From assembly GCA_020723325.1 (NCBI GenBank), contig DYJD01000011.1, positions 77,373 through 141,372 on the forward strand: a DNA stretch of 64,000 bases, read 5' to 3'. Of this stretch, positions 1-64,000 are shown in pieces. This stretch comes from Desulfosudis oleivorans. Its GTDB lineage: Bacteria > Desulfobacterota > Desulfobacteria > Desulfobacterales > SURF-7. The translations under genes were made by a program, and so were the position numbers. The notes beneath the pieces were generated by a model, which did no database searches, was not told the DNA's origin, and saw only the letters and a program-made list of their open reading frames with translations. Every line of letters starts with the position of its first letter. Position 1 is the stretch's first letter.

Positions 1-181
1 TGGCTTTTTTCACCGCCATCTTGAAGCGATTGATTTCGGATTTGAGGTTTTGCTTTTGGATTTCATATTTTTCGACAACGTTGACCCCTTCCCGGTCAAC
101 TATATAGGCTTTGCCGATGCTGATACCCGGTGATCCGCCGATTCCGTTGAGACGGATTTCGCCGGTATCCATATCTGTCAT
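1..181 (-). CDS. ptsI: PTS enzyme I (phosphoenolpyruvate-protein phosphotransferase), N-terminal part
   Basis: Only the first 60 codons are in the window; the gene runs off the left edge. Translation from the ATG at 181 begins MTDMDTGEIRLNGIGGSPGI and continues with SIGKAY, which matches the start of enzyme I (consensus G-I-x-x-S-P-G-I-A-I-G-K). Enzyme I takes phosphate from PEP on a histidine and passes it to HPr in the cytoplasm. The start lies 4 bases after the ptsH stop, so the two are co-transcribed. An in-frame ATG at 172 is an alternative start. The catalytic histidine domain is outside the window, so completeness cannot be judged. Confidence 0.85.
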   Translation of the reverse strand, partial: MTDMDTGEIRLNGIGGSPGISIGKAYIVDREGVNVVEKYEIQKQNLKSEINRFKMAVKKA

Positions 182-185
182 GATA

Positions 186-467
186 TTATTCTCCGAATCC
201 ATTTTCAAACAGTGCCACAATCCTTTCCATTACGGGTAGATCCGCCGGATCATCAATTTGGAGTGAAAGTCTGGTGTTTTTAAAGGCCGCAAGCGTCAGC
301 AGATCAATGATGCTTCCGGCATCGACCTTTTCTCCGTCTTTAATCAGCCATACCTTTTTTTTTGCAGTTCTTGCGATTTCCGCTATGCGTGCAGCCGGTC
401 TGGCATGGAGGCCCAACTCGTTTTGGATGATGATCTGCTTTGACAGCGCTTTATGCAAAATACCCAT
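186..467 (-). CDS. ptsH: Phosphocarrier protein HPr
   Basis: A 93-residue protein, the usual HPr size. The phosphorylated histidine is seen as His21 in GLHARPAA, and the regulatory serine region as Ser52 in DAGSIIDLLTLA. HPr relays phosphate from enzyme I to EIIA-type acceptors; a serine-centred site can be a target of HPr kinase in lineages that have one. It is directly followed by ptsI on the same strand. No EII gene is visible here. The upstream Shine-Dalgarno is weak (an ACCAGGGA stretch). Whether this is a sugar or a regulatory PTS cannot be told from the window. Confidence 0.95.
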   Translation of the reverse strand: MGILHKALSKQIIIQNELGLHARPAARIAEIARTAKKKVWLIKDGEKVDAGSIIDLLTLAAFKNTRLSLQIDDPADLPVMERIVALFENGFGE

Positions 468-618
468 CGATATAAAATCCCTGGTCCCAACAATATGTGA
501 TCAGGGGTATAATTAAATCCCAACAAGGTGAAAAATCCAAACAAAACCAAGCTTTTTTACCATGCCCGCCCGGAATAGTCAAACGCTATTCATTGCGGGA
601 TGTGGGTAGAAAAACGTG

Positions 619-648
619 TTGACATTCCATCGTGGACTAACCTATGTC
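619..648 (+). promoter_or_regulatory. Possible sigma70 promoter
   Basis: A perfect TTGACA at 619-624, 18 bases, then TATGTC at 643-648. It could drive the lipoprotein gene at 952, but about 300 bases of repeat DNA lie between. The -10 has only the TAT in common with the consensus. Confidence 0.3.
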
Positions 649-667
649 GTGAACATACGAAAAAGTT

Positions 668-709
668 GCGAGATCCGAGATACGGGATTCAAAATCCGGG
701 TTGCGGACC
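668..709. repeat. Heptamer-phased tandem array
   Basis: Units in 7-base register: GCGAGAT, CCGAGAT, ACGGGAT, TCAAAAT, CCGGGTT, GCGGACC. The first three are clear relatives of ATACGGG, the complement of the unit at 842-890. Confidence 0.5.
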
Positions 710-743
710 ATGATCATTATTTCGTCTGGTCAGGAAAATCAGT

Positions 744-818
744 CTTGATCATCGTTCCGGCCGGCATCGCATTGTGGGAGCGGCTTCCAGCCTCGATACG
801 GGCGAAGCGATGATCAAG
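744..818 (+). repeat. REP-like palindromic element, copy 1
   Basis: Outer arms CTTGATCATCG and CGATGATCAAG face each other across a core GTGGGAGCGGCTTCCAGCC. This copy has one change in the inner hairpin (CCTCGAT instead of CCGCGAT). Related copies lie at 2739-2812, 4335-4368, 35071-35144 and 36828-36904, all in spacers. Confidence 0.75.
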
Positions 819-841
819 GCCTCTTGTCCTGTGTTCATTTA

Positions 842-890
842 CCCGTATCCCGTATCCCATATACCATATCCTATATCTCGTATCTCGCAG
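842..890. repeat. Heptamer tandem array, seven units
   Basis: Seven adjacent 7-base units with consensus CCCGTAT: CCCGTAT, CCCGTAT, CCCATAT, ACCATAT, CCTATAT, CTCGTAT, CTCGCAG. The same unit recurs at 4514-4534. Confidence 0.75.
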
Positions 891-951
891 CATTTTCGAC
901 AAGGGGCTGTTTTATAGATCAACCATGTAAATGCAACATCAAGGAGGAGAA

Positions 952-2721
952 ATGAAAAGAAAGACGGGTTTCAGCATTTTATTCGCGGTATTGCTTTTTT
1001 CCTTTGCAAAGATTCTTGTGAGTTGTGACGGCGGGGAAGGCGACGGCGGGGTTTCCGGGGCGGTGGGTTTGAGCGGAGATCTGGGGGCTGTGATCGGTAA
1101 CGGCAACACTGTCAGCCTGGAAGGGATTTCCTTGAATTTCATGGCTGTTGATGGAACATCGGCTTACACAGCGACTACCGATTTGAATGGAAATGTTTCC
1201 ATAGCCACCAATACGATCCCACCTGGAACCTATACGGTGGTTCCCGCAAAAGAGCGATTCACCTTTGTGCCGCAAAGCCAGGAAATCGTGGTTATCCAAG
1301 ATGTACCGGTACCGGTTTCATCTTTGCATTTCGCTGCCACACCAATGGCTTATATACAAGGACAGGTCAGCGATGGTCTAGGCAATCCGGTTTTTGGGGT
1401 ACAGGTGACGTTGAACAGCCAAGGGGTTTCCACCTCACTGGGTGACGGTGTGAGTGTCACCATCGGCGATGGGGTGTCCGTCGTAGTGGGCGGGATATCC
1501 TTCACTGTGACTGATCAGGAAGGTCGTTATGCTTTTTATTCACTACCCTCAAATGGACGCGAGTTTATTGTTGCACCATTTGTAGGCGGGAAATCCTTTG
1601 CTTCACAACCAGTCAATTTAACGAGCGATCCCATGGTTCTGAATTTCTCTATCAGTGATAGTCAATTGGATATTCCTATTAAAATAGTAGCACATAAAAC
1701 TCGATCTCAATTCGGTGATAGCGTAGCTGCTTCGGCTGATGCCAAAACCATTGTCACCGGATGTCGTGGTGGTACGGTCAACTTCGGAACCTTTTATATC
1801 TATAAATTCATAAATGGGGGTTGGCAGCGCAGCAACATAGTCGAACGCTGTTCGGGGCCCGCTTGTTCTATTACTTTGGGATCTGAAGGTATGGCTGTTT
1901 CAGCAGAAGGGGACATGGTTATTGTTAGCGATGGGTTGATGAACGAAATCCTCATGTATCAATGGAATGGAACGAACTGGGTGAAGACAAAGACAATAGT
2001 GGTGCCCGGTTTAAGCCGTTCAAAAAGAAGTATCGCTTTATCCGCGGATGGGAACACACTGGTTGCCGGTGCACCCTATGGAGACCAGGGGACTGTTCAT
2101 GTTTATAAATTAAATGGAAATGAATGGCTGGAATCAGATGTTTTTTATGGCCCAAGTTACAATTTAGGCTATTCAGTGGCTGTTTCAGGAGACGGTAACA
2201 CGATTGTAACAGCCACATACGAAGATTTATATAATCTTAAAATATATAAATGGGATGGATATGCATGGACAACAACATCAGTTTGGGCATGTCAATTAGA
2301 GGGAGAAGTTGAGAATTTATTGATTTCAGAGGACGGATTACATATTGTTTCACGCTGGCTGCACTATAAATGGGACGGCAGTCAATGGATTCCTGAGGGT
2401 CTTCCCTGGATCAACCAAGAATTCGAAACTTTTGGAGGATATGGAGGCGGAGGATCGGGAGGTGAGGCCATAAATGCGGATGGTAGTGTCATAGTATTTG
2501 GTACGGTAATTTACAGATGGAATGGTAATAATTGGGATGTAAGCCAATTGCGCCCGTTGGATTATGGAGTTTGGGGCTTTTACGGAAGTAATGGAACTTT
2601 CGGAGGTCAAGTTGCCCTTACATCGGATGGTTCAGTAGCTGTTATTGGTTCATGGCAAGATGGAGAATCTTGGTTGGGCACAGCACCCTCTGGGGCAGTA
2701 CATAGAATTCCATTAAACTAG
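952..2721 (+). CDS. Lipoprotein with carboxypeptidase-regulatory-like domains and FG-GAP-like beta-propeller
   Basis: I chose the ATG at 952 (MKRKTGF) because AAGGAGGAGA stands directly upstream; a frame 7 codons longer lacks this. A hydrophobic signal segment ends in the lipobox LVSC with the lipidated Cys at residue 25, followed by a Gly/Asp-rich linker. Residues of roughly 40-230 hold two Ig-like regulatory modules (for example GISLNFMAVDG, then VQVTLNSQGV). The rest repeats a pattern such as GYSVAVSGDGNTIVTAT and ALSADGNTLVAGAP, typical of integrin-alpha-like propellers. It is probably exposed at the cell surface or facing the periplasm. The ligand is unknown. A hairpin terminator follows at 2835-2882. 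Confidence 0.8.
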   Translation: MKRKTGFSILFAVLLFSFAKILVSCDGGEGDGGVSGAVGLSGDLGAVIGNGNTVSLEGISLNFMAVDGTSAYTATTDLNGNVSIATNTIPPGTYTVVPAKERFTFVPQSQEIVVIQDVPVPVSSLHFAATPMAYIQGQVSDGLGNPVFGVQVTLNSQGVSTSLGDGVSVTIGDGVSVVVGGISFTVTDQEGRYAFYSLPSNGREFIVAPFVGGKSFASQPVNLTSDPMVLNFSISDSQLDIPIKIVAHKTRSQFGDSVAASADAKTIVTGCRGGTVNFGTFYIYKFINGGWQRSNIVERCSGPACSITLGSEGMAVSAEGDMVIVSDGLMNEILMYQWNGTNWVKTKTIVVPGLSRSKRSIALSADGNTLVAGAPYGDQGTVHVYKLNGNEWLESDVFYGPSYNLGYSVAVSGDGNTIVTATYEDLYNLKIYKWDGYAWTTTSVWACQLEGEVENLLISEDGLHIVSRWLHYKWDGSQWIPEGLPWINQEFETFGGYGGGGSGGEAINADGSVIVFGTVIYRWNGNNWDVSQLRPLDYGVWGFYGSNGTFGGQVALTSDGSVAVIGSWQDGESWLGTAPSGAVHRIPLN

Positions 2722-2738
2722 AAAAGCGCGGCATGGTT

Positions 2739-2812
2739 CTTGATCATTGTTTCGGCCATTCTCCATTGTGGGAGCGGCTTCCAGCCGCGATTGGGCCGAA
2801 ACAGTGATCAAG
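2739..2812 (+). repeat. REP-like palindromic element, copy 2
   Basis: CTTGATCATTGTTTCGGCC at the left pairs with GGCCGAAACAGTGATCAAG at the right. Between them sits GTGGGAGCGGCTTCCAGCCG, whose GCGGCT/AGCCGC forms an inner hairpin. It lies just after the lipoprotein stop and before a terminator. Confidence 0.85.
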
Positions 2813-2834
2813 TCCTGCGGCATGATTGATTATA

Positions 2835-2882
2835 GGGGGACAGTAGCGGTGGCGTATGGCCCGGATAACGTCCCCCCTTTTT
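2835..2882 (+). terminator. Hairpin terminator of the lipoprotein gene
   Basis: GGGGGAC (2835-2841) pairs with GTCCCCC (2870-2876) and is followed by a run of T at 2878-2882. The loop is long (28 bases). The element lies between two convergent genes, and its T-run serves the plus strand. Confidence 0.65.
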
Positions 2883-2883
2883 G

Positions 2884-4317
2884 TTAAAAGACTTTCACCT
2901 TCCCCAAAATCGCAAGCCCAAGCATACCCAAATCAATCACAAAATGGCAGATGATAACCGATGTGAGGTTTTCATTTTTTTCCATTACATAACCCAGCAA
3001 CAGCCCGTATAGCAACGCCGCCAGGGCCAGCAGCAGTCCGGCAGGGTAGAAATGCTGGGTTGCGTAACACAGGGCTTGTAGAAAATTGGCCAGCCAGGGA
3101 TATGGAGTCAGATTTTTCAGTAACCGATACAAGGCACCACGAAAAACAACTTCTTCGCTGAAGGCGTTGAGGGCGCTGAATAAAATCACGGACGACCAGA
3201 TGCCCTCGGCATCGAAGCGAAAATGGATTCGCATCAAAAGATAAATAGTCACGCCGCTGCTGACAATTAAGCCTGCTATAAATGCAGGTGTAAACCGTGG
3301 CCGGTGGAACAAGTTACGAATCGGCAAATCCGCCTTTTTCATCCAAATAAAAGTGGAAAGCGCGAAGAGAATATAAAGGGTATAAGTCAAAACGGCGCTT
3401 ATGACATCCGGCCAGGTATGCAGCTTGCGAAAGGGCCAGGCAACAACTTTGGTGACCAGTAAAGTGGTGAACAGGGCTGTAAAGGGAAGATACACCGTAA
3501 CAAAACCCAAAAGGGCAAGGTTGCTTTTTCTTTTACTTTCATCCTGCACATGCCGGGCGATGGAATTGCCGGCGGTCAGCGCGAAAAAGAGGATCAGTCC
3601 TATTCCTATCAAGATCAGCATCACGAGCCGGTATGGTGTCACCCGGTCATGGAAAATCAGGTTGGTGTATTGATTTTCAAAGCAGAGGCCCAGGTTGCCG
3701 TAAAAAACGCAGTATACAGAAAAAAGCATTCCGTCAAAGGATTGGCTGTTTTTCTGAACAATTTGCCGGTAAAACCAGCGCAGGATGAAAAAAAGAACAA
3801 GACAGGCCGCGGCCTCCACGAGTCCCATCATAATATTCTTTTCATGAATAAAACCGGACGGAAGACAAGGCAACCGTTGCCCCTGGAAATAATCCGACAG
3901 CGAAGCCGCAAAACCGGCGAGGCTTTGGCTAAGCGGTAGATATAAGGCGAAGACATCCAAGGTCCGGCCGATTTTTAACCGCATCAGACCCATGACTACC
4001 ATCGCCATGGCGGCACAAAACAAAAAAGAGGTATGGAATGTTACACAAGGTTCCAGTTGGAACTGATCCCAGAAAAAGCGATAGTTCCAAAAGGAAGCCG
4101 GGTAGTAAAGCATGTTGAAAAGCCGGGAGCCGATACTGGCTGATGGAAAAAGGACTACCAGAATCGTCAACAATAGGAGAAAGATCTTGGTCTTTTCATA
4201 GGCAAGATCTTTTAGTCTTTGATAAACGCCTGCCAGCCCCGGAATTATCCCGATCAAGACCCAGACGAATGCTATGTGTGACTCGTAGCCCATATCCACT
4301 ATCCCAAGTTTAAACAT
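2884..4317 (-). CDS. CPBP-family intramembrane metalloprotease (CAAX-protease like)
   Basis: A 477-residue protein with many hydrophobic segments. The C-terminal third carries the family's glutamate motif EExxxR at residues 388-393 (SEEVVFRG), a histidine in CYATQH at 422, and HFVID with His458 and Asp462. These are the metal and catalytic positions of CPBP/ABI proteases, which cleave within or near the membrane. The long N-terminal membrane region has no recognised domain. The substrate cannot be inferred from neighbours. It is transcribed toward the lipoprotein gene and ends at the shared terminator region. Confidence 0.85.
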   Translation of the reverse strand: MFKLGIVDMGYESHIAFVWVLIGIIPGLAGVYQRLKDLAYEKTKIFLLLLTILVVLFPSASIGSRLFNMLYYPASFWNYRFFWDQFQLEPCVTFHTSFLFCAAMAMVVMGLMRLKIGRTLDVFALYLPLSQSLAGFAASLSDYFQGQRLPCLPSGFIHEKNIMMGLVEAAACLVLFFILRWFYRQIVQKNSQSFDGMLFSVYCVFYGNLGLCFENQYTNLIFHDRVTPYRLVMLILIGIGLILFFALTAGNSIARHVQDESKRKSNLALLGFVTVYLPFTALFTTLLVTKVVAWPFRKLHTWPDVISAVLTYTLYILFALSTFIWMKKADLPIRNLFHRPRFTPAFIAGLIVSSGVTIYLLMRIHFRFDAEGIWSSVILFSALNAFSEEVVFRGALYRLLKNLTPYPWLANFLQALCYATQHFYPAGLLLALAALLYGLLLGYVMEKNENLTSVIICHFVIDLGMLGLAILGKVKVF

Positions 4318-4334
4318 CGGCCTTGGCTATTCCT

Positions 4335-4368
4335 TTGATCTTATCGCGGCTGGAAGCCGCTCCCACTA
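4335..4368 (-). repeat. REP-like element, partial copy 3
   Basis: The core hairpin in inverted orientation (GCGGCTGGAAGCCGC then TCCCAC) is intact at 4343-4366. The left arm is reduced to TTGATC and there is no matching right arm. Confidence 0.65.
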
Positions 4369-4401
4369 TGAATACAGCCGATCGGCAAAGCTGCTTTTTC
4401 A

Positions 4402-4499
4402 TTAATCATTAACCGTTAACAATTGATTATTAACCATTAAAAATACAACAAAAACAGCTAATAACTAATAATCAATTGCTAATATCTAACGACTAATGA
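4402..4499. repeat. Two AT-rich heptamer arrays
   Basis: Positions 4402-4443 read in 7-base register as TTAATCA, TTAACCG, TTAACAA, TTGATTA, TTAACCA, TTAAAAA. Positions 4458-4499 read GCTAATA, ACTAATA, ATCAATT, GCTAATA, TCTAACG, ACTAATG. The 7-base phase is the same as in the GC-richer arrays at 842-890 and 46071-46140, although the unit differs. Confidence 0.65.
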
Positions 4500-4513
4500 A
4501 GGCCGTCCTTCAT

Positions 4514-4534
4514 CCCATATCCCGTATCCCACAT
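4514..4534. repeat. Heptamer array related to 842-890
   Basis: CCCATAT, CCCGTAT, CCCACAT in direct succession, just beyond the stop of the gene at 4546. Same unit as the array at 842-890, about 3.7 kb away. Confidence 0.6.
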
Positions 4535-4545
4535 CACCTTTCCCA

Positions 4546-5802
4546 TCACCGGCAATGGCGTCTTGCCAAAACCAGTGCATGCATCCACCGGGTGGTGGCT
4601 TCCAGGCTGAGCAAGGGAAATCTCGGGTCCGATAGAACGCCGCCCACAGCCAGTTTATCCGTGCTTTTTGGCCGGCAAAGCCGGTCATGGGCAGTTGATG
4701 GAAAAATTTGATAAGCGGCGGAACTTGCCAACAGCCAATTTACAGCCTGAATCAGATGGTTCTTGCTTGACGCCGCGCTTGCCTCATTTGCTGAATCAGA
4801 AGCAATAATCAATGCCGGCAGGAGATTGGTCAAGGGTTGTTTCGGGCGGATGATTTCTTCCTGTTCCATCAGGAAACGGGCCGACTCATGCAGTAAGACC
4901 TTGGATTGTTCTGTTTCGGCCCAGCCGGAGGTTGCTAGTTCATGGCAAATCAAGGCTGCCCAGGGCTGGAATTCCCGCCAAGGATTTTTGGGAGATTTTT
5001 CCATGAAGGTTTTTTTCAGATTGGAAAGATATCCAGGCAGGCATTCATTGCGAATGAGATTTTGAATATCATGGTCGGGGCGATATTTGGCGGCTTTGAT
5101 CAACGCCAATAAAACCTGCCCATCCAATATTCGTTCCGGTTCACCCTGGCATTGTTTTTTGGAAAATGCACAGCTTTTTCTGAAGCGACCTTTGTCAGTT
5201 TTGGCCAGCAGCATCAGGTCTATACAGATATTTAGTTTTGCGGACAAGCCCATCCGGGATTGGTCGGAAATGGATTCCGCCACACGCAGATAATCACTCA
5301 GCAATAGGGCCATGAAAGCGGCAAAGCCGGTATTGGTTTCAGCCGCAGTTATTGAAGCTTCCCCCTTCCGGCCGGTCTGGGTCATGGCGGAGATCCCTTT
5401 TTCCAAAAAGCCCAATCCAAGCTCAATGGATTCCAGCAAGCGCTTTTCGCGGGTTTCCTCATAAAGGAGCACCAGACGCCAAAGCACGGCTGCGACGAAT
5501 TCCGGCTTCTCATTGGGGTAGTTTTTTTTATAAGCCCAATCATAGCCATACTGGAAGGAGCCGTCGGTGTTTTGATGCAAGAGAATGAATTCAACCGCAT
5601 GGGACAAGGCTGCATCCAGCCATGGCTTTTGGATATCACCCCTGCAATTCGGGCAGGAAGCCATGGACTTTTCAGGTTGGAAGGCCAATTGTTCCTTGGG
5701 AAGGGTGCTTTGTCCGAGTTTAAGCCCAATATGCACACCGGAAAAGACGAACAGAACAACACCCATGGGCAGGATCCTTTTCCAAGCTGCACTGCTAGAC
5801 AT
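4546..5802 (-). CDS. Membrane-anchored or secreted protein with predicted alpha/alpha-toroid fold
   Basis: 418 residues. The N-terminus has a basic start and a hydrophobic stretch (WKRILPMGVVLFVFSGVHIG), a signal anchor or uncleaved signal. Next comes a CPNCRGD motif (CxxC at about residues 50-53), then a helix-rich body with WLDAALSHAVEFILLHQNTDG and GSFQYGYDW. These resemble the repeated QxxDG(S)F-type hairpins of terpene-cyclase or pectate-lyase-like toroids. I see no DxDD or other cyclase catalytic motif, so enzymatic activity is not claimed. It stands alone on its strand, bordered by a repeat cluster on the 3' side. Confidence 0.5.
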   Translation of the reverse strand: MSSSAAWKRILPMGVVLFVFSGVHIGLKLGQSTLPKEQLAFQPEKSMASCPNCRGDIQKPWLDAALSHAVEFILLHQNTDGSFQYGYDWAYKKNYPNEKPEFVAAVLWRLVLLYEETREKRLLESIELGLGFLEKGISAMTQTGRKGEASITAAETNTGFAAFMALLLSDYLRVAESISDQSRMGLSAKLNICIDLMLLAKTDKGRFRKSCAFSKKQCQGEPERILDGQVLLALIKAAKYRPDHDIQNLIRNECLPGYLSNLKKTFMEKSPKNPWREFQPWAALICHELATSGWAETEQSKVLLHESARFLMEQEEIIRPKQPLTNLLPALIIASDSANEASAASSKNHLIQAVNWLLASSAAYQIFPSTAHDRLCRPKSTDKLAVGGVLSDPRFPLLSLEATTRWMHALVLARRHCR

Positions 5803-6192
5803 TCAGATTGATTCCCTATAAGTGATTTTTGATGGTGATGGTATTAATGGGCTGCTTTATCATACATGAAGGATTCTGTACAAGCGGATTCCAATCAATC
5901 CGTTTGAGAGGCCGCGTTTGTAGTTTTTTTCGGGGTCGGTATTCCGGGTAGAATCGGGGATTGCTCCCCGATCCCCCCACAGACCCGTACGTGCCCAATT
6001 AAGGCATACGGTTCTTCGGTTCCTCTGGCTCACTGTCACCGCTCACTAAGAGGAAATTGTAACTGTTTATAGTTACAACACATAACTCCGGTGTCCTTAG
6101 ACGTTTCCATATTGCTGCGATCGTCTGCTATAAGTGATGCCGTTTTTTCGCCAGTATTTAATCCGCGAAAATGAATTGATAAATATGCGAAT
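5803..6192. other. Intergenic spacer with RNA-like hairpins
   Basis: 390 bases without a convincing gene. It contains the possible group II intron remnant at 5935-6040 and a small inverted repeat, GTAACTGTTTATAGTTAC, near 6058-6075. The rest shows nothing I can name. Confidence 0.4.
5935..6040 (-). mobile_element. Possible group II intron RNA fragment
   Basis: Read on the minus strand, two hairpins follow each other: CCGTATGCC with GGCACGTACGG around a TTAATT loop, then GATCGGGGA with TCCCCGATT. They are joined by GTCTGTGGGG and followed by CTACCCGG. This arrangement resembles the RNA segment next to reverse-transcriptase genes of some bacterial group II introns. No reverse transcriptase, domain V or intron boundary is present, so at best it is a remnant. 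The assignment rests on remembered resemblance, not an alignment. Confidence 0.35.
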
Positions 6193-7293
6193 CTATTTTC
6201 CGGACTGAAAATGGGTCTTTTGCAAGCGCCCGATATGGTGAGTGACCAGACTGCCCAGATAGATATAATCGGCTGTTTCACACACTCCGGTAATCATCGG
6301 GAATGCGGCATCCGGGTCCTGCAGATCATAAACCACACGGCCTTCGGCATCTATGGCAATAACATGACCATATTTTTTCGGTCCCGGGCGCATGAATTTC
6401 GGCATTCCGGCAGCCATGCCGCGCAAAGTCGGGTAGTTGGAAAAACTGTCGGCGATACCGACGCGGGGCGATATCAGACCGACCCAGAACAGGCCGTTCA
6501 TCCCGGCTTTAATATTATCCGGAAACGACGGCAGTTCTTCGAGGATATAATCAAATTGTCCCTTCTTCTCGCCTGTTATCCAATACCGGATTATTCGGTA
6601 ACTGCCGGTTTCATTGACAAGGACAAAACGCTGATCATGACTGACGGCCACGCCATTGGCAAAATTGATGCCGGTAAGAAGCGTTTCCACCTGACCGGTG
6701 TCGGGGTGATAGCATAACAATCGTCCGTGTCCTCCGTGTTCAATGGTATCCAAGGTGGCCGCCTCCATGGTGCCGCCGAATTCCTTGGCGCCAAATTTGG
6801 TGCTTGCATCTGAAAAATAGATACGACCGTCAGCCGCAACATCAAGGTCATCGGCATAAAGGATGGGAATGCCGTCTGCTTGGGTTGCCAATTCGGTAAC
6901 GGTTCCATCCGGAGCAATGGACAATAGCCCCCGAAAAGCATCCGCGACAATCAGGTTGCCGGTTTGGTCAAAAACAATGCCGAGTGGCCGGCCGCCTGTA
7001 TCCGCCCATTTGGAAGGATTGGAGCAGTCCGGGTCCAGTCGCACGATTTTCCCGCTAAGGGTTGGCACATATATCCGGCCCGCTGAATCCACTGTAATGG
7101 ATTCAGGTCCTTCCTCACCGCCAATCGGAAACTGTTCAATCGCTTTCAGCAGTTCATTCTCGGCATACACACCGGTATAACCCGGGTTTGGCGGCGCTTC
7201 CCACGCGACGGGCTTTACCACGCTGCTGCAACCTAATAAACCAAGAGCAAATAATACAGACGTGATAATCCAAAAACAGTGCCGATAGCTCAT
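6193..7293 (-). CDS. SMP-30/gluconolactonase/strictosidine-synthase-like lipoprotein
   Basis: 366 residues with signal and lipobox LLGC (Cys22). The body is a six-bladed propeller type: ESITVDSAGRIYVPT, GIVFDQTGNLIVADA, DDLDVAADGRIYFSD, then GINFANGVAVSHDQRFVLVNE and a tryptophan-rich NGLFWVGL. That order is characteristic of the strictosidine-synthase/APMAP subgroup, whose members are usually hydrolase-like (lactonase or arylesterase) rather than Pictet-Spenglerases. Metal-binding residues cannot be assigned with certainty. A very good ribosome site (AAGGAGGT, 8 bases upstream) fixes the start. It is probably anchored in the inner or outer membrane, facing the periplasm. Confidence 0.8.
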   Translation of the reverse strand: MSYRHCFWIITSVLFALGLLGCSSVVKPVAWEAPPNPGYTGVYAENELLKAIEQFPIGGEEGPESITVDSAGRIYVPTLSGKIVRLDPDCSNPSKWADTGGRPLGIVFDQTGNLIVADAFRGLLSIAPDGTVTELATQADGIPILYADDLDVAADGRIYFSDASTKFGAKEFGGTMEAATLDTIEHGGHGRLLCYHPDTGQVETLLTGINFANGVAVSHDQRFVLVNETGSYRIIRYWITGEKKGQFDYILEELPSFPDNIKAGMNGLFWVGLISPRVGIADSFSNYPTLRGMAAGMPKFMRPGPKKYGHVIAIDAEGRVVYDLQDPDAAFPMITGVCETADYIYLGSLVTHHIGRLQKTHFQSGK

Positions 7294-7644
7294 TTACGAT
7301 TTACCTCCTTAAAAAATCTATGAATCGTAGATGGTTATAATCCCTATTCTGTTTGCATATATCATGAAAAACATGAACGCAATCAAAAAGAACCCTGCAT
7401 TTTAACATCGAAGATGTAGTAGATAGAAATATATTGATTTTTTCATTAAAAAAGTTCAAGGATGCGGACAAGACCGATTGGGTGTTTATCTCAGAACGTG
7501 GGAAGCAGCTCGCACACGATCGGTGTGGGCGTTTGTAACCACAGGGCTTGAGCGGGTGAGGGGGCTCTTTGAGTTAAAGGCGTTCAGGCCGGAGGAAGTA
7601 AAAAACTTTAGACTCTTGAGAGATAAAGGAGAGGGCAGGAAACC
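7294..7644. other. Intergenic spacer between divergent genes
   Basis: It separates the lipoprotein gene (minus) and the Sel1 gene (plus). A frame at 7478-7711 is open but resembles nothing I know and overlaps the Sel1 start. I see no terminator, repeat or clear promoter. The AAGGAGGT ribosome site of the minus gene lies at its left end. Confidence 0.4.
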
Positions 7645-8415
7645 TTGGGAACAAGATTATTTTCAGGAATGGTTTTACTTGGCCTCATTTTATTTTCAAC
7701 GCCGAGCATAGGGGCAAAAGAAGGTTTCAAAGAATTGCTGAAGAAGGCTAAACTGGGAGATGCAAAGGCACAATTCTCTTTGGGGGTCGTGTACACTATT
7801 GGAAGTGGTGCGCATCAGAATTATTCAGAGGCAATCAAATGGTGGAAAAAATCCGCTGAACAAGGGCATGCGGAAGCGCAAATTGCATTGGGGGAGATGT
7901 ATCAGCGCGGTATAGGTTTAAAGCAAAACTATAAAGAGGCATTACAATGGTACAATAAGGCCGCTGCACTTGGGAATGCATCGGCCCAGATAACTTTGGG
8001 CCGTATGTATCGTGACGGCAAAGGCGTAACTAAAAATTATAATGAAGCTGTCCAATGGTATACCAAGGCCGCTGAGCATGGCAATGCATCAGCGCAATAT
8101 GATTTAGGTCTTATGTACAATGAAGGCAAAGGCGTACCACGTGATTACAAAGAGGCTGCCGCATGGTTTACCAAGGCTGCCAACCAAGGACTTGTGGAAG
8201 CGCAAAACAGCCTGGGGTTGATGTATGATATGGGACAAGGGGTGCCGCAGAATGATGTTTGTGCATATAAATGGTGGAATCTGGCAGCCGCTCAGGGTCA
8301 TGAACTTGCCATTATCAATCGGGATTCAGCTTTGAACAATCTGACCCCAACCCAAATAGCCGAAGGGCAACGCTTAAGCATGGAATTCAAGCCTCTGGTG
8401 GAGACGGAAAAGTAG
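7645..8415 (+). CDS. Secreted Sel1-repeat (SLR) protein
   Basis: 256 residues with a signal peptide (LFSGMVLLGLILFSTPSIGA). Five Sel1 repeats of 36 residues follow, for example AQFSLGVVYTIGSG...AIKWWKKSAEQG and AQITLGRMYRDGKG...AVQWYTKAAEHG. These stack as alpha-solenoids and act as protein-interaction scaffolds. The start given is TTG, with AGGAGAGGG about 10 bases upstream; an in-frame ATG at 7669 would still leave a hydrophobic leader. No partner gene is evident from the neighbours. Confidence 0.85.
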   Translation: MGTRLFSGMVLLGLILFSTPSIGAKEGFKELLKKAKLGDAKAQFSLGVVYTIGSGAHQNYSEAIKWWKKSAEQGHAEAQIALGEMYQRGIGLKQNYKEALQWYNKAAALGNASAQITLGRMYRDGKGVTKNYNEAVQWYTKAAEHGNASAQYDLGLMYNEGKGVPRDYKEAAAWFTKAANQGLVEAQNSLGLMYDMGQGVPQNDVCAYKWWNLAAAQGHELAIINRDSALNNLTPTQIAEGQRLSMEFKPLVETEK

Positions 8416-8518
8416 TTGTCCGGGTGATCCTTCCCTTGTAAAATCCATTGCTTGTTTTTCCCGGCCATAACGACGACCAGATTTTCTGAATTTTTCTTTT
8501 CATGGAGAGAAGAAGCCC

Positions 8519-9253
8519 ATGATCTGCCCCCAATGCGGTTCAGAACAAGCGGATGGAAAACTTGAATGCGCGCGTTGCGGAATCATTTTTGCCAAATATC
8601 GCCCACGCAAATTGAAACCCATAGGCCAAGTCACCGTGGATGAAAGCGAGACCGAAACCGGCGTCTGGCCCATGATCCGGGAAATCCTGCTGAAAATTGA
8701 GTCTGAGGTGAATGTATTTTATTTTGCGGGCCGGGTGATGGTTTTTGCCTTGATAGCCGTGCTGGGTATCAAATATGTGCTGGCCGGCTGGGAGGGCAAC
8801 CATGCCGGTCGGGTCTTTTTGCATAATGTGAACCTGCCTTTTCATGAGGCCGGGCATCTTCTTTTTGGGCTTTTTGGAAGATTCATAACAGTCCTGGGCG
8901 GCAGCCTGGGACAATTATTGATTCCGCTGGTTTGCATGCTCACCTTGCTGATTAAGACCCGTGACCCCTTCGGTGCTTCGGTTGCGTTTTGGTGGCTGGG
9001 GCAAAATTTTTTGGATCTGGCGCCCTATATCGGCGATGCCCGGGCCCTGAAATTGACCTTGCTGGGCGGCATCACCGGCCAGGAAGCCGTGGATTATCAT
9101 GACTGGGAATTTTTACTGCGCACCCTGGGGTTATTAAAATGGGACCATACCCTGGCCTGGCTCAGCCACGGGTTCGGCAGTCTATGCATTCTGATCGCCT
9201 TGGCCTGGGGTGGCTATCTCCTGTACTGCCAATATGGCCGCATTGTGAGGTAG
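8519..9253 (+). CDS. Zinc-ribbon membrane protein with HEAGH motif (M50-like)
   Basis: 244 residues. The N-terminus is a zinc ribbon (CPQCGSEQ...CARCGIIF, Cys pairs at residues 3/6 and about 18/21). After a linker come hydrophobic segments and the sequence NLPFHEAGHLLFGLFG, a HExxH zinc-protease motif placed in a membrane helix as in site-2 proteases. A second metal ligand of the usual NxxPxxxxD type is not obvious; a tryptophan-rich GQNFLDLAPYIGDA segment follows. The last helix ends near the C-terminus. It is probably a membrane metalloprotease or a relative that kept the motif; the substrate is unknown. The next gene, aroA, is convergent. Confidence 0.65.
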   Translation: MICPQCGSEQADGKLECARCGIIFAKYRPRKLKPIGQVTVDESETETGVWPMIREILLKIESEVNVFYFAGRVMVFALIAVLGIKYVLAGWEGNHAGRVFLHNVNLPFHEAGHLLFGLFGRFITVLGGSLGQLLIPLVCMLTLLIKTRDPFGASVAFWWLGQNFLDLAPYIGDARALKLTLLGGITGQEAVDYHDWEFLLRTLGLLKWDHTLAWLSHGFGSLCILIALAWGGYLLYCQYGRIVR

Positions 9254-9301
9254 GGTTCGTGAAGCGCCCCTGTTTTTAAAAGATTGGGTCCCAAAATATT
9301 T

Positions 9302-10558
9302 TCAATATAATGTTTCAAAAACTTCCCAGAAATTGGGAAAGGATTTTTCCACGCACATCTCATCTAAAATGCGAATTCCCGGAGTCACCAACCCGGCCAG
9401 GGCAAAGCTCATGGCCATGCGGTGGTCCTTGTAAGTTTCGATTTCAGCACCATGGGGACGGCCGCCCAGGATGCGCAGGCCGCTTTCCGTGGCGCTTGCC
9501 GAAATGCCCATTTTTTGCAGTTCCTTGGCCACGGAGCCCAGGCGGTCGCTTTCCTTTTCCTTTAAATGGGCCACGTTTTTAATGATGGTGGTGCCTTTGG
9601 CAAAGGCGGCCGTAACGGCCAGGGTAGGGACCACATCCGGCATGTCGGCCATGTCCACTTCAACCGCGGTCAAGGCACCACCGGTCACGGTGATGCCGTC
9701 GGCCTCCTGATCCACCCGGCAGCCCATTAGTTCCAGAACTTTGGCAAAGCGCACATCCCCTTGCTGCGAGGAAAAATCAATGCCGCGCACCTTGATGCTT
9801 GCGCCGGTGATGGCGGCCGCGGCCCAGAAATATCCGGCCTGGGAGGCATCCGGTTCCACAATGTAATTGCCTGGGCGATAACATTGTCCGCCGTCCACAT
9901 GATAAAAGGTATCGCTTTTCTTTTGAGTGACAACACCCAGGCGGGACATGATGTCCAAAGTCATGTCAATGTAAGGCCTGGAAACCGGACCCTGGGTCAC
10001 GGTAATGTCCAGACCGTTTTGGGTATAGGGGGCGATGAGCAGCAGGGCTGAAAGATACTGACTGCTGACATGGCAACGAATGGATACCGGTCCGCCAGCC
10101 GGCCGTTTGCCGGTGATTTCCACCGGCGGGCAACCATTGGCCTGGATGGAGCGCGCCTTAACGCCCAGTTGTGTTAGGGCGTCCAGCAAATCCTGGATGG
10201 GACGTTGGCCCATACGTTCTGTTCCGGTCAAGGTGCAAACACCGTTGCCGAGCACTGCCACGGCGGTTAAAAGCCGCATGGAGGTTCCGGAATTGGCCAG
10301 ATAAATCGGGGCAGGGGAGCGGCCCAGGTACCCGGCCGTGCCCGGGACTGAGACAATCCCACCAGTATCCTGGATGGCAACGCCCAGGGCCTGCAAGGCC
10401 TTGAGGGTCAACAAGGTATCTTCACTCCGCAACAAATTGCCGATGGTGCAAGGTCCATCAGACAGGGCCGCAGCAATCAGCAAACGATGACTATAACTCT
10501 TTGATCCCGGCACCGTCACAGAGGTGTTCCGGATCGCGATAGTTCTAATTTCTTTCAT
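9302..10558 (-). CDS. aroA: 3-phosphoshikimate 1-carboxyvinyltransferase (EPSP synthase)
   Basis: About 418 residues from the ATG at 10558; a TTG three codons further upstream is an alternative. Family landmarks are the N-terminal PGSKSYSHRLLIAAAL, LANSGTSMRLLTAV, GTERMGQRPIQDLLDAL, the DMPDVVPTLAVTAAFA segment, LKEKESDRLGS and TYKDHRMAMSFAL. It transfers the enolpyruvyl group of PEP to shikimate 3-phosphate, the penultimate shikimate-pathway step. It is the last gene of the five-gene aromatic operon, 25 bases after aroE. The decamer CTTTAG(N)TCA occurs twice in this junction. Confidence 0.97.
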   Translation of the reverse strand: MKEIRTIAIRNTSVTVPGSKSYSHRLLIAAALSDGPCTIGNLLRSEDTLLTLKALQALGVAIQDTGGIVSVPGTAGYLGRSPAPIYLANSGTSMRLLTAVAVLGNGVCTLTGTERMGQRPIQDLLDALTQLGVKARSIQANGCPPVEITGKRPAGGPVSIRCHVSSQYLSALLLIAPYTQNGLDITVTQGPVSRPYIDMTLDIMSRLGVVTQKKSDTFYHVDGGQCYRPGNYIVEPDASQAGYFWAAAAITGASIKVRGIDFSSQQGDVRFAKVLELMGCRVDQEADGITVTGGALTAVEVDMADMPDVVPTLAVTAAFAKGTTIIKNVAHLKEKESDRLGSVAKELQKMGISASATESGLRILGGRPHGAEIETYKDHRMAMSFALAGLVTPGIRILDEMCVEKSFPNFWEVFETLY

Positions 10559-10583
10559 AATCCACAACTTTAGCTCACTTTAG

Positions 10584-11408
10584 TCACTTGTTTAATGCCC
10601 CCAGTACCACCTCCCGCATCAGCTCCGACGGCGCCTTAAGCCCGGTCCACATTTCGAACTGAGCCACGCCCTGATACACAAACATGGCCACGCCGTCAAC
10701 AACGCGGCAGCCTTTTTTTTCAGCCTGGGCCAGCAGCTTGGTTTTGAGTGGATTGTAAATGATATCCATTACTACTTTGTCCGGTTTCAGATCTTCGGCC
10801 TTTACCGGCATGGCTTCCGTATCCGGTGACATGCCCACTGGGGTTGAATTGATGAGAATATCATAATCCAGGGAGGGGAATTCAGATAAATGATAATATT
10901 TCACTCCCAATTCAGCCGCCAGGTTGCGGCCTTCATCTTCCAAAATATTGGCAATGGTCAAATGCCCGCCCTGGGCCAGAATACCATGGCCGATGGCCCG
11001 GCCGGCGCCGCCAGCCCCCAGCAGCACTACTTTTTTCCCCTGAATAGGCGTTTTTTGCAGCAAGGCGTTGATGGCGCCCAGACAGTCGGTATTATATCCG
11101 CCCAAACGGCCGTCGGCATTGACCACCGTGTTGACGGCCCCGATTTTCAGCGCCATCTCGTCAATATAATCCAGATGTTTCATGACGGTGATTTTATGGG
11201 GAATGGTGACGCTGAAGCCCTTGATTCCCAACGCGCGCATGCCCGTGAGGGTGGCCGCCAAGTCCTTGACCTGAAAAGCAAGATAAGCGCCGTTGTAGCC
11301 GGTTTCCTGAAAGGCGCGGTTGTGCATTACGGGGCTCAGGCTGTGGGAGACAGGATCGCCGATTACGCCGTAAAGAATGGTTTTGGAGTTGATTTGAATT
11401 GGGTTCAT
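10584..11408 (-). CDS. aroE: Shikimate dehydrogenase (NADP)
   Basis: 274 residues, standard for AroE. The substrate-binding start YGVIGDPVSHSLSPVMHN, the catalytic Lys/Asp context FSVTIPHK and YNTDCLGA, and the Rossmann glycine motif VVLLGAGGAGRAI are all present. DIIYNPLKTKLL follows late in the protein. It reduces 3-dehydroshikimate to shikimate. It sits between pheA and aroA in the operon, with a 37-base gap upstream that includes a short AT-rich heptamer run. Confidence 0.97.
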   Translation of the reverse strand: MNPIQINSKTILYGVIGDPVSHSLSPVMHNRAFQETGYNGAYLAFQVKDLAATLTGMRALGIKGFSVTIPHKITVMKHLDYIDEMALKIGAVNTVVNADGRLGGYNTDCLGAINALLQKTPIQGKKVVLLGAGGAGRAIGHGILAQGGHLTIANILEDEGRNLAAELGVKYYHLSEFPSLDYDILINSTPVGMSPDTEAMPVKAEDLKPDKVVMDIIYNPLKTKLLAQAEKKGCRVVDGVAMFVYQGVAQFEMWTGLKAPSELMREVVLGALNK

Positions 11409-11423
11409 GCTTTTTCTCTTTTA

Positions 11424-11444
11424 AATAATTAATAGTTAATATTT
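11424..11444. repeat. Short AT-rich heptamer run
   Basis: AATAATT, AATAGTT, AATATTT in 7-base register in the pheA-aroE junction. Three units only, so chance is possible, but the phase matches the other arrays. Confidence 0.3.
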
Positions 11445-11445
11445 A

Positions 11446-12561
11446 TCACTGGTCATCACCAGGCACCGCTTGGGGATAAGAACCAAGTATTTTCACAAAT
11501 CGGCAAAGTTTCTCCATGTGGTCAACCGTGGCGCGAACACTGGGTTCCTCCAAATGGCCTTCCAGGTCCACAAAAAAGAAATAGCTCCAGTTTTTATGTT
11601 TGGAGGGCCTGGATTCCAGCTTCATCATATTGATGCCGGCCTTGGCAATGGGCTCCAGGACCTTGTGCAAGGCGCCGGGCACATGGGGGGCTGAAAACAT
11701 GATGGAAGTTTTGTCCTTGCCGGTGGGCTTTGTGTTTTCCTTGCCGATGATCAGAAAGCGGGTGGTGTTTTTGGCAAAATCTTCGATCTTGGAAGCCACC
11801 ACCTTCAGGTTGTAAAGCCTGGCTGCTTCGGCGCCGGCAATGGCCGCTGCCGCCTTGGTTTCCGCGGCCTTTTTTGCTGCCGCGGAAGTGCTGCTGCATT
11901 CTTCTAGGGGAACATCCGGCAGATGCTTGCGCAGCCACCTACGGCATTGACCGAATGGCTGGGGATGGGAATAGACGATCTTGATGTCTTCCATGGCTCC
12001 GCTGACGGAAAGTAGTTCATGGGAAATGGTCAGGTAGTTTTCAGCGCAAATCTTGAGATCCGACTCGAAAAAAAGGTCCAGGGTATAGTTCACCGAACCT
12101 TCTATGGAGTTTTCCACCGGCACGACACCATACCGGCCCAGACCTTTTTCCACATCAAAAAATACGTCCTGGATGCTGGTCTGGGGCATAAAGGTGGCTG
12201 AACGGCCGAAATGGTTCATGGCCGCCATATGGGTAAAAGTCGCTTCCGGACCGAGATAGACGATGCGCAAGGGCATTTGCATTTCCCGGCCGGCGCAGAT
12301 GATATCCGTAAATATATTCACCAGGGCCTGTTTGTCCAAAGGCCCTTGATTGTTTTCACATAAGCGCCTGAGGATCATGGCCTCGCGATCCAGTCTGGGA
12401 ATTTCTTCCTTCTGTTCGCGTTTAAGCAGGCCGATCTTTTGGGCAACGGACATGCGCCGGTTGAGCAACGCCAGCAATTGGTCATCCAGGCTGTCGATGG
12501 TCTGACGCAATGATTCCAGACTTTCTTCCTGACCAAAGGGCTTTTCCATCGTGTTGTTCAT
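11446..12561 (-). CDS. pheA: Bifunctional chorismate mutase / prephenate dehydratase (P-protein)
   Basis: 371 residues in the usual three parts. An AroQ-type mutase helix bundle occupies about residues 10-95 (LRQTIDSLDDQLLALLNRR). The prephenate dehydratase follows from about residue 97 (RIVYLGPEATFTHMAA, VPVENSIEGSVNYTLDL, with the catalytic Thr in KNTTRFLIIG). A C-terminal ACT domain (VPGALHKVLEPIAKAGINM then LESRPS) binds phenylalanine for feedback control. It converts chorismate to phenylpyruvate. It starts 9 bases after the DHQ synthase II gene, so its expression follows the leader attenuator. Confidence 0.97.
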   Translation of the reverse strand: MNNTMEKPFGQEESLESLRQTIDSLDDQLLALLNRRMSVAQKIGLLKREQKEEIPRLDREAMILRRLCENNQGPLDKQALVNIFTDIICAGREMQMPLRIVYLGPEATFTHMAAMNHFGRSATFMPQTSIQDVFFDVEKGLGRYGVVPVENSIEGSVNYTLDLFFESDLKICAENYLTISHELLSVSGAMEDIKIVYSHPQPFGQCRRWLRKHLPDVPLEECSSTSAAAKKAAETKAAAAIAGAEAARLYNLKVVASKIEDFAKNTTRFLIIGKENTKPTGKDKTSIMFSAPHVPGALHKVLEPIAKAGINMMKLESRPSKHKNWSYFFFVDLEGHLEEPSVRATVDHMEKLCRFVKILGSYPQAVPGDDQ

Positions 12562-12570
12562 GGCTGGAAC

Positions 12571-13563
12571 CTATTTTTCCATTATGGTTTCCTCGATTTT
12601 ATGACCGAAATGTCGACCGCCGGCCTCAATCGCCACCAAAACCTTGTCACCTGCCTTCAGGCCCACCACGGATATGGGATCGCCTTCCGGAGTGGTCAGA
12701 CGAATGGTTTCCGCATTCTGCAGGATGGTGGTGACGGTTTCCTGGCCGACCTTGGCGGTGACCAGCATCATCGGACGTTTCTCAATCTTCAACCGGCCCA
12801 CGATACCGATGCTGGAACGCCCTTTAAAGTCGGTAATCAGAATCTGGTCCCCGGCCGCCAGCTCGGAGAGGTAACGGGTTTTGCCGCCGGGCACGCGGGT
12901 ATAGGCATGCACCGCCCCGGCATTGACCCGAAAAGGCCGCGGGGAAACATAGGGGTTTGAAATGCTTTCCGAATGCACCAGGAAAAGGGTTTTGCTGCTA
13001 TTGCCCACCAGCATGCCTTCCCCGATGTTCATGGCCGTGCAAGTGTCCACACATACCCGATCCCCCATTCCCACGGGGGTCACTGCCGTGATCTCGGCGA
13101 TTTCCAGGGCCGTCTGATCTTCATTGGCGCGCAATTTGGTGAGAGCGCTCTTTAAGGCCGAAGCATCTTGGGTATGAAACAGAATGTGATTCACACCTTT
13201 TTCCAATATTCCAAAGGCGATTTGGGCCTCCTCCAGATTTTTCACCTGGGCGATGACATCGGCTTTTTTGGCAATCAGGTTTTCCAGGGGAATAATGGTC
13301 CAGTCCGTGCATTCCAGGACTACTTTTTTGGACCGACTGAGGCTCACGATTTCAGCCTCATCCGCTCCGCTCTTGATGGTGAAAAAAATCACATCCTGGC
13401 CCGGTTTTAAATCGCCATCTTCGGCAATGGTTTCAATACGGCCGAGTTCTTTTACTTTTTCAGAAAACCCCTTGGGCACCATGATGCCGTCGGCTCCGCC
13501 TTCCAAGGCAGTGGTGACCAGTTCCTTGTCCCAAGGATCGACTTTTACCCAGATTTTGCGCAT
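12571..13563 (-). CDS. 3-dehydroquinate synthase II (archaeal-type AroB')
   Basis: 330 residues. The family start K-VDPWDKELVTTALEGGADG and the segments GMGDRVCVDTCTAMNIGEGMLVGNSS and RPFRVNAGAVHAYTRVPGGKTRYLSEL identify it. In methanogens this enzyme oxidatively deaminates and cyclises ADH (2-amino-3,7-dideoxy-hept-6-ulosonate) to 3-dehydroquinate, replacing the DAHP route and classical AroB. It lies directly after its partner ADH synthase. No classical aroB or aroF/G/H is in the window, though either could be elsewhere. Confidence 0.93.
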   Translation of the reverse strand: MRKIWVKVDPWDKELVTTALEGGADGIMVPKGFSEKVKELGRIETIAEDGDLKPGQDVIFFTIKSGADEAEIVSLSRSKKVVLECTDWTIIPLENLIAKKADVIAQVKNLEEAQIAFGILEKGVNHILFHTQDASALKSALTKLRANEDQTALEIAEITAVTPVGMGDRVCVDTCTAMNIGEGMLVGNSSKTLFLVHSESISNPYVSPRPFRVNAGAVHAYTRVPGGKTRYLSELAAGDQILITDFKGRSSIGIVGRLKIEKRPMMLVTAKVGQETVTTILQNAETIRLTTPEGDPISVVGLKAGDKVLVAIEAGGRHFGHKIEETIMEK

Positions 13564-13627
13564 CTGTTTCTCCTCCGTTTAAACCAATCCAACCTATAAA
13601 ACCAATTCAACAAATCAGACTGTAATA

Positions 13628-14428
13628 TTATTCCTTCAACATCTCCAAGGCGTCCGCAACATTCGCGCCTTCATGGACAATGGCCGACATGGCCTGCACC
13701 ATGCGGGTGGGATTGCGGTGCTGAAAAACGTTCCTGCCGATGGAGATACCGGCGCCGCCTGCGTCAATCGAACCTTTGACCATTTCCAGGATATCCCGGT
13801 CCGAGTCCATTTTTGCCCCCCCGGCAATGACCACCGGAATACCGCAGCCGGCAACCACTTCCTGAAAGCTTTCCGGACTGCCGGTATAGGAAACCTTGAC
13901 AATGTCCGCGCCCATCTCATCCCCCACACGGGCAGCATGCTTGATCACATCCACATGATACTCATCCTTGATTTTTTCGCCCCGGGGATACACCATGGCC
14001 AACAGGGGCATGCCCCAGGTGCGGGCTTCATAGCTCACCCGGCCGAAGTCCCGAAGCATTTCCCTTTCCTGGCTGTCACCCAGGTTGACATGGATGGAGA
14101 CGCCGTCCGCGCCTAGTTTGATGGCTTCCTCCACGGAACAGACCAGGGTTTTGGTATGGGGATAGGGCGAAAGGTTAGTGGAGGCGGATAAATGAATGAT
14201 CAAGCCGATGTCCCGGCCGCTCTTGCGGTGGCCGCCGCCCACAAGCCCTTTATGCTCCACAATGGCGTTGGCCCCGCCCTCGGCAACTTTTTGCACGGCC
14301 GCCTTGATGTCGATGACGCCGGGGATAGGCCCAACTGAAATGCCGTGGTCCATGGGTACGATCACGGTCCTGCGGGTGTTGCGGTTGATGATACGTTCCA
14401 TTCTGATTTGTTTGCCGATGATGGTCAT
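13628..14428 (-). CDS. 2-amino-3,7-dideoxy-D-threo-hept-6-ulosonate (ADH) synthase, archaeal-type AroA'
   Basis: 266 residues with a class I aldolase-like barrel: [52 protein letters not shown] with the Schiff-base Lys, and [12 protein letters not shown]. In the archaeal pathway it condenses L-aspartate semialdehyde with 6-deoxy-5-ketofructose 1-phosphate. It is the first gene of the aromatic operon and has a strong ribosome site (CAGGAGGAATC) directly before the ATG. The long leader upstream encodes an aromatic peptide and attenuator hairpins. FBP-aldolase relatives share the fold, but linkage to DHQ synthase II settles the assignment. Confidence 0.93.
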
Positions 14429-14479
14429 GATTCCTCCTGCATTCTTGCCTGAATTGGATCAATCCTAGGTTTTTATTCT

Positions 14480-14525
14480 GAAAGAAATGAAAAGGCCGCG
14501 TGTTGTCTCTTAACCCCGCGGCCTT
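14480..14525 (-). terminator. Attenuator terminator (segments 3 and 4)
   Basis: On the minus strand AAGGCCGCG (14525-14517) pairs with CGCGGCCTT (14500-14492), a 9-bp GC-rich stem, followed by TTCATTTCTTTC. Its position between the leader peptide and the first structural gene makes it a regulated terminator. The U-tract is interrupted, so strength is moderate. Confidence 0.75.
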
Positions 14526-14613
14526 GAAAAATTTGAAAGCCGTGAGGTTTTGATCTGCTCACGGCTTTTTCGCTTATGTTGTATTGTTCGGTATCAGCGC
14601 ATCAGCCAGGCAG
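14517..14613 (-). promoter_or_regulatory. Attenuator alternative-pairing region
   Basis: Four segments can pair in exclusive ways (minus strand). Segment 0, CTGCCTGGCT (14613-14604), overlaps the end of the leader peptide and can pair with segment 1, AGCCGTGAGCAG (14566-14555). Segment 1 can instead form an 11-bp stem with segment 2: AAAGCCGTGAG (14568-14558) against CTCACGGCTTT (14546-14536). Segment 2 can instead pair, through CGGCTTT, with AAGGCCG of segment 3, which would disrupt the terminator. A ribosome stalled on aromatic codons leaves segment 0 free (0:1, 2:3, read-through). A ribosome at the stop codon covers segment 0 (1:2, 3:4, termination). The pairings are seen in the sequence; the switching logic is inference. 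Confidence 0.7.
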
Positions 14614-14676
14614 ACCGGTACTAAAATAATAGTACCAAAAGTAGAAATAAAAAAATCTGCCTGCAATTGCTTTCAT
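14602..14676 (-). CDS. Aromatic-rich leader peptide of the aromatic operon
   Basis: A 24-codon frame from ATG at 14676 to TGA at 14602: MKAIAGR, then FFYFYFWYYYF, then STGLPG. Eleven consecutive codons specify Phe, Tyr or Trp (5 F, 5 Y, 1 W... counted as F,F,Y,F,Y,F,W,Y,Y,Y,F). A ribosome site AGGAAGGA with a nearer AGGA lies upstream at 14683-14697. It lies between a promoter-like site and overlapping hairpins and precedes five aromatic-pathway genes. All of this is the architecture of an attenuation leader such as trpL or pheL. The peptide itself is probably degraded; its translation is the signal. Confidence 0.88.
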   Translation of the reverse strand: MKAIAGRFFYFYFWYYYFSTGLPG

Positions 14677-14711
14677 TACGATTCCTGATTCCTTCCTGAT
14701 TTTTTTTGCAA

Positions 14712-14737
14712 ATAGTATAATGGTGGATGCTTGTCAA
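14712..14737 (-). promoter_or_regulatory. Probable promoter of the aromatic operon
   Basis: On the minus strand a perfect TTGACA (14737-14732) is followed by an AT-rich segment ATTATACTAT that supplies a -10 (TATACT or TACTAT) at a short 12-14-base spacing. Transcription would start a few tens of bases before the leader peptide. The short spacing is the weak point. Confidence 0.5.
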
Positions 14738-14863
14738 GGAGTTTTTCCAGATTTCATGGAAAGAGGGAGGCTCTCAGATATTATCAGAAGATTTCAATGA
14801 CGGGCAAAGCTACCATGGCATTCAAGTGCGGAATCCTTTTCTGAACAACCCCACCAGACCGGG

Positions 14864-15901
14864 TTAGGGACCTGTAACTGCTTTTGGATTCAAGTCCCGC
14901 TCCAGTTTCTGAAGGTTGACCACTTCTCCCACGGCAATCAAGGTATCGCCGCTACGGATGATGGCTTCAAATGAGGGGTTAAAAACCATGGAACCACTCT
15001 GCGCCTCTTTAATCGCAATGACGATCAGGTTGTATTTCTGGCGAATGCCGGAGTCCTTGAGGGTCAGATTCACCATGGCGGATGAATTGCTGACCGGTAT
15101 TTCCTCCATTTGAATGTGGCTGCGCCTGTGGGTAAAGGCAAGATCCATGAAACTCGTCACCGTGGGACGCAGAATGCGCTGGGCCATGGTGGCGGCCCCC
15201 ATCTCATAAGGCGACTCCACGTAATTGGCGCCGGCGGCCTTGAGTTTGGCCTTGGCCGAGTCCCGGCCGGCCCGGGCGATGATATTCAGCTCAGGATTCA
15301 GTTGATGGGCGGTGAGCACCAGAAATACATTATCCGTATCCGTGCCCAAGGCCGCCACCAGACCTTTGGCCCGCTCAATGCCGGCCCTGCGCAGGACCGC
15401 TTCATCCGTGGCGTCGGCGGAGATATAGACAATACCGTCGGCCTCCATCATGGGGATGTGTTCCGGATTACTGTCGATGACCACCAGATTGGGAAACTTG
15501 GAACGGATGCTTTCACATAAAACCCGGCCGATGCGGCCGTAGCCGCAGATGATGTAATGGTTCTTGGAACGGTCGATCTTTTTATCCAATCTTCTCCTCC
15601 CCAAAATAATGCGGATGCGGCCTTCCACCATGAACTGGATGACGGCGCCGGCTACGTAGGCGCTCAGGCCCACTCCCAATAACACCAGAACAATCGTAAA
15701 AATCCGGCCGGTGAGATCCAGGGGATGCACTTCGCTGAAGCCCACCGAGGCGATGGTGATGACGGTCATATACAGGGCGTCCATAAAGCCCCAACCCTCC
15801 AGGACCATATAACCTACCGTGCCGAGGACAATGATGCACAGAATCAGCAGGGATGAAACCTGAAGATGGCGGGTGGTTTTTATTTCTGGAATAATGTTCA
15901 T
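14864..15901 (-). CDS. Potassium channel protein with TrkA-N/TrkA-C (RCK) domains
   Basis: 345 residues. Two membrane helices flank a pore loop, TVITIASVGFSEVHPL, with the selectivity filter at about residues 52-56. The RCK N-domain begins with HYIICGYGRIGRVL (glycine motif at 120-125) and ends in the acidic VVIDSNPEH. A TrkA-C domain fills the C-terminus (from about 250). Such channels form tetramers in the inner membrane, with cytosolic RCK rings gated by nucleotide or Ca2+. The filter has Ser-Glu where TVGYGD-type channels have Gly-Asp. It is divergent in function from the aromatic operon and ends 7 bases short of the cyclase gene's stop. Confidence 0.9.
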   Translation of the reverse strand: MNIIPEIKTTRHLQVSSLLILCIIVLGTVGYMVLEGWGFMDALYMTVITIASVGFSEVHPLDLTGRIFTIVLVLLGVGLSAYVAGAVIQFMVEGRIRIILGRRRLDKKIDRSKNHYIICGYGRIGRVLCESIRSKFPNLVVIDSNPEHIPMMEADGIVYISADATDEAVLRRAGIERAKGLVAALGTDTDNVFLVLTAHQLNPELNIIARAGRDSAKAKLKAAGANYVESPYEMGAATMAQRILRPTVTSFMDLAFTHRRSHIQMEEIPVSNSSAMVNLTLKDSGIRQKYNLIVIAIKEAQSGSMVFNPSFEAIIRSGDTLIAVGEVVNLQKLERDLNPKAVTGP

Positions 15902-15907
15902 GGGGAT

Positions 15908-16576
15908 TCATTTTTGCCGTTGGTCGTTCAGGAGCGCCACGGCGCGCACAGGCGAGCCGTCGGCATCCTGTAAGGGCAAGGGAAAACAGACGAACAGAAA
16001 CCGCTGCGCTCCCAGCAAGTCCAGATTGGTCAGGTTTTCGATAATAAGGCGGTCTTGACCGAGAAAGGCCTTGTGGATGGGATAATCGTGGGAATTCATC
16101 AGGTCTGCCGAGACAGTATCCATTCCAACCCCTTTCAGATCAAATTGAATCAACCAATCCGCTGCTGCCGGGGACAATACCGGATAGTCCCTGAAATAGC
16201 GTTTCCGGCCCCAGTATTTGCTCCAACCAGTATTCAACAACAGGAAATCATTCCCGTGGATTTGCTGCTTAAATGGCATGAGGTCCTCCATTTCAATGAA
16301 TTTCCCAGGGAGGAACTTCAAGCCGATGCATATACCTGTACCATAAAATCGATTGATGGGCAATAGATCCAATGTCTTGGCCCCTTGCAGGATATGGGCG
16401 GGGGCATCCAAATGCGTGCCGGTGTGGGAAGTAATGAGAATTTTCTTTTCCTGAAAACCATCCGAAGGGATTTGGGCAATGTGGGTCAAACATGGCTGGT
16501 CCGTGCCTGGATACACCGGCATATCCGGCCCGATGGGATGGCTTAAATCAACCGCCTGCTGAAAAATATCGTCCAT
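15908..16576 (-). CDS. Cyclase-family metal-dependent hydrolase (kynurenine formamidase-like)
   Basis: 222 residues. The signature HTGTHLDAPAH lies at residues 51-61; its His and Asp residues bind the metal. LSHPIGPDMPVYPG at the N-terminus and VGMDTVSADLMN fit the same family (Pfam Cyclase). Members hydrolyse formyl-kynurenine, isatin or related amides and lactones. No tryptophan-catabolism gene is adjacent, so the substrate is open. It precedes the K+ channel gene by 6 bases and is probably co-transcribed with it. Confidence 0.87.
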   Translation of the reverse strand: MDDIFQQAVDLSHPIGPDMPVYPGTDQPCLTHIAQIPSDGFQEKKILITSHTGTHLDAPAHILQGAKTLDLLPINRFYGTGICIGLKFLPGKFIEMEDLMPFKQQIHGNDFLLLNTGWSKYWGRKRYFRDYPVLSPAAADWLIQFDLKGVGMDTVSADLMNSHDYPIHKAFLGQDRLIIENLTNLDLLGAQRFLFVCFPLPLQDADGSPVRAVALLNDQRQK

Positions 16577-16753
16577 ATTTACTATTTACGCGGGCATGCA
16601 AAAATTTGCAAGCAGGGCCAGGTCGTCTTTTTGAAGATCAGCTCTTCAAAAAACCTGTTGCGCTCCACGCGTCTTTCAGATAATCAAATAAGCTTCCACC
16701 AGAGTCGTGTGGATTAAAGGAATATATATTGAAGAAATGAAGGATATTCCGTC

Positions 16754-17509
16754 ATGAGTGATAACAACAGGGACGAGCGGGTGGGGATTGCCAGGCTTTT
16801 TGAGAACAATCAACTCGGTTCCTATTTCATCAATTATATCTACCTGATTTTTTCCCTGGAAGTGCTCATTTTTCTGATTGCCTTTATCGGTAATCTGGGT
16901 CCTGAAAAAGGGCCATTTCCATGGAAATTCTATTTCGTGGTTTCCTTTTCAGTGCCCATTGCCGTTACTTTTCTGCTGGGCATTTGCGTGATGGCCTTCA
17001 ATCACTATATTTTCGATCAAGGGGGTGAAGGCCGGCTGGAAAAGCCTGCGGACAGCGGGGAAGGGCGACCTAAAAAAATGCTCCTGCGTTTCCAGAATGC
17101 TTTGATTTCCTTGCGCAAGGCGCCGTTCCTGGTGCTCCTGTTTTTCATCCTGGTGGGCGCCGTGCTCTTTTTCCATTCTGATGTCATTTTTCTTTATCTT
17201 GCCAATGCCGGTGAAAAAGCCGTCCGCTATCTGCTGATTTTCCTCGGTGTGGGCCTTTTTCTGGCCGGAATCGTGGCCGTGGTCTGGATCATTGCCAACT
17301 ACAAACTGAAAAAAAGACACATGGATCATCTCTTTGAATACAAGCGGGAAGTCATGAAGAACATGAACCTGCTTGTCATGGACAATGATATGATCCTCGA
17401 CGCCCAGGGCAATGTGATTTCGCCGAAACAGCCCAAGCTCATTACCATGGATGCGGCCGATGCCGCCTACATCAATATCTTGCCCAATAAGAAGCAAATC
17501 GCTTCTTAA
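16754..17509 (+). CDS. Membrane protein of unknown function, four predicted TM segments
   Basis: 251 residues. Hydrophobic segments lie at about residues 26-50, 60-85, 122-142 and 155-185, with a polar linker (GGEGRLEKPADSGEGRPKK) between the second and third. The cytosolic-looking C-terminus has YKREVMKNMNLLVMDNDMILDAQGN. I do not recognise a family. The ribosome site is GAAGGAT shortly before the ATG. It is divergent from the cyclase gene and convergent with the FG-GAP gene downstream. Confidence 0.7.
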   Translation: MSDNNRDERVGIARLFENNQLGSYFINYIYLIFSLEVLIFLIAFIGNLGPEKGPFPWKFYFVVSFSVPIAVTFLLGICVMAFNHYIFDQGGEGRLEKPADSGEGRPKKMLLRFQNALISLRKAPFLVLLFFILVGAVLFFHSDVIFLYLANAGEKAVRYLLIFLGVGLFLAGIVAVVWIIANYKLKKRHMDHLFEYKREVMKNMNLLVMDNDMILDAQGNVISPKQPKLITMDAADAAYINILPNKKQIAS

Positions 17510-17576
17510 TCTGTCCCGTCAACGTCTGGATTTCGGATGGTCAAGGCTGATCAGGAGCATATTCCCATTTGGCCGT

Positions 17577-19292
17577 TTACATGCAATGATCGCGTCCAAA
17601 GGCCTTGGCAAACACTTCCAAACTCAGCAGAGCCGGAGACTTTACCAATTCGGCCAAGTCATTACCGTCAACATCTTTATCCTTATCAAAATCAGCGGGA
17701 CACGGAAGAGCGGTTTGTCCCAGGGAGGAGCCGGTACGCTCATAATTGCCCCGCCCCGTGCCCCAGAGAATGCGGGCATTTTGCGTATGGGGCAGATCAT
17801 AGGCACAGATACCGCTGTTGGCCGTATTCACAATCAGCTCCAGTTCCCCGTCCTGGTCGATGTCGGCAGCGGTCGGGGCCGCCAATACGCCGTTCCAGTT
17901 CCCCGCAGCAGGCACATCGCTTTCAAATAAAAGGTTGCCGTACGTGTCCAGGATGTGAACCTTGCCGAAACGATTGCTGCCTTTTTGGGTCCAGGAACCG
18001 AATATGATTTCCGCCTTGCCGTCATTATCCAAATCCACCACCAAGGGTTCACTGGCAAAACGGAAGACCCCTTCCGAGGCTTGGTAAACCGAATAGGGCC
18101 AATTGAATTTCTCGGTTTTGTCCAGCCAGAAACAATGCATTCGGCCGTCATTGGAGGAGTAGAGGATTTCGTTCATTCCGTCGCCGTCCAGGTCCGCCAC
18201 CACAGGATTGGGCATGCAGCTTTCGATAACATTATAATCCTCATTAATGGGCGCACCCAGGTTGGTGGGTACGGTTTCCCAGTCAAAGCCGTCTTTGTGG
18301 AAGCGGGTTCGATCGGCATTGAAAATATAAAGGCCGTGATACAGATTGGTATAAGGACTGGTGGCGCAATTGTGCACATTGCCGGTGGCAACTAGTTCAG
18401 CGACGCCGTCGTTGTTGACATCGGCAATAGTTGCCGGACAATGGGCGAAATTCGGCCGGTGCTCGCTGCCGCAATGGACATAGCCCCGCAATTCAGCAAC
18501 CAGGTCAACAGCCACCCCGACTTTGCCCCAGGCCTTGTTGCCGTAAATGGGATCGGCCTGGAGTTGGACCCCATCGGCTCTGTAAGCGCAAATGTAATGT
18601 ACATCCGAGGGTACGATGATTTCAGCCATGCCGTCGCCGTTCAGATCCCCCACGGCGGCATTGCTGTTGTATACTCCCCAGGCGTAACCACTGTCATTAT
18701 TCAACTGGGGCCAGCCCGGTCGCAGAACTCCGTCATTGCCATACACCCAAGTATTGGTTTTATTTCCATAGGCGCCGGTGGCGATGATCTCTTTGGTGCC
18801 GTCATTGTCCAGATCCGCCACGGATAGCCCTCTGAATTCATTTACGCTTAACTGTTTGGGCCAACCGGGTTTGAAGTAGCCGTTTGCGGAATACACCGAA
18901 ATATATCCGCCGCCATGGGCGGTCACGATTTCCGGCCGGCCATCGCCATCGACATCCGCGACTACAATCCCCGGCCAGGTCCGCCCGACATTGGCCGCGC
19001 CCGGATTGGAGCGGTCGGCGCCGGAACTGACGCGCCAATTTAAATTACCCGTTACTCCATCCAGACAGACAATGGAATAGGCTGAGCCGATCACTTCCAT
19101 CTTCCCATCCTGGTCGAGATCAACCACCGCTGGGGACGAATACCAGCCTTTTTCGCACCAGGATGAATAACAACCGCCCTTCTGCCATTTCAGAACCGGG
19201 GGATAAACCGTTGCTTTTACAACACATGGATAGCAAAGCAGGAATAACCCAAGGAACATGATTTTTACTATTGACTTGTTATCAAGACGCAT
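17577..19292 (-). CDS. Secreted FG-GAP/VCBS-repeat protein with dockerin-like C-terminus
   Basis: 571 residues with a signal peptide (IVKIMFLGLFLLCYPCVVKA). At least seven propeller blades show the calcium-loop pattern D-x-D-x-D-G: VVDLDQDGKMEVIGS, VADVDGDGRPEIVTA, VADLDNDGTKEIIAT, VGDLNGDGMAEIIVP, IADVNNDGVAELVAT, VADLDGDGMNEILYS, AADIDQDGELELIVN. The last 45 residues, CPADFDKDKDVDGNDLAEL and on, look like one half of a type I dockerin or EF-hand module. It is probably an extracellular or surface protein. A DNA fragment of a close relative of one blade lies at 34170-34218. Confidence 0.85.
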   Translation of the reverse strand: MRLDNKSIVKIMFLGLFLLCYPCVVKATVYPPVLKWQKGGCYSSWCEKGWYSSPAVVDLDQDGKMEVIGSAYSIVCLDGVTGNLNWRVSSGADRSNPGAANVGRTWPGIVVADVDGDGRPEIVTAHGGGYISVYSANGYFKPGWPKQLSVNEFRGLSVADLDNDGTKEIIATGAYGNKTNTWVYGNDGVLRPGWPQLNNDSGYAWGVYNSNAAVGDLNGDGMAEIIVPSDVHYICAYRADGVQLQADPIYGNKAWGKVGVAVDLVAELRGYVHCGSEHRPNFAHCPATIADVNNDGVAELVATGNVHNCATSPYTNLYHGLYIFNADRTRFHKDGFDWETVPTNLGAPINEDYNVIESCMPNPVVADLDGDGMNEILYSSNDGRMHCFWLDKTEKFNWPYSVYQASEGVFRFASEPLVVDLDNDGKAEIIFGSWTQKGSNRFGKVHILDTYGNLLFESDVPAAGNWNGVLAAPTAADIDQDGELELIVNTANSGICAYDLPHTQNARILWGTGRGNYERTGSSLGQTALPCPADFDKDKDVDGNDLAELVKSPALLSLEVFAKAFGRDHCM

Positions 19293-19530
19293 ACTTTTTT
19301 AACCTCATCTTGTTTGATTGGCTGAAATCTCGGCGCAAACCGTAACGCGGCTCGCTTGTTCCAGTCTCCTTCGCCTGCATGACTTTCAATGATGAGACCG
19401 CTGTTTCGCAGAGGATATTGCGATACCCTGCTATAAATAAAAGATTCAGAAAATAAGCAACTGTTTTTCTGCAACGCCAATTCCTGGACAACGAAAAAGA
19501 TCACGGGCATTGTCTCAAAAAACAAATACT

Positions 19531-21096
19531 TCAATACTGTTTTGTATTGCTTGTGCATCTGGGCTGATATTGCATTTTGGGCAGTTTCCAGATGCAAGGG
19601 GCTTTCTTGTTTGTCGGCGGCATGATTTCCAACCCGGATCCGCGGCAGGCCTCCAGCAAGGTTCCACATTGACAGCAGAAATAGGGGATGTCCTTTAGGT
19701 GGAAGGACCAGGAGTGGGCGCTGCGGCATCGGCCTTGATCATAGGGCTTGCGCTGGGTGAAATGGGTTACCATGATAGGAAAGAAGGCCTGAACGATTTT
19801 TTCAGGAAAAGGCAGACTACGGGCGGCGAATACCACCAGGGTATTTTCCAATGCTTCCCGTATTCTTACATGCATGGGCATTGAACCGAAGCTGCCCGCA
19901 CGCATTAGGCGACCACCGCTGCCGCAGGGTTTCAGTACAAAATAAAGATGATGCGCATCTTCGCGGATAAAGAAGCGCCCCGGCAGATAACCGCTGCTGC
20001 CGCAATTATCGATGCCGAAAATTTGGTCGGCCAAAAATATTGCTTTTTCACGGATGGATAGGGCGCGGAGTTTCGATCCCATCTGATTTTTGATACAGGT
20101 TTCATATTGAAGGCCCAATGCTTTTCCCAGACCTTCTTCACCGGTCCTTTGGGCAATATAGGTCAGGGTTGCCGACACCATCATGACATACAGATCATGT
20201 AAAGCCAGGAATTCGTCCTTCGTTTCCCGGCATAGTCTCTCGGCAAACTTTATATTTCCCATTTGAATAGCGGCCATCAGAAGGTCCGTAATAGGGCGAG
20301 CCATTTCCAAAAGGGCCGAATCCGAATAGTAACGCGGCCGGTTGGAACGCGTCCATTTTTTGCAGCCGGAATCCGGTTTTGTCAGACCCAGGCGCTGATA
20401 GTAAAATTCCGGAATGGCGGCCGGGTCTTTATAGACATGCCAGGCGCAAGGATCTCCGGGATTCAGCGGCGGGTCCACCGGCCAAAGCAGATGCCCATAG
20501 CCGGATTCAAACGGCAGGATTTCGTTGAGAAACGGACAATGGATGCAATAATAAGGGAAGTCCTTGCGGCCATAAGTCCATGGGCGGGCTTGGCGTGCAG
20601 TCTCACCGGGCTTGCCCGCTTTATACCAGCCTTTGAGTTGCAGCCGGGCGCCGGAGCCACAGGGATGCAAGTGAAATGTGAATTTTTCCTTGTCTTCGGT
20701 GATGTGAAAAGTACTTGGATATTCGCCGGCGCCGAAACAACTATGGGCCCGCCAGGATTTGGCCAATAGGGCTACAGTCAAATGGGGGAACACTTGACCC
20801 CGGGCCGCATCAAAATATTGTCTTTGGGCGGAGTGGCTGAAAACAAAGCGGAACATGGGCTCCAGCTCCGTCTCCCCCAATTGCCTGCCGATCCAGCTCC
20901 AAAGCGCAGTGCAGGTTTCGGCATAAAAATCGTGCAGCAATATGCGGGAGCCGGCCATTTCCCGGCAAAGCTGCAGGGCCTCGGTTTTACGGCCCTGCCT
21001 CAGGGCTTGTTGGATCCTTCTGGAAAAAGGTTCCGTGAGCCGGCGTTTTTCCGCTTCGGAAAAAAGGGGAATAAAGGCCGGTCCGCCCGAATTCAT
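19531..21096 (-). CDS. Unknown protein with internal duplication (two PCGSGxRL + CxxC modules)
   Basis: 521 residues, no family recognised. Two halves of about 210 residues align by eye: LCREMAGSRILLHDFY with LCRETKDEFLALHDLY; PCGSGARL (145-152) with PCGSGGRL (390-397); KDFPYYCIHC (CxxC 184-187) with KDIPYFCCQC (474-477); and a late Pro-Cys-x-Trp in both. The Cys/His motifs suggest metal or redox chemistry, but this is inference. The ATG is 1 base after the stop of the acyl-CoA dehydrogenase upstream and has no good ribosome site, so translation is probably coupled. No signal or TM segment: cytoplasmic. The operon suggests a link to acyl-CoA metabolism. Confidence 0.75.
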   Translation of the reverse strand: MNSGGPAFIPLFSEAEKRRLTEPFSRRIQQALRQGRKTEALQLCREMAGSRILLHDFYAETCTALWSWIGRQLGETELEPMFRFVFSHSAQRQYFDAARGQVFPHLTVALLAKSWRAHSCFGAGEYPSTFHITEDKEKFTFHLHPCGSGARLQLKGWYKAGKPGETARQARPWTYGRKDFPYYCIHCPFLNEILPFESGYGHLLWPVDPPLNPGDPCAWHVYKDPAAIPEFYYQRLGLTKPDSGCKKWTRSNRPRYYSDSALLEMARPITDLLMAAIQMGNIKFAERLCRETKDEFLALHDLYVMMVSATLTYIAQRTGEEGLGKALGLQYETCIKNQMGSKLRALSIREKAIFLADQIFGIDNCGSSGYLPGRFFIREDAHHLYFVLKPCGSGGRLMRAGSFGSMPMHVRIREALENTLVVFAARSLPFPEKIVQAFFPIMVTHFTQRKPYDQGRCRSAHSWSFHLKDIPYFCCQCGTLLEACRGSGLEIMPPTNKKAPCIWKLPKMQYQPRCTSNTKQY

Positions 21097-21097
21097 T

Positions 21098-22240
21098 TTA
21101 GGAGTTCCCGGTTACTACGGCTTGAATATGGCGGCGGGGATTGCTGCCACCCAGAAGTTGCAACACCTTGGCGTCGCGCATGCTTTTTTCAAGACCGTAA
21201 TCATGGAGATAGCCATAGCCGCCGTGGATCTGGATCGCGTCCAGGATGATTTCCAGGGCCGCATCCGTGCAATAGGCTTTGGTCAGGCCGGCCTCAAGGG
21301 CAGCATGGGGCAAGGGCAGGGGAGGTGGGCTGAACCAATTGGTATAGGCGGCGGTTCCCACGCACAGTTTCATACGCATTTCCCCCAGGATACGCCGGAT
21401 CTCGCCATGGTTGATGATGGTCTTGCCGAACTGATAGCGTGCTTCAGCATAGGCTATGGCCTTTTCCAACGCCCGGCGGGCCGTGCCCATGGCCATGGCC
21501 GCCGTAAAGCCGTATAACCCTTCCTGGGCGGCTGTGAAAAGGATTCGCCCCGGATCCGAATTTGATAGAAATAGATCTGGATCAATGGGTGTCTGATCAA
21601 ACACAACCGGTGCAAAATGGTTCACTTTCAAGCCGGGAAGCTGGGCAGTCGGCCCAATGGAAACACCCGGTGTTTTGCGGTGAACCAGACAGCAATGCAC
21701 TTCTCCCGCGGATTCATCAGCCGTTGGGAAGACCAGGAAGTAATCGGCCATCCAGGCTCCGGCGGCAAGCGGGCTGCGGCCGGCGAGCACAGGCTGGTTG
21801 TTGGTAAAGGACAATGTAAGAGCAGGTGCCTCGGTTTCTGAAGGGAGAATCAGGCTGATGAAGGGGGCTGCCTTTTCAATATCCTGAAATATTCCCTGGA
21901 GAACCGAATACCGGCTTCCGGCTTCCATTTTCAAAAGTGCCAGGCAGGCGCTGAAATGCACGGCAAACAGGGAAGCGATTCCGGCACAATCGCCTGCAAT
22001 GACATCCAGCAACAAAGCGCAATATAAAGGGGAAGCCTCCACACCCTGATTTGCTTCCGGGACAAGCAAACCGGGCAGATCCAGGGCCGTGCTTTTATTC
22101 CATATAGCCTTGGCCCAAGCTTGGTCTGCGGCCGAGTCGGCCGAAAGAACCTGGTCGCGTATTTCCTTTTTGACAAACCGCCGGCATTCATTCAGGGCAA
22201 TGGTCATGTCATCCATACGCATGGAGGTCATCCTATTCAT
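21098..22240 (-). CDS. Acyl-CoA dehydrogenase family protein lacking the usual catalytic Glu
   Basis: 380 residues from the ATG at 22240, which overlaps the upstream stop as ATGA and has GGAG six bases ahead; a start at 22252 is possible. The fold is clear: AYAEARYQFGKTIINHGEIRRILGEMR and IQIHGGYGYLHDYGLEKSMRDAKVLQL. Where the family usually has Y-E-G-T-N, this protein reads LLGGSN (about residue 364), so the C-terminal catalytic base is missing. The flavin-binding middle domain is also weak (FISLILPSETEAPA). It may use a base elsewhere, do another reaction, or be a non-catalytic partner of the dehydrogenase encoded just upstream. Confidence 0.88.
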   Translation of the reverse strand: MNRMTSMRMDDMTIALNECRRFVKKEIRDQVLSADSAADQAWAKAIWNKSTALDLPGLLVPEANQGVEASPLYCALLLDVIAGDCAGIASLFAVHFSACLALLKMEAGSRYSVLQGIFQDIEKAAPFISLILPSETEAPALTLSFTNNQPVLAGRSPLAAGAWMADYFLVFPTADESAGEVHCCLVHRKTPGVSIGPTAQLPGLKVNHFAPVVFDQTPIDPDLFLSNSDPGRILFTAAQEGLYGFTAAMAMGTARRALEKAIAYAEARYQFGKTIINHGEIRRILGEMRMKLCVGTAAYTNWFSPPPLPLPHAALEAGLTKAYCTDAALEIILDAIQIHGGYGYLHDYGLEKSMRDAKVLQLLGGSNPRRHIQAVVTGNS

Positions 22241-23724
22241 GATCCTCTCCAATCCTGTATCTGTTCACCGATTTCATGGTTGAAGATATCCAGGCGATTG
22301 ACTTGATTGGTGCCTTCGTAAATCTGGGTCACTTTGGCATCCCGGAAATATTTCTCAAGACCATGCTCATTGGCCAGGCCCTCCAGGCCCACAATGTCGA
22401 GAACCCTGGCGGTGACCCGCACCGCCAAATCTGTACCGGCCACCTTGGCGGCAGAGCCGTACTTGACGAATTTTTCCACCATGACATCCGACACCAGGCT
22501 TTTTTTATACCAACCGCCGGCCCGGCTGATGATGGGATTGCGGGCCAGGGAGAGCAGGGCCTCGCTCAACAGCCATTTGCGCGGCAGGATTTTCAGGGCC
22601 AGCTTGATGGGCAGGCGCTCGAACATGCTCCAGACATGGTAGGTATCCAGGGCCAGGGCAAAATTGTAGCACTGATTGCGCACCGTCATCAGATCCTTGA
22701 GCATGTCGGCAACGGCAAAACGCACCCAGTCTTCCTGGATCAGAAAGCCATGGGCGGTTTTCTTTTGGGAAGCATAACGGATGCAGGTTTCCAAAGCCCC
22801 GCGGGCCAGGCCCAGGGCTGCCAGGCCGATATAGCCGCGGGTGATGGAAAGGATTTCACGGGTATGGTGCAGCCCCCGGCCAGGGGGCTCCCAGAGATTC
22901 TCTTCCGGCACAAATACATCCTTGAAAAACAGTTCCGCGGTTTGGCTGGCTTTTTGACCGCATTTTCTTTCCACCCGGCCCACCTTGAATCCTTCCGTAT
23001 TTGTGGGGATCAGGAAAGTGGCCATGCTGGTCAGGGGCTGGTCCGGGTCCATGGGGATATTGGCAATGACATAGTGGGCGAGACTGCCGTTGGTGATGAA
23101 ACATTTGGTGCCGTTGAGACGATACCCTCCCGTCACTTTTTCAGCCCGGGTGGACGGTCGCATGCGGGCCATGGCCGCGGCTTCCTCCATGTCCGTACCC
23201 GCTTCGGGTTCGGTGATGGCCCAGGACCAGAAAAGGGGCCTTTCCGCTTCCTGGGCTTCGGTCATCAGGCGGATGATCTTGAGGATCACATCCGTGCGGC
23301 ATTCCACCAAAGCCCCCAGCAAGCCGAAGGTGTTGAAGGTGATGTTGGATGCACTGGCCAGGCATACACTGGTGAGTTCTTCCACCAGAACAGCATTATC
23401 CAGGGCGCTCCAGCCCAGTCCGCCCAGCTTTTGGGGAATGGGACTGATATTCAGTTTGGCCTGATTGGCTTTGCGCCACAGTTCCCAGTCAAAATAGGCG
23501 GGGTCCTCGCTGCATTTGCGATCGATTTCCAGCACCCGTGGGGCAAGTACCTCACGGCAAAACTGACGCACAATGATCTGGGCCGTTTCCGCCCGGCGGA
23601 TGTATTCCGGATGCAATTGCCGGAGTTTTCCCAAAGCCGGCAGGGATTCCAACAAATCCGGTTCGGTTTTCTCCATGCTTGGAATAAAGCAAAAACAATC
23701 GGCTTTGACGGTGGCGGACAGCAT
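22237..23724 (-). CDS. Acyl-CoA dehydrogenase
   Basis: 495 residues, longer than a typical 380-residue member, with about 60 extra residues at the N-terminus and an insert in the C-terminal half. Landmarks: WAITEPEAGTD (FAD/substrate loop), YRLNGTKCFITNGSLAHYVI, and the catalytic Glu470 in QIYEGTNQVNRLDIF. It oxidises an acyl-CoA to the 2-enoyl-CoA with FAD in the cytoplasm; chain-length preference cannot be read. GGAGGGTGA before the ATG at 23724 supports that start. It heads a three-gene operon. Confidence 0.93.
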   Translation of the reverse strand: MLSATVKADCFCFIPSMEKTEPDLLESLPALGKLRQLHPEYIRRAETAQIIVRQFCREVLAPRVLEIDRKCSEDPAYFDWELWRKANQAKLNISPIPQKLGGLGWSALDNAVLVEELTSVCLASASNITFNTFGLLGALVECRTDVILKIIRLMTEAQEAERPLFWSWAITEPEAGTDMEEAAAMARMRPSTRAEKVTGGYRLNGTKCFITNGSLAHYVIANIPMDPDQPLTSMATFLIPTNTEGFKVGRVERKCGQKASQTAELFFKDVFVPEENLWEPPGRGLHHTREILSITRGYIGLAALGLARGALETCIRYASQKKTAHGFLIQEDWVRFAVADMLKDLMTVRNQCYNFALALDTYHVWSMFERLPIKLALKILPRKWLLSEALLSLARNPIISRAGGWYKKSLVSDVMVEKFVKYGSAAKVAGTDLAVRVTARVLDIVGLEGLANEHGLEKYFRDAKVTQIYEGTNQVNRLDIFNHEIGEQIQDWRGS

Positions 23725-23900
23725 TCACCCTCCTACACCAACAGGTGGCTCCGGCTGGATCAGTGTGGTATCTCCAGCATCATGATTTGATGTATTGTAA
23801 ATTGACCATATAGTCAAGTAACTTTTACAAATAAAATTATGTATTAAATTTATTATTTTAATAGTTAGTGTATAGTTTAGTATCTGGACCGGAAATACGT

Positions 23901-23952
23901 CAACTTATTGAATTTGCAAATCCATTGACACATTATCACCCTTGGGTTATGT
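23901..23952 (+). repeat. 52-bp direct repeat, copy A, carrying a promoter
   Basis: It matches 25557-25608 with about 4 differences in 52 bases, including TTGAATTTGCAAATCCATTG and CACCC(T/G)TGGG. Each copy stands about 45-75 bases before a gene of the island. Confidence 0.85.
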
Positions 23953-23953
23953 A
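23925..23953 (+). promoter_or_regulatory. Promoter of the AlbA/ATPase gene
   Basis: TTGACA (23925-23930), 17 bases, TATGTA (23948-23953). It is conserved in the second repeat copy (TTGACA, 17 bases, TATGTT), which supports function. The upstream AATTTGCAAATCC holds an inverted repeat, ATTTGCAAAT, that could be an operator. Confidence 0.65.
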
Positions 23954-23995
23954 TTTTCAAAACGTATTCTTGGAGATTGAAGAAGAAGGGATTTC

Positions 23996-25405
23996 ATGAA
24001 CACAACTCCTGAGCAGATCGATTTATGGCGTGGTGTTGCTTCGGAACATCAGCGGCTTGAATTCAAGGAAGCCAAGACCCAGTTGGACAGTAGAAAACTG
24101 TATCGATATTGTGTGGCCCTAGCCAATGAGGGTGGCGGCCGCCTACTGCTCGGGGTTGCGGATAAACCACCCAGACTTGTGGTAGGTACGGCGGCGTTTC
24201 CGAATCCGGTGGACTTGGCCGCCAGAATTTTTCAGGCCCTCGGGTTCCGTGTGGATATCGAGGAAGTTCAGCATCCGGATGGACGGGTCCTTGTTTTTAA
24301 TATCCCCTCGCGCCCTCGGGGAACAGCATATCATTTTGAAGGCTCTTATTTGATGCGCTCCGGCGAAGCCCTGGCCCCCATGAGCGAGGACCAGCTTCGG
24401 CGTATCTTTGCTGAAGGCGAGCCGGACTGGCTTGAAGCCTTTTCCCGAACCAGTCTCGATGAGCAGGGAGTTGTCGATTTGTTGGATACCCAAGCCTTTT
24501 TTGATTTATTGCATTTACCCTATCCCACCCATCGCAAGGGTGTGCTGGCGCGACTGATCCAGGAACGGCTGGTGGATGAAAGCGAGGATGGTTATGCCGT
24601 CCGTCGTCTGGGGGGCTTGATGTTGGCTCGTAGATTGGCTGATTTTGATGATCTTATGCGCAAGGCGCCGCGAGTCGTGGTCTATACCGGCAATTCCAAG
24701 TTAGAGACAAGGCTGGATCATTTGGAGGCCAAAGGAATTGCCGTCGGTTTTCAAGGACTGGTAGCTTTTATCATGGGACAACTACCCCGTCATGAAGTCA
24801 TCGAAAACGCCCTTCGCAAGGAGAATCTGCTGGTTCCGGAGATCACCATTCGTGAGTTAACGGCTAACGCCCTAATTCACCAGGATTTCAGCATCGGCGG
24901 CGCCTCGGTCATGGTGGAGATATATGCCAACCGGGTGGAAATTTCCAATCCCGGTGCGCCCATTGTTCCAGTGGAGCGGTTTATCGACGGATATCAGTCA
25001 CGCAACGAGCGCCTGGCCGACCTGATGCGTCGCATGGGGATCTGCGAGGAAAAAAGCAGCGGTATCGACAAAGTGATCCACGCAGTGGAAATGAATCGGC
25101 TGCCGGCTCCGGACTTTCGAACCGGCCATCAGCGCACCATTGCCGTTCTTTTTGGTCGCAGGGAATTCGAGGGCATGGATCGAGAGGAGCGCATTCGGGC
25201 TTGCTACCAGCACTGTGCCTTGAGATACGTCATGGCCGAGCACATGACTAATCAATCCCTGCGCGAACGCTTCCAATTACCTGAGAATAAAAGCGCCGTC
25301 GTTTCCCAAGTCATTGCCCAATCCATTGAAGCCGGGATAATCAAAACCGATGAGCGGGTCGGCGCATCCCGGAAATTCGCCCGTTATTTGCCCTTCTGGG
25401 CCTGA
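23996..25405 (+). CDS. AlbA_2 (Schlafen-like) domain and HATPase_c_4 protein, putative transcriptional regulator
   Basis: 469 residues. The N-terminal AlbA_2 domain (about 15-135) shows E-x-LEFKEAK and ALANEGGGRLLLGV. The middle has RELTANALIHQDF (about 287-299) with VEIYANRVEISNPG, the GHKL-type ATPase C4 module. The C-terminal 80 residues look like a winged helix (SLRERFQLPENKSAVVSQVI). Such proteins are often coded beside type I restriction systems and are taken to be regulators; the role is inferred. It shares a duplicated promoter repeat with hsdM, which could let it control both. Confidence 0.85.
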   Translation: MNTTPEQIDLWRGVASEHQRLEFKEAKTQLDSRKLYRYCVALANEGGGRLLLGVADKPPRLVVGTAAFPNPVDLAARIFQALGFRVDIEEVQHPDGRVLVFNIPSRPRGTAYHFEGSYLMRSGEALAPMSEDQLRRIFAEGEPDWLEAFSRTSLDEQGVVDLLDTQAFFDLLHLPYPTHRKGVLARLIQERLVDESEDGYAVRRLGGLMLARRLADFDDLMRKAPRVVVYTGNSKLETRLDHLEAKGIAVGFQGLVAFIMGQLPRHEVIENALRKENLLVPEITIRELTANALIHQDFSIGGASVMVEIYANRVEISNPGAPIVPVERFIDGYQSRNERLADLMRRMGICEEKSSGIDKVIHAVEMNRLPAPDFRTGHQRTIAVLFGRREFEGMDREERIRACYQHCALRYVMAEHMTNQSLRERFQLPENKSAVVSQVIAQSIEAGIIKTDERVGASRKFARYLPFWA

Positions 25406-25556
25406 AAGTTATTTTAGCGTTACTACTTTTATGAGATCATCAGATTTCAATAACAAAATAATAACAGTAATGTACTTATTTAAGCGTTTGCCTTTCCATG
25501 CCTTTTGTATGGCCGAATCTCGCCCATCCTTAAGTGCGATTTGAATAAACAATCAT

Positions 25557-25608
25557 CAACATATTGAATTTGCAAATCCATTGACACATTTTCACCCGTG
25601 GGCTATGT
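25557..25608 (+). repeat. 52-bp direct repeat, copy B, carrying a promoter
   Basis: Second copy of the repeat at 23901-23952, with differences at only about four positions, located before hsdM. Confidence 0.85.
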
Positions 25609-25609
25609 T
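25581..25609 (+). promoter_or_regulatory. Promoter of the hsdM-hsdS-hsdR operon
   Basis: TTGACA (25581-25586), 17 bases, TATGTT (25604-25609). The hsdM ATG follows at 25679. Confidence 0.7.
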
Positions 25610-25678
25610 CCTTTAAAAATCGTTTTTATCATTTCAAGTTTACCGGAAAATACAGTGGCATAACGGAATTAGGGAAGT

Positions 25679-27754
25679 ATGAATGCGGAAGAGCTGAAGC
25701 AATTGGAAGCGGATCTGTGGCGCAGCGCCGATACGCTGCGGGCCAACTCGGATTTGAAATCGAGTGAATATTCCACCCCGGTGCTGGGATTGATTTTTCT
25801 GAAATTCGCCGACAACCGCTATCGGCGCTTTGAAAAGGAAATTTTAGAAGAATACGCCGGACTCAAAGGCACCCGCCGGGAAAAGCCCTTGAGTGATATC
25901 GCCATCGAAAAATGCGGCTTTTACCTGCCGGACCATGCCCGCTATGATTATCTGCTCAAATTGCCCGAAGAGGCGGACGTTGCCGGCTCCATTAAAAAGG
26001 CCATGGAGGCCATTGAAGAGTACAAGCCGGAATTGAACGGCGTGTTGCCCCGGGACGAGTATTTTCGGCTGAGCCGGACTGACAAGAGCATCCCCGGCCA
26101 ATTGCTGAAAAATTTTTCCACCATTCCCCAAACCGCCGTGGGGGACATTTTCGGCCAGATTTATGAATACTTTTTGGGCAATTTCGCCATGGCCGAGGGC
26201 CAGGGCGGCGGCGAGTTTTTTACCCCCCGGTCGGTGGTGCGCCTGATGGTGGAAATCATCGAACCTTTTGGCGGCACGGTGTTCGACCCGGCCTGCGGCT
26301 CCGGAGGCATGTTCGTGCAGTCCGCCAAATTCATCGCGCGGCACCGGGATGAACTGGCGAACGGCACCGGCGGGGATATCTATGTGTACGGCCAGGAAAA
26401 GACCAGGGAGACAGTGAAACTGGCCAAGATGAACCTGGCGGTCAACGGCTTGCGCGGGGACATCAAACAGACCAATACCTACTACGAAAACCCCCACGAC
26501 AGTTTCGGCCGCTTTGACTATGTGCTGACCAATCCGCCCTTTAACGTGGACGAGGTCAGCCTCAGCAGCGTGGAAAAAGACCGGCGCTTCAACACCTACG
26601 GCATCCCCCGCAAGAAAACCAAGGTCAAGAAAAGCGAGCAGGGCAAGGAAACCGTGCCAAATGCCAACTATCTGTGGATCAATCTCTTTGCCACCTCGCT
26701 GAACGAAAAAGGCCGGGCCGCCCTGGTCATGGCCAATTCCGCTTCGGACGCCCGGCATTCCGAAGCCGATATCCGCCAGACCCTGATCGAAAAGAACCTG
26801 ATCTACGGCATGCTGACCCTGCCCTCCAATATGTTCTACACGGTCACCCTGCCGGCCACTCTCTGGTTTTTCGACAAAGCCAAGGGGGATGATGACCGCA
26901 TCCTGTTCATCGACACCCGCAATATCTTTATCCAGATCGACCGGGCCCACCGAGAGTTTTCCGAAGAACAGATCAGCAATATCGCCATCATCAGTCACCT
27001 GCGCCGGGGCAAACGGGATAAATTCGTCCGGCTCATCGACCGTTATTTTTCAAAAGGAATGGAAAAGCTCGCCGAAAACAAAGAACGGGTGGGGCCGGTA
27101 TCCGAGCAACTCCTTGAGGTGCTGGAAAACAACGGCGGCAAAACAGCCGTGGCCGAATTGGTGAGCCAGTGGGCCGGGCTCAAGAAATTGCAGGCTGCAT
27201 ATCAGGCCTATCTCGGCAAGGACGAATCAGAGATCGACATCGATAAGAAGAACACGTCCCAGCAGTTACTGCGGCAGGCCTTTGATCCTTTTTTTACCGG
27301 CCTCCATGACGGACTGAAGCAACTGGGCAAGATCATCCGTAACCATGAAAAGGCCCAGGCCGAGGCAGCTAAAAAAGAGAACAAAAGGCAGGCTATGGAC
27401 CGAAAGACCAAGGCATTGAAAACCGCTCTGGAAGAACTCCAGGCCGAAGTCCGGAATGCCGAGACGTATTTTAAACACATTCATTGGCTCCAGGATCGGT
27501 TTCCAAAGGCAACTTATGAGGATGTCACCGGGCTTTGCAAATTGGCCGACCTGAAAGATGTCCAAGAGCAGGATTATTCGCTTAACCCCGGGCGCTATGT
27601 GGGAGTTGTGATTGAGGAGGACGGAAAGACGGAGGAGGAGTTTTTGGAGGAGCTATTGGTCATGCATGAAGAAATATTAAAACTCAATAAGGAGGCTAAT
27701 AGCCTGGAGTTAATCCTTAAGGATACTGTTACTAAAATTATTGGGGAAGAATGA
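25679..27754 (+). CDS. hsdM: Type I restriction-modification system, N6-adenine methyltransferase subunit M
   Basis: 691 residues, longer than the classic 500-residue HsdM because of a C-terminal coiled-coil-rich extension (KNHEKAQAEAAKKENKRQAM region). The N-terminal HsdM_N helical domain (LKQLEADLWRSADTLR) precedes the SAM motif DPACGSGGMF (about 201-210) and the catalytic NPPF (about 285-288, LTNPPFN). With HsdS it methylates adenine in both strands of a bipartite site and protects the host; with HsdR it restricts foreign DNA. Its stop overlaps the hsdS start (ATGA). Confidence 0.97.
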   Translation: MNAEELKQLEADLWRSADTLRANSDLKSSEYSTPVLGLIFLKFADNRYRRFEKEILEEYAGLKGTRREKPLSDIAIEKCGFYLPDHARYDYLLKLPEEADVAGSIKKAMEAIEEYKPELNGVLPRDEYFRLSRTDKSIPGQLLKNFSTIPQTAVGDIFGQIYEYFLGNFAMAEGQGGGEFFTPRSVVRLMVEIIEPFGGTVFDPACGSGGMFVQSAKFIARHRDELANGTGGDIYVYGQEKTRETVKLAKMNLAVNGLRGDIKQTNTYYENPHDSFGRFDYVLTNPPFNVDEVSLSSVEKDRRFNTYGIPRKKTKVKKSEQGKETVPNANYLWINLFATSLNEKGRAALVMANSASDARHSEADIRQTLIEKNLIYGMLTLPSNMFYTVTLPATLWFFDKAKGDDDRILFIDTRNIFIQIDRAHREFSEEQISNIAIISHLRRGKRDKFVRLIDRYFSKGMEKLAENKERVGPVSEQLLEVLENNGGKTAVAELVSQWAGLKKLQAAYQAYLGKDESEIDIDKKNTSQQLLRQAFDPFFTGLHDGLKQLGKIIRNHEKAQAEAAKKENKRQAMDRKTKALKTALEELQAEVRNAETYFKHIHWLQDRFPKATYEDVTGLCKLADLKDVQEQDYSLNPGRYVGVVIEEDGKTEEEFLEELLVMHEEILKLNKEANSLELILKDTVTKIIGEE

Positions 27755-28917
27755 AAAGTAGATTGTCCCAGAATAAAAGTTTTGATTTGATCAAACTTGG
27801 AGATGCAATCCTTTTACAGCGTGGATTTGACATCACAAAAAATGAGCAGAATGAAGGAAATATCCCAATAGTTTCTTCATCTGGTGTTGCAAGTTATCAT
27901 AACCAATGGAAGGTCAGAGGGCCGGGAGTAGTTATCGGACGGAAAGGTACCCTTGGTACAGTGCATTATCTGAAAGGAAATTTTTGGCCTCATGATACTA
28001 CACTGTGGGTCAAGGATTTTAAGGGAAATGAAGTACGTTTTGTTTATTATTTTTTGAAAACTTTACATTTGGAAAATTTTGACACTGGGGCTTCAAATCC
28101 GACAATTAACAGGAATCATATTCATAAAATAAAGGTGATCTTTCCTAAGCCGAAAGTGCAGGAAAAAATCGCCGCCATCCTCTCCGCCTACGACGACCTG
28201 ATCGAAAACAACAAACGCCGCATTGCCCTGCTGGAAAAAATGACCGAGGAGATCTACCGGGAATGGTTTGTGCGCTTTCGTTTTCCCGGCCATGAGAAGG
28301 TGAAGTTTGTGAAGGGAGTGCCGGAGGGATGGGAAATAAAAAAAGTTGAAGATATTGTGAAGCGAAAACGATTCGGTCGAATTTACAGAGAAACAGAGCT
28401 ATTTCATGATGGTAATATTGTCGTTATTGATCAATCCCGTAAAGAATGGCTTGGTTTTCATAATAATAAGCCAGATCATGATGCTTCTATAGAAAATCCT
28501 TTGATTCTTTTTGGGGATCATAGTTGTAAAATGCAGATTATGATTGAACCATTTTCTTTAGCTGAAAACGTCATTCCATTTTCTGCGAAAATTGATATGC
28601 CAATACTGTTTCTTTTTTATTTGGTAAACTCTCTAGTAGAAACTGAGGAATATAAAAGGCATTGGACGGAACTAATAAAAAAGGAAGTATTGATACCAAA
28701 ATATAATCTCCAACAACAATATGATGATCATGTACGTAATTTAATCGTGCTAAGAAGAAAACTGAAGTCTGTTAACGTGATTTTAAATATGACTAGGGAT
28801 CTCTTTTTAAACCGTCTGATTTCAGGCAAACTTTCTGTGGAAGACCTCGACATCCAATTCCCTCCCAGCATGCGTGAGGAGATTGAAACCGAACAACAGG
28901 AAACCGCCCATGCCTAA
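27751..28917 (+). CDS. hsdS: Type I restriction-modification system, specificity subunit S
   Basis: 388 residues. Two target-recognition domains (about 1-130 and 190-345) are separated by a conserved helix (KIAAILSAYDDLIENNKRRIALLEKMTEEIYREW, in part). The C-terminal FLNRLISGKLSVEDLDI is the second conserved region. The recognised site cannot be read from sequence. Base composition is mosaic: both recognition domains are AT-rich, while the central helix (28150-28320) is GC-rich like hsdM and hsdR. This is a common sign of domain exchange. Confidence 0.95.
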   Translation: MKSRLSQNKSFDLIKLGDAILLQRGFDITKNEQNEGNIPIVSSSGVASYHNQWKVRGPGVVIGRKGTLGTVHYLKGNFWPHDTTLWVKDFKGNEVRFVYYFLKTLHLENFDTGASNPTINRNHIHKIKVIFPKPKVQEKIAAILSAYDDLIENNKRRIALLEKMTEEIYREWFVRFRFPGHEKVKFVKGVPEGWEIKKVEDIVKRKRFGRIYRETELFHDGNIVVIDQSRKEWLGFHNNKPDHDASIENPLILFGDHSCKMQIMIEPFSLAENVIPFSAKIDMPILFLFYLVNSLVETEEYKRHWTELIKKEVLIPKYNLQQQYDDHVRNLIVLRRKLKSVNVILNMTRDLFLNRLISGKLSVEDLDIQFPPSMREEIETEQQETAHA

Positions 28918-31900
28918 CTTTATCTCCGAAGATCAGATTGAGCAGGCCGTTCTGCAGAAACTGCAAAAGGAGTTCGGCTTTGAGATGCTTAATTGCTACA
29001 CCGCGACCCAGGACGATCTGAACGACGGGTCGAATCGGGCGGATAAGCGCAATGTGATCCTCGGAGACCGTTTGAAAGCAGCGGCGCTGCGCCTGAATCC
29101 CGACATCCTGGAACCCGCCGTGGAAGAGGCTCTGGTCAGACTGACCGACAAGCGCCAGGCCATGTCCCCCATTGCGGCCAACCGGGAAATCTACACCCTG
29201 ATCCGGGACGGAATCCCGGTGGAATACGAAAACCAGGAAGGGAAAAAGGAACACGGCCGGGTAAAGGTGATCGACTTCAACTCCAGCCATGCGGAGGCCA
29301 ACCAATTTTTGGCCGTGTCCCAGCTTTGGATCAGAGGGGAGATGTATTACCGGCGGCCGGATATCCTCCTTTACGTCAACGGCATCCCCCTGGTGTTCAT
29401 CGAGCTGAAGAACTCCAATGTGAAATTGAAAACCGCCTTTGACGACAACCTCACCAATTACAAGAAGGACATTCCCCAGTTGTTTCTGACCAATGCCTTC
29501 TGCATCCTGTCCAACGCCATCGAGACCCGGGTGGGGAGTTTTACGGCCGGCTGGGAACATTTCTTCAACTGGCTGCGGGTGGAGGATGAGAAAGAGAAAG
29601 TGGACCGGGAAAAGGTGAAACGCGAGGGCACCAGTCTGGAATACGCGGCGGCCGGGCTCTGCGCGCCGGCAAGACTGCTCGATTACATCGAAAATTTCAT
29701 CCTCTATCATCGGGAGACCCAGAAGATCATTGCCATGAACCACCAGTTCATGGGGGTCAACAACGCCTTTCAGGCCTTCAAGGAACGAGAGACGCGCCAG
29801 GGCAAGCTCGGCGTGTTCTGGCATACCCAAGGGTCGGGCAAAAGTTTTTCCATGATCTTTTACGTGCGCAAGATTTCCCGCAAGCTGGAGGGTGACTTCA
29901 CCTTTGTGGTGGTCACCGACCGGGAGGATCTGGACGGGCAGATTTATCGAAACTTCCTGAATACCGGCACGGTCCAAAAGCACGAGGCGGCCCAGCCCAA
30001 GAATAGTGACGAGATGCGGAAATTCCTGGGCCGGAACAAGCGCATCGTGTTCACCCTGATCCAAAAATTCCGCTACGACAAAGGCAAGGACTATCCGCTG
30101 TTGTCCGATGACAAGGATATCATCGTCATCGTGGACGAGGCTCATCGCACCCAGTATAAATCCCTGGCCGAAAACATGCGCAAGGGCCTGCCCAACGCCC
30201 AGTACCTGGCCTTTACCGGCACGCCGCTCCTGGGCCGGGAACGCAAGACCAACGCCTGGTTCGGGGACTATGTCAGCGAGTACAATTTCCAGCAGTCCAT
30301 GGACGAGGGGGCCACCGTGCCCTTGTTCTACCAGAAACGCGTGCCTGAAATGTTGATCCAGAATGAGGATTTAAGCGACGAATTTTACCGGATCCTCGAA
30401 GACGAAAACTTGGATGAGATCCAGCAGGCCAAGCTGGAGAAAAAATTCGCCCAGGAGATCGAGGTGATCAAGCGGGACGACCGGCTGGAGACCATTGCCA
30501 AGGACATTGTCTATCATTTTCCCCGGCGGGGCTATCTGGGCAAGGGGATGGTGATCGCGGTGGACAAGTTCACCGCCGTAAAAATGTACGACAAGGTTCA
30601 ACGGCTCTGGAAAGCGGAAATCAAAGCCCTGCTGGGCCGCATCGCGAAATCCGGCAATGAAGTCGAAAAGCGTCGGCTGAAAAAGATAAAGGATTACATG
30701 CGCCGGGTGGAAATGGGGGTGGTGCTCAGCGCCGAGGCCGGTGAGGAAAAGAAGTTCGCCGAGCGGGGACTGGACATCAAGCCCCACCGGGACCGCACGG
30801 AACAGGTGGACGAACACGGGCACGACATCGAATACAATTTCAAGGACCCGGAACACCCCCTGCAACTGGTGTTTGTCTGCGCCATGTGGCTGACCGGCTT
30901 TGACGCGCCGACAGTGTCCACCCTTTACCTGGACAAGCCCATGAAGGACCATACCCTGATGCAGACCATTGCCAGGGCCAACCGGGTGACGACCGTTCAA
31001 ATCAACGGGGTGGTGAAACGAAACGGCGAGATCATCGATTACTACAATGTCTTTCGCAATATGAAAAAAGCCCTGAAGGACTATGCCCAGGGCGAAAAAG
31101 GCTTGGAAGATCCGCCGGTGCGGGAGAAAGCCGTTTTGTTTCGCTTGCTGGATGATGCTATTGAGCAGGGAATTGCTTTTTGCCGGGGGTGCGGGATCGA
31201 TATCCCCCTGTTGCTGGAAAAAGAGGAAGTATTCAAGAGCATCAACACATTCAAGGATTATGCCGACATTCTCCTTGAAAATGACAACCGGCGCAAAGGG
31301 TTTGTCGTGCATGACAACACCATTTCCAGTCTGTACGAAGCCTGCAAGCCGGAAATCCTGGGGCGCAGACAGCAAAGAATCGTGGCTGTTTTTGAATATC
31401 TGCGAGGGGTCCTCGACAGCATCATCGATCAAAAGGATATTGATGCGGTATGTTTGAAAATTGCGGATCTGCTGGATGAAAGCATTGTCGTGGACAATGC
31501 CGAAGGCTTTTCCATTCAGGAGCATCGGGCGGAATGGCAGATCATTCAAAAAGGCCGGTCTTGGGACCTCAGCAAAATCAACTTCGAAAAGCTTAAGGAG
31601 GAGTTCAAGGCCACTGCCTTTAAAAATATTGAGATCGCCGACTTGCGGGCTTTTATTGAGCGAAAGCTGGAGCAGATGATCCATCAGAACATCACCCGCA
31701 TTAATTTTGCTCAACGCTTGCAACAAATCATCGATGCTTATAACGCCGGCGGCTCATCCACGGAGAATTATTTCGACGAACTCATGTCCTTTACCAGGGA
31801 CATGCAGGCCGAAGACGAACGCCATATCCGGGAAGGCCTTACCGCGGATGAACTGGAGTTGTTTGATCTGCTGAAACAGGATAAGATGACCCAGGAAGAA

Positions 31901-32146
31901 ATCCAAAAGGTGAAACTTGCGGCCAAACACCTGCTGCGCAGACTATTGGAAGAGCATCCCAAGGTGTTGGTGCAGGACTGGTTCAAGGACTCCCAGACTC
32001 AAAAGCAAGTGCGCACCGCTGTTGAAAAGGTGCTGGACGATACTTTACCGGCGAGCTATGATCGGGAAATATTCCGGAAAAAATGTAATAACGTGTATGA
32101 ATTGATATTGGATCATGCCAGCAAGGGCAGGAAGTGGGCGGCGTGA
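28910..32146 (+). CDS. hsdR: Type I restriction-modification system, endonuclease/translocase subunit R
   Basis: About 1078 residues from the ATG at 28910 (MPNFISED), which overlaps the end of hsdS; a longer frame opens at 28874. The nuclease core shows RRPDILLYVNGIPLVFIELKN (PD-ExK type, about residues 148-168). SF2 motor motifs are Walker A TQGSGKSF (about 306-313) and DEAH in VDEAHRTQ (about 407). A long helical C-terminus binds the methylase core. It cleaves unmethylated DNA after ATP-driven translocation. All motifs are intact, so the system looks functional. Confidence 0.97.
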   Translation: MPNFISEDQIEQAVLQKLQKEFGFEMLNCYTATQDDLNDGSNRADKRNVILGDRLKAAALRLNPDILEPAVEEALVRLTDKRQAMSPIAANREIYTLIRDGIPVEYENQEGKKEHGRVKVIDFNSSHAEANQFLAVSQLWIRGEMYYRRPDILLYVNGIPLVFIELKNSNVKLKTAFDDNLTNYKKDIPQLFLTNAFCILSNAIETRVGSFTAGWEHFFNWLRVEDEKEKVDREKVKREGTSLEYAAAGLCAPARLLDYIENFILYHRETQKIIAMNHQFMGVNNAFQAFKERETRQGKLGVFWHTQGSGKSFSMIFYVRKISRKLEGDFTFVVVTDREDLDGQIYRNFLNTGTVQKHEAAQPKNSDEMRKFLGRNKRIVFTLIQKFRYDKGKDYPLLSDDKDIIVIVDEAHRTQYKSLAENMRKGLPNAQYLAFTGTPLLGRERKTNAWFGDYVSEYNFQQSMDEGATVPLFYQKRVPEMLIQNEDLSDEFYRILEDENLDEIQQAKLEKKFAQEIEVIKRDDRLETIAKDIVYHFPRRGYLGKGMVIAVDKFTAVKMYDKVQRLWKAEIKALLGRIAKSGNEVEKRRLKKIKDYMRRVEMGVVLSAEAGEEKKFAERGLDIKPHRDRTEQVDEHGHDIEYNFKDPEHPLQLVFVCAMWLTGFDAPTVSTLYLDKPMKDHTLMQTIARANRVTTVQINGVVKRNGEIIDYYNVFRNMKKALKDYAQGEKGLEDPPVREKAVLFRLLDDAIEQGIAFCRGCGIDIPLLLEKEEVFKSINTFKDYADILLENDNRRKGFVVHDNTISSLYEACKPEILGRRQQRIVAVFEYLRGVLDSIIDQKDIDAVCLKIADLLDESIVVDNAEGFSIQEHRAEWQIIQKGRSWDLSKINFEKLKEEFKATAFKNIEIADLRAFIERKLEQMIHQNITRINFAQRLQQIIDAYNAGGSSTENYFDELMSFTRDMQAEDERHIREGLTADELELFDLLKQDKMTQEEIQKVKLAAKHLLRRLLEEHPKVLVQDWFKDSQTQKQVRTAVEKVLDDTLPASYDREIFRKKCNNVYELILDHASKGRKWAA

Positions 32147-32152
32147 TCAGTA

Positions 32153-32182
32153 TATGTATTCGCCTTATATGTATTCGCCTTT
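32153..32182. repeat. 15-bp tandem duplication
   Basis: TATGTATTCGCCTTA is repeated at once with its last base changed, directly downstream of hsdR. Probably a slippage product. Confidence 0.6.
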
Positions 32183-32271
32183 GAAGACCGTTTCACAGAG
32201 TAGGACATGATAAACAGAGATGGTCTGTAATCCTCACTCTGCTTAAAGGCTTGCGCAGCAAGGAGTAGGGT

Positions 32272-33492
32272 ATGATTGGAACTCAAAAATTGATTTACAC
32301 CATGAACCTCAAGAATTTTTTATCATACGGTGAAAGAAATGAAGCCATTCAACTTGAATCGCTAAATGTGTTGATCGGAAAAAATTCATCGGGAAAATCA
32401 AATCTCATTGAAGCGCTCAGTTTGCTGAATGCAACGCCTAAGGATCTGGCGGCGCCTATCCGGGAGGGGGGCGGTATAAGTGAATGGTTGTATAAAGGTT
32501 CAAATCGCGTGCCAGTGGCGGAAATTGATATCACCTTTGATTATCCGGATGACCCGATCCCGCTTCGCTATCGCCTTGGGTTTACAGAGGTTAAACAACG
32601 ACTTGAAATCATAGACGAAGTGATCGAATGTGAAAGAAAAACCAGTCCCAAAGAAGCGGATGTATATTTTTATTATCGCTATCAAAAAGGAACGCCGGTG
32701 GTTAATGTGAGGCCTATTGCCACCGAGTGCGCCCCGGCCGGTAATAAAACACGCACACATCGCCAACTGAAAAGGGAAGACTTGGATGTCAACCAGTCTG
32801 TTTTGTCCCAACGCAAGGATCCGGACCAATATCCGGAGATTACCTATCTCTCCAGCCATTTTGCACAAATGAAATTGTACCGGGACTGGAACCTTGGGCG
32901 CTATACCCCACCGAGATTACCGCAAAAGCCGGATCTGCCGGAGGATTTTTTATTGGAAGACGCTGCCAATCTTGGCCTTGTGTTGAATGATTTGCAGCAT
33001 CGCTCTCAAACCAAACAAATGATTCTATCCAAGTTGAAAGCCTTCAATCACGATATTGAAGATCTAACAACCAAAGTGCATGGCGGGACCGTCCAATTGT
33101 TTCTTCATGAAAAGGGCTTGAAGCATCCCATACCCGCCACTCGTCTTTCGGACGGGACCCTGCGCTATATCTGTTTGCTTGCCATTTTATGCCATCCCAC
33201 TCCCCCAAAAATTGTTTGTATTGAGGAACCGGAACTCGGGCTCCATCCGGATGTTCTCCCAATCATTGCCGAACTTTTAATTGAGGCTTCTAACAGGACA
33301 CAGCTTTTTATTACAACACACTCGGATGTTCTTGTTTCCGAACTTACCGATGTTCCTGAAAGCGTCATCGTTTGCGAGCAAGACATAGATGGCACATCCT
33401 TGAAGCGCCTTAGTAAACAAAATCTCGAAGAATGGCTGAATAAATATTCTCTTGGGGAATTATGGCGCATGGGTGAAATAGGAGGCGTATAA
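32272..33492 (+). CDS. AAA-family ATPase (AAA_21/RecF-SMC-like), candidate defence protein
   Basis: 406 residues. Walker A GKNSSGKS at residues 36-43 follows the RecF/OLD-like start MNLKNFLSYGERNEAI. The signature and Walker B region is SDGTLRYICLLAIL and CIEEPELGLHPD (about 310-325), then TTHSDVLVSEL. AAGGAG precedes the ATG. It ends in TAATG, overlapping the DUF4276 gene by one base, so the two act as a unit. Split ATPase-plus-nuclease-like pairs of this kind (OLD-like, PARIS) are antiphage systems. That link is inference from architecture and location after hsdR. Confidence 0.88.
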   Translation: MIGTQKLIYTMNLKNFLSYGERNEAIQLESLNVLIGKNSSGKSNLIEALSLLNATPKDLAAPIREGGGISEWLYKGSNRVPVAEIDITFDYPDDPIPLRYRLGFTEVKQRLEIIDEVIECERKTSPKEADVYFYYRYQKGTPVVNVRPIATECAPAGNKTRTHRQLKREDLDVNQSVLSQRKDPDQYPEITYLSSHFAQMKLYRDWNLGRYTPPRLPQKPDLPEDFLLEDAANLGLVLNDLQHRSQTKQMILSKLKAFNHDIEDLTTKVHGGTVQLFLHEKGLKHPIPATRLSDGTLRYICLLAILCHPTPPKIVCIEEPELGLHPDVLPIIAELLIEASNRTQLFITTHSDVLVSELTDVPESVIVCEQDIDGTSLKRLSKQNLEEWLNKYSLGELWRMGEIGGV

Positions 33493-34112
33493 TGCCTGAC
33501 GAAATCCGTATTTATCTTGAAGGCGGCGGCGATGAAAAAAATACTAGAGCGAAGATGCGCAAGGGCTTCAACTCCTTTCTCGCTTCCTTGCGGGAAAAGG
33601 CACGGAATAAAAGGATACGCTGGCAAATTGTGGCTTGTGGATCAAGATCCAGTGCCTTTGAAGATTTTCATACAGCGCTTCGAATTCATCCTGAGGCATA
33701 CAATATTTTGCTTGTGGATTCCGAAGGAGTTGTGAAGGCAACGCCCTGGGCTCATTTGCGGCAACAAGATCAGTGGCACACTCCTGATATATCGGAAAAT
33801 CATTGCCATTTAATGGTTCAGGCCATGGAAGCTTGGCTGATTGCCGACAGCAATGCTTTGGCTTTGTATTATGGGCAGGGATTTCGTCAAAAAGACATTC
33901 CACGGCACTCTGATGTCGAAAACATACCGAAAAACAAACTTGAACCATCTTTAATCGCGGCAACGCGACATAGTCAAAAAGGAAGATATCATAAAATACG
34001 GCATGTCTCTGAACTACTGGAGCGAATCAATCCGGAACTCGTCTGCGCGAAGGCCGGGTATTGCAAAAGACTTTTTGAAATCATTGAAGAAAAGATTGAT
34101 TCCCTGAAATAG
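33492..34112 (+). CDS. DUF4276-family protein, partner of the ATPase
   Basis: 206 residues. The start IRIYLEGGGDEKNTR, the middle ILLVDSEGVV, and HCHLMVQAMEAWLIAD with YGQGF are typical of DUF4276. The E-G-x-x-D and D-S-E positions resemble the acidic residues of a Toprim fold, as in OLD nucleases; this is structural inference. Overlap with the ATPase gene (TAATG) implies fixed stoichiometry. It may be the effector, a nuclease, that the ATPase controls. Confidence 0.83.
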   Translation: MPDEIRIYLEGGGDEKNTRAKMRKGFNSFLASLREKARNKRIRWQIVACGSRSSAFEDFHTALRIHPEAYNILLVDSEGVVKATPWAHLRQQDQWHTPDISENHCHLMVQAMEAWLIADSNALALYYGQGFRQKDIPRHSDVENIPKNKLEPSLIAATRHSQKGRYHKIRHVSELLERINPELVCAKAGYCKRLFEIIEEKIDSLK

Positions 34113-34169
34113 AAACAGTCGAATTTAAAACAGCAAAGAATTGCTTGTAGTCAGGAAGTTATTTCTGAT

Positions 34170-34218
34170 CTTCGTGTCGTCATTGTCCAGATCCGGTAAG
34201 GATAGACCTAAGAATTCA
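34170..34218 (-). pseudogene. Fragment of an FG-GAP repeat gene
   Basis: On the minus strand the DNA reads through the stop of the DnaC-like gene into codons for NEFLGLSLPDLDNDDTKI. This matches NEFRGLSVADLDNDGTKEI of the FG-GAP protein encoded at 17577-19292. The DNA match covers about 48 bases (against about 18797-18845) and stops abruptly on both sides. No larger gene continues. It is a relic of a related gene cut by insertion or recombination. Confidence 0.6.
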
Positions 34219-35037
34219 TTGTTTGAATGATTTTCTCCGATAACTTTCCCAGTCAAAGAAAACCGTTTCTCCGGCATTTTCCCTTAAACGATCGAGTACT
34301 CGGATACCTAAATGACGGGACAGATGCAGGTCCAAAATTTTCTTGGGATCCTTTTCCAATTCGTTGGCATCGATATTCGACACCACCAAGGTCGGCAGCT
34401 TTTTTTCGTATCTGCGGTTGATCAGCTCGTAGAGCACGTTCAATTCCCAGGTTGTATTGTTCTGAACCCCGACTTCGTCCAGGATCAATAAATCAAAACC
34501 AGCATTTTTTTCGATGATTTCATTGTGGGTTGTGGGGCTTTCTTCGTTATAACTCCCCTTTAATTCGGCGGTGATTTTCAGTACGGATGAAAATTTGACG
34601 GAATAGCCTTTATCCAGTAATGTGTTTGCAATTGCCGCGGCCAGCAGGGTCTTGCCGGTTCCGACGAATCCGTAAAAGATCAGGTTCCAAACCGGTTTGC
34701 TATGGAAATTGTCGCAATAGTATTTGGCAATGTAATGGGCTCCGTATTGAGAGTCGCTTTCAACTTTGAATGCATCCAGTGTGGCATTGGCATAGCGTTC
34801 CGGTATGGTTGCCTCCCTCCTGGCTAGTAATTTACGATTAATCTGTGCTGATTCCTCATCGCTTTTTTTTCGATCTCTCTCAGAAACAAGTCGCTCATTT
34901 TCGCATTCAGGGCATAATGTGAAGATATCCTTATTAGCTAGTTTTCTTAAAAAAACAGCCGTATACTTTCCATGGATTCGGCAATCTCTTTCACAGGTTT
35001 TATCTGGCGACATACTGGATCCATTTTGTGTATTCAT
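34216..35037 (-). CDS. DnaC/IstB-like ATP-binding protein (putative helicase loader)
   Basis: 273 residues. An N-terminal Cys cluster (C15, C19, C42, C45) may bind zinc. Walker A GFVGTGKT is at 123-130 and Walker B LLILDE at 183-188, with sensor VVSN at about 219. These proteins load the replicative helicase (phage or plasmid DnaC) or assist transposases (IstB). No transposase or phage replication gene is next to it, and its last codons run into a fragment of another gene. It may be a stranded mobile-element gene. It is AT-rich compared with the flanking core genes. Confidence 0.8.
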   Translation of the reverse strand: MNTQNGSSMSPDKTCERDCRIHGKYTAVFLRKLANKDIFTLCPECENERLVSERDRKKSDEESAQINRKLLARREATIPERYANATLDAFKVESDSQYGAHYIAKYYCDNFHSKPVWNLIFYGFVGTGKTLLAAAIANTLLDKGYSVKFSSVLKITAELKGSYNEESPTTHNEIIEKNAGFDLLILDEVGVQNNTTWELNVLYELINRRYEKKLPTLVVSNIDANELEKDPKKILDLHLSRHLGIRVLDRLRENAGETVFFDWESYRRKSFKQ

Positions 35038-35070
35038 TTCTGGTTATCTCATTTCTCTTAAAATGTCGGC

Positions 35071-35144
35071 CTTGATCATCGTTTCGGTCGAATCGCGGCT
35101 GGAAGCCGCTCCCACCAAGAGGAAAGGTCGAAACGATGATCAAG
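35071..35144 (-). repeat. REP-like palindromic element, copy 4
   Basis: The best-preserved copy: outer arms CTTGATCATCGTTTCG and CGAAACGATGATCAAG are perfect 16-base complements around the core GCGGCTGGAAGCCGC. It lies between the DnaC-like gene and the UPF0210 gene, at the right edge of the defence island. Confidence 0.88.
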
Positions 35145-35158
35145 GCTATAAAATGCCT

Positions 35159-36517
35159 TTAGTTCCGCAGACTGGTCACCGGCGCGGGCAGGCGTCCGCC
35201 CCGCTGTAAAAAACGGCCGGCGGAATATGGGTTCACGGTCATGATGGGGGCTTCGCCCAGCAAACCGCCGAAGTCCACGGACTGGCCGGCGACTTTCCCA
35301 GGCACAGGGATGATGCGCACAGCCGTGGTCTTGTTGTTGATGATGCCGATGGCCAATTCGTCGGCAATAATGGCGTTGATGATTTCTTCCGGGGTGTCGC
35401 CGGGCACGGCAAACATGTCAAGCCCCACGGAGCAGACCGCTGTCAAGGCTTCCAGTTTGTGAAGATCAAGGGCGCCTTTTTTAACAGCGGCAATCATGCC
35501 GGAATCTTCGCTGACCGGGATGAATGTGCCGCTGAGTCCGCCCACATTGCCGCTGGCCATGGCCCCGCCTTTTTTGACGGCATCCATGAGCAGGGCAATG
35601 GCCAAGGTAGTGCCGTGGCCGCCGAAGGCCTCGATGCCGAAGGCTTCCACAATATCAGCCACCGAGTCGCCTTCCGCGGTGGTGGGGGCCAGGGAGATGT
35701 CCACAATTCCAAAGGGTATGGCTAGGTTTTTGGCCAATTCCCGGCCGATCAGCTCGCCGCTGCGGGTGATTTTAAACACGGTTCTTTTGATGACTTCCGA
35801 CAACTGGGTGAGATCGCAGTCCTGGTTTTGGGCCACCACCCGGTAGACCACACCCGGACCGCTGATTCCGATGTTCAAGGACATGTCCGGCTCGCCCACT
35901 CCGTGAAAAGCACCGGCCATGAAAGGATTGTCTTCGGGTGCATTGGCAAAGACCACGAATTTGGCACAGCCCACGGCATTTTCGGTTTTTACGGCAGTTT
36001 GTTTCAGCATACGGCCCAGCATGTTTACGGCATCCAAGTTCATGCCGGCCACATTACTGCCCACATTAAGAAAGGCGCAGATCCGTTCCGTGGCGGCAAA
36101 GACCTCCGGCAGGACTTCTATCAATACCTTGTCCGCAGGAGTCAGGCCTTTGTGCACCAGACCGCCGAATCCGCCGATGAAGTCAATTCCGGCATCCAGG
36201 GCCGCCCTGTCCAAAGTTCTAGCCATTTCAATGAATTTTTCCGGCTCGCAATGGGTTTCCATGATCAGGCTTATGGGGGTTATGGATATTCTCTTATTCA
36301 CGATGGGAATGCCGTACTTGGATTCGAGCCTGCGGGCTTCCTGAACAAGCCGGCAGGCATTGGTGTAGATTTTCCGGTACACACGCTCCGTGAACCGGCT
36401 GAAATCCGTATGAATGCAGTCCTTGAGATTGATCCCCAAAGTGGTTGTGCGGATATCCAGATTTTGATGCAGGATCATGCTGGCGGTTTCAAATACTTCT
36501 TCAACGGAAATGGTCAT
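35159..36517 (-). CDS. UPF0210/PFL-family protein (DUF711)
   Basis: 452 residues, the normal length. Typical segments: ETASMILHQNLDIRTTTLGI, HCEPEKFIEMARTLDRAA, GIDFIGGFGGLVHKG, GMNLDAVNMLGRM and FHGVGEPDMSLNIGISGPGVV. The fold is related to pyruvate-formate-lyase barrels, but there is no glycyl-radical motif and the function is unknown. It starts 3 bases after the ACT-domain gene; this gene pair is conserved in many bacteria and archaea. Confidence 0.93.
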   Translation of the reverse strand: MTISVEEVFETASMILHQNLDIRTTTLGINLKDCIHTDFSRFTERVYRKIYTNACRLVQEARRLESKYGIPIVNKRISITPISLIMETHCEPEKFIEMARTLDRAALDAGIDFIGGFGGLVHKGLTPADKVLIEVLPEVFAATERICAFLNVGSNVAGMNLDAVNMLGRMLKQTAVKTENAVGCAKFVVFANAPEDNPFMAGAFHGVGEPDMSLNIGISGPGVVYRVVAQNQDCDLTQLSEVIKRTVFKITRSGELIGRELAKNLAIPFGIVDISLAPTTAEGDSVADIVEAFGIEAFGGHGTTLAIALLMDAVKKGGAMASGNVGGLSGTFIPVSEDSGMIAAVKKGALDLHKLEALTAVCSVGLDMFAVPGDTPEEIINAIIADELAIGIINNKTTAVRIIPVPGKVAGQSVDFGGLLGEAPIMTVNPYSAGRFLQRGGRLPAPVTSLRN

Positions 36518-36520
36518 GGA

Positions 36521-36799
36521 TCACACCCTGTGCATCATTTTAAAGATGTTTTCATGCTGGATCTGAATATTGAGCTGAAGTTCCTCGCCGATTTTTTCAA
36601 GCCCCTTGCGCACCTCGTCCAATTTATGTTTGGAGGATTTCATATCCACCAGCATGATCATGACAAAATAGGTCCCCATGATTTTCTGGTTGATATCCTC
36701 AATGTTGATGTCGCTTTGGTACAATAAGGTTGCGATCTTGGCCACGATGCCTTTTTTATCCTGGCCGATGACGGTGATGAAAAGGAGTTCTTTTTCCAT
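36521..36799 (-). CDS. ACT-domain protein (UPF0237, GcvR-like)
   Basis: 92 residues, one ACT domain: LLFITVIGQDKKGIVAKIATLLYQSDINIEDIN. The G-x-D-x-x-G-I-V-A loop is the ligand-binding turn. Single ACT proteins of this type are thought to sense an amino acid and are almost always paired with UPF0210. A direct role has not been shown for this subgroup. Confidence 0.92.
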   Translation of the reverse strand: MEKELLFITVIGQDKKGIVAKIATLLYQSDINIEDINQKIMGTYFVMIMLVDMKSSKHKLDEVRKGLEKIGEELQLNIQIQHENIFKMMHRV

Positions 36800-36827
36800 T
36801 TTTCCCCTTTTTGTTTGGTGTATTGGC

Positions 36828-36904
36828 CTTGATCATTGTTTCGGCTGTATCGCGGCTGGAGGCCGCTCCCACAATGGAGGAAGGCCGAAAGGATATGACC
36901 AAAG
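36828..36904 (-). repeat. REP-like palindromic element, copy 5
   Basis: CTTGATCATTGTTTCGGC, then GCGGCTGGAGGCCGC, then AAGGCCGAAAGGATATGACC. The right arm has drifted. It is in the divergent spacer before the methyltransferase-like gene. Confidence 0.75.
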
Positions 36905-37030
36905 CCGGTGTGGTTGATCCAGCCTTGCCGGCTCCTTGAATTGCGAACCGGCTTCCTGTGTAGCATCTTGTCGCCGAATTATCAAATCTTTGATGGTTAT
37001 TCATTGAGCCTTGACAACCCCGGCCCATGG

Positions 37031-37819
37031 ATGCATATATATCCGCTCATGCACAGCCATTCAACAGGATCTGTTTCAAAAATATCGGGTTATGCCCTGA
37101 TCGCTTTGTCCCTGCTCTTGGGCGGGACATCCATGCCGGCTTTTGCGCTTTTTCTGTTTGCCGGTTCTCCCAGTCTCATGGATCTCCATTTGGGCAAACC
37201 TGCGGCGTTGGGTCTCAATGCGTTGTTATGTGCGCTTTTCTTTTTACAGCACAGCGGCATGGTGCGCGAACGGTTTCAGAAACGGATCCAACAATACATT
37301 CCCAAAGAATATACACCGGCCGTTTATGCCTCAGCCTCCGGGGCGGTTCTCTGGTTGATGATGCTTCTGTGGCAATCCATTCAGCCGCCGGTATTGCAAA
37401 TGGAAAATCCCTTTCGCATTCTGGCCCGTATTTTCTTTCTGTTCTCCATTGCCGGTTCCATCTGGGGGAATGTGGCCCTTCAAGCCCTTGATCCTTTAGG
37501 TATTCATGCAGTCCTTCGGTATTTGCGGAACAGCCAGCCTAGAGTAATGCCCTTCATGATTAGCGGTCCCTATCGATGGGTGCGGCATCCGCTTTATTTT
37601 TTTTCCCTGGTGATGATCTGGGCTTGTCCGGACTGGACCATGGATCGACTGATGTTCAGCTTGTTATGGACCGCCTGGCTGATCATGGGTACTTTCTTGG
37701 AAGAACGGGATCTAGTAAAGGCCCATGGTCAAAATTATCAGCGCTATCAGCAGGAAGTGCCCATGCTGATTCCCCGCCGGTTATGGATGAGTGATAGAGA
37801 CAGCCAAATCAAAAAATAA
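37031..37819 (+). CDS. Isoprenylcysteine-methyltransferase-like (PEMT/ICMT/MddA family) membrane protein
   Basis: About 262 residues from the ATG at 37031. The frame is open 41 codons further upstream, but that part is not hydrophobic, and no ribosome site settles the question. Several membrane helices are followed by GPYRWVRHPLYFF and TFLEERDLVKAHGQNYQRY, the SAM-binding half of this family. Relatives methylate small thiols (MddA), phospholipids or protein cysteines. The substrate here is unknown; an N-terminal QHSGMVRERF stretch resembles NnrU/MddA proteins. Confidence 0.75.
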   Translation: MHIYPLMHSHSTGSVSKISGYALIALSLLLGGTSMPAFALFLFAGSPSLMDLHLGKPAALGLNALLCALFFLQHSGMVRERFQKRIQQYIPKEYTPAVYASASGAVLWLMMLLWQSIQPPVLQMENPFRILARIFFLFSIAGSIWGNVALQALDPLGIHAVLRYLRNSQPRVMPFMISGPYRWVRHPLYFFSLVMIWACPDWTMDRLMFSLLWTAWLIMGTFLEERDLVKAHGQNYQRYQQEVPMLIPRRLWMSDRDSQIKK

Positions 37820-37847
37820 TTCTTGCAATCCCATAGAGCAAAGCCGA

Positions 37848-38648
37848 ATGAACTTAGATCAAACAACTTATTGGCGCAATTCGATTGCCCGGCTTGCGCC
37901 GCTCTTTTTTATCCTTTTCAGCCTCTCAGCCCTGGACGGCCTCATAGCCGTGTTCCGTCAGCCCTTGAATGCCCTGCCGCTCCTTGCCGGTGAAACCATT
38001 GAAGTGAACGGCCCGCTGCCGAACAAGCCCGCCGATATAAGTGAATTAATATATGAAAGTACATCCCAGCAAATTCATCTGATCTTCCAGGCCATTCATC
38101 CCGGCTTTTGGACCGGCGGCACCATGTGGCGTGGAAAGATTGTAATCGATGCGGACATCAAACCCGGGGCATATGAACTCCAAGTCCGAACCAAACAGAC
38201 CTCTGCTCAAAAACCCTTTTCTGTTTTTAAAATCCAGGTATGTCCAGATTCCAAAGCCAAACAAGCCGCTTCACTGTCCCTGATACAGCGGTTGTCAGGA
38301 CTCTCACCCTGGTGGTGTTTCGGCTGGTCTTTTATGCTGACGCTTTTCTGCATGGGCGCCATTTATCTGCTTTCCCATAAAAGGGAGTATCTCCTGCAGC
38401 AGATGGGACAAGCTGAAATTTATCGCATTGTGAAAAAAGACAATGCCTATGAGATCGGTTTTTCATTGGGAAAACGGCATGGGGTTTTACCCGGAGTCTC
38501 GGTTACCATCGTCGACCAACTCGGAAAAACCATCGGGACCGCCGCTGTTCTGAAAGTATTTGCCGGTGATTCAATTGCTTTGATAGGAACAGACACGGCT
38601 GTCATGGAAGGCCATATCGTCAGTTTGGCCCAGAAGATACAGGATTGA
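37848..38648 (+). CDS. Membrane protein of unknown function
   Basis: About 266 residues from the ATG at 37848; a GTG at 37791 inside the previous gene extends it by 19 codons. One TM segment near residues 13-35, an external domain of about 125 residues (beta-rich, IHPGFWTGGTMWRGKIVIDADIK region), and a second TM at about 165-185. The cytosolic tail has EIGFSLGKRHGVLPGVSVTIVDQLGKTIGTAAVLKV, which resembles a small beta-barrel (SH3- or OB-like). No family recognised. It is close to the methyltransferase-like gene and probably in its operon. Confidence 0.7.
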   Translation: MNLDQTTYWRNSIARLAPLFFILFSLSALDGLIAVFRQPLNALPLLAGETIEVNGPLPNKPADISELIYESTSQQIHLIFQAIHPGFWTGGTMWRGKIVIDADIKPGAYELQVRTKQTSAQKPFSVFKIQVCPDSKAKQAASLSLIQRLSGLSPWWCFGWSFMLTLFCMGAIYLLSHKREYLLQQMGQAEIYRIVKKDNAYEIGFSLGKRHGVLPGVSVTIVDQLGKTIGTAAVLKVFAGDSIALIGTDTAVMEGHIVSLAQKIQD

Positions 38649-38763
38649 CCACCCGGCCGACCCTTCTTTTCAAAAAAACAACAAACAAATCATTTGACCT
38701 AAGCCGGACAATGATATTTAAGGTAATAGATCTGCCCAGAATATCTTTGGAAAAGGAATTTGA

Positions 38764-40128
38764 ATGACCGAACCGCGCATTCTGATTGTTGATGACAGCG
38801 CTGCGATTCGAAAAAGTCTTGCGCATCTGTTGATGCCTTTGAATGCCGTCATTATCCAGGCGGAAAACGGGCAAGCGGCTTTTGATCTGGCCTGTGCCGA
38901 GCCCTTTGATCTCATTATCAGCGATATCGACATGCCGGTGATGAATGGGATCGAATTTTGCCGCAAACTGAAATCCCGGGAATCCACTTGCGCTGTGCCG
39001 GTGGTGGTGGTCAGCTCCTTTGATTCCGACCGGGATGTGGACATGGGGTTTCAGGCCGGGGCCGCTGCTTATATTTCCAAAAACGATGCCGTTAATAGCC
39101 TGCTGAAAACCATTGAGGCCATTCTATCCCGGTCCCGCTTTAAACAAAAACAGTTGATACTAGTGGTGGACGATTCCCCCGCCATCCGTCAAATGGTGGA
39201 ATCCGGTCTGGCCCAAGCCGGATTTCGGGTGGTTACGGCCGCGAACGGCAAAGAGGGCTTGAAAAAACTGGCCGATACCCGACCGGATTTGATCCTCAGC
39301 GATATCGACATGCCGGTCATGAACGGGTTTGATTTTTGTGAAGCCGTGCATCAGGATTCGCAATATGTGGCCATTCCTTTTGTTGTGATGAGCGCCAACG
39401 GCAATGTGGGCTATATGCGTCGCATGATTCAGCGTGGTGCGGCCGCATATCTGGTCAAGCCCTTCAACATGGATGAACTCGCCATTTTGATCGAAAAAAT
39501 CCTTTCCGATCAGTTCATGCTGCTGCTCAAAGAAAAGGAACGCCTGGATACGGAAAGAAGCTTGATCATTGCCACCATCACCAGCCTGGTGGCAGCCCTG
39601 GAAGCACGGGATGCCTATACCAGCGGGCATTCGGAACATGTGGGCAATATCGTCGCCGGCATGCTGACAATTTCCGGTGCGGAACGTACCACCATTGAAA
39701 ATGCCTTGCTGGGCGGCCGGATGCACGACATCGGCAAGATCGGAATCCGGGATGATGTTTTACTGAAACCTGGTCGACTCAATCAGGCTGAACGAATAAA
39801 AATCAAACAACATCCGGTTATCGGCGCCGATATCCTCAAATCCATTCCCAGTCTTGCCAATATCATTTCCATTGTGCAATATCATCATGAACGCATGGAC
39901 GGCAAGGGTTACCCATCCGGCCTGAGAGGGGATAAGATTCCCTTGTGGGCCCGCATGACTGCGGTTGCCGATACCTATCATGCCTTGACCAGCGACCGGC
40001 CATATCGCAAGGCGGTGAATCGGGAAAACGCCCTTCAAATCATTGCGGAGGTAAGCGGCAAGCAACTCTGTCCGGAATGCGTGGAATTATTTTTCACTTG
40101 GATGAAGACCAGGGTAGGGGGGGAGTAG
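38764..40128 (+). CDS. Response regulator with two receiver domains and an HD-GYP phosphodiesterase domain
   Basis: 454 residues: receiver 1 (about 4-120, Asp in LIISDIDMPVMNG), receiver 2 (about 128-245, Asp in LILSDIDMPVMNG), then HD-GYP (about 275-445). The last has GRMHDIGKIGI, the KPGRLNQAE stretch, QYHHERMDGKGYPSGLRG and VADTYHALTSDRPYR. HD-GYP domains hydrolyse cyclic di-GMP to pGpG or GMP; the GYP loop is intact (GKGYPSGL). No histidine kinase is adjacent. The PilZ and CNB proteins at 49-50 kb are possible downstream readers of second messengers. Confidence 0.95.
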   Translation: MTEPRILIVDDSAAIRKSLAHLLMPLNAVIIQAENGQAAFDLACAEPFDLIISDIDMPVMNGIEFCRKLKSRESTCAVPVVVVSSFDSDRDVDMGFQAGAAAYISKNDAVNSLLKTIEAILSRSRFKQKQLILVVDDSPAIRQMVESGLAQAGFRVVTAANGKEGLKKLADTRPDLILSDIDMPVMNGFDFCEAVHQDSQYVAIPFVVMSANGNVGYMRRMIQRGAAAYLVKPFNMDELAILIEKILSDQFMLLLKEKERLDTERSLIIATITSLVAALEARDAYTSGHSEHVGNIVAGMLTISGAERTTIENALLGGRMHDIGKIGIRDDVLLKPGRLNQAERIKIKQHPVIGADILKSIPSLANIISIVQYHHERMDGKGYPSGLRGDKIPLWARMTAVADTYHALTSDRPYRKAVNRENALQIIAEVSGKQLCPECVELFFTWMKTRVGGE

Positions 40129-40202
40129 AAAATTAACGGAGGTAGGGGAGATTAAAAATTTAAATTTATCATATTTTTCAAATGATATTTGAGAAAGCTA
40201 TT

Positions 40203-40676
40203 ATGCGAGTCGGTATTGGTTATGATGTTCACAGATTGGTTGAGGGCCGCAGGCTGGTTTTGGGTGGTGAGACCATTCCGTTTGAAAAAGGCTTGTTGGG
40301 CCATTCGGACGCGGATGTGCTGGTGCATGCGGTTTGCGACGCCATTTTGGGGGCCGCGGGTTTGGGTGACATCGGCTTGTTTTTTCCGGACCATGATCCC
40401 CAATTCAAGGATATCGACAGTCTTGTGTTATTGGACCGGACCATGGAGATGGCCCGGGAGCGTGGGTTCACGTTGATCAATGTGGACTCCACGGTTTTGG
40501 CCCAGGCCCCCAAATTATCGCCCTATCGGGAAGCCATGCGCAATAATTTGGGCCGGACATTGCATATCGATCCCAAAAGAATTACTATTAAAGCCACGAC
40601 CACGGAAGGGCTGGGTATGATCGGAGCCGGGGAGGGTATGGCAGCCATGTGCGTGGTTCTTCTCGAAGAGCGTTAA
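40203..40676 (+). CDS. ispF: 2-C-methyl-D-erythritol 2,4-cyclodiphosphate synthase
   Basis: 157 residues from the ATG at 40203 (MRVGIGYDVHRL); an ATG at 40182 would add 7. The zinc ligands are in GYDVH (Asp8, His10) and LGHSDADVLVHA. TATTEGLGMIGAGEGMAA closes the active site. It makes MEcPP in the non-mevalonate isoprenoid pathway, the same pathway as dxs at 57405. It lies in the same direction as cysS (28-base gap). Confidence 0.97.
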   Translation: MRVGIGYDVHRLVEGRRLVLGGETIPFEKGLLGHSDADVLVHAVCDAILGAAGLGDIGLFFPDHDPQFKDIDSLVLLDRTMEMARERGFTLINVDSTVLAQAPKLSPYREAMRNNLGRTLHIDPKRITIKATTTEGLGMIGAGEGMAAMCVVLLEER

Positions 40677-40704
40677 TCATTCAAAGGGTAGTAGAGTAGC
40701 GGTA

Positions 40705-42147
40705 ATGACCATTCGAATCTTCAATTCACTCACACGCAAAAAAGAGATTTTTGAACCGGTTCAGCCGGGTAAGGTGGGCATGTATGTCTGCGGCCCCACG
40801 GTGTACGATTCCTGCCATATCGGGCATGCCCGTTCGGTGGTTGTATTTGATGTGATCGCCCGTTATCTCAAAGACCAGGGCTATGAAGTCACTTATGTGC
40901 GCAATTTTACGGATGTGGATGATAAAATCATTCAACGGGCCAACCAACTGGGTGTATCTTCCAAAGCCATTGCCGAAAAATACATCCAGGAATTCAACGA
41001 GGACATGGGTGCGCTGCATGTCCAGCGGCCGAACCATGAACCCAAGGCTACAGAGCACATTGCCGACATCATCCAGGTGATCACCAAACTGATTCACAAG
41101 GGGCTGGCATATACAATCGACGGTGATGTTTTTTTTCGGATCACGGCCTTTGAGCAATATGGCAAGCTTTCCGGCAGGCGCCTGGAAGACATGGAAGCCG
41201 GCGCCAGGATCGACGTGGACAAACGCAAGGAAAACCCGTTTGATTTTGCCCTGTGGAAATCCGCCAAGCCCGGCGAACCGGCCTGGGAAAGCCCATTCGG
41301 CCCAGGACGCCCCGGCTGGCACATTGAATGCTCGGCCATGAGCATGCGTTTTCTGGGGGAAACCTTTGATATCCACGGCGGCGGCAAGGATCTGATTTTC
41401 CCCCACCATGAGAACGAAATCGCCCAATCCGAAGCAGCCCATGCCAAACCCTTTGCCAAATACTGGGTGCACAATGGGTTCGTCAATATCAATCAGGAAA
41501 AAATGTCGAAATCCCTGGGGAATTTTAAGATCATCCGGGATGTTCTCAAGGATTTCCATCCAGAGGCCGTACGCTTGTTTCTGCTGTCCCATCATTATCG
41601 CAATCCCATTGATTTTTCAGACAAGACCATGGCAGAGGCCTCATCCGGGCTGGATAAACTCTACAATGCCCTGGAAAGACTGGATCAAGCCGCCGCGGCT
41701 GTTCCAGATGATAAGCGACCGAATCCGGGTGTTTGGGAGAAATTCCAGGAAGCCATGGATGATGATTTCAATACAGCCAAGGGAATCGGCATCTTGTTTG
41801 AGACCGTGCATCAGATCAACCGCTTCCTGGAAGCCCATAAAGAGGCAGATGCAGGTGACGTGTCCTTCAGCCTGAATGCCATGCGGACTGATCTGTTGCG
41901 CATCGGAGGGATTCTGGGTATTTTTGCAGAATCACCCCAGGACTATTTTGCAAAACAGAAAACCCTGGCCGCCCAGACAGCGGATGTTGACAGTCAAAGG
42001 ATCGAACAATTGATCAAGGATCGGGCCGAAGCCCGCAAAACCAAAAATTGGTCCCTGGCAGATCGCATCCGTGCAGAACTGACTGCCATGCATATTGTTT
42101 TGGAGGATCGTCCCGAAGGCACGCTCTGGCGCATTGAAAAACCATAA
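40705..42147 (+). CDS. cysS: Cysteinyl-tRNA synthetase
   Basis: 480 residues, standard class Ia enzyme. YVCGPTVYDSCHIGHAR gives the zinc Cys and HIGH motif. PGWHIECSAMS and the HGGGKDLIFPHHENEIAQSE motif contribute zinc and adenylate binding, and EKMSKSLGNF is the KMSKS loop. It charges tRNA-Cys in the cytoplasm. It is followed after 12 bases by uvrB. Confidence 0.98.
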   Translation: MTIRIFNSLTRKKEIFEPVQPGKVGMYVCGPTVYDSCHIGHARSVVVFDVIARYLKDQGYEVTYVRNFTDVDDKIIQRANQLGVSSKAIAEKYIQEFNEDMGALHVQRPNHEPKATEHIADIIQVITKLIHKGLAYTIDGDVFFRITAFEQYGKLSGRRLEDMEAGARIDVDKRKENPFDFALWKSAKPGEPAWESPFGPGRPGWHIECSAMSMRFLGETFDIHGGGKDLIFPHHENEIAQSEAAHAKPFAKYWVHNGFVNINQEKMSKSLGNFKIIRDVLKDFHPEAVRLFLLSHHYRNPIDFSDKTMAEASSGLDKLYNALERLDQAAAAVPDDKRPNPGVWEKFQEAMDDDFNTAKGIGILFETVHQINRFLEAHKEADAGDVSFSLNAMRTDLLRIGGILGIFAESPQDYFAKQKTLAAQTADVDSQRIEQLIKDRAEARKTKNWSLADRIRAELTAMHIVLEDRPEGTLWRIEKP

Positions 42148-42159
42148 TCCGATCGGTTC

Positions 42160-44157
42160 ATGTCTGCTTTTAAAATTGTTTCCGAATTCAAGCCCACCGG
42201 CGACCAACCCGCGGCCATCAAGGCCCTTGCCCAGGGGGTCCACAAGGGCAAACCTCATCAGGTGCTGCTGGGTGTCACTGGTTCCGGCAAGACCTTTACC
42301 ATGGCCCATGTCATTGAGCAGGTTCAAAAGCCGACCCTTGTAATCGCCCCCAATAAAACCCTGGCAGCCCAGCTTTACAGCGAGTTCAAGGCCCTGTTTC
42401 CGGAAAACGCCGTGGAATATTTTGTTAGTTATTACGATTATTACCAGCCGGAAGCCTATATCCCTTCAAGCGACACCTATATCCAGAAGGACTCCTCCAT
42501 CAATGAGATCATCGACAAGCTCCGCCATTCCGCCACCCGCTCGGTGCTCTCCCGCCCGGATGTGGTGGTGGTGGCCAGCGTTTCCTGTATCTATGGCCTG
42601 GGTGCGCCGGAAGATTATCTGGCCATGCGGGTGGAGCTTACCAGCGGCATGGAATTGTCCAGGGAAAAACTGCTGGCGGATCTAGTGGCCATGCACTATG
42701 AACGTAACGATGTGGATTTCTTCCGGGGTGTCTTCCGGGTTAGGGGCGACCGGGTGGAAATCTTTCCGGCTTATGAAGAGGACCGCGCCCTCCGGGTGGA
42801 GTTTTTCGGCGATGAAATCGAAAGCCTGGCGGAAATCGATCCCCTGCGCGGCCAGGTTCTGCGGCGCATGAGCAACACGGCGGTCTTTCCGGCCAGTCAT
42901 TATGTCACCCAGCGCCAGACCCGGGAAAGGGCCATTGAGACCATTGTGGCTGAACTCAAGACCCGCATTGAATATTTCCGGAATGAGAACAAACTCATCG
43001 AGGCCCAACGCATTGAGGAGCGTACCCATTTTGATCTGGAGATGATGATGGAGATCGGGTACTGCAACGGCATTGAAAACTATGCCCGACATTTGACCGG
43101 TCGCAACCCTGGGGAGCCGCCGCCCACCTTGCTCGATTATTATCCGGATGACTTTCTGATTTTTATTGATGAAAGCCATATTGCCGTTCCCCAATTAAAC
43201 GCCATGTATAAAGGCGACCGCTCCCGCAAGGAAACCCTGGTGAATTACGGCTTTAGGCTGCCTTCGGCCCTGGACAACCGTCCCTTGCAATTTAATGAAT
43301 TCATGCAAAAAGCGCGGCAGATCGTTTATGTATCAGCTACGCCGGCGGATTTTGAGCTGGTCCAATCCGAACATATGGTGGCGGAACAGATCGCCCGGCC
43401 CACCGGCCTGTTGGACCCGCTCATCGAAGTGCGTCCGGCCAAGAACCAGGTGGATGATTTATTAGACGAGATCCAACTCAGGGCGGGCCGCAACGAACGA
43501 GTGCTGGTCACCACCCTGACCAAACGCATGGCCGAGGATCTGACGGATTATTATACGGACATCGGCATTCAGGCCCGTTATCTGCACTCGGACATCAAGA
43601 CCATGGAGCGCATGGAAATCATCCGGGAATTGCGCCTGGGGGTGTTTCAAGTGCTCATCGGTATCAATTTACTGCGGGAAGGTTTGGATATACCGGAAGT
43701 CTCCCTGGTGGCCATCATCGATGCCGACAAGGAAGGTTTTCTGCGCTCCACCCGCTCCCTGATCCAGACCTGCGGCCGGGCTGCCCGAAATGTCAATGGG
43801 ATGGTGATCATGTATGCGGATACCATCACCGCCTCCATGCGGCAAACCATGGACGAAACCAACCGCCGCCGAGCTATCCAGACCAAGTATAACGCCCTGC
43901 ATTCCATAACGCCTCAAACCATTTGCAAGGAGATTCCGGCTTCATTTTTGAATTTGCCGGGTCTTGCAGGGACCGCCGCAGAAAAAATAGCCGAGCCGCT
44001 TTCTGTTTATGAAGTCAGCGATGATAACATAGCCGAGCGCATCCGTGCTCTGGAAAAAGAAATGCGGGAAGCTGCCGGTGAGCTTGAATTCGAGCGGGCC
44101 GCCGGCTTGCGGGATCGCATCCGCCAATTGCAAAAAATGCTGGTATTCGATTTCTAG
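42160..44157 (+). CDS. uvrB: UvrABC system protein B
   Basis: 665 residues. Walker [10 protein letters not shown], the [12 protein letters not shown] beta-hairpin that wedges into DNA, DESH box in [10 protein letters not shown], helicase motif [18 protein letters not shown] (INLLREGLD) and the C-terminal UVR domain ([21 protein letters not shown]). It verifies lesions in nucleotide excision repair together with UvrA and recruits UvrC, which is encoded 9 bases downstream. Confidence 0.98.
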
Positions 44158-44166
44158 ATAAGTCTG

Positions 44167-46038
44167 ATGAATCCAACATTCGATGAAAATACGGTACAAG
44201 AGCCTGCCGGAAAACAGCGGGAATGGCTGGCCCAGGCACCGTCCAAACCCGGCGTCTACCTGATGAAAAACAGCGCCGGTGAGGTGATTTATGTAGGCAA
44301 GGCCAAGCATCTCAAGCGCCGGCTGTCCGGCTATTTTGCCCGCAAGGACCTGCCGGATCTCAAGACCGGAATCCTGATTCAACAAGTGGTTGATCTGGAA
44401 ACCATCATCACTGCTTCGGAAAAGGAAGCCCTGATCCTTGAATCCAACCTGATCAAGCAGTATCGGCCGCGCTACAACGTGATTTTAAAGGACGATAAGC
44501 GCTATCCATCCCTTTGTCTGGATACCACTGCCGCCTATCCATATCTTGCCATTGTCCGCAAGCGGCTGAATGACGGCAAACTCTATTTCGGTCCCTATGC
44601 CTCCTCTTCGGCCGTGGCCCAAACCGTCAAGATCATCAACAAGACCTTTAAACTGCGCAAATGTCGCGGGACTGATGTGCGCAAAAGAGCGCGCCCCTGT
44701 TTGAACTATCAAATGAATGCCTGCCTTGGGCCCTGTTGCATGCCGGTCAACCCCCGGGAATACGGAAGCATGGTGGAAGAGGTCGTGTTGTTTTTATCCG
44801 GCCGGACCCCCCTTTTGATTAAAACCATCAAAGCGGACATGCTGTGCGCGGCTGCCGCCGAGGAATATGAGCGTGCGGCATTTTTGCGGGACAAAATGTT
44901 TGCTTTGGAAAAAACCCTTGAAAAACAGGTGGCGGTTTCCGCCGATGTGGTCGATCGGGATGTAGTGGCCACAGCCGGGACATCGGAACTGACGGTGTTG
45001 ACCATCCTGTTTGTCCGGAGCGGCTACATCCAAGGTCTACGCCATTTTGTCTTCAGGGAAACCATGGCAGATGAGATGGAGCTCATGGAAGCCTTTGTCC
45101 GTCAATTTTATGAGACGGCTCATTTTATTCCAGGGGAAATTCTGCTCTCCGTGACACCGGAGAACATGGGCTTGCTGGAAGAATGGCTGCAAGTCCTGAA
45201 AGGCAAAAAAGTGCGCTTGTTAGCCCCCAAAAGGGGAGAAAAGGCCTTATTGGTCCAGATGACCCGGCAAAACGCGGAAAAGGAACAACGCAATCTGGTA
45301 GACGCGGATCATTCCCTGCAAGGCTTGCTGGATCGTCTGCAAGCCAAACTGCACTTGCCCGGGCGGCCGGAGCGCATTGAATGTTTTGACAACTCCCATC
45401 TTTCCGGAAGTTCGCCGGTGGCCGGCATGGTGGTCTATCAGCATGCCAAGCCGGCCAAATCCGCCTATCGCAAATTCCGGATACGCACAATGGATCTTCC
45501 GGATGATTATGCTGCCATGGCAGAGGTGCTCAAGCGGCGCTTCGGCAAAGCAAACCGGCCCGACCCCTTGCCTGACCTGCTGCTGGTGGACGGCGGCAGG
45601 GGGCAGCTCGGGATAGCCACAACCATATTAAAAGAACTCAGTCTGGAAAAAGAAGTGCCTTGTGCCGGTATTGCCAAAAAAGAAGCCTTGAAAGGTGAAA
45701 CCGAAGATAAGATCTATCTGCCGGGAAGAACCAACCCGATCCAATTCGGCATGGACAAGGATTTGCTGTTGTTTCTTCAACAAATTCGCGATGAAACCCA
45801 TCGATTCGCCCTGGCATTTCATAAACAGCAGCGCACGGCCGCTGCCTTACAATCAGAACTCGATGAGATTCCAGGCATCGGCGCCAAAAGAAAAAAGACC
45901 TTGTTGCAGCATTTCGGCAGCGTGGAAAAAATTCGGGCAGCCACTCCGGAAGAGATCGGAGGGCTGCCCGGTATGAATCAATTGGTGGCGGTTAAAATTT
46001 TAGAGCTGCTGCATGCAAACCATCGCTCCAAGGCTTGA
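44167..46038 (+). CDS. uvrC: UvrABC system protein C
   Basis: 623 residues. An N-terminal GIY-YIG nuclease (KPGVYLMKNSAGEVIYVGKAKHL, split), a middle UVR domain (KADMLCAAAAEEYERAAFLRD), an RNase-H-like nuclease (RIECFDNSHLSG, LLVDGGRGQLGIA) and terminal helix-hairpin-helices (LDEIPGIGAKRKKTLLQHFG, GLPGMNQLVAVKI). It makes both incisions in excision repair. It ends at a heptamer repeat array shared with the convergent mdh gene. Confidence 0.98.
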   Translation: MNPTFDENTVQEPAGKQREWLAQAPSKPGVYLMKNSAGEVIYVGKAKHLKRRLSGYFARKDLPDLKTGILIQQVVDLETIITASEKEALILESNLIKQYRPRYNVILKDDKRYPSLCLDTTAAYPYLAIVRKRLNDGKLYFGPYASSSAVAQTVKIINKTFKLRKCRGTDVRKRARPCLNYQMNACLGPCCMPVNPREYGSMVEEVVLFLSGRTPLLIKTIKADMLCAAAAEEYERAAFLRDKMFALEKTLEKQVAVSADVVDRDVVATAGTSELTVLTILFVRSGYIQGLRHFVFRETMADEMELMEAFVRQFYETAHFIPGEILLSVTPENMGLLEEWLQVLKGKKVRLLAPKRGEKALLVQMTRQNAEKEQRNLVDADHSLQGLLDRLQAKLHLPGRPERIECFDNSHLSGSSPVAGMVVYQHAKPAKSAYRKFRIRTMDLPDDYAAMAEVLKRRFGKANRPDPLPDLLLVDGGRGQLGIATTILKELSLEKEVPCAGIAKKEALKGETEDKIYLPGRTNPIQFGMDKDLLLFLQQIRDETHRFALAFHKQQRTAAALQSELDEIPGIGAKRKKTLLQHFGSVEKIRAATPEEIGGLPGMNQLVAVKILELLHANHRSKA

Positions 46039-46070
46039 GGCTGAAGGGATCAACCAAACATTGCTTTTTT

Positions 46071-46140
46071 GCTTTGACCTTTCAGCTTGGACCTTTGAGC
46101 ATTGAACATTGAGCATTGAGCTTTCAGCTTCGACCTTTCA
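46071..46140. repeat. Ten-unit heptamer tandem array
   Basis: Ten units in exact 7-base register: GCTTTGA, CCTTTCA, GCTTGGA, CCTTTGA, GCATTGA, ACATTGA, GCATTGA, GCTTTCA, GCTTCGA, CCTTTCA. The last two and a half units overlap the final codons and stop of mdh, so the array supplies its coding end. It may also act as the boundary between the convergent uvrC and mdh transcripts. Confidence 0.85.
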
Positions 46141-47065
46141 GCTTTTCCAGATCTTTGACCAATTGCCGAACCGCATCAGCGGATTTTAACAAGGCGGCCT
46201 GTTCATCCTCCCGCAGCTTGATTTCAATGATTTCCTCGATCCCGCCCGCGCCCAACTTGACCGGTACGCCGATAAAAAGGCCTTTGATCCCGTACTCACC
46301 ATCCAGATAGGCAGCGCAGGGCAGAATTTTTTTCTTGTCTTTTAGAATGGCTTCGGCCATTTCAACCGCTGCCGAGGCCGGTGCATAATAGGCGCTGCCG
46401 GTTTTCAGCAGGGAAACAATTTCAGCACCGCCGTTACGGGTGCGCTGAACCAGGCGTTCGATCTGATCAGCGGACATCAGTTCGGTAATGGGTATGCCGG
46501 CCACACTGGAATAGCGGGGCAGGGGCACCATGGTATCCCCATGTCCGCCCAAGACAAAAGCATGGGTATTTTCAACTGATACATTCAGCTCCATGGCAAT
46601 AAAAGCCCGAAATCTGGCTGAATCCAGCACCCCTGCCATCCCGATAACTCTGTTCTTGGGAAAAGCGGTGGCGTCAAAGGCCACATGGCACATGGCATCC
46701 AGGGGATTGCTGACCACGATGATGACGGCTTCCGGCGATAATCTCGCCACTTGTGAACAAACCTTTTGCATGATGCCGGCATTGGTGCTGAGCAGGTCAT
46801 CCCGGCTCATTCCGGGTTTTCTGGCGATCCCGGCGGTGATGATGATAATGTCGGACTTTTCAGAAGCATCATAAACATTGGCGCCCGTGAGACGGGCATC
46901 ATGTTTTTCGATGGGAGCGGCCTCTGCCAGATCAAGGGCCTTGCCCTGGGGCATGCCTTCCACCACATCAATGAGAACCACATCCGCAAGCTCTTTTTCA
47001 CACAAACGCTGGGCAGCGGTGGCTCCGACATTGCCGGCGCCCACCACAGTGACTTTTCGATTCAT
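46124..47065 (-). CDS. mdh: Malate dehydrogenase
   Basis: 313 residues of the LDH-like malate dehydrogenase type. NAD motif [15 protein letters not shown], Asp in VVLIDVVEG (NAD preference), the substrate loop ([15 protein letters not shown], with the Arg that selects malate), [13 protein letters not shown] and the catalytic [10 protein letters not shown]. It interconverts malate and oxaloacetate. It is a single gene; its 3' end lies in a heptamer array. Confidence 0.97.
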
Positions 47066-47413
47066 GTTTATCTCCTTGCCGCTTTATTGAGTTTATCCAT
47101 TCGGAGGGTTGAAGCCAAATATTAAAGCGTAGTCCCTATCACAGCCTTGCTTCAAATGCAACCTGGAGGAAAATGGATATGTTGTTGACATTTGATACCT
47201 GTTTCAATAAATAGCTGAATCGGTAATAAAATTAGCTGCAAGACGCGGATGGCCCAACAATTGCCGAACTGGATGTTGCTGGATGGCCTATGGAAAAGTG
47301 AAGGATTCTTGCCATTTAAGGCTATCAAATATTGACATCCAGCCCAAAAAAAAATATAGATAACCAATCGAACTGGATGAGGTGATGTCTGAAAGCGCGT
47401 TGAGGAATGTGAA
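47066..47413. other. Divergent spacer between mdh and the TPR-protein operon
   Basis: 348 bases, no gene. It contains a good promoter at 47332-47360 and a weaker TTGACA (47185-47190) with 17 bases to TAAATA. I see no further structure. Confidence 0.5.
47332..47360 (+). promoter_or_regulatory. Promoter of the TPR/MglA/PilZ operon
   Basis: TTGACA (47332-47337), 17 bases ending in an A-run, TATAGA (47355-47360). First gene at 47414. Confidence 0.65.
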
Positions 47414-48325
47414 ATGACAAAAAATATAAAGGCACTTTTATTACAGGCAGAACTTTTCCGAAAACAGGGTTTGTTGGGGGATGCCCGCAAAAAATACAAA
47501 CTCGTCGAAGAGATACTTCTGAAAAGTGACAAACTGCCCAACAAGCAAAAACTGCTGGAAGGGCTAGCCAAAAAAGTGGCTGCTCTGGATGAGGATGTCA
47601 AAGCAGTGGAAAGAGCGCCTTCCACACCGGAAATGTCTAGTCATGTAAATGAATTAATAAAAAAACTTTTTTCCTTTGCCGAAAAAGACAAAGATGAAAA
47701 CGACGCGGCCCTTGAAGGGGCTATTGCCTTGGCCAAATTCGGGCAATTTGATGGGGCCTTGGAAGAATTTCATAAACTGCTTCAAGTAATGTCCGTGCGC
47801 GTATCTGCTGCCAAAAATATTCTCCGCTGTCATTTGGAAATGGGCAATCCGGATGGTGCTCATACCCAACTCGCTCAATGGCAGGGAAGCGATCTTTTTT
47901 CACCGGAACAATTCGAAAAAGTCACTGCTTTTTTCGATGAAATTCTGGAGAAGAAAGGTTTGAAAAAAGAAATCGCCCAAGCTCCTGGCGCAACCGCCGA
48001 AGTCAGTGTAATGGAGGAGGATGAAGAAGAAGAATTTCTTGACATCAGTGCTGTTGCCATTACCTTTGACAGCGGACCCCACAAGGGAGAACAAGTCGAG
48101 CTGGATGTCAGCTTTCAATCCGGCAATGTCATCAGTCTGATCATCTCAAGCCGGGATGAACATTTAATTGAAAGTCTGAAGGTCGGTGTCAGGCTGGACG
48201 ATGTTCACTTCTATTCTCCGGTGGCTATTTTCCGCGGGTCCGGTATCGTCTCTGCTAAAACCCAGATCAAATCCGGACCTAAAAAGGGTGATTTCAGCAT
48301 TGATATAAAAATCGAAAGCCTTTAA
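47414..48325 (+). CDS. TPR-like protein with C-terminal beta domain
   Basis: 303 residues. The N-terminal 190 are helical, with TPR-like pairs (LLLQAELFRKQGLLGDARKK; IALAKFGQFDGALEEFHKLL; CHLEMGNPDGAHTQLAQW). An acidic linker (MEEDEEEEFLDIS) leads to a beta-rich tail (VAITFDSGPHKGEQVELDVS, IISSRDEHLIESLKVG) that I cannot place with certainty; it may be a PilZ-like barrel without the RxxxR motif. It is the first gene of a run that includes MglA, DUF4388/CNB and PilZ proteins, so it may be an adaptor in the same signalling system. Confidence 0.7.
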   Translation: MTKNIKALLLQAELFRKQGLLGDARKKYKLVEEILLKSDKLPNKQKLLEGLAKKVAALDEDVKAVERAPSTPEMSSHVNELIKKLFSFAEKDKDENDAALEGAIALAKFGQFDGALEEFHKLLQVMSVRVSAAKNILRCHLEMGNPDGAHTQLAQWQGSDLFSPEQFEKVTAFFDEILEKKGLKKEIAQAPGATAEVSVMEEDEEEEFLDISAVAITFDSGPHKGEQVELDVSFQSGNVISLIISSRDEHLIESLKVGVRLDDVHFYSPVAIFRGSGIVSAKTQIKSGPKKGDFSIDIKIESL

Positions 48326-48389
48326 AAACCGGGCAAAATATGATATCCTTGCGATTATAAATGGTCAGGGACTTGGAGCTGAAAACCAT

Positions 48390-49004
48390 ATGGCAGTGTT
48401 TAACATCAAAAAGCGCGAGATTGAATGCAAAATTGTTTACTATGGCCCTGGCAGGTGCGGCAAAACAAGTAATCTCGAATATGTCTTCAAATCATACAAG
48501 AAACAGGTGGGCGGCGAAATGGTCTCGATCAATACAGAAGGTGATCGGACCCTTTTTTTTGATTTTTTGCCCATGGATCTAGGCAAGATCAAGGGCTGCG
48601 ACGTCAGAGTGCAATTGTTCACAGTTCCCGGCCAGGTTCAATACGCTTCCACCCGGAAACTTGTTTTACGGGGAGTGGACGGTATCGTTTTTGTCGCCGA
48701 TTCATTGGATGTCCGCCGTGAAAAAAACATGCTTTCATTAAAGGACCTGCAGCAAAACCTGAAGGATTACGGTTTAAATATATTTAAAGTCCCGCTTGTG
48801 ATGCAATACAACAAACGTGATCTGGCAGATGAAGGCATCCCGATCATGCCCATTGAAAAAATGGAAAAAGACTTGAACCGGCAACTGAAAGTTCCTTCTT
48901 TTCCTGCCAGTGCAGTTAAAGGGGAGGGGGTCGGTAAAACTTTACAGGAATGCTTGAAACTGACCTTGCATTCATTACAAAAACAATTCAGTTGGGCCCA
49001 ATAA
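48390..49004 (+). CDS. MglA-type small GTPase
   Basis: 204 residues. P-loop GPGRCGKT (19-26), the switch II stretch LFTVPGQVQY (TVPGQ in place of DTAGQ is typical of the MglA group), and the base motif QYNKRDL. In Myxococcus, MglA sets cell polarity and drives motility; in other deltaproteobacteria its role is less clear. No MglB (roadblock) gene is adjacent, which is unusual for the family. It overlaps no neighbour and is 9 bases before the DUF4388/CNB gene. Confidence 0.92.
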   Translation: MAVFNIKKREIECKIVYYGPGRCGKTSNLEYVFKSYKKQVGGEMVSINTEGDRTLFFDFLPMDLGKIKGCDVRVQLFTVPGQVQYASTRKLVLRGVDGIVFVADSLDVRREKNMLSLKDLQQNLKDYGLNIFKVPLVMQYNKRDLADEGIPIMPIEKMEKDLNRQLKVPSFPASAVKGEGVGKTLQECLKLTLHSLQKQFSWAQ

Positions 49005-49013
49005 ATACGATCC

Positions 49014-50186
49014 ATGAAAAGCAGTTACGCCCTTGCAGGTATGTTAGATTTTTTGAATCTCGGCGAATTGTTTCAGCTTCTTGGAGCAAACAACAGCACC
49101 GGTACATTGCGAATCAGCAGCCGATATTCAGAAGAGCCGGGAATTATTTATTTCCAAAGCGGCAACCCCATCAATGCCACTGCTGGCAGCCTTACCGGTT
49201 TGGATGCGATCTATGCCTTGTTCGGCTGGTCCGATGGTGAATTCGAGTTTATCAGAGAACCCATTGACCAAAAAACCACCATCAAAAAAAACAGAATGGA
49301 AATCACCCTGGAAGGCATGAAAATGCTGGATGAGGGGCTGATCGATCGAATGGGTTCATCTGCTCCAGGCAAAAAGGCCGTCTATAAACCCCAAGGAGAT
49401 CCTACTGCCCTGCCGGTAGTAAAAGGTCCCCTGGTGGACTACATGTATGTGGCGGACGAGGAGGACTATGTCGCCGGCGAGACCATTGCCAAACAGGGAC
49501 GCCATGGAAACTGGATCTGGGTGGTGTTGGACGGCATTCTGGAAATTCGCAAAGAAACCCCCAGCGGTCAAGTGCCCATTATCCGTATCGGAGTCGGATC
49601 CTTTATCGGCAGTATTGCAGCGTTTATAGTTCAGGGGAGTGTGCGTGCCTCCACAGTGGTGGCAATCACTGATGTGCAGCTGGGAGTGCTGGACTCACAG
49701 CGCCTTTCCAGAGAAAATGCTTTGCTTTCCGATAATTTCAGTAAAATTATCAAAAGCCTTGATAAACGCTATAAGCAGTGCGCCAATCTTTCGGCGGATA
49801 TATTTCAAAAAAAACGCAAGTCGGATGATTTTCTGGTGGGCAAGGAACCGATCATTCGGGAAGGGGAGAGCAAAGAAGGTTTGTTCCTGATCGAGCAAGG
49901 CAATGCTTTCATCGCGCGGAAAACAGAGCGGGGCTATATTCCGCTTGCCAGAATAGAAGAAGGGGATTTCGTCGGCCAGATGCCTTTCTTGCAAGTCGGG
50001 CATGAGCCTTATTCAGCCGCTGTCTTTGCTTCCGAGGATCTTCAACTGAAACAGCTTTCAAAGGAAGAAATTCAAAAAGAGTTCGAGGCTCTTTCTACAA
50101 CCATGAAAAATTTGATTGAAAACACGGCGGCCGGTATTTCGGCGCTGACAAAAACCACCTGTGATTTTTATTCCAAGATCCGGTAG
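49014..50186 (+). CDS. DUF4388 (PATAN) domain and two cyclic-nucleotide-binding-like domains
   Basis: 390 residues. DUF4388 at about 1-80: LAGMLDFLNLGELFQLLGAN, then GIIYFQSGNPINATAG and YALFGWSDGEFEF. A first CNB-like domain at about 150-260 (VAGETIAKQGRHGNWIWVVLDG, IGVGSFIGSIAAF) and a second at about 280-375 (IIREGESKEGLFLIEQGNAF, IEEGDFVGQMPF). The arginine of the cAMP phosphate cassette is not obvious in either, so ligand binding is uncertain. DUF4388 is frequent with MglA-type GTPases in deltaproteobacteria and may bind one. Confidence 0.87.
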   Translation: MKSSYALAGMLDFLNLGELFQLLGANNSTGTLRISSRYSEEPGIIYFQSGNPINATAGSLTGLDAIYALFGWSDGEFEFIREPIDQKTTIKKNRMEITLEGMKMLDEGLIDRMGSSAPGKKAVYKPQGDPTALPVVKGPLVDYMYVADEEDYVAGETIAKQGRHGNWIWVVLDGILEIRKETPSGQVPIIRIGVGSFIGSIAAFIVQGSVRASTVVAITDVQLGVLDSQRLSRENALLSDNFSKIIKSLDKRYKQCANLSADIFQKKRKSDDFLVGKEPIIREGESKEGLFLIEQGNAFIARKTERGYIPLARIEEGDFVGQMPFLQVGHEPYSAAVFASEDLQLKQLSKEEIQKEFEALSTTMKNLIENTAAGISALTKTTCDFYSKIR

Positions 50187-50222
50187 CATCTTGTTCAGGC
50201 AAGGAAACAGGGAGTGATCTAG

Positions 50223-50579
50223 ATGAAAAAACATACCAACAGAAAGCATGAAAGAATCAATTCACTTAACCTGTTGAACTATACCTGTGTGGATCGGAAA
50301 TCAGAGGAAACAATCCAGGGAATGGGGCGGACCCTCAATGTCAGCCAGGGCGGAATTCTGCTGGAAACCCATGTGCCCATGTACGCCCATTATTCCGTGG
50401 CATTATCCATCGGTCTGGAAGATGAAATGATCGATATCAAAGGCCAGGTAATTTATTGCAGGGAAGCAACCAAAGGCAAATACGAATCCGGCATTGAGTT
50501 TAAGGAAATCAATGAAACTTCATTGCGGATATTGAATAAATATATCGCGGCTTTTCGCGAACACCAGAAAAAAGCATGA
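50223..50579 (+). CDS. PilZ-domain protein
   Basis: 118 residues, one PilZ domain. The two cyclic di-GMP motifs are present: RKHERIN near the N-terminus (RxxxR) and NVSQGGILLE (D/NxSxxG). It probably reports c-di-GMP levels to surface or motility machinery. Its stop overlaps the purC start (ATGA). Confidence 0.93.
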   Translation: MKKHTNRKHERINSLNLLNYTCVDRKSEETIQGMGRTLNVSQGGILLETHVPMYAHYSVALSIGLEDEMIDIKGQVIYCREATKGKYESGIEFKEINETSLRILNKYIAAFREHQKKA

Positions 50580-51484
50580 AGAGGAAAATGACAACCAGTA
50601 TTTCGAAAACCGATTTTGCAGGTCTGAAGCGCATTAAACAAGGAAAAGTAAGGGACATCTATGATTTAGGCGATTGTTTGTTGATGGTGGCCACCGACCG
50701 GATCTCCGCCTTTGACGTGGTCATGCCGGACCCCATACCGGATAAGGGTATAATCTTGACCCAAATATCCTTATTCTGGTTTGACATCATGAAGAGTCTG
50801 GTGGAGAACCATGTTATCACCGCGGATGTGACCCAATATCCGGCCGCCTGCCGGCCCCATAGTGATATTCTCAAAGGGCGCAGCATGTTGGTGAAAAAGG
50901 CCGACCCGCTTTCCATTGAATGCGTGGTGCGCGGCTATCTTTCCGGGTCGGGCTGGAAATCCTATCAGGAAACCCAATCCGTGTGCGGAATTCAACTACC
51001 CAAAGGTTTGAAAGAATCCGATAAACTGCCGGAACCGCTTTTCACCCCTTCCACCAAAGCCGATATCGGTGAGCATGACATCAACATCGATTTTGCTGAA
51101 GCAGCCCAGCGCATCGGCCTTGAGCGGGCCCGGCAAGTGGAAGCTCTCAGCCTGGCCATTTACAAAAAAGGTGTGGAATATGCTGCCAAAAAAGGGATCA
51201 TCATTGCCGACACTAAATTTGAATTCGGCCTGGTGGGCGACAAGCTTATCCTGATTGATGAAGTTCTGACACCGGACTCTTCCAGATTTTGGCCCAAAGC
51301 CAGTTATCTGCCGGGCGGTTCACAAAAGAGTTATGACAAGCAGTATGTCCGGGATTATCTGAAAACCCTGGACTGGGATCAAACCCCACCAGGCCCGCCC
51401 CTGCCAGCGGATGTGGTTGCCAATACCCGCAAGAAATATCTGGAAGCATTGACTGCCCTGACCGGCAATGATCATGGGTTATAG
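50576..51484 (+). CDS. purC: Phosphoribosylaminoimidazole-succinocarboxamide synthase (SAICAR synthase)
   Basis: 302 residues, the longer (yeast-like) form. QGKVRDIYDLGD, VATDRISAFDVVMPDPIPDKG (split over the substrate loop), VVRGYLSGSGWKSYQ, TPSTKADIGEHD, and IIADTKFEFGL followed by LIDEVLTPDSSRFWP. It joins aspartate to CAIR in purine synthesis. An ATG at 50588 is an alternative start. Being in a signalling operon, it may be transcribed with the PilZ gene by chance or for GTP/c-di-GMP supply; this is speculation. Confidence 0.96.
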   Translation: MKRKMTTSISKTDFAGLKRIKQGKVRDIYDLGDCLLMVATDRISAFDVVMPDPIPDKGIILTQISLFWFDIMKSLVENHVITADVTQYPAACRPHSDILKGRSMLVKKADPLSIECVVRGYLSGSGWKSYQETQSVCGIQLPKGLKESDKLPEPLFTPSTKADIGEHDINIDFAEAAQRIGLERARQVEALSLAIYKKGVEYAAKKGIIIADTKFEFGLVGDKLILIDEVLTPDSSRFWPKASYLPGGSQKSYDKQYVRDYLKTLDWDQTPPGPPLPADVVANTRKKYLEALTALTGNDHGL

Positions 51485-52445
51485 CATTGAGACCATTGCC
51501 CTTACGGCAATTGATGAGTCCGACCGGCGTTTTCTCATTACTACGCGCGAGGACTGGGCCGACCTGCTCGAATCCATCAAAATTATTGGTCTGCTCTCCC
51601 CGCCGCTGCTGCTGCCGCTGAAAAACGGAAGGTACTGTATTGTCAGCGGCAGGCGGCGCATGGCTGCCTGCAAAGAGTCAACGCTTCTGAAAATCCCTGC
51701 CCGAATTCTGCCTGATGATACACCTTTCCAGGACTGCGCCATGCTTGCCGTTGCCGAGAATTCCCTTGAGCGGCCCTTGAATATCCTGGAGCAGGCAAGA
51801 TCCTATACCCTCTTGTCGGCACAAATTGAATCAGAGCCGGCACGCACCCGCATCTACCAGGCCCTGGGCTTGCCCCACCATCCTGTCCAGGTTGCAAAAA
51901 TTCAGCGAATCAATAGTTTCCCCGCAATGCTGCAGACCTGTGTGCTGGGAGACAGCATTCCCTTGACCATTGCCCTGCTGCTGGCGGATTTACCCGGCCC
52001 CGCCGGTATGTTGTTTGCCCGGTTATTTACCGATTTAAAAATCGGTTTGAATAAGCAGCGGGAAATCCTCACAATCGCAGGTGAAATCGCGGCCCGTGAA
52101 GATGTGGATTTGATGGCTATCTTCAGCCAGGAGCCCCTGAAAAGCCTGCTGTCGGCATCCGACCTGGATCGTGGGCTTAGAACCCAAAAGATCCGCGAAT
52201 ATCTAAGAAAAAGACGTTACCCGCGGATTGCCGCGGCTGAAAAAAAGATCATGGAATGCCTAAAAGATTTACCCCTGCAAGATGACATGCGCCTGACTCC
52301 ACCGCCCCATTTGGAAGACACGACCTATACCTTTTCCCTGCAATTCAGAAACATGGATGAGTTCACCAAGGCCCATGATAGAATGCAGGCCCTGGTGCAC
52401 CACCCGTCTTTGACCAAACTGTTGCAGATGGTTTCCCAGGGCTGA
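51468..52445 (+). CDS. ParB/Spo0J-like nuclease-domain protein
   Basis: 325 residues. The N-terminal ParB box is clear: LLESIKIIGLLSPPLLLPLKNGRYCIVSGRRRMAACKE, here with GRRR for the usual GERR. AVAENSLERPLNILEQARSYTLL matches the next conserved helix. No partner ParA and no parS-like site are visible, and the C-terminal half is not recognised. It overlaps purC by 17 bases and precedes the radical SAM gene by 28. It is more likely a specialised ParB relative than the chromosomal segregation protein. Confidence 0.83.
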   Translation: MIMGYSIETIALTAIDESDRRFLITTREDWADLLESIKIIGLLSPPLLLPLKNGRYCIVSGRRRMAACKESTLLKIPARILPDDTPFQDCAMLAVAENSLERPLNILEQARSYTLLSAQIESEPARTRIYQALGLPHHPVQVAKIQRINSFPAMLQTCVLGDSIPLTIALLLADLPGPAGMLFARLFTDLKIGLNKQREILTIAGEIAAREDVDLMAIFSQEPLKSLLSASDLDRGLRTQKIREYLRKRRYPRIAAAEKKIMECLKDLPLQDDMRLTPPPHLEDTTYTFSLQFRNMDEFTKAHDRMQALVHHPSLTKLLQMVSQG

Positions 52446-52473
52446 ACAGCCCGTATGAATTCAGGAGTTTTTT

Positions 52474-53598
52474 TTGAAAATTGCATCGATTTATGTTGAT
52501 CGGAACGTGGCGGCCCATCCCCTGGTGATGAGGATCTGCGCACAATTGCAGGCACCCTGCAAAACCGTTGCTGACGTTTCCACGGTTTTTCACGAGTTGG
52601 AACAGGCGGATGATCCAATACAAAGGGGAAAAGAAATTCTCCTGTTGACGGAAAACAAAGGGCCGTTCATTAAAAAATGCCCGGGGACCCGCACTTATCG
52701 CTGTTGCGATTACCGGATTATCCACATGGCCTCTTTCTGCAACATGGATTGTGCTTATTGCATTCTGCAAGTCTATTTTCATCCGCCGGTGCTGCAATTT
52801 TTCCTCAACCATGAAAAACTCATGACGGAATTGGAACAGGTTTTCGCAACCGGTGTGGTAACCCGGCTGGGCACAGGGGAGTTTACAGATAGTCTGATCT
52901 GGGAGTCTTGCACTGATCTTACCAGGCAATTGGTGACGGCTTTTGCCCATCAGCACTCTGCTGTACTGGAATTAAAAACCAAGACCATCAACATCGACAT
53001 TCTGAAAGATCTTGGCCATAACCGCAAAACCATTCTATCCTGGTCATTAAATACCGAACGGATCATTCGAACCGATGAACGCCGGACATCGTCTCTGAAT
53101 GCCAGATTAAAGGCCGCGGAACAATGCCAGGATTGGGGCTATCCCCTGTCGTTTCATTTTGATCCCCTGGTGATTTACGATAATTGTGAGCAGGAATACC
53201 GCGCAGTGATTGCCAAATTGTTTGAGCGCATTTCCCCGGACAATGTGGTCTGGATCAGTCTGGGCAGTTTTCGCTTCATGCCGGAATTAAAGCCCCTGAT
53301 TCAAATCCGTTTCCCGGAATCTAAAATCGTATACGGAGAATTTATTCCTGGTCTGGACGGAAAAATGCGCTATTTTAAACCCCTGCGCATCGCACTCTAC
53401 CGTGAAATCATTGCCGCTATTCGTTCCCATGCTCCCCAGGTAACTATCTATTTCTGCATGGAAGACGACGAAGTGTGGCGGCATTCACTGGGTTTTATTC
53501 CGGAAGACAAGGGCGGGCTGGGCAAAATGCTGGATGAGAGTGCTATCAGAGTGTGCGGTTTAATGGTCAAAAATCAAATCAATGACCAAAGTGACTAA
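52474..53598 (+). CDS. Spore-photoproduct-lyase-like radical SAM protein
   Basis: 374 residues from a TTG start with AGGAG six bases ahead. The cluster motif CNMDCAYC (CxxxCxxC, about 89-96) follows KKCPGTRTYRCCDYRI. TRLGTGEFTDSL, LELKTKTINID and ILSWSLNTERI are SPL-family strands. SplB repairs spore photoproduct in Bacilli, but no sporulation gene is seen here, so a different DNA-repair or modification role is possible. It is last in the purC-ParB-SPL run. A decamer repeat overlaps its stop. Confidence 0.9.
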   Translation: MKIASIYVDRNVAAHPLVMRICAQLQAPCKTVADVSTVFHELEQADDPIQRGKEILLLTENKGPFIKKCPGTRTYRCCDYRIIHMASFCNMDCAYCILQVYFHPPVLQFFLNHEKLMTELEQVFATGVVTRLGTGEFTDSLIWESCTDLTRQLVTAFAHQHSAVLELKTKTINIDILKDLGHNRKTILSWSLNTERIIRTDERRTSSLNARLKAAEQCQDWGYPLSFHFDPLVIYDNCEQEYRAVIAKLFERISPDNVVWISLGSFRFMPELKPLIQIRFPESKIVYGEFIPGLDGKMRYFKPLRIALYREIIAAIRSHAPQVTIYFCMEDDEVWRHSLGFIPEDKGGLGKMLDESAIRVCGLMVKNQINDQSD

Positions 53599-53680
53599 AG
53601 CAATCCCAATCAAGTCAACCATTTTATATGGCAAGCATTCCTTAATTTTAGATCACTTTAGATCACTTTAGATCACTTAA
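53591..53680. repeat. Decamer repeats between convergent genes
   Basis: GATCACTTTA occurs three times in tandem at 53651-53680 (the last copy GATCACTTAA), and the related unit is inverted at 53591-53600 (GTGACTAAAG). The same decamer family, CTTTAG(N)TCA, is at 10568-10587. The inverted pair could form a hairpin between the SPL-like and EF-G-like genes. Confidence 0.65.
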
Positions 53681-53688
53681 AACTATCT

Positions 53689-55770
53689 TTACTTCTCTTG
53701 TTCCCTTTGGGCATTCAAGGTTTCGATTAGTTTTTCAGCCAACTGGACCGGGACTTCCTCATAATGGGAAAATTCAATGAAGAAAATCCCGCGGCCACCG
53801 GTCATGGAATTCAGGTCTGGGGCATAGGTCAAAAACTCCGCCATGGGCACAATGGCTTTGATGACCTGGTATTTGCCTTCATTATCCATACCAAGCACCC
53901 GTCCACGCCTTGAATTCAGATCCCCCATGATATCGCCCATGAATTCATCCGGGGTTTTTACCGCGACTTTCATAATGGGCTCCAGCAGCACCGGCTGGGC
54001 TTCCTGGGCGGCCTTGCGATAGGCAAGGGAGCCGGCAATTTTAAATGCCATTTCAGAAGAGTCTACGGCATGGTAAGAGCCGTCATCAACGGTGGCCCTG
54101 AAATCCACACAGGGGAAACCGGCCAGCACACCTCTTTTCGCCGATTCAATGATTCCTTTTTCAACCGCCGGAATATAGGTTTTGGGAATCACGCCGCCCA
54201 CCACGCCATCCACAAATTCAAAGCCTTGGCCCCTGGGCAAAGGCTCAAACTGAACCCAGCAATCACCGAACTGACCGTGGCCGCCGGTCTGTTTCTTGTG
54301 TCGGCCCTGGACCCGCACTTTTTTCTTGATGGTTTCCCGGTAGGGAACCTTGGGGGTCTTTAACACTGCTTCCACATTGAATTTGCGTTTCAATTTTTCA
54401 ACAACCGCTTCTATATGCACTTGGCCCAGTCCGGAAACGAGGATTTCCTTGGTTTCCGCATTGCGGTCAAGACGCAGGGCTGAATCTTCTTCGGCAAGTT
54501 TGTTCAGGGAACTGAAAATCTTGTCTTCATCCCCTTTGGATTTGGCTTCAATGGCAAAGGAAATGAGAGTGGGTAGCGGCTCCGGCGGAATGAAACGGAT
54601 TTTGCTGCTGTCATCACACAGGGTATCGCCGGTGGTGGTTTCCTTCAGCTTGGCCACTGCCACAATTGAGCCGGGAACTGCATGGGGAGCGGGCTTTTGT
54701 TCTTTTCCCGCAATCGTCAACAATTGATTGAAACGCTCTTTGGTATCCTTGTTCACATTAAAAAAAGTGCCGTCCGAATCCAAAGCCCCAGATACCACCC
54801 GGATGATGGAAAGCCTGCCGGCGTAAGGGTCTGCCACGGTCTTGAAAACAAAGCCGGCAAAAGGCTCTTCCAGGGAGGGCTTGCGCAGGATTTCATTCTT
54901 GCCGGCAGCATCCATTGCCCGCCAGCTTTCCCGGTCAAGGGGCGAAGGGAAACAATTGACAATGAAATCGGCAAGCAGCCCGATCCCGATATATTTGGTG
55001 GCCGTGCCGCAAAGAACCGGCACAAAGGTGCGGGACTGGGTGCCTTTGCGCAGGGCGTCCTTGATCTCGTCATCTGTGAGAGTGGCGCCTTCAAGGTATT
55101 TTTCGATCAAGGCATCATCTGCTTCAGCCACATTCTCTATCATGGCCTCGCGTTCGATGGCTGCCGTTTCCTTCATATCCGCGGGAATTTCGCCGACGGT
55201 GGCTTTGCCATTGTCATCGTAAATATAGGCCTTCATGCTGATCAGGTCGATTACGCCCTTAAAACCGGCCTCGCTGCCGATGGGCAGGTGAATTAAAATC
55301 GGCTTGGGTTGTACAGAATCGGCCGCATCCTTGAAGGCTCGCTGGAAATCGGCGCGTTCCCGATCAAGCTTGTTGATGAAAATGGCACAGGCCAGCTTGA
55401 AATCAGTCGCAAAGGTCCAGGCCTGTTCGGTTTGCACCTTGAAACCGTCCACCGCGTCGATCACCACCACAGCCGCATCCGCCGCCTGCATGCAGTTCTT
55501 GGTGTCCGAGAAAAAATTCTGATCACCAGGGGTATCAATAATGGAAATCGTATGCTTTTTCCAATTGTATTGATGAAAACCGCTGCTGATACTGGCTTGG
55601 CGTTTCAATTCCTCGGGCTCAAAATCCATGACGGTGTTGCCGTCTTCCACCCGGCCTATGCGTGTAGTGACTCCGGCATCAAAGAGCATCACCTCCGCCA
55701 AGGAGGTTTTGCCTGCTCCGGTGTGACCCACCAGGGCGATATTTCTTATTTTTTCCGCGATCTCCTTCAT
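53689..55770 (-). CDS. Elongation factor G-like GTPase (EF-G2 type)
   Basis: 693 residues from the ATG at 55770, with GGAGAGGAG ahead; a TTG six codons further is unlikely. P-loop GHTGAGKT, DTPGDQNF, and NKLDRE give the G motifs. All five EF-G domains seem present, including the domain IV stretch KKVRVQGRHKKQTGGHGQFGD. The switch and P-loop differ from canonical EF-G (AHIDAGKTTT), which marks the EF-G2 subgroup whose members vary in translocation activity. It is a single gene, so it may act as a back-up or recycling factor; the canonical fusA is not in the window. Confidence 0.9.
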   Translation of the reverse strand: MKEIAEKIRNIALVGHTGAGKTSLAEVMLFDAGVTTRIGRVEDGNTVMDFEPEELKRQASISSGFHQYNWKKHTISIIDTPGDQNFFSDTKNCMQAADAAVVVIDAVDGFKVQTEQAWTFATDFKLACAIFINKLDRERADFQRAFKDAADSVQPKPILIHLPIGSEAGFKGVIDLISMKAYIYDDNGKATVGEIPADMKETAAIEREAMIENVAEADDALIEKYLEGATLTDDEIKDALRKGTQSRTFVPVLCGTATKYIGIGLLADFIVNCFPSPLDRESWRAMDAAGKNEILRKPSLEEPFAGFVFKTVADPYAGRLSIIRVVSGALDSDGTFFNVNKDTKERFNQLLTIAGKEQKPAPHAVPGSIVAVAKLKETTTGDTLCDDSSKIRFIPPEPLPTLISFAIEAKSKGDEDKIFSSLNKLAEEDSALRLDRNAETKEILVSGLGQVHIEAVVEKLKRKFNVEAVLKTPKVPYRETIKKKVRVQGRHKKQTGGHGQFGDCWVQFEPLPRGQGFEFVDGVVGGVIPKTYIPAVEKGIIESAKRGVLAGFPCVDFRATVDDGSYHAVDSSEMAFKIAGSLAYRKAAQEAQPVLLEPIMKVAVKTPDEFMGDIMGDLNSRRGRVLGMDNEGKYQVIKAIVPMAEFLTYAPDLNSMTGGRGIFFIEFSHYEEVPVQLAEKLIETLNAQREQEK

Positions 55771-56092
55771 TTGTGCTCCTCTCCACAAAGATTAGAAATT
55801 TGAAGGCAAACAATCAAAATTCCTTATATGGTAAGGCCTAAAAAAGCAAGTGCAAAAAAATCTCATCATGGGAATTACATGTAGGCTTTTTCAGGGTCAA
55901 TGTCGGGGTCGAAAACTTAATTCGACCGCGATACCGATTTTAAGGATTTATAAAATGTTTTGACGTAAACCGGTCACATGGGTTATTGTTAATAATGTAA
56001 AAATATACGATAATAAAAATATGGCCCTAAAAATACTTACGAAATATACAAGGATGCGTGAATCGACTCGGACTCCAAAGGGGTGTGTGGCG
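55771..56092. other. Divergent spacer
   Basis: 322 bases. It holds a perfect 7-bp hairpin, GGTCGAA/TTCGACC (55907-55927), and a promoter-like TTGACG with TATTGT at 55960-55989 for the next gene. No gene. Confidence 0.4.
55960..55989 (+). promoter_or_regulatory. Possible promoter of the chalcone-isomerase-like gene
   Basis: TTGACG (55960-55965), 18 bases, TATTGT (55984-55989). Moderate match only. Confidence 0.4.
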
Positions 56093-56662
56093 ATGAAAAG
56101 AATATTAATCACTATTGTGTCCTTGATGATGGTTTCTCCAACGGCGATTGCAAAAGAGGTGGGTGGGAAAAACTTACCGGATACAATTATCGCTGGAAAA
56201 GAAATCCTCATGCTGAACGGCGGAGGCGTTAGAGTAAAGCTCGCAATGGATGTCTATGCCTGTGGTTTGTATGTGAAAACCAAAAGCCAGGATGCAATAA
56301 AGCTGCTTGACGCGGATGAACCCATGGCCATAAAAGTTCAGATCATCTTGGGTTTGGTGAATGATTCAATAATGAATGATTTCTTGAGAGCAGGATTTGA
56401 AAAATCATCCAAAGGTAATCTAGCTCCCATCCAATCCCGGATTGAAAAAATGGTTTACCTTTTAAAAAGCGAGTATAAACAGGATGATATTTTTGATTTT
56501 ATATATATCCCCCAAGAAGGTATAACGATCTATAAAAATACCCGCATGCTCGGTACTATTAAAGGACTTGATTTTAAAAAGGCATTTTTTGGGATTTGGC
56601 TTGGAGCAGATCCTGCCCAAGAAGATCTGAAACAAGCAATGCTCGGCAAAAAAAAATATTGA
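56093..56662 (+). CDS. Exported chalcone-isomerase-like protein
   Basis: 189 residues from the ATG at 56093 (MKRILITIVSLMMVSPTAIA, a cleavable signal). Upstream ATG at 56021 would bury the signal. MLNGGGVRVKLAMDVYACGLYV and FLKKAFFGIWLG-like KKAFFGIWLGADPAQEDLKQAML are typical of the chalcone_isomerase-like fold. Bacterial members mostly lack the flavonoid catalytic residues and may bind fatty acids or lipids. Periplasmic by prediction; no partner gene. Confidence 0.85.
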   Translation: MKRILITIVSLMMVSPTAIAKEVGGKNLPDTIIAGKEILMLNGGGVRVKLAMDVYACGLYVKTKSQDAIKLLDADEPMAIKVQIILGLVNDSIMNDFLRAGFEKSSKGNLAPIQSRIEKMVYLLKSEYKQDDIFDFIYIPQEGITIYKNTRMLGTIKGLDFKKAFFGIWLGADPAQEDLKQAMLGKKKY

Positions 56663-56667
56663 GGCGG

Positions 56668-57420
56668 CTAGCCAAGCTGTTTCAACTCCATGGCCAGCAA
56701 ATATTCCTGATTGCCTTTGGGGCCTAAAATAGGGGAGGGGATGGCATGAAAAACCATGATACCGAGTTGCTCGCAAAAGGAGGAAATGTCGGCAATGACC
56801 TCTGCATGCAAATACGGGTCGCGCACCACGCCGCCTTTCCCCACCTTATCCTTGCCGACCTCAAACTGGGGTTTGATCAAGGCAACCATCCAGCCCCCGG
56901 GTCTTAAAAATTTCAGAGCGCAGGGGATGACGATTTTCAGTGAAATAAAAGAAACATCCATAACAACAAGATCAATGGGAGTAGGGATTCGCTCCAGCGG
57001 CAGGGAACGGATATTGGTGCGTTCGATGACAACCACCCGCGGATCCTGACGCAGTTTCCAGGCAAGCTGCCCGTAGCCCACATCCACGGCAAAGACTTTT
57101 TCAGCCCCATGTTGAAGCAGACAATCGGTGAAACCGCCGGTCGAAGCACCCACGTCCAGACAGATTTTACCGCGCACATCCAGCTTGAAATTATTGATGG
57201 CCGCCTCCAGTTTCAGCCCCCCCCGGCTGACATAGGGCAGGTCTTCCTTAACAGCGATTGCCGCATCCTCTGCAACGCGCAAACCCGGCTTATCGGCTAT
57301 TTGGTCGTTCACCATGACCTTGCCGGCCATGATCAAGGTCCGGGCCCGTTCACGGCTTTGGACCAAGCCTTTATCAAACAACAGGACATCCAGGCGTTTA
57401 TGATTTATTTCAGAGGGCAT
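56668..57420 (-). CDS. tlyA: TlyA-family RNA methyltransferase / putative hemolysin
   Basis: 250 residues. N-terminal S4 domain ([26 protein letters not shown]) followed by an FtsJ-like SAM domain ([29 protein letters not shown], with [10 protein letters not shown]). TlyA enzymes 2'-O-methylate cytidines in 16S and 23S rRNA in Mycobacterium. It overlaps dxs by 16 bases, the usual gene order in many bacteria. Hemolytic activity is a historic label. Confidence 0.93.
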
Positions 57421-59297
57421 TTCCGCTGGATTACTTGAAATTTTTCCAAGATGGCGGCAGCATTGACGCCGTATTTGGCCCGCAAAAATTTCTGCGGGCC
57501 GTGTTCAATGAATTGGTCCGGCAGGCCGATTCTTTCGAGACAAATATTCTGGATCCCGGCATCATTCAGGCATTCCAAGACCGCACTGCCGAAACCACCC
57601 TGGCGCACATGTTCTTCAATGGTGATGATACGCGGGATTTGCCTGGCCAATCCAAGAATGAGTTCCTCATCCAACGGTTTTACAAATCGGCAGTTGACCA
57701 CCGTTGATTGAATCCCCTGCTGCAAAAGCCGCGCATGGGCCTCCAACGCTTCGCACACGCAACGGCCGATGGCCAGAATTAAAAGATCTTCGCCCTGGGT
57801 GAGAATTTCGCCTTTTCCAATGGTCAGGGGGTGAATGACCGGTTCAAGCTGTATACCGGTGCCTTTGCCGCGCGGGTAGCGAAAGGCAATCGGACCATTG
57901 TGGGAAATGGCAGTAAGCAGCATGCGCCGCAGCTCGTTTTCATCCTTGGGAGCCATGATCACCATGTTGGGCAAGCTGCGTAAATAGGCAAAATCAAACA
58001 CGCCGTGATGGGTGGGACCGTCCTCGCCCACCAGACCACCCCGGTCAATGGCAAAGACCACATGAATACCCTCGATACAGACATCATGCAAAATCTGATC
58101 AAATCCGCGCTGCAAAAAAGTCGAATAGATGGCCACCACCGGCTTAAAGCCTTCTGTGGCCATGCCGGCTGCAAAAGTCACTCCATGTTGTTCGGCAATG
58201 CCCACATCGTAAAAACGTTCCGGGAAGGAATGGGCAAAATCAGCCAAACCGGTTCCCTCGGGCATGGCAGCGGTAACAGCGATGATTTTGTCATCCATGC
58301 ATCCCAGATCCACCATGGCCCGGCCGAAAACCTCGGTATAAGTGGGTGTGGAAGGATCGGAGCTGTTGCATAATCCGGTTTCGATTTCAAAACTTCCCAC
58401 CCCGTGGAAATAAACCGGGTTTTCTTCTGCCGGCACATAGCCTTTGCCCTTTTGGGTGGTGACGTGCAGCAACACCGGTTCGCTTAAATTTTTTATATTA
58501 TTTAAGATGTTGATTAAATGCTTCAGGCGGTGGCCGTCGATGGGCCCAAAATATTCAAAATTAAAAGCCTCAAACAGCATGCCGGGGGTAACAAAAGTTT
58601 TAAAGGATTCTTCCGAACGTTTGGCAAATTGATAAATATCATCGCCGATTTTGGGAAGCGACTTAAGAAATTCGCCGAATTCCCGGCGCCAATCCTGAAG
58701 AAATTTAGAGGAGAACTTACGGCTTAAAAACGAGGAGAGGGCCCCCACATTTTGATTGATGGACATTTCATTATCGTTGAGGATCACGACCAGGTCTTTA
58801 TCCTTGTGAAGATCACCGGCTTGATTCAGGCCCTCATAAGCGATCCCGGCGGTCATGGAGCCGTCGCCGATTACGGCAATCACTTTGCAACGTTCCTTTT
58901 TCAGACTTTTGGCGCAGGCGATCCCGAGACCGGCGGAAATGGACGTGCTGCTGTGACCTGTGGTAAAAGCATCGCAGGGACTTTCCGATAGGCGCGTGAA
59001 GCCGGAAAGGCCACCATGTTTGCGCAGGGTAGGGAAGCGCTCTTTGCGGCCGGTGAGAATTTTATGGGCATAGGCCTGATGTCCCACGTCCCAGATCAGC
59101 TTGTCTTTTGGGATGTCAAATACATAATGAATCGCAATGGTCAGCTCGACCACACCCAAGCTGGAAGCCAGATGACCGCCGTTGGTGGAAACCACATCCA
59201 CAATCATTCGGCGGATTTCAGATGCCAGCTTGGGGAGTTCGGAGATCGGAAGCTGTTTCAGATCCTGGGGTGAATTGATTTTTTCAAGCAATTGCAT
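57405..59297 (-). CDS. dxs: 1-deoxy-D-xylulose-5-phosphate synthase
   Basis: 630 residues. [15 protein letters not shown], the ThDP motif [30 protein letters not shown], the transketolase middle part [18 protein letters not shown] and [13 protein letters not shown] are all in place. It condenses pyruvate and glyceraldehyde 3-phosphate, the first step of the MEP isoprenoid pathway. It starts one base from the ispA stop. Confidence 0.98.
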
Positions 59298-60194
59298 TTA
59301 TTGTTTTCTCCGAAGAACATATCGGGCCAGTTGCCGTAAAGGCTCAGATCGGATATCAAAAAAATCAATGGCTTTCAAGGCGTTTTCAACAGCTTTTTTT
59401 GCACGTTTTTTGGATTCCTCAATTCCCAGTAAAGCCGGGTAGGTTGATTTTTGGCGATAATGATCGGTTCCCACTGCTTTTCCCAATATACGCGGATCAC
59501 CTTCCACATTTAGAATATCGTCGGTTACCTGAAAAGCAAGTCCGAGATTGCGGGCATATTGGGCCAATCCATCCATTTCCTCGACCCGGGCGCCTCCCAG
59601 TATTCCACCGGCAAGCACCGAGGCCTCGATTAAGGCACCGGTTTTGGCCTGGTGCATGGCTTCAAGTTCCTCCAAATTGATGGCTACACCTTCTGATTGT
59701 ATATCCCGGATTTGTCCGGCAATCATCCCTTGGCAGCCGGCTGCCCGGCTGATTTTGTGAATGACAGATAGATAATCTCGGTCCGCGATATTTTTTATCT
59801 GATATGAAGGCTGGGCCAGTACCTCAAAGGCAAGTGTCAGTAAGGCATCGCCGGCCAGAATGGCGGTGGCTTCATCAAAGGCAATATGGCAGGTGGGCTT
59901 CCCCCTGCGCAGATCGTCGTTATCCATGGCCGGCAGGTCGTCATGAATCAGAGAATAGGTATGAATCATTTCCAGGGCACAGGCCGTATAAATGACTTCC
60001 GGCTCTTTGCCGCCCACAGCTTCAGCAGCGGCGATACACAGAATCGGTCTCAAGCGCTTGCCACCTGCCATAAGGGAATAGCGCATGGCCGTGATAAGCC
60101 GCTGGTCTTTTTCAAAACCGTTCAGTATTTCATCCAAGGTATTATCCACGGCAAGTCGCTTGGTGGATAAATAACCACTGAGATCAAAATCCAT
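59298..60194 (-). CDS. ispA: Polyprenyl (farnesyl) diphosphate synthase
   Basis: 298 residues from the ATG at 60194, which overlaps the xseB stop by 11 bases; a longer frame to 60281 lies inside xseB. FARM motif DDLPAMDNDDLRRGKP, the second Asp motif QVTDDILNVEGD, and GGKRLRPIL are clear. Residues just before DDLPAMD (ALEMIHTYSLIH) fit a short-chain (C15/C20) synthase. It uses DMAPP/IPP made by the MEP pathway, including dxs downstream. Confidence 0.95.
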   Translation of the reverse strand: MDFDLSGYLSTKRLAVDNTLDEILNGFEKDQRLITAMRYSLMAGGKRLRPILCIAAAEAVGGKEPEVIYTACALEMIHTYSLIHDDLPAMDNDDLRRGKPTCHIAFDEATAILAGDALLTLAFEVLAQPSYQIKNIADRDYLSVIHKISRAAGCQGMIAGQIRDIQSEGVAINLEELEAMHQAKTGALIEASVLAGGILGGARVEEMDGLAQYARNLGLAFQVTDDILNVEGDPRILGKAVGTDHYRQKSTYPALLGIEESKKRAKKAVENALKAIDFFDIRSEPLRQLARYVLRRKQ

Positions 60195-60468
60195 CTTGGT
60201 CGCGTCCTTCTTCAGTATTGTCCACAGCAGGATCAGCAGCGGAAGCGGCATTGGGAAATGGAGCTGTTTGAGCGTTTCCATCCGGAGTTTGCATCAACAG
60301 GGTGATTTTTTGTTCGGTTTCATCCAGTTTTTCAGAACAAAATTTTGCCAGGGACATGCCTTCCTCAAATTTTTTCAAGGCTTTTTCCAGGGGCAGATCG
60401 CCTTTTTCCATTTCCATGACGATCTGCTCCAACTGCTGCATGGATTGTTCAAAGTTTTTCTTCGTCAT
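60184..60468 (-). CDS. xseB: Exodeoxyribonuclease VII small subunit
   Basis: 94 residues with FEQSMQQLEQIVMEMEKGDL and LEKALKKFEEGMSL, the coiled-coil pair of XseB. The tail after about residue 70 is acidic and variable. It overlaps xseA by 20 bases. Several copies bind one XseA. Confidence 0.95.
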   Translation of the reverse strand: MTKKNFEQSMQQLEQIVMEMEKGDLPLEKALKKFEEGMSLAKFCSEKLDETEQKITLLMQTPDGNAQTAPFPNAASAADPAVDNTEEGRDQDGF

Positions 60469-61807
60469 TGGGATATGTTCCTTCTACATGACAGGTTATA
60501 ACGCCTTTTGAAAGTAATACTTCAACCATCTGACCAATGGCCACATCCGTATTTCGGCGAACAATGGCCTTTTTAGGCAGGGAACGGGTGATGCTGTAGC
60601 CCCGGTTTAAAATAGCGGTCGGATCAAGGGTCAGGAGTTTGCCGATCAGGGCCTGTAATCGCATTTGGTTGATTTTGAAAATATTGAATGCATGATTGTG
60701 AACACTGGAAATATATTTCTCCAGCAAGATCTTTGTCTGGTTACAGCGGATGCGGGGTGAGACAGACAGCAAACGATGCTGATAAAAATTCAGCAATTGT
60801 CTTTGCTTGTGAATCTGCCGGTCCAGGGCAAGACGCAAACGTTCCGAATGATCGTCGATGCGTAAACGCAAATCCTGAATTCTTTTCTGGGGACTTCTGA
60901 GATTGCGGGTTAATTGGACCAAACGATTTTTTCTAAAAGACAAATAGGTTGAAATGACTGATCGCAACCGATAGAACAGTGCCTCATATTGGCGAATCAG
61001 GGCCTGTCTGTCCGGAACCACAAGTTCTGCAGCGGCAGAAGGTGTTGGGGCTCGCAAGTCTGCTGTAAAATCCGCTATGGTAAAATCGGTCTCATGGCCT
61101 ATGGCTGATACAATCGGAATATTAGATGCAAAAATCGCCCTGGCAAGAACCTCTGAATTAAATGCCTGCAAATCTTCAAGGGAACCGCCGCCACGGGCAA
61201 GAATAATAATCTGGGGCGGTGCGGCTGATTGGTTTAGAAAATGGATGGCCTGGGCAATTTCGTCGGCAGCCTCAGCGCCTTGCACACGCACAGGAACGAC
61301 CTGGATTTTTACTGCTGAAAAACGGCGCCGGATGATCTGGATGATATCATGAATGACCGCGCCCGTGGGCGATGTTACCACTGCCAGGGTTTCCGGTAAA
61401 AAAGGCAGCGGTTTCTTATGTTGGGGATCAAACAAGCCTTCTTCAGCCAGCTTGGCCTTGAGTTGTTCAAAGGCGATCTGCAAGGCGCCGATGCCTTTGG
61501 GTTCAATATGTTCTAAAATGACCTGGTAAGAGCCCCGGGGTTCATAAATACTGATTCGTCCGATTCCGGTGATTTGCATACCGTCTTTGGGTGCAAAAGC
61601 CAGCCTGCGGTTTTGACCACGGAAAATGACCGCCTGAATCTGGGCGTATTCGTCCTTTAAAACAAAATAATAATGTCCGGAGGCAGGACGACTGAAATTT
61701 GATATTTCTCCTGTAATCCATATCATTGAATAGGTTTCCTCAAGTAACAGTTTAAGCTCAGTTGTTATTTGGGAAACCGTATAGATATGACGCAGCGATT
61801 CGGCCAT
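60449..61807 (-). CDS. xseA: Exodeoxyribonuclease VII large subunit
   Basis: 452 residues: N-terminal OB fold (YTVSQITTELKLLLEETYSMIWITGEISNFSR region), catalytic part with LAVVTSPTGAVIHDII, IILARGGGSLEDL and VSAIGHETDFTIAD, then a long coiled-coil. It degrades single-stranded DNA to short oligonucleotides in repair. First gene of the operon xseA-xseB-ispA-dxs-tlyA. Confidence 0.97.
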   Translation of the reverse strand: MAESLRHIYTVSQITTELKLLLEETYSMIWITGEISNFSRPASGHYYFVLKDEYAQIQAVIFRGQNRRLAFAPKDGMQITGIGRISIYEPRGSYQVILEHIEPKGIGALQIAFEQLKAKLAEEGLFDPQHKKPLPFLPETLAVVTSPTGAVIHDIIQIIRRRFSAVKIQVVPVRVQGAEAADEIAQAIHFLNQSAAPPQIIILARGGGSLEDLQAFNSEVLARAIFASNIPIVSAIGHETDFTIADFTADLRAPTPSAAAELVVPDRQALIRQYEALFYRLRSVISTYLSFRKNRLVQLTRNLRSPQKRIQDLRLRIDDHSERLRLALDRQIHKQRQLLNFYQHRLLSVSPRIRCNQTKILLEKYISSVHNHAFNIFKINQMRLQALIGKLLTLDPTAILNRGYSITRSLPKKAIVRRNTDVAIGQMVEVLLSKGVITCHVEGTYPNDEEKL

Positions 61808-61935
61808 GAAAATCCAACATCCTTAAATTTAGAAGCCTAATTCCACTAGCATAAGTCTTGGCTGTATTCAACCGTAAAATCCATTCAGGAAAATCGATCC
61901 TAATAACGTCTGATAAGATATATTATGTAAACTTT

Positions 61936-62232
61936 TTAATCTTCATCCTCTTCGCTCTGGGATTGGGCAGCGTAATGATCGATAATCTCACGCACGGCCG
62001 GTACGATATACAAATGATCCAACTGCATTCGGCCTAAACAGCCGGCCAGAATGGCTACTTTGTCCCGAATATGCTTATGCTTGTCCATGATGAATTTCAA
62101 ACTGCCCTTGACCTTGCATAGACCGCTGCGCACTTTGATGCCGGGCGTGTCCCGCAGATTTTGTTCCAACACCTGGATTTCCAGCTTTTCAGCGACTTCT
62201 TTTAATTCCTGGTAGAGTTGCTCTGGTTTCAT
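61936..62232 (-). CDS. Small conserved-looking protein of unknown function
   Basis: 98 residues, predicted soluble. YQELKEVAEKLEIQVLEQNLRDTPGIKVRSGLCKVKGSLKFIMD is helix plus strand and contains Cys in GLCKVKG and GCLGRMQ; the tail is acidic (SQSEEDED). I do not recognise a named domain. It stands alone between xseA and the BI-1 gene; the 128-base spacer on the xseA side shows no signal. Confidence 0.65.
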   Translation of the reverse strand: MKPEQLYQELKEVAEKLEIQVLEQNLRDTPGIKVRSGLCKVKGSLKFIMDKHKHIRDKVAILAGCLGRMQLDHLYIVPAVREIIDHYAAQSQSEEDED

Positions 62233-62394
62233 GTTCTGTTATATATCCTCATAGTCTTTGACCTGCAGAAATCAATTAAGCCTTGAAAATACCCATGACT
62301 GTGTTATGTTCATATGGAAAATACGTTACTTTGTATTGTAATATCCGATAGCATAATCTTTTATCAAGATCGAGCCAATTAAGGAGGTCGACAT

Positions 62395-63102
62395 ATGCAG
62401 AATTCAATAGGCTATCAAGGTTCACAAACCCAGGTTTTGGTCAATTCCTTTATCCGATCGGTTTACAACTGGATGACCATTGGTTTGACCTTGACCGGCG
62501 TGGTCGCTTTTTGGGTGGCCGGCAGCGAAACCTTGCTGAATCTTATTTTTGGTAATCAACTTGTTTTTTGGGGGCTGGTTATTGGAGAGCTGGCCTTGGT
62601 ATTCTATCTCAGCGCCAGAGTTCATAAAATGGAGGCCTCCACAGCCACCGGGCTTTTTTTACTGTATTCAGCTCTTAACGGCGCAACGCTTTCAGTGGTG
62701 TTCGTGGCTTACACCATGTCCTCGGTGGCTGCCACTTTCTTTATCAGCGCCGGCACATTTGCAGCATGCAGCATTTTCGGCATGACCACCAAGCGGGATT
62801 TGACCGGCGTTGGGCAGTTCATGCTCATGGGTTTGATCGGCATAATTATTGCCTCGGTGGTCAACCTGTTTGTCAGAAGCTCTGGCATGGAAATGATCAT
62901 CAGCTATCTTGGTGTATTTATTTTCGTGGGTTTGACGGCCTATGATACCCAAAAACTGAAGCACATGGCCCTGACCCAGCCGGCCGGCCTGGATGCCGGC
63001 GTTATCCGCAAAGGCGCCATTCTCGGAGCACTGGAACTTTATCTTGATTTTATCAACATGTTCCTGTTTCTGTTGCGCATTTTCGGTAATAGCCGGGATT
63101 AA
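62395..63102 (+). CDS. Bax inhibitor-1/YccA-family membrane protein
   Basis: 235 residues with seven hydrophobic segments. VYNWMTIGLTLTGVVAFWVA starts the family pattern, and VFIFVGLTAYDTQKLK with ALELYLDFINMFLFLLRIFG is the C-terminal signature. AAGGAGGT seven bases before the ATG fixes the start. Bacterial members (YccA, YetJ) modulate FtsH or leak Ca2+; which applies here is open. Confidence 0.95.
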   Translation: MQNSIGYQGSQTQVLVNSFIRSVYNWMTIGLTLTGVVAFWVAGSETLLNLIFGNQLVFWGLVIGELALVFYLSARVHKMEASTATGLFLLYSALNGATLSVVFVAYTMSSVAATFFISAGTFAACSIFGMTTKRDLTGVGQFMLMGLIGIIIASVVNLFVRSSGMEMIISYLGVFIFVGLTAYDTQKLKHMALTQPAGLDAGVIRKGAILGALELYLDFINMFLFLLRIFGNSRD

Positions 63103-63110
63103 AACCGAGG

Positions 63111-64000
63111 CTAAGATAGACATTTTCTGAGCACTGCGGCAATGCGCTGACAGCAGTCTTGGGTTTGAGCAAGGGTAGGACCTTCCACCATCACCCGACA
63201 AATGGATTGGGTGCCGGAATAACGCACCAGCACCCTGCCCTGCTCAGCCAGTTCTTTTTCCACTGAAGCAATCACCGCCGCAATTTCCGGGATGGAATTC
63301 AGTTCGCGCTTCTCCTTAACCGTCACATTCACAAGTTCCTGGGGGAACACATCCATTATTTTCTTCAATTCAGATAGTGATTTATTTGTGCGCAGCATGA
63401 CGCCGATCAACTGAATGGCTGCCAATATCCCGTCTCCGGTGGTATGATGGGACATAAAAATCATGTGACCGGAATCTTCACCGCCCAAGACCGCTCCGTG
63501 TTTTTTCATGGCTTCCATCACAAAACGATCACCCACCTGGGTTGTGATGTGCCCTATACCCAATTTTTTCAAGGCAACCCCCAAACCCATATTGCTCATC
63601 ACCGTACTGACAACCATATTGTCTTTTAAAAGTCCGCGCTGTTGCAAGTCCTGGGCGCAAATCGCCAGAATTTGATCGCCGGAAGTCGGTTCGCCGTTTT
63701 CATCCACAGCGATCAATCGGTCGGCATCACCGTCAAAAGCCAACCCGATTTCAGCCCTGCTTGCTTTTAACTGTTGAATCAGATACTGGGGATGCTGGGA
63801 ACCGCAATCTTGGTTGATATTCATGCCATCAGGCGCGGCAAAAAGGGTGTCCACATCGGCTCCAAGATCTTGAAATACCCTTGGAGCGATCCTGGAAGCA
63901 GCACCATTAGCGCAGTCCATAACGACTTTTAATCCGTTGAAAGCAAGTCCTGGTTCCAAGGAGCTTGTTAGTAATGAAATATACTGATCCATGGCCATGT
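63111..64000 (-). CDS. glmM: Phosphoglucosamine mutase, C-terminal part
   Basis: 296 codons are visible; the N-terminus, including the phosphoserine loop, lies beyond the right edge. LAFDGDADRLIAVD is the metal-binding loop (visible residues 87-100), GGEDSGHMIF the sugar-binding loop, and RYSGTQSICRVMVEG the phosphate-binding loop. GlmM converts glucosamine 6-phosphate to the 1-phosphate for UDP-GlcNAc. The phosphomannomutase family is similar, but EDSGH with RYSGT favours GlmM. It is convergent with the BI-1 gene (8 bases apart). Confidence 0.92.
   Translation of the reverse strand, partial: MAMDQYISLLTSSLEPGLAFNGLKVVMDCANGAASRIAPRVFQDLGADVDTLFAAPDGMNINQDCGSQHPQYLIQQLKASRAEIGLAFDGDADRLIAVDENGEPTSGDQILAICAQDLQQRGLLKDNMVVSTVMSNMGLGVALKKLGIGHITTQVGDRFVMEAMKKHGAVLGGEDSGHMIFMSHHTTGDGILAAIQLIGVMLRTNKSLSELKKIMDVFPQELVNVTVKEKRELNSIPEIAAVIASVEKELAEQGRVLVRYSGTQSICRVMVEGPTLAQTQDCCQRIAAVLRKCLS

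Follow-up and report, generated by a model that had tools for sequence, protein, structure and literature searches.

A conserved aromatic leader peptide and a putative six-segment attenuation relay upstream of the ADH synthase operon of Desulfosudis oleivorans

What controls the entry of RNA polymerase into an archaeal-type aromatic operon in a bacterium is the question raised by this locus of Desulfosudis oleivorans. In the analyzed stretch of 64,000 nucleotides (hereafter, the window) five genes lie on one (minus) strand downstream of two GC-rich hairpins. They encode 2-amino-3,7-dideoxy-D-threo-hept-6-ulosonate (ADH) synthase (13628-14428; TIGR01949, 365 bits, over the cut-off of 299), 3-dehydroquinate synthase II (12571-13563; NF002627), chorismate mutase/prephenate dehydratase (pheA, 11446-12561; NF008865, TIGR01807), shikimate dehydrogenase (aroE, 10584-11408; NF001319) and EPSP synthase (aroA, 9302-10567; TIGR01356). 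An earlier note on this DNA had described the region before the first gene as a transcription attenuator with an aromatic leader peptide. The same-strand ORF upstream of the leader ends at 14864, and an arylformamidase-like protein is encoded two genes upstream of the leader (15908-16576; TIGR03035, 82 bits, below the cut-off of 223). Trp genes inside the operon were considered as a possible reason for the Trp codons of such leaders; a TrpE-like gene was found within ~6.2 kb in 1 of the 30 ADH synthase loci with at least 5.2 kb of downstream sequence. At the second ADH synthase gene of the same genome (L230), located directly behind another ORF, neither hairpins nor a leader were seen.

The leader peptide gene (MKAIAGRFFYFYFWYYYFSTGLPG; 14602-14676, minus strand, as are all features below) starts with an ATG at 14676 and comprises 24 codons followed by a stop codon at 14604-14602. 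It contains 11 consecutive control codons (14655-14623) for Phe, Tyr and a single Trp, the composition of which tracks the pathway across a wider family (see below). The start codon is preceded, at a distance of 5 nt, by the probable ribosome-binding site AGGAA (14682-14686). The leader RNA (14690-14480) has a folding energy of −65.6 kcal/mol vs. −45.1 (sd 4.2) for shuffled sequences, none of 200 being as low. Six-codon Phe/Tyr runs as such are not rare, occurring 24 times in the 7.2 Mb genome vs. 38 times for the reversed pattern. The case against a chance origin rests instead on the conservation of the leader in related loci, by which chance is ruled out.

To this end we compiled 110 ADH synthase loci, combining the 30 best matches from 59 whole genomes (a match was present in 45 of them) with the best 80 of 133 named contigs, the two sets being partially overlapping. 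After setting aside four loci with too short an upstream sequence (L044, L066, L073 and L077), an aromatic-rich short ORF (at least four Phe, Trp or Tyr in 11 residues) was found upstream of ADH synthase in 105 of the 106 testable loci, L064 being the sole exception. Merging of identical leaders left 85 distinct ones, 83 of them with at least six such residues; Desulfonema magnum is one of the named carriers, as are contigs labelled Desulfosudis oleivorans and Desulfocicer vacuolatum. Codons for both Phe and Tyr are present in all 85 leaders and Trp codons in 57, being absent from the other 28; hence, judging by codon content, joint sensing of Phe and Tyr would be general among these leaders and the Trp part optional. 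The earlier proposal that the operon is controlled by Phe, Tyr and Trp together is supported, its Trp component applying to 57 of the 85 leaders only. The expectation of a conserved aromatic frame with covarying stems in homologous leaders was borne out by this comparison (for the competing stems, see below), and the earlier description of a 24-codon aromatic leader with a ribosome-binding site and 11 consecutive aromatic codons is confirmed by sequence, RNA stability and conservation. As side observations, the aromatic leader of L070 is shortened by an early stop (VAHNLSGKCYRYFF), and at L097, on a contig labelled Candidatus Falkowbacteria, ADH synthase comes with an aromatic leader and only one hairpin, whose sequence differs; the contig may be mis-binned or the attenuator a different one.

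The promoter was less clear. The TTGACA at 14737-14732 is a probable −35 box with an uncertain −10, and a TTGAC[AT] is found no more than 110 nt upstream of 75 of the 85 leaders, mostly at 55-74 nt (a raw count without a chance control). No good −10 follows the box at standard spacing in the window, and the box is absent from the list produced by a consensus promoter scan of the window. Thus the promoter-like TTGACA noted earlier is present and recurs in related leaders, but a consensus promoter was rejected because of the unconvincing −10.

The RNA from the leader gene to the operon can be divided into six segments with the pairings 1:2, 2:3, 3:4 (hairpin T1), 4:5 and 5:6 (terminator T2). The earlier note had recognized four segments with exclusive pairings. 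Segment 1 (GCAGGCAGA; 14656-14664) pairs with segment 2, as supported by the swap test described below; segment 2 (GGTCTGCCTGGCTGATGCGCT; 14596-14616), which holds the leader stop codon, pairs with segment 3 as supported by covariation. Segment 3 (14552-14574; swap test, covariation and folding) consists of the T1 5′ arm with the preceding AGCG and the CAGATC in the loop, so that the partner of segment 2 is formed by both the 5′ arm and the loop of T1. Segment 4 (14536-14546), the T1 3′ arm, has segment 5 (14513-14525), the T2 5′ arm, as its alternative partner; both are supported by the swap test and covariation, with segment 4 weak in the window. Just before the first gene, where the earlier note had placed a terminator, there are two hairpins, both supported by covariation: the terminator-like T1 (14568-14536, −15.4 kcal/mol) and T2 (14525-14480 including its U-rich tail, −17.7 kcal/mol; the stem-loop spans 14525-14492).

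Across leaders, segment 1 (CAGGCAGA) directly precedes the codon run and segment 2 (GGUCUGCC) directly follows it. In the 65 of 85 leaders that have an exact copy of the segment 2 motif, the median distance from the motif start to the first nucleotide of the leader stop codon is 18 nt, a position that would fit a ribosome covering segment 2. In all these 65 close ADH synthase leaders the motif is in frame 0 (the other 20 have no exact motif). Among 76 other leaders, 39 carry the motif, in frames 0, 1 and 2 in 9, 9 and 21 cases, respectively; since it sits in different reading frames outside the close relatives, the motif appears to be conserved as RNA.

Both hairpins are predicted intrinsic terminators before the first gene, by sequence and alignment, with U-rich tails. 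A consensus terminator scan of the window listed neither, their parsed loops of 11 and 16 nt exceeding its 8-nt limit. Two hairpins were parsed in 72 of the 85 leaders (the parser requires a T-rich tail after T2), and dropping the mis-parsed L070 left the 71 loci used below. Inspection of the 13 unparsed leaders by eye revealed T2 in five (L009, L011, L019, L083 and L093), with T2 absent or degenerate in eight.

We consider it very likely that this region is a ribosome-mediated transcription attenuator which senses the charging of tRNA-Phe, tRNA-Tyr and, in this leader, tRNA-Trp together through a six-segment relay; attenuation as such is the surer part and highly probable, the 4:5 step being probable to a lesser degree. 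The scheme joins elements read from the compared sequences (the leader gene, its conservation, the covariation of competing pairs and the match between codons and pathway) by steps that we infer, namely the stalling of the ribosome, the termination itself, the sequence of these events and the response of the cell. When any of the three amino acids is short, the ribosome would stall in the aromatic run and hide segment 1, leaving segment 2 to pair with segment 3 as an antiterminator that would block T1; the freed 3′ arm of T1 (segment 4) would then capture segment 5 and block T2, and the polymerase would enter the ADH synthase operon. With an ample supply of all three, the ribosome would proceed to the stop codon within segment 2 and mask that segment, so that T1 and T2 would form and transcription would stop. 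Two marks of attenuation are found here, a putative leader gene whose codons specify the amino acids made by the operon and a predicted antiterminator and terminator that exclude each other and covary. With its tri-aromatic run, the leader offers a way to test whether three amino acids are sensed jointly.

The competing pairings were assessed in two ways. In a partner-swap test on 29 cluster representatives of the 71 loci (2000 permutations), segments of the pairings 1:2, 2:3, 3:4, 4:5 and 5:6 fitted better within than across loci (0/2000 permutations each), and the control pairings 1:3, 2:5 and 3:6 were no better within a locus than across. For 1:2, the own pairing averaged −15.1 vs. −13.2 kcal/mol for swapped partners, and 0/2000 was also obtained in the 76 other leaders. 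In an alignment of 55 of the 71 leaders (A1, the basis of the pair counts, with close copies removed by hand), 2:3 is paired in 86.9%, 3:4 in 92.2%, 4:5 in 90.2% and 5:6 in 95.9%, with 5/11, 8/11, 5/11 and 9/12 pairs, respectively, changed on both sides. For 4:5, the count of pairs changed on both sides was matched by 61 of 500 shuffles and the pair types by 66 of 500; no shuffle of 500 was as high in cells paired, cells changed on both sides or covariation score. The control 3:6 shows no covariation in this close set: it is paired in 89.3%, yet its score was reached by 127 of 500 shuffles. Moreover, the same G that forms the C99-G145 Watson-Crick pair of 4:5 in 41 of the 55 leaders is in a G.U pair with column 162 inside T2 in 32 of them.

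Folding calculations place constraints on how such a switch could operate. With segment 1 hidden, equilibrium folding of the full-length RNA loses T1 in 19 and T2 in 6 of the 71 loci, and the window keeps both; a thermodynamic switch in the full-length RNA was therefore rejected, and since equilibrium folding mostly keeps both hairpins, the switch would have to be kinetic, acting during transcription. In truncated transcripts ending before segment 4 and with segment 1 hidden, the binding probability between segments 2 and 3 averaged 0.99 (eight best-paired positions, 71 loci), and the corresponding 4:5 probability in the isolated segment 4-5 stretch was 0.98. The two states are nearly equal in energy, −40.2 kcal/mol for the 2-3 stretch plus 4:5 vs. 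−40.0 kcal/mol for 3:4 plus 5:6 (sums of means over separate stretches, 71 loci). Counting against the model, the ribosome-free equilibrium favors 2:3 over 1:2, with probabilities above 0.5 in 64 vs. 16 of the 71 loci. In the window the 2-3 stretch reaches −23.3 kcal/mol, and its 4:5 pairing is weak (−7.7 vs. a mean of −15.9 kcal/mol), which may make for an inefficient second step in this species.

A covariance model (R1) spanning segment 2 to T2, with the aromatic codon run not included, hit 175 of the 297 genomes of the phylum (E 0.001) and picked out another two strong places in the genome of the window. One of the latter (C101:37596-37731; L231, L161) shows a WWWW leader and the same tandem hairpins before genes in trpE-G-D-C-F order; the other (C76:11291-11422; L232, L162) has a YWWW leader before DAHP synthase and aroB, and the genome therefore has both the canonical and the archaeal-type dehydroquinate routes, under different leaders.

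We read 132 hits, namely the best-scoring of those listed (30 + 60 + 40) and the two places in the same genome, a sample that is not random and contains partly related sequences. An aromatic leader was found in 118 of them, at a score cut-off of 4.5 that was set after seeing the data and was reached by 21 of 460 shuffles (~5%; maximum 6.1). Six had an Ile/Leu/Val or Leu-rich leader, counted at a laxer cut-off of 3.5 that 91 of 460 shuffles reached, and eight had neither. Eight of the 132 are ADH synthase elements from the order of the window, at least five of them rows of A1; their removal leaves 124 hits, 111 of them with an aromatic leader. The genes behind the elements, typed by NCBIfam or Pfam on representatives and by BLAST for the rest, include trpE, trpB-like, trpD, two kinds of DAHP synthase, ADH synthase and shikimate kinase, as well as periplasmic binding proteins, a PaaK-like ligase, an aminotransferase, ilvB and a leuA-like gene.

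Among the hits with an aromatic leader, Trp-dominant leaders were found at 39 of 41 trp genes vs. 0 of 44 genes for Phe, Tyr or the common pathway (ADH synthase, class I-alpha DAHP synthase, shikimate kinase, binding proteins, PaaK and aminotransferase; Fisher p 3e-22, the sequences being partly related). Class I-beta DAHP synthase, kept outside this comparison, has mixed leaders (8 Trp-dominant, 17 Phe/Tyr with Trp, 4 Phe/Tyr only). A WWWW leader at L264 is followed, 352 nt on, by a long ORF that matched none of the sorted gene groups. LivK-like periplasmic binding proteins (L182, L194, L203, L236, L238, L244 and L270; PF13458 in the three that were scanned) have Phe/Tyr leaders without Trp, six of the seven above the cut-off, and perhaps serve aromatic amino acid uptake. 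Phe/Tyr leaders also precede a PaaK-like phenylacetate-CoA ligase (L202, L242 and L250; L202 scores 621 bits, just below the cut-off of 646) and a PRK06836-type aminotransferase (L186, L256, L262 and L267), which suggests that arylacetates or 2-oxoacids are used for making aromatic amino acids. Ile/Leu/Val or Leu-rich ORFs accompanied by tandem hairpins were observed at L195, L227 and L252 (all three ilvB), L266 (leuA-like) and the unclassified L268 and L272; four of the six precede ilvB or a leuA-like gene, some of the scores being individually weak. The ilvB and leuA-like genes fit their ORFs, and use of the tandem-hairpin chassis may extend beyond aromatic amino acids. Overall, it seems fairly likely that these elements form a phylum-wide modular relay family, a main amino acid sensor of Desulfobacterota, in which one chassis (segment 2, T1 and T2) is combined with exchangeable codon runs (Trp; Phe and Tyr; Phe, Tyr and Trp; perhaps Ile/Leu/Val) and the leader codons reveal the function of an uncharacterized gene behind. 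Such codons already suggest functions for the periplasmic binding proteins, the PaaK-like ligase and the aminotransferase.

The strongest competing explanation, albeit an unlikely one, is a simple four-segment attenuator of the trp type, in which 2:3 and 3:4 alone compete and T2 is a back-up terminator with arms resembling those of T1 by duplication. It would account for the U-tract (at least 6 T of 11) that follows T1 in 155 of 167 aligned elements, for the eight of 85 leaders in which a good T2 is missing by eye, and for the weak 4:5 pairing of the window. It also draws on the wider alignments (A3, 75 of 92 hits, with near copies and close ADH synthase elements removed by hand; A4, 37 of the 40 hits below E 3e-9). 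In the 75 elements of other operons and lineages 4:5 exceeds shuffles, but so does the control 3:6, and in the swap test both fit better within loci (own −14.2 vs. −12.6 kcal/mol for 4:5, −12.5 vs. −11.2 for 3:6; we used own-vs-swapped differences, the absolute 2:3 and 2:5 energies being distorted by rows missing a segment). A 3:6 signal is expected there because of transitivity through 3:4, 4:5 and 5:6, and the evidence for 4:5 is weaker in the wide set than in the close one. Against the four-segment scheme, 4:5 covaries in the close set and 3:6 does not, and the G.U asymmetry described above favors 4:5. Furthermore, a T2 once formed would terminate even with T1 undone. Nine of the 167 elements have no U-tract after T1 and would therefore switch only via T2, hence via the 4:5 step. 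All nine have T2 with a U-tract, a feature partly selected since the parser and R1 favor it; the parser did not select for 4:5 pairing, although the consensus sequence is part of R1, and 4:5 in the nine averages −15.3 kcal/mol (range −10.7 to −17.6; the means of the group with a U-tract are distorted by rows missing a segment, so that only this mean was used).

A nascent-peptide arrest of the TnaC or Erm type, in which the leader peptide would sense a free aromatic ligand in the exit tunnel, would agree with a strongly hydrophobic peptide conserved as a class, but it is very improbable given that residue identity and run length vary among Phe, Tyr and Trp with no invariant arrest residues, that the TGLP tail conserved in close relatives corresponds to the RNA motif found in other frames elsewhere, and that codon choice tracks the pathway of the downstream gene. 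Least probable of all is that the leader is translated only to avoid polarity, with the hairpins acting as normal terminators of an upstream transcript, a scheme which the same-strand ORF ending upstream would allow and which the TTGAC[AT] box in most leaders, the covarying competing stems and the pathway-matched codons oppose.

The six-segment attenuator thus preferred can be compared with several known systems. The trpL and pheL leaders of enterobacteria combine a leader peptide containing cognate codons with a competing antiterminator and terminator. The leader described here differs from them in addressing three amino acids at once, in its 11 adjacent codons, in a second terminator and in the operon that it precedes. 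No Rfam leader family reached its gathering cut-off in the window or in 13 loci, the best sub-threshold scores in the latter being 27.7 bits for Trp_leader (cut-off 41; L162, the DAHP synthase element) and 28.6 bits for His_leader (cut-off 49; L079); membership of known Rfam leader families was therefore rejected. The T-box model likewise gave no gathering-score match in the window and none up to E 1 in the 13 loci. In T-box leaders one RNA architecture, which recognizes tRNA directly, is reused for many amino acids and genes. The present family resembles them in this reuse, with the difference that here a ribosome would read the codon run. T-boxes are placed in Firmicutes, Actinobacteria, Chloroflexi and Thermus/Deinococcus in the accessible text of PMC3766115.

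The excerpts available to us name trp and pheA among attenuated operons (PMC1183508), with further examples of attenuation in alpha-proteobacteria (PMC7298713), Actinobacteria (PMC1262725) and Firmicutes (PMC2965389). The family considered here would be a single RNA architecture within another phylum, where the model matched 175 of 297 genomes, its codons fitting the pathway in the hits that were read. According to the same portion of PMC1183508, a control codon region composed entirely of regulatory codons is more sensitive than a mixed design, and the control region of the present leader is of this all-regulatory design. For the operon type itself, Table 7 of PMC1173090 lists a computer-predicted attenuator (Merino web site) before the D. 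vulgaris aroA'-aroB'-aroQ.pheA-aroF-tyrA-trp cluster; the accessible part of that paper gives no leader peptide, amino acid specificity, relay or family, and the word "leader" occurs 0 times in it. The earlier claim that no such leader had been described therefore holds for the leader peptide, of which, as of this attenuator family, we found no description in the literature searched (mostly outside subscription papers), and has to be amended with regard to the attenuator predicted in D. vulgaris.

The closest parallel is the his leader of Salmonella and E. coli, in which, as described in the available sections of PMC4046918 and PMC10989985, the pairings B:C and D:E replace A:B and the E:F terminator. 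As far as these sections go, both leaders share six segments, a two-step relay and an uninterrupted run of control codons, His codons in one and aromatic codons in the other. The counterpart of D:E (4:5) is found in the family, with 3:6 null in the close set, and is weak in the window. Unlike the his leader as presented there, the control run here lies between segments 1 and 2, and T1, the counterpart of C:D, usually has a U-tract of its own, so that termination would not be confined to the last hairpin. Overall, ribosome-mediated attenuation is already known, and what is new is a probable variant attenuator with aromatic codons, a U-tract after T1 and a sequence of its own.
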